This document shows, piece by piece, positions 1 to 8,328 of a DNA stretch of 8,328 bases. The notes under the pieces are model-generated. The model was not told where the DNA came from. It ran no database searches and saw only the letters and a list, made by a program, of their open reading frames with translations. The stretch's first letter is position 1; every line of letters begins with the position of its first letter. Source of the DNA: Nitrospinota bacterium. Its GTDB lineage: Bacteria; Nitrospinota; Nitrospinia; UBA9942; JAHJSF01. The stretch lies in contig JAHJSF010000172.1 of NCBI GenBank assembly GCA_018830405.1, forward strand, positions 1-8,328. The letters are read 5' to 3'. The position numbers were made by a program, and so were the translations under genes.

Positions 1-1
1 A

Positions 2-59
2 GCTACAAATAGGACAGTTTATTTGCTACAAAACCGGACAATTCTATTTGTTGACAACA
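2..59. repeat. Tandem ~24-bp repeats, probable insertion-sequence end
   Basis: Two adjacent units start with the same eight bases, GCTACAAA (2-9 and 25-32), continue with GGACA, and end in TATTT; unit one is 2-24 and unit two 25-49. They are followed by the near-palindrome TGTTGACAACA (49-59). Multiple short subterminal repeats beside a terminal TG...CA are known from IS21-type elements, so I infer the end of such an element whose body lies left of the window. No transposase is visible here, so the family is uncertain. It could also be an unrelated regulatory repeat. Confidence 0.4.
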
Positions 60-151
60 CATTAAGAGAGGAATTTAGGCGGGTATGATTAATAATATCA
101 ATAGCCTAACAGTTATTATCCGGCAATTAGGTTGAAAAATATAGGTCAATG

Positions 152-526
152 CTATTCACTATATGAGGCGGAGCAACCCTCTGTCTCCCAAACAGTAATT
201 TTATCTACTCGCACCTGATTATCCCCATACGACTCCTCCCCCATCTTCTTGTAGATAGCACAGGCAATATTCTCAGCGGTGGGGTTCTTCTCTCTAAAGT
301 CGGGGTGGTCATTGAGAACGACGTGATCATATTGTTTAAGCACCCGCTTAACTATCTTCTTTAACTCCCTGAAATCTACAGCCAAACCAATATCGTTAAG
401 GGTTTCGGAGATAACCGAGACCTCGACTGCCCAATTGTGGCCGTGCAGGTTCTCACACCCCCCCTGATATCCCTTTAATTGGTGGGCCGATGAAAATGAA
501 GATTTAATTGTAAGGGTATAGGGCAT
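152..526 (-). CDS. queD: 6-carboxytetrahydropterin synthase / 6-pyruvoyltetrahydropterin synthase family (QueD-like)
   Basis: QueD converts dihydroneopterin triphosphate to 6-carboxytetrahydropterin, an early cytosolic step toward queuosine and other 7-deazaguanines. Counting from the ATG at 526, the 124-residue protein has the family's zinc ligands His15, His28 and His30 (in SSAH and LHGH), the catalytic Cys24 just before LHGH, the Asp67-His68 pair in YDHVVLND, the NPTAENIA motif (81-88) and the pterin-binding Glu114 in VWETEG. The reading frame extends 14 codons upstream to a TTG at 568, but family members begin close to the beta-strand YTLTIKSSFSSAH, and the extra stretch lies inside an inverted repeat, so I chose the ATG. 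Neither start has a clear Shine-Dalgarno. No queC, queE or queF is visible nearby. A PTPS-family enzyme with another pterin role cannot be excluded. Confidence 0.88.
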   Translation of the reverse strand: MPYTLTIKSSFSSAHQLKGYQGGCENLHGHNWAVEVSVISETLNDIGLAVDFRELKKIVKRVLKQYDHVVLNDHPDFREKNPTAENIACAIYKKMGEESYGDNQVRVDKITVWETEGCSASYSE

Positions 527-547
527 GCTGCTATCCGAGATATAGTG

Positions 548-642
548 TTTAAACGAAGTCGCATTCAAACGCTAACTGCGTTGGATTCGTCGTTAGCTCC
601 TCGCCGCCTTGTTATCATTTCGAATGCAACTCCGTGTTTAAA
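548..642. repeat. Imperfect inverted repeat, ~95 bp, overlapping the region upstream of queD
   Basis: The left arm (548-566, TTTAAAC...GCATTC) pairs with the right arm (622-642): 17 of 19 left-arm bases match after a two-base gap. Inside it, GCTAAC (571-576) pairs exactly with GTTAGC (592-597) around a 15-base loop. The element could fold into a branched hairpin as DNA or RNA. It sits directly upstream of the queD ATG and would form its leader if transcription starts further right. It codes for nothing recognisable. Confidence 0.6.
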
Positions 643-927
643 TGAACGCGGATAAGGTTAAACTGATTTTATTAATGTTTGTCGTCTTTTAGTGCTTAAT
701 TGCATAATCCTTGCTGTAGCCGACCGGCCTTTGGCGCGGCTGGCTTTGTCGTCAATCCTCGCCATAGACCCTGCTATGGCTGCGGTTGTCTTCGTGCCGG
801 TCGCGCCAAATTCTCGGTCTTAATACTTACGCAGAATTATGCAACTAAACACTCCCCGCTCATATATAATTGTTACGTTGATTGATTATACTACTTTCAG
901 AATGCAGGCTAAATAGAGAAAATTAAA
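643..927. other. Gene-free region between queD and era
   Basis: Apart from the 694-850 inverted repeat I find no supportable gene. The only open frame of note (from a TTG at 700) reads through the inverted repeat and has no family resemblance. The part next to era is AT-rich and contains the -10-like hexamers TATAAT (865-870) and TATACT (887-892). Neither has a convincing -35 at 16-18 bases, so the era promoter is only loosely placed here. Confidence 0.4.
694..850. repeat. 157-bp nested inverted-repeat element (MITE- or REP-like)
   Basis: Three nested, nearly symmetric stems share one centre. The outer arms 694-708 and 836-850 match at 13 of 15 bases (left arm GCTTAATTGCATAAT). The middle arms 730-744 and 796-810 match at 13 of 15 (left arm TTTGGCGCGGCTGGC). 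The inner stem GCCATAG/CTATGGC (761-767 with 774-780) is perfect around a six-base loop. The middle is GC-rich beside AT-rich surroundings. A symmetric, noncoding element with terminal inverted repeats fits a miniature transposable or palindromic repeat element. No flanking target duplication was evident to me, and copies elsewhere in the genome cannot be seen here. Confidence 0.65.
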
Positions 928-1845
928 ATGGAAGATAACTCCAACAGTTCAGAATTCCGCTCCGGCTTTGTTTCTATCATAGGAAGACCCAACGTAGGCA
1001 AATCTTCCCTGTCAAACAGGGTGGTGGGGACCAAGACCTCTATCGTCACCAGAAAACCGCAAACCACCCGCAACAGAATTACAGCCATAAGGGATGTTAA
1101 AGACGGGCAGATTATATTTATAGATACCCCGGGAATTCATCGCACTAATACAGCCCTCGGTAAGGCCATGGTGCAGAGTGCCCTTAAGACCTACCATGAC
1201 GCCGATATCCTCCTCTTCCTAACCGATTCCCATTCAGGAATTGAGGAGGAGGACAGAGACATCATAGACAAGCTTAAGGGGTTGAAGCATACCAAGGTCT
1301 TTCTGGTCATCAATAAGATTGATGATGTTAAGGATAGGGATATCCTGCTGAAGGTTATATCGGCCTACAACGAGCTCTACCCCTTTGAAGATACCTTCCC
1401 CATATCGGCCATGACCGGGGAAAATGTGGATAACCTACTCGAAAAAATACGGGCCGCACTCCCAGAGGGTCCGCAATATTTCCCGGAGGGTACTAAAACG
1501 GATCAGCCGGAAAAGTTCATCATGGCCGAGTTTATAAGGGAACAGGTTATTCTCTTCACCGGCGAGGAACTCCCCTACGTTACCGCTGTCGGCATAGACG
1601 ACATTCAGGCTGGAAAAACAGAGGGGGTAAAGATTGTCCAAGCCACCATATATGTGGAGAAGGATTCCCAGAAGGGGATAATAATCGGCAAGAATGGAAG
1701 TATGCTTAAGCAGATAGGCAAAGGGGCCAGAATGGAGATGGAAAAACGCTTTGGGGGCCAGATATATCTAAGGCTCTTTGTTAAGGTTAAGAAAAACTGG
1801 ACCAAAAGCTATAAAGGCTTGTATGACTTCGGGTATAGCGACTAA
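928..1845 (+). CDS. era: GTPase Era, 30S ribosomal subunit assembly factor
   Basis: Era binds the 3' end of 16S rRNA and acts as a GTP-driven checkpoint in 30S maturation. The 305 residues match the family length. The N-terminal GTPase domain shows G1 GRPNVGKS (19-26), the switch region KPQTTRNR (43-50), G3 DTPGIH (66-71), G4 NKID (129-132) and a G5-like SAMTG. The C-terminal KH domain carries the RNA-binding loop IIGKNGSMLKQIG and ends in VKVKKNW. The ATG at 928 places G1 where expected, with a weak GAGAAA upstream. It leads a tight plus-strand cluster: the antiporter starts 35 bases after its stop. Nothing about it looks disturbed. Confidence 0.96.
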   Translation: MEDNSNSSEFRSGFVSIIGRPNVGKSSLSNRVVGTKTSIVTRKPQTTRNRITAIRDVKDGQIIFIDTPGIHRTNTALGKAMVQSALKTYHDADILLFLTDSHSGIEEEDRDIIDKLKGLKHTKVFLVINKIDDVKDRDILLKVISAYNELYPFEDTFPISAMTGENVDNLLEKIRAALPEGPQYFPEGTKTDQPEKFIMAEFIREQVILFTGEELPYVTAVGIDDIQAGKTEGVKIVQATIYVEKDSQKGIIIGKNGSMLKQIGKGARMEMEKRFGGQIYLRLFVKVKKNWTKSYKGLYDFGYSD

Positions 1846-1880
1846 CCGCAAAATAATTAAAACAGGAAAGATTTAAAATA

Positions 1881-2810
1881 TTGCAGACAATTTTATACTT
1901 CATATTGGGCGTGGCCATACTCTACGTGGGGGCAGACTGGTTTGTCAAAGGGGCCTCCAGCCTATCGGCCATATTCAAGATAACCCCCCTAATGATAGGG
2001 ATGGTAGTGGTCTCGGCCGGGACATCCGCTCCGGAACTATTGGTAAGCCTGATGGCGGCCATTCGGGGAAACAGCGACATCTCAATCGGAAACGTGGTCG
2101 GAAGCAATATCGCCAATATCGCCTTAGGGTTAGGGCTTACCTCCATTATCTTCCCGACCAACATAAGGGAGAAGATAGTCAAAAGGGAAATGATCTTTAT
2201 GCTTATCGCCTCTATTGTTTTTGCCATCGTATCGCTCAATGGAACGATAGGGAGGTTAGAGGGGGGATTTCTTCTCATCCTAATGGTCTTCTTTGTAACC
2301 TATAGTTACAACACCGCCAAAAAGGAACATATTGCTAAATCTTTAGAGGTAATCGTAGAGGATAAAAGCCTTACACATTCCCTCTTGTGGCTCACTTTGG
2401 GGTGTGCCTGCCTCCTGTTGGGATCTCACCTCCTGATATCGGCCGGGGTAAAGATGGCGGTCTGGTTCGGTATAAGCGAACTGGTTATAGGTATCAGCCT
2501 AGTTGCGGTGGGGACATCTGTCCCTGAGATAGCCACTTCGATTGTCGCCGCCTACAAGAAAGAGTTTGATATAAGCGTGGGAAACATAGTCGGCAGCAAC
2601 ATCTTTAATATTTTATTCGTAATCGGCTTGGTGGCCACCATTAAACCTCTGCACGTATCTCCCGAAGTAATCACCATACACCTGCCGGTTATGCTTATGT
2701 TTGCTATAGGCCTGCTCCCCATAATGAAAAAGGACCTTATTATTACCAGAATAGACGGGTTGGTATTGCTGGCTTCCTATTCTATCTACATCGGTTATGT
2801 ATATCTTTAA
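1881..2810 (+). CDS. Calcium/sodium antiporter, CaCA family (YrbG-like)
   Basis: This inner-membrane exchanger is expected to move Ca2+ or another cation against Na+, K+ or H+. The 309-residue, strongly hydrophobic protein shows two inverted halves, each with the signature alpha repeat: SAGTSAPELLVSL followed by GNVVGSNIANI in the first half, and AVGTSVPEIATSI followed by GNIVGSNIFNI in the second. The acidic residue in each PE motif is the conserved ion ligand of the family. About ten membrane segments are expected. Translation appears to start at a TTG (1881), supported by AGGAAAG at 1863-1869. It lies 35 bases after era and 15 bases before the mutS fragment, so all three were probably co-transcribed. 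The transported ion cannot be told from sequence alone. Confidence 0.9.
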   Translation: MQTILYFILGVAILYVGADWFVKGASSLSAIFKITPLMIGMVVVSAGTSAPELLVSLMAAIRGNSDISIGNVVGSNIANIALGLGLTSIIFPTNIREKIVKREMIFMLIASIVFAIVSLNGTIGRLEGGFLLILMVFFVTYSYNTAKKEHIAKSLEVIVEDKSLTHSLLWLTLGCACLLLGSHLLISAGVKMAVWFGISELVIGISLVAVGTSVPEIATSIVAAYKKEFDISVGNIVGSNIFNILFVIGLVATIKPLHVSPEVITIHLPVMLMFAIGLLPIMKKDLIITRIDGLVLLASYSIYIGYVYL

Positions 2811-2825
2811 GAAGAGTATTGGAAT

Positions 2826-3074
2826 ATGAGCAGCGAAACCGCCACACCGGCCATGCAGCAGTATCTGAACATCAAGAAGGAGCACCCCGATGCCTTTCTC
2901 TTCTACCGTATGGGAGATTTCTACGAGATGTTCTTTGAGGATGCGGTTGAAGGCTCTAAAGTATTAGAGATAGCCCTAACCACCCGCGACCGTCATAAAG
3001 AGAACCCTATCCCGATGTGCGGCATCCCCCCCACCTCAACAACTCAAAAGGCAGGGAAGCAAGCAGCACATTAG
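2826..3074 (+). pseudogene. mutS: Truncated 5' fragment of mutS (DNA mismatch-recognition ATPase)
   Basis: The fragment encodes only the start of MutS domain I. It includes the mismatch-reading motif [15 protein letters not shown] (residues 26-40; the Phe-x-Glu in DFYEMF contacts the mismatch in the family), then LEIALTTRD and PIPMCGIP. After GIP the sequence is disturbed: the usual YHS..NYIA.L segment is missing or scrambled, KAGKQAA (near 3049-3069) is still recognisable, and the frame then stops at 3072-3074. Full MutS has roughly 850-900 residues, so no ATPase, clamp or connector remains and this copy cannot work in mismatch repair. It follows the antiporter by 15 bases, the likely ancestral position of mutS. 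A second mutS start lies at 8212. Confidence 0.9.
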
Positions 3075-3122
3075 AACTAAGGCTTTTGACCGTATCTTAA
3101 TCAATCATTCAATACCTTCACA

Positions 3123-4262
3123 TCAAAACGCTACGGCTAACTGGACGGTCACCTGATTCGCATTATCTCCTGTACCTCCCTCACTTTCAGAGTAATCCGT
3201 ATCTGTAAAATATTCTACTGCCAAGGCAGTGTTCTCAAAAATATCCATCGACGCCGTCATAATAAAACGTTTTTCAGGTAATGTAAGGGCAAGCGCCTCT
3301 TCGGTTTTCTGATAACCGAAGGCCAATTTCTTTTCTTTACCAATATCATCCCAAGTGTAAGCCGCCTCCACATTCCAAGATACCGGCTTGGCACCTTTAC
3401 CCTCAAAAGCAAGTTCAGTATCCTTAAAGTTATCTAAAGCCGCTACATATTCTACAATAAAGCCAAACTGCCCACAATCAACATGGGTGTGGGCCGAAAA
3501 TCCTTTAACAAGATCTGTAATTTCCGATCCCGGAAGGGAGTCGGACAGACCATCAGAATCGGCAATGTTGCTGATCCATCCGGCGCCAACATCAATTTTT
3601 GTACTATCACTCGCAAAGAGATAACCGACATTTGCTCCAAAAGAGTTTATTGTGTCGCTTGCGTCAACCTTGTTTATGTCGCCATTAAAGGCATAAAATG
3701 ACCCATAAAACTCTTTCGATTCCATACCAAACAGAATCGAACTCTCCCTACTCTCGCCAACTGCTTGAGCAAGGGGAGACTGTATCGTATTGCTCTCAAA
3801 CAAACCGAATGGCACAGTCATCTTACCTGCCGAGAGATAGTAAGGATGTTTTTCGGTATCCCCTATGGTGATATACCCCTGATTAACATCCATCGGTTCT
3901 GTATCATCCTCTTCCCACAAGAGAAGAATATGAGCATTTACCCATTCAGATACTTTTACATCAAACCCCAACTCTACCGTAGCCAGCGTAATATCGCTTT
4001 CGTCTTTTCCGGCATAATTATTCTTCGAAAAAGTCTCAATCTCCACAAGACCACTCAGGCTAACCCGTTCAGAGATTTTTCCAAGATTTGATTCCTGTAT
4101 GTCTAATCTTTCCTCCAAAGCAGTAATCCTTGACTCTGCATTCAGGATGTCTTTGTTCGCATTCTCAGCAAAAACCGGCAATGTTCCCATAAAGAGAATA
4201 CAAACAACCGCAAACACGGTCACTATTTTTTCTATGGTTTTCCTATTAACATCTCTATTCAT
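3123..4262 (-). CDS. Outer-membrane beta-barrel porin, LbtU-like (possible siderophore porin)
   Basis: The 379-residue protein has a signal peptide: charged MNRDVNRK, a hydrophobic run, then a probable cut after PVFA (about residue 32). Next come a short coiled-coil-like stretch (ILNAESRITALEERLDIQESN), alternating beta-strand sequence to the end, and a terminal Phe (LAVAF) typical of outer-membrane barrels. The overall plan resembles the LbtU family, whose Legionella member takes up the siderophore legiobactin. That family match is from memory and the substrate is inferred. I chose the ATG at 4262 because an AAAGGGAGCAAGG purine-rich site precedes it and the signal peptide starts there; an in-frame TTG at 4304 would add 14 unneeded residues. 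It follows the Feo operon by 125 bases on the same strand, with a possible metal-repressor half-site at 4309-4324. Confidence 0.72.
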   Translation of the reverse strand: MNRDVNRKTIEKIVTVFAVVCILFMGTLPVFAENANKDILNAESRITALEERLDIQESNLGKISERVSLSGLVEIETFSKNNYAGKDESDITLATVELGFDVKVSEWVNAHILLLWEEDDTEPMDVNQGYITIGDTEKHPYYLSAGKMTVPFGLFESNTIQSPLAQAVGESRESSILFGMESKEFYGSFYAFNGDINKVDASDTINSFGANVGYLFASDSTKIDVGAGWISNIADSDGLSDSLPGSEITDLVKGFSAHTHVDCGQFGFIVEYVAALDNFKDTELAFEGKGAKPVSWNVEAAYTWDDIGKEKKLAFGYQKTEEALALTLPEKRFIMTASMDIFENTALAVEYFTDTDYSESEGGTGDNANQVTVQLAVAF

Positions 4263-4308
4263 TTTCCTTGCTCCCTTTGTTAAACCGATTAAACAAACAG
4301 ACAATTCT

Positions 4309-4324
4309 TTCGAGATTGTCTAAC
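4309..4324 (-). promoter_or_regulatory. Possible degenerate DtxR-type operator upstream of the porin
   Basis: On the minus strand this reads GTTAGACAATCTCGAA. The first nine bases equal those of the site upstream of the repressor gene (GTTAGACAA), but the second half is poorly kept: 11 of 16 overall. It lies 46-62 bases upstream of the porin ATG, a sensible place for an operator. A separate inverted pair, GACAAT/ATTGTC (4300-4305 and 4315-4320), overlaps it. The site is suggestive rather than proven. Confidence 0.3.
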
Positions 4325-4387
4325 ACCTCACGTTTGTGATACCTCCGGTTTTCCAGTCGGGCACAATTTGTAAGAATTAATAAAGAG

Positions 4388-4561
4388 TCAGCTCTGCTTG
4401 CACAGTGGCGGACATCTCTTAAACCTTCTTTTCTCTTTTTTTTCGACCTGAACTATTTCTGAGTCATGTATAGTTATCACCACCTCCCCGTAGTTCACCT
4501 GTTGTATGAAATCGACGACTTCAGTCAAAACGTTTTTATCAACCTTCCTCTCAACAGTCAT
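4388..4561 (-). CDS. Small DUF2292/YezD-like protein
   Basis: This 57-residue protein resembles the DUF2292/YezD family in its core VLTEVVDFIQQVNYGEVV followed by ITIHDSEIVQVEKKEKRRF, matching the family pattern 'YGs..I.vhdskIVQIEktEK.R'. The family's function is unknown to me. Unlike the short family core, it ends in a cysteine pair, RCPPLCKQS. The frame is open further up to an ATG at 4618. I prefer the ATG at 4561 because AAGGGGGT (4566-4573) sits just upstream and the family core then begins at the usual distance. Its start overlaps the last 11 bases of the Cys-rich gene, which suggests coupled translation as the last gene of the Feo operon. It may have an iron-linked or redox role, but that is inference from position only. 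Confidence 0.78.
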   Translation of the reverse strand: MTVERKVDKNVLTEVVDFIQQVNYGEVVITIHDSEIVQVEKKEKRRFKRCPPLCKQS

Positions 4562-4694
4562 GCTTACCCCCTTCACAGATGCTATTGTTTTCACATCCAC
4601 AACATGAACTTTTCCCATTAAAACTTTTTATGATATTTCGAGCAAGAAGCCCGATGCTTATAAAAACAATCGTCAATACAATTATCTTTTCCAT
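4551..4694 (-). CDS. FeoB-associated Cys-rich membrane protein
   Basis: This is a 47-codon gene. An N-terminal membrane segment (roughly residues 4-18, IIVLTIVFISIGLLA) is followed by a basic stretch and a cysteine cluster SSCCGCENNSIC, ending KHDC: five cysteines in all. This is the plan of the small FeoB-associated Cys-rich family found after feoB in many bacteria; its exact job is unsettled, with iron hand-over or support of the FeoB pore proposed. The ATG lies one base after the feoB stop codon, and the feoB 3' end supplies a purine-rich TTGGGGAT as ribosome site. Its stop overlaps the start of the DUF2292-like gene by 11 bases. The spacing, topology and cysteines together make this a real gene despite its size. 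Confidence 0.85.
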   Translation of the reverse strand: MEKIIVLTIVFISIGLLARNIIKSFNGKSSCCGCENNSICEGGKHDC

Positions 4695-4695
4695 T

Positions 4696-6792
4696 TTATA
4701 TCCCCAATCCTAAAATCATTCCTCCCTGGTACACAATAAAAGAGGCAGACCATGCCATAACCGTTGTCCAAAACATAAGGAACAGTGTCCACTTTAACTT
4801 CGAACCGGATTCCTCGTAAAATACTGCCATAGCAACAAAACATGGCATATAAATAAGGCAGAAGATAAGAAACGACATCGCCTTCAAGGGACTCCACGAA
4901 GGATCTTTTTGCAATTTCTCCCTCAATGTCTCTGTCTCTTCAACATCAACCTCTCCAAGCGAATAGATCGTTCCAAAGGTACTTACAACAACCTCTTTAG
5001 CGGCTACCCCTGCAAGCAGAGCGATTCCGCTTCGTCCATCCATCCCGATAGGTTTTACAAGCGGCTCAATAAGGCTGCCTGCCTTACCCGCATAACTCTG
5101 TTCTAACTGTATCGTTGCAATCTCGCTATCTGTCATACCCTCCTTTGTTACTCCTGAATTTTGAGGAAATGTAAACCCTGCCCAGATAATGATCGAAATA
5201 AGAACAATGATTGTCCCCGCTTTTTTTACGTACAGCCAGCCTCGCTCCCCCATCTTGAGGAGTAAACCTTTGATCGTTGGAACCCTGTAAGGGGGAAGCT
5301 CCATAACAAAATGAGAAACTTCCCCTTGAAAAACAAACTTTTTTAAAAGCCAGGCAGAGCAAAAGGCGATTACTATACTCAGGATATACATCAGAAACAT
5401 AATATTCGTGCTATAGCTCGCCGGGAAAAATGCACCGATAAAAAGAGCAAATATCGGTAGTTTGGCTCCACAGATCATAAATGGGACGACCATCATCGTA
5501 ATAAGCCGATCCTTTTTGCTTTCAAGTGTACGTGTCGCCATAATCCCGGGGATAGCACACCCGTTAGTCGAAATCATCATTGGCAGAAAAGACTTCCCAT
5601 GAAGACCAAACTTGCTCATCAGCCTATCCATAACAAAGGCTGCGCGTGCCATGTAACCGGAATCTTCAAAAAATGCAATCGCAAAAAACATAAAAAGCAC
5701 CAGTGGCAAAAACCCCAATACGCCTCCGACACCACCAATAATCCCGTCAACCAGAAAAGATTGAAACAGCCCTGCAGGAACTATCGAAGCGACCGTTTCG
5801 CCAAACCAGCCGAAGAAGGTCTCAAAATAACCAACGACCGGCTCAGAAAAAGTAAAGGTAAATTTAAAAATGGCGTACATAACAAGAGCGAATATAGGGA
5901 TTCCGAATAACCTGTTCAGGACAATCCTGTCGATACTATCCGACAAATCGTGCCTCTCCTCAATTGTCGTCTCCTTCAATGCCTGCGTACACGCCCCACT
6001 GATAAAACCGTAACGCCTGTCTGCAATAATCACTTCAGGATCATCCCCGAAATGAGCCTGCAAATGACTCCTGCTCTTTTCGTTTTGGGCGGTAGCTTCC
6101 TGTCCGACAGAACAGTTGCGGATAATATCCAAGACAGAGGAATCATTTTCCAACATCTTTATAACAAGCCATCGCCATGGATATCTATTAACCAACTCTT
6201 TATCTTTTTTGAGTATTTGTTCCAGCTTACACATCTCCTCTTGAACTTCCGGCCCATATTTTACATGGATTTTTGATGCCTTAATCTTGTTCTCGTGGGT
6301 TTTTATGACGGCGGCCAAAAGCTCTTTTGTCCCTATATTTTTATTTCCAATGGTCGGTACAATAAGCATTGCAAGCAGCTTTGACAATTCTGAGTAATCG
6401 ACATCTTGCCCTTTCTTTTCTGCCATATCGCTCATGTTCATTGCCAGAATCAGGGGAGTATCCAGTTCCATCAACTGGGTGACAAGATAAAGATTTCTTT
6501 CCAAGTTGGATGAGTCAATAATGCTTACTATGACATCCGGATGTTCCTGAACAATGAAATCTCTCGCTACAAACTCATCTTCGGAATAGGGAGACAAACT
6601 GTATGTTCCGGGCAGATCAACAACATTTATCTCATAATCTTGGAAACTTGTTTTGCCCTCCTTTTTCTCAACGGTTACCCCCGGATAATTACCCACATGC
6701 TGGCGTGCACCGGTCAAATTATTAAAAATTGTGGATTTTCCCGAGTTTGGGTTACCGGCAAGCGCGATAGTGATCTGTTTTTTCTTCATCAT
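4696..6792 (-). CDS. feoB: Ferrous iron transporter FeoB
   Basis: FeoB is the inner-membrane Fe2+ permease, with a cytosolic G-protein domain. The 698-residue protein shows G1 GNPNSGKS (13-20), the G2 Thr40 in GVTVEKKEG, G3 DLPG (59-62) and G4 NMSD (119-122). A helical spacer follows, then the C-terminal pore with the two Gate motifs: NGCAIPGIMATRTLE and, further on, CGAKLPIFALF, each holding the conserved cysteine. The last part (LIYMPCFVAMAVFYEE) matches the FeoB C-terminal membrane block. Length is usual for the family and no frame damage is seen. Two ATGs occur in a row; GAGGAGT lies just upstream, next to the feoA stop, 6 bases away. It is the core of the feoA-feoA-feoB operon. Confidence 0.97.
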   Translation of the reverse strand: MMKKKQITIALAGNPNSGKSTIFNNLTGARQHVGNYPGVTVEKKEGKTSFQDYEINVVDLPGTYSLSPYSEDEFVARDFIVQEHPDVIVSIIDSSNLERNLYLVTQLMELDTPLILAMNMSDMAEKKGQDVDYSELSKLLAMLIVPTIGNKNIGTKELLAAVIKTHENKIKASKIHVKYGPEVQEEMCKLEQILKKDKELVNRYPWRWLVIKMLENDSSVLDIIRNCSVGQEATAQNEKSRSHLQAHFGDDPEVIIADRRYGFISGACTQALKETTIEERHDLSDSIDRIVLNRLFGIPIFALVMYAIFKFTFTFSEPVVGYFETFFGWFGETVASIVPAGLFQSFLVDGIIGGVGGVLGFLPLVLFMFFAIAFFEDSGYMARAAFVMDRLMSKFGLHGKSFLPMMISTNGCAIPGIMATRTLESKKDRLITMMVVPFMICGAKLPIFALFIGAFFPASYSTNIMFLMYILSIVIAFCSAWLLKKFVFQGEVSHFVMELPPYRVPTIKGLLLKMGERGWLYVKKAGTIIVLISIIIWAGFTFPQNSGVTKEGMTDSEIATIQLEQSYAGKAGSLIEPLVKPIGMDGRSGIALLAGVAAKEVVVSTFGTIYSLGEVDVEETETLREKLQKDPSWSPLKAMSFLIFCLIYMPCFVAMAVFYEESGSKLKWTLFLMFWTTVMAWSASFIVYQGGMILGLGI

Positions 6793-6798
6793 CTTTTT

Positions 6799-7023
6799 TT
6801 ACTCCTCTTCAACAACGATTTTAGTTGCCAACCCATGCCCCAAGGCAACCTTTGCCCCCTTTATAAGCACAGTAACAGGGCCATAGCCACTATTTTGTAA
6901 CACCTTCAACTTCTCTCCCGGCACCAATCCCATGTCGGCAAGGTGCCTCTTTGCACCCATCCCCCCCTCAATCGAAACAAACGTTAAATCTGTCTTTGTG
7001 GGTGCCTTAATTAACTTAAGCAT
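6799..7023 (-). CDS. feoA: FeoA-family SH3-like protein, second copy (next to feoB)
   Basis: FeoA is a small cytosolic SH3-fold protein needed for FeoB-dependent Fe2+ uptake, thought to act on the FeoB G-protein or pore. This 74-residue copy has the family core GGMGAKRHLADMGLVPGEKLKVLQ followed by GPVTVLIKGAKVALGHGLATKI, with the signature L.DMGL.PG turn and a terminal acidic VVEEE. The ATG at 7023 has AGAGGAC upstream and overlaps the end of the preceding feoA by 13 bases, implying coupled translation. FeoB follows after 6 bases. It differs clearly from the upstream copy in sequence, so the pair is an old paralogue pair, not a fresh duplication. Confidence 0.92.
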   Translation of the reverse strand: MLKLIKAPTKTDLTFVSIEGGMGAKRHLADMGLVPGEKLKVLQNSGYGPVTVLIKGAKVALGHGLATKIVVEEE

Positions 7024-7262
7024 AATTTGTCCTCTTCTACATATACATAAATCAGAGCAGCTTCCTCTTTTCGTAAACTCAGATGATATCCTCTGACCTT
7101 AATATCGATAGGGTCTCCCAAAGGCGCAACCTTAACAACCTCTACCGTAGTGCCCGGAATAATACCCATATCAAGCAATTTTTTTCTAAGTTGCCCTTCT
7201 CCGAGTATCTTCTTAACCCGCCCGGATTCTTTAGGGTTTAATTTATTTAAAGTTCTTTCCAT
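7011..7262 (-). CDS. feoA: FeoA-family SH3-like protein, first copy (operon leader)
   Basis: This 83-residue FeoA begins MERTLNKL and carries the family core GQLRKKLLDMGIIPGTTVEVVKVAPLGDPIDIKVRGYHLSLRKEEAALIYV. The LLDMGI.PG turn and the PLGDP....RG..LSLR stretch are the clearest family marks, more typical of canonical FeoA than those of the neighbouring copy. The ATG at 7262 has AAAGGAT about seven bases upstream. It is the first gene of the feo operon: a 16-base palindrome (7300-7315) that I read as a metal-repressor operator lies 38-53 bases upstream. Two FeoA proteins per FeoB are common in anaerobes; the division of labour is not known from sequence. Confidence 0.94.
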   Translation of the reverse strand: MERTLNKLNPKESGRVKKILGEGQLRKKLLDMGIIPGTTVEVVKVAPLGDPIDIKVRGYHLSLRKEEAALIYVYVEEDKLCLS

Positions 7263-7299
7263 TTAGATATCCTTTCTATAGTTTTACTTGTGTAAGTTT

Positions 7300-7315
7300 G
7301 TTAGATTACCCTAAC
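7300..7315. promoter_or_regulatory. Probable DtxR/MntR-family operator upstream of the feo operon
   Basis: The sequence GTTAGATTACCCTAAC is an inverted repeat (GTTAG/CTAAC arms) differing at only three of 16 positions from the site at 7884-7899. On the minus strand it directly follows TATAAA (7321-7316), a possible -10 element, so a bound repressor would block the feo promoter. Arms of the TTAG...CTAA type are usual for DtxR-family boxes. The factor is presumably the product of 7339-7836. Confidence 0.62.
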
Positions 7316-7338
7316 TTTATATGTAAAAAAATTACTCC

Positions 7339-7836
7339 TTATCGACCCTTGCTTCTATAGCTCGCTGTGCTTTGCATTTCAACAATCTTCCCTGTTCTTA
7401 AATAATGATTAAACCTTTTTAGCCACTCAGCAGAATTGTCACCGCCCATACCAATTTCTACAAATTGAATAAATTTTGATAACTTGGCAAACGTTTCGGC
7501 ACTTATCGCATGTTCCATCTTGCAGGCATCCTCTGATGCTATGTCGTTATCTATAGATAAAACCTTTGTGAGGAATTTCAGTAGAACGTCATGTTTATCT
7601 TGAACCTTGGCTGCAACTTCCTCCCCCTTGGTGGTAAGATTCACATATCCGTATCTTTCGTATACAACAAGGCCCTTTTGAGAAAGATTCTTTAAGGCAG
7701 CATTAACACTTGAACTCTTTACGGCCAAAGAAGAACCTATATCACGTACTCTCGCAACATCATTCTCTTTTTTAAGTAGAGCTATCGTTTCCAAATAATC
7801 TTCCATGCTGGAACTCAATTCATCACATGCCTTCAT
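7339..7836 (-). CDS. DtxR/MntR-family metal-dependent transcriptional repressor
   Basis: This cytosolic protein is expected to bind Fe2+ or Mn2+ and then repress metal-uptake genes. Its 165 residues hold an N-terminal winged helix (about 12-70, with recognition helix near SSSVNAALKNL) and a dimer and metal-binding helical domain. By alignment with B. subtilis MntR and C. diphtheriae DtxR from memory, the likely ligands are Asp13 and Glu16 (SMEDYLE), His82 (KHD), and Cys105, Glu108 and His109 (ACKMEH). The Asp is MntR-like while the Cys is DtxR-like, a mixed site. No C-terminal SH3 domain is present, as in MntR; the free FeoA proteins next door have that fold. The ATG at 7836 has a strong AGGAGG at 7844-7849. 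It shares strand and operator type with feo and lies 76 bases upstream of it. Confidence 0.9.
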   Translation of the reverse strand: MKACDELSSSMEDYLETIALLKKENDVARVRDIGSSLAVKSSSVNAALKNLSQKGLVVYERYGYVNLTTKGEEVAAKVQDKHDVLLKFLTKVLSIDNDIASEDACKMEHAISAETFAKLSKFIQFVEIGMGGDNSAEWLKRFNHYLRTGKIVEMQSTASYRSKGR

Positions 7837-7866
7837 AATTATTCCTCCTTTTAAAAACCAACCTTT

Positions 7867-7880
7867 TAGAGATATCTCTA
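7867..7880. repeat. Perfect 14-base palindrome in the repressor leader
   Basis: TAGAGATATCTCTA is a perfect palindrome between the predicted promoter and the ribosome site of the repressor gene. It is three bases from the operator at 7884-7899. It could be a second protein site or chance in AT-rich DNA. Confidence 0.45.
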
Positions 7881-7883
7881 TTT

Positions 7884-7899
7884 GTTAGACAAGCCTAAC
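7884..7899. promoter_or_regulatory. Probable DtxR/MntR-family operator upstream of the repressor gene
   Basis: The site GTTAGACAAGCCTAAC is an imperfect palindrome with GTTAG/CTAAC arms, nearly the same as the one in front of feoA (7300-7315). It overlaps the predicted -10 of the repressor promoter, so binding would give negative autoregulation. It lies 48-63 bases upstream of the repressor ATG. Confidence 0.62.
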
Positions 7900-7920
7900 A
7901 ACGTCCTCTCTTTTTGTCAA
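7892..7920 (-). promoter_or_regulatory. Predicted sigma-70-type promoter of the repressor gene
   Basis: On the minus strand a perfect -35 TTGACA (7920-7915) is followed after 17 bases by TAGGCT (7897-7892), a weak -10 inside the operator palindrome. Transcription would then begin near 7885, giving a leader of about 50 bases with a strong ribosome site. The weak -10 makes the exact start uncertain. Confidence 0.5.
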
Positions 7921-8092
7921 ATGTTTTTAAAAAAAATAACTACTACTTAACGGACTATTATATATACCGATTTGAGAGGAAATGCACTATCCAATAATAG
8001 TCACCAGCTCCTTACTCATTAGATAGGCAAGAATAGTACTATTTCCTTACGCAAAACCCCGGTTTGTCTGACCGTGTTAGATAATGGTATGA
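7921..8092. other. AT-rich gene-free stretch, island side of the right boundary
   Basis: I see no supportable gene here. It contains an A-run (7928-7938 region), a perfect 12-base palindrome AATAGTACTATT (8032-8043) and stray GTTAGA-like words that lack the second operator arm. Any promoter for the downstream mutS copy must lie here or inside the transposase remnant, but none stands out. Confidence 0.35.
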
Positions 8093-8200
8093 CCAAAAAA
8101 GAGATACATTAGAATGGGCTCTATCGTTTACACCGATAAATTTAAAAGTTATGATAGTCTCATGTTATACAGTTATAGTCATTCATATATCTACAATTAA
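8093..8200 (+). pseudogene. Remnant of an IS1595-type transposase (DDE/ISXO2-like domain)
   Basis: Read from 8093, the frame gives PKKRYIRMGSIVYTDKFK followed by [17 protein letters not shown] and a stop at 8198-8200. The block GSIVYTDKFKSYDSL is characteristic of IS1595-family transposases around the second catalytic Asp (YTD), where intact proteins go on with a GYRH..IDH-type sequence; here only S.SHSY.Y remains. A stop codon (8090-8092) precedes the frame and no further transposase sequence is seen on either side, so this is a decayed fragment of about 35 codons of a roughly 220-300 residue protein. It ends 11 bases before the second mutS start, marking a mobile-DNA scar at the island's right boundary. 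Confidence 0.65.
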
Positions 8201-8211
8201 CACCCTTAAAA

Positions 8212-8328
8212 ATGATAAAAACCGATCAAACAACCCCGGCCATGCAGCAGTATCTGAATATCAAGAAGGAGCACCCCGATGCCTTCCTCTTCTATCGGAT
8301 GGGTGATTTCTACGAGATGTTCTATGAA
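8212..8328 (+). CDS. mutS: MutS, DNA mismatch-recognition ATPase, 5' part (continues past the window)
   Basis: The first 39 codons of a second mutS run to the window edge: [15 protein letters not shown], then [24 protein letters not shown]. The mismatch-contact motif DFYEMF is intact. From CCGGCC onward it matches the fragment at 2826 at 86 of 93 bases, with six silent changes and one Phe-to-Tyr change. Upstream of that the leader and first codons are unrelated. The ATG has no visible Shine-Dalgarno, being preceded by an AT-rich stretch. It begins 11 bases after the transposase remnant and is now cut off from the era-antiporter cluster. If it is full length beyond the window, it is the cell's working copy. 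Confidence 0.88.

Follow-up and report, generated by a model that had tools for sequence, protein, structure and literature searches.

Gene content of the mutS locus

The window analysed here, 8,328 nt long, is the complete contig C164 of the draft genome G000 from a Nitrospinota bacterium. The genome comprises 1.42 Mb in 185 contigs and is 87% complete with 0.03% contamination; its draft state and uncultured relatives indicate that it is a metagenome-assembled genome. Along the contig follow queD (minus strand), era, a calcium/sodium antiporter gene, a mutS stub, a block of iron genes on the minus strand and a second mutS start. The era gene (928..1845, plus strand; NCBIfam NF000908, E 6e-109) encodes the only full-length GTPase Era found in the genome. 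The antiporter gene (1881..2810, plus strand; TIGR00367, E 2e-71) stops 15 nt before the mutS stub, an operon-like spacing. An earlier note on this DNA had described a stub of about 80 codons, iron genes on the opposite strand and a second mutS start, and this layout is real according to ORFs and profile matches. The note had also named an uninterrupted era-antiporter-mutS locus in close relatives as a point of comparison. In the three genomes of the order that were compared, all from other families, mutS is adjoined by other genes, and era-antiporter-mutS was rejected as a conserved layout. Misbinning of the contig was likewise rejected, since it bears the bin's sole full-length Era along with all mutS pieces found there; a dispersed repeat of the genome in the left part of the contig also speaks against it.

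The mutS stub (2826..3029, plus strand) consists of codons 1-68 with real MutS homology. Its ORF continues to a stop at 3074 (2826-3074, 82 codons); MutS domain I is recognised at residues 7-73 (PF01624, E 7e-25), and MutS models of NCBIfam match at about 5e-30. In a residue-level comparison the homology was limited to codons 7-68, ending at MCGIP (nt 3029), and up to codon 68 the frame stays open. Since 3030-3122, aligned to a MutS profile (up to 33 proteins) with frameshifts allowed, scored no better than shuffled sequences (p = 0.52), the last 14 codons of the ORF are probably not mutS. On the same grounds we rejected frameshift-hidden MutS sequence past codon 68, for which KAGKQAA had been suggestive. 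The spacer between the stub and the stop codon of the first iron gene (3030..3122) is thus devoid of MutS signal, and it is not repeated in the genome: a search with 3038-3125 gave no other match in the rest of the assembly. A run of seven C residues (3026..3032, plus strand) spans the left junction and is a candidate microhomology.

The second mutS start (mutS2; 8212..8328, plus strand) comprises codons 1-39, where the contig breaks off; from 8233 (codon 8, TPAMQQ) onwards it is homologous to the stub. Upstream lies an AT-rich intergenic stretch (7899..8211) with one promoter-like match at 8127-8155, and the number of such matches in this stretch is not above chance. The rest of mutS2 past codon 39 was looked for on the other contigs of the genome; no further piece of the gene was found, and a continuation there was rejected. 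Exact shared stretches at contig ends, examined as a clue to assembly forks, vary from 58 to 136 nt.

The iron block is a metal-uptake cassette

Between the two mutS starts lie 5.2 kb in which all genes are encoded on the minus strand. Read in their direction of transcription, the block begins with a metal-dependent repressor of the DtxR/MntR family (7339..7836; PF02742 and PF01325, MntR models E 3e-25), followed by a first feoA (7011..7262; PF04023, E 1.5e-24), a second feoA (6799..7023; PF04023, E 2e-13) and feoB, encoding a ferrous iron transporter (4696..6792; TIGR00437, E 2e-185) that is 75% identical to an Omnitrophota FeoB. Behind feoB come a gene for a small DUF2292/OscA-like protein (4388..4618; PF10055, E 3e-13) and one for an LbtU-family siderophore porin (3123..4304; NF033652, E 2.5e-99), the likely start of which is the ATG of residue 15 at about 4262. 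A small protein of the DUF2292/OscA type is also encoded behind feoB in two related cassettes (L006, 12485-12604; L008, 3132-3239). This suggests a link of the protein to metal uptake, beyond what the family name gives.

Two DtxR/MntR-type palindromes were detected, TTAGATTACCCTAA upstream of feoA (7301..7314) and TTAGACAAGCCTAA upstream of the regulator gene (7885..7898); by motif count, two exact palindromes of this type are observed in the window against 0.09 expected. Similar sites are present at the same places in three related cassettes (L004-L006). The features of a Feo uptake cassette are all found: feoA and feoB together, and a metal-dependent regulator with its putative boxes. Since the gene order recurs in related cassettes and similar palindromes in L004-L006, the block is an ordinary, probably self-regulated metal-uptake cassette. 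Profile searches with the named genes and the larger shadow ORFs of 3030-8211 detected no integrase or transposase, and phage structural or integration genes are likewise absent from the block. The search of the window for tRNA and Rfam elements also gave none, and candidates of all three kinds (integrase, tRNA, Rfam element) were therefore rejected. The genome encodes three tyrosine recombinases (PF00589 matches), all of them on other contigs.

Foreign origin of the block

The GC content of the block is 41.2%, compared with 45.8 ± 1.9% in equal-size chunks taken from 20 of the genome's other contigs, and only 3% of these background chunks deviate as far in tetranucleotide composition. In its left part, the contig has a composition typical of the genome. 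Contigs C40 and C60 are shorter than the chunks used and hence had no effect on this test; that they are made of repeats was rejected, as a direct check gave no repeats, and they probably contain N stretches. A FeoB of the block's type (E ≤ 1e-100) is absent from the other 76 genomes of the phylum that were searched. The distribution of the cassette is phylum-restricted: the closest FeoB proteins, 65-75% identical, belong to Omnitrophota, Auribacterota and one further bacterium, and the order dtxR-feoA-(feoA)-feoB recurs in cassettes of Omnitrophota and Auribacterota, in some of them with DUF2292 or LbtU genes behind. Atypical composition and patchy distribution among relatives, the marks of a genomic island, are thus both found. 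Composition, absence of this FeoB type from the 76 other genomes and the affiliation of the nearest cassettes all agree with the earlier proposal that the iron block was horizontally acquired. A plasmid origin was rejected, because the FeoB matches on plasmids are all below 60% identity, the best among the matches listed being about 41%. The genome carries a second feoA-feoA-feoB locus (C51:9157-11292; L045, L099), the FeoB of which is 50% identical to that of the block and the GC content of which is nearer to the genome's own.

The two mutS starts resemble diverged alleles

Stub and mutS2 are identical at 88 of 95 nt (92.6%, E 2e-34), the aligned part covering 95 of the 117 visible mutS2 bases. 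The alignment begins at the T codon of TPAMQQ, and nothing recognisable is shared before it. Eight of the 32 visible codons differ, seven of them synonymously and one exchanging F for Y; under neutral change such a proportion has a chance of about 1e-4, although the sample of only 32 codons is small. Most of the divergence therefore appears to have arisen while both mutS copies worked, in different lineages. The two ends thus differ as expected for alleles from separate lineages, as had been proposed, and from their sequences the truncation of the stub seems to be recent relative to their divergence. Two mutS N-termini are present only in this genome among the 77 of the phylum. Since none of the 76 others, all from outside its family, shows two mutS starts, this layout is no old feature of the whole phylum.

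Comparison with known systems

In Vibrio splendidus 12B01 and other Beta- and Gammaproteobacteria, mobile elements are located inside mutS and supply a new mutS start (PMC5296598). An integrase is encoded in these elements, their insertion site is the HTPMMQQ motif near codon 10, and excision was shown for some of them. The locus described here resembles them in its orphan host start, its foreign DNA and a new mutS start that brings an upstream region of its own. It differs from them in that an integrase is absent and the stub does not end within HTPMMQQ but reaches codon 68, about 56 codons beyond TPAMQQ. These elements provide a new start for an otherwise complete mutS; here the new start is present at 8212 and the contig ends at codon 39. 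Because of the missing integrase and the longer stub we do not claim membership in this group.

The streptococcal precedent invoked in the earlier note proved to be a weaker parallel than the Vibrio elements, and the geometry found here matches neither. According to two papers (PMC3430984, PMC4689407), the SpyCI islands of Streptococcus pyogenes are phage-like and target mutL by site-specific recombination. Like SpyCI, the block has interrupted a mismatch-repair gene at its 5' end, whereas it is without phage genes and the target is mutS rather than mutL.

Homology-facilitated illegitimate recombination (HFIR) has been demonstrated for a few species by transformation in the laboratory (PMC6382021). 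Its products are homologously anchored on one side, and their illegitimate junction has a microhomology of 3-10 bp. Such an anchor together with an illegitimate microhomology junction would yield the layout seen here, and HFIR may have acted at this locus: a C7 run marks the left junction, and on the right there is homology to mutS. With the five related Omnitrophota and Auribacterota cassettes (L004-L008) the block shares its gene order and a FeoB of 65-75% identity, and with L004-L006 the DtxR-type boxes; unlike these cassettes, it adjoins mutS. The flanks examined of all five contain no match to mutS, and the same block at mutS in other genomes, as envisaged in the earlier note, was thus not recovered among them.

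Origin of the arrangement

The explanation that we prefer, and to which we give about an even chance of being correct, is that a fragment containing the cassette and a mutS 5' end from a congener recombined into the resident mutS, homologously on one side and illegitimately on the other. A DtxR/MntR-controlled ferrous-iron and porin cassette of the Omnitrophota/Auribacterota type would have settled beside mutS in a close relative, from the same genus or species complex as this bacterium, and a DNA fragment with the cassette and the relative's mutS 5' end would then have entered this lineage. On the right side, homologous recombination would have taken place within or downstream of mutS; on the left side, an illegitimate join at codon 68 of the resident mutS, possibly via the C7 microhomology, would have left resident codons 1-68 behind era and the antiporter gene as a dead stub. 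The gene, presumably intact downstream of the second start, would now use the imported start, the donor having supplied its 5' part. Since no integrase is found inside the block, recombination is the better route. Of the two routes in the earlier note, homologous recombination or loss of an integrase, we accordingly retain the former and propose an illegitimate left junction besides. Several points count against this explanation: a donor genome with the cassette adjoining mutS was not found, also not among the five related cassettes with the flanks examined; the remainder of mutS2 is missing from the assembly; no clear Shine-Dalgarno sequence precedes mutS2; and the data come from an 87% complete metagenome assembly.

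The contig could also be a chimera, in which era-antiporter-mutS of one population was joined in assembly to the cassette-mutS of a co-occurring congener. In a draft of 185 contigs, apparently binned from a metagenome, such a join would yield the layout seen here; moreover, the two mutS copies resemble alleles of two related species, the contig terminates inside the second copy and the base composition shifts across the block. However, a false join usually requires a shared repeat, while 3038-3125 is unique in the assembly and only C7 is present at the junction, and the left part holds the genome's own dispersed repeat, so that at least this half is native. The uniqueness of the join region lowers the risk of a false join but does not remove it, and we regard a chimera as unlikely, though a serious contender. 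Rather improbable is a site-specific element of the Vibrio mutS type, replacing the 5' end of its target, reduced to its cargo and either mobilised in trans or fossilised. An orphan host mutS start, a foreign block and a new mutS start with promoter give the matching picture (PMC5296598), and the two copies differ upstream of TPAMQQ; but the block is without integrase, its gene content is that of an ordinary metal cassette, and insertion at HTPMMQQ predicts an orphan start ending near codon 13, not at codon 68.

Single-crossover (Campbell) integration of a circle with the cassette and a 3'-truncated mutS predicts a truncated hybrid copy, the block and a full copy, in line with the layout. Yet plasmid replication or mobilisation genes are absent between the mutS copies, and a circle of exactly the cassette and a mutS piece is ad hoc, which makes this route very unlikely. 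The mutS-carrying circular molecule of the earlier note thus lost ground, as no evidence for a circular intermediate was found. An old duplication of the mutS 5' end within the lineage, with the cassette between and now fixed, is disfavoured and extremely unlikely: a dead stub should collect non-synonymous changes and frameshifts, but of the eight codons that differ seven do so synonymously, the frame has stayed open, and two mutS starts occur in none of the 76 other genomes of the phylum.

Possible consequences of the proposed mutS replacement

We regard the case as a new instance of known processes. If the preferred recombination event is real, it is a well-marked replacement of a mismatch-repair gene together with adaptive cargo in one event in an uncultured lineage, and it falls outside the known proteobacterial mutS elements that are driven by an integrase. 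Recombination of diverged DNA is under the control of mutS, and therefore a swap of mutS alleles during DNA import could alter later uptake of foreign genes. More speculatively, and with low probability, the mutS 5' end might serve as an integrase-free docking site, where a 5-kb metal cassette travels with a replacement mutS start that mends the broken target; mismatch-repair alleles would then hitch-hike with iron genes between related uncultured bacteria.

Repeats in the left part of the contig

A dispersed repeat of 164 bp occupies 690-853 of the window; it folds into a hairpin over nearly its whole length (z -5.4 versus shuffles). About 36 further copies with 69-93% identity are distributed across many contigs of the genome, and a longer class of the repeat measures about 196-209 bp; in kind, the family resembles palindromic MITEs or REP-like elements. 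The contig opens with AGCTACAAATAGGACAGTTTATTTGCTACAAAACCGGACAATTCTATTTG (window 1-60), of which a 26-bp piece is found again close to the ends of contigs C30 and C110; it may represent an insertion-sequence end at which the assembly broke.
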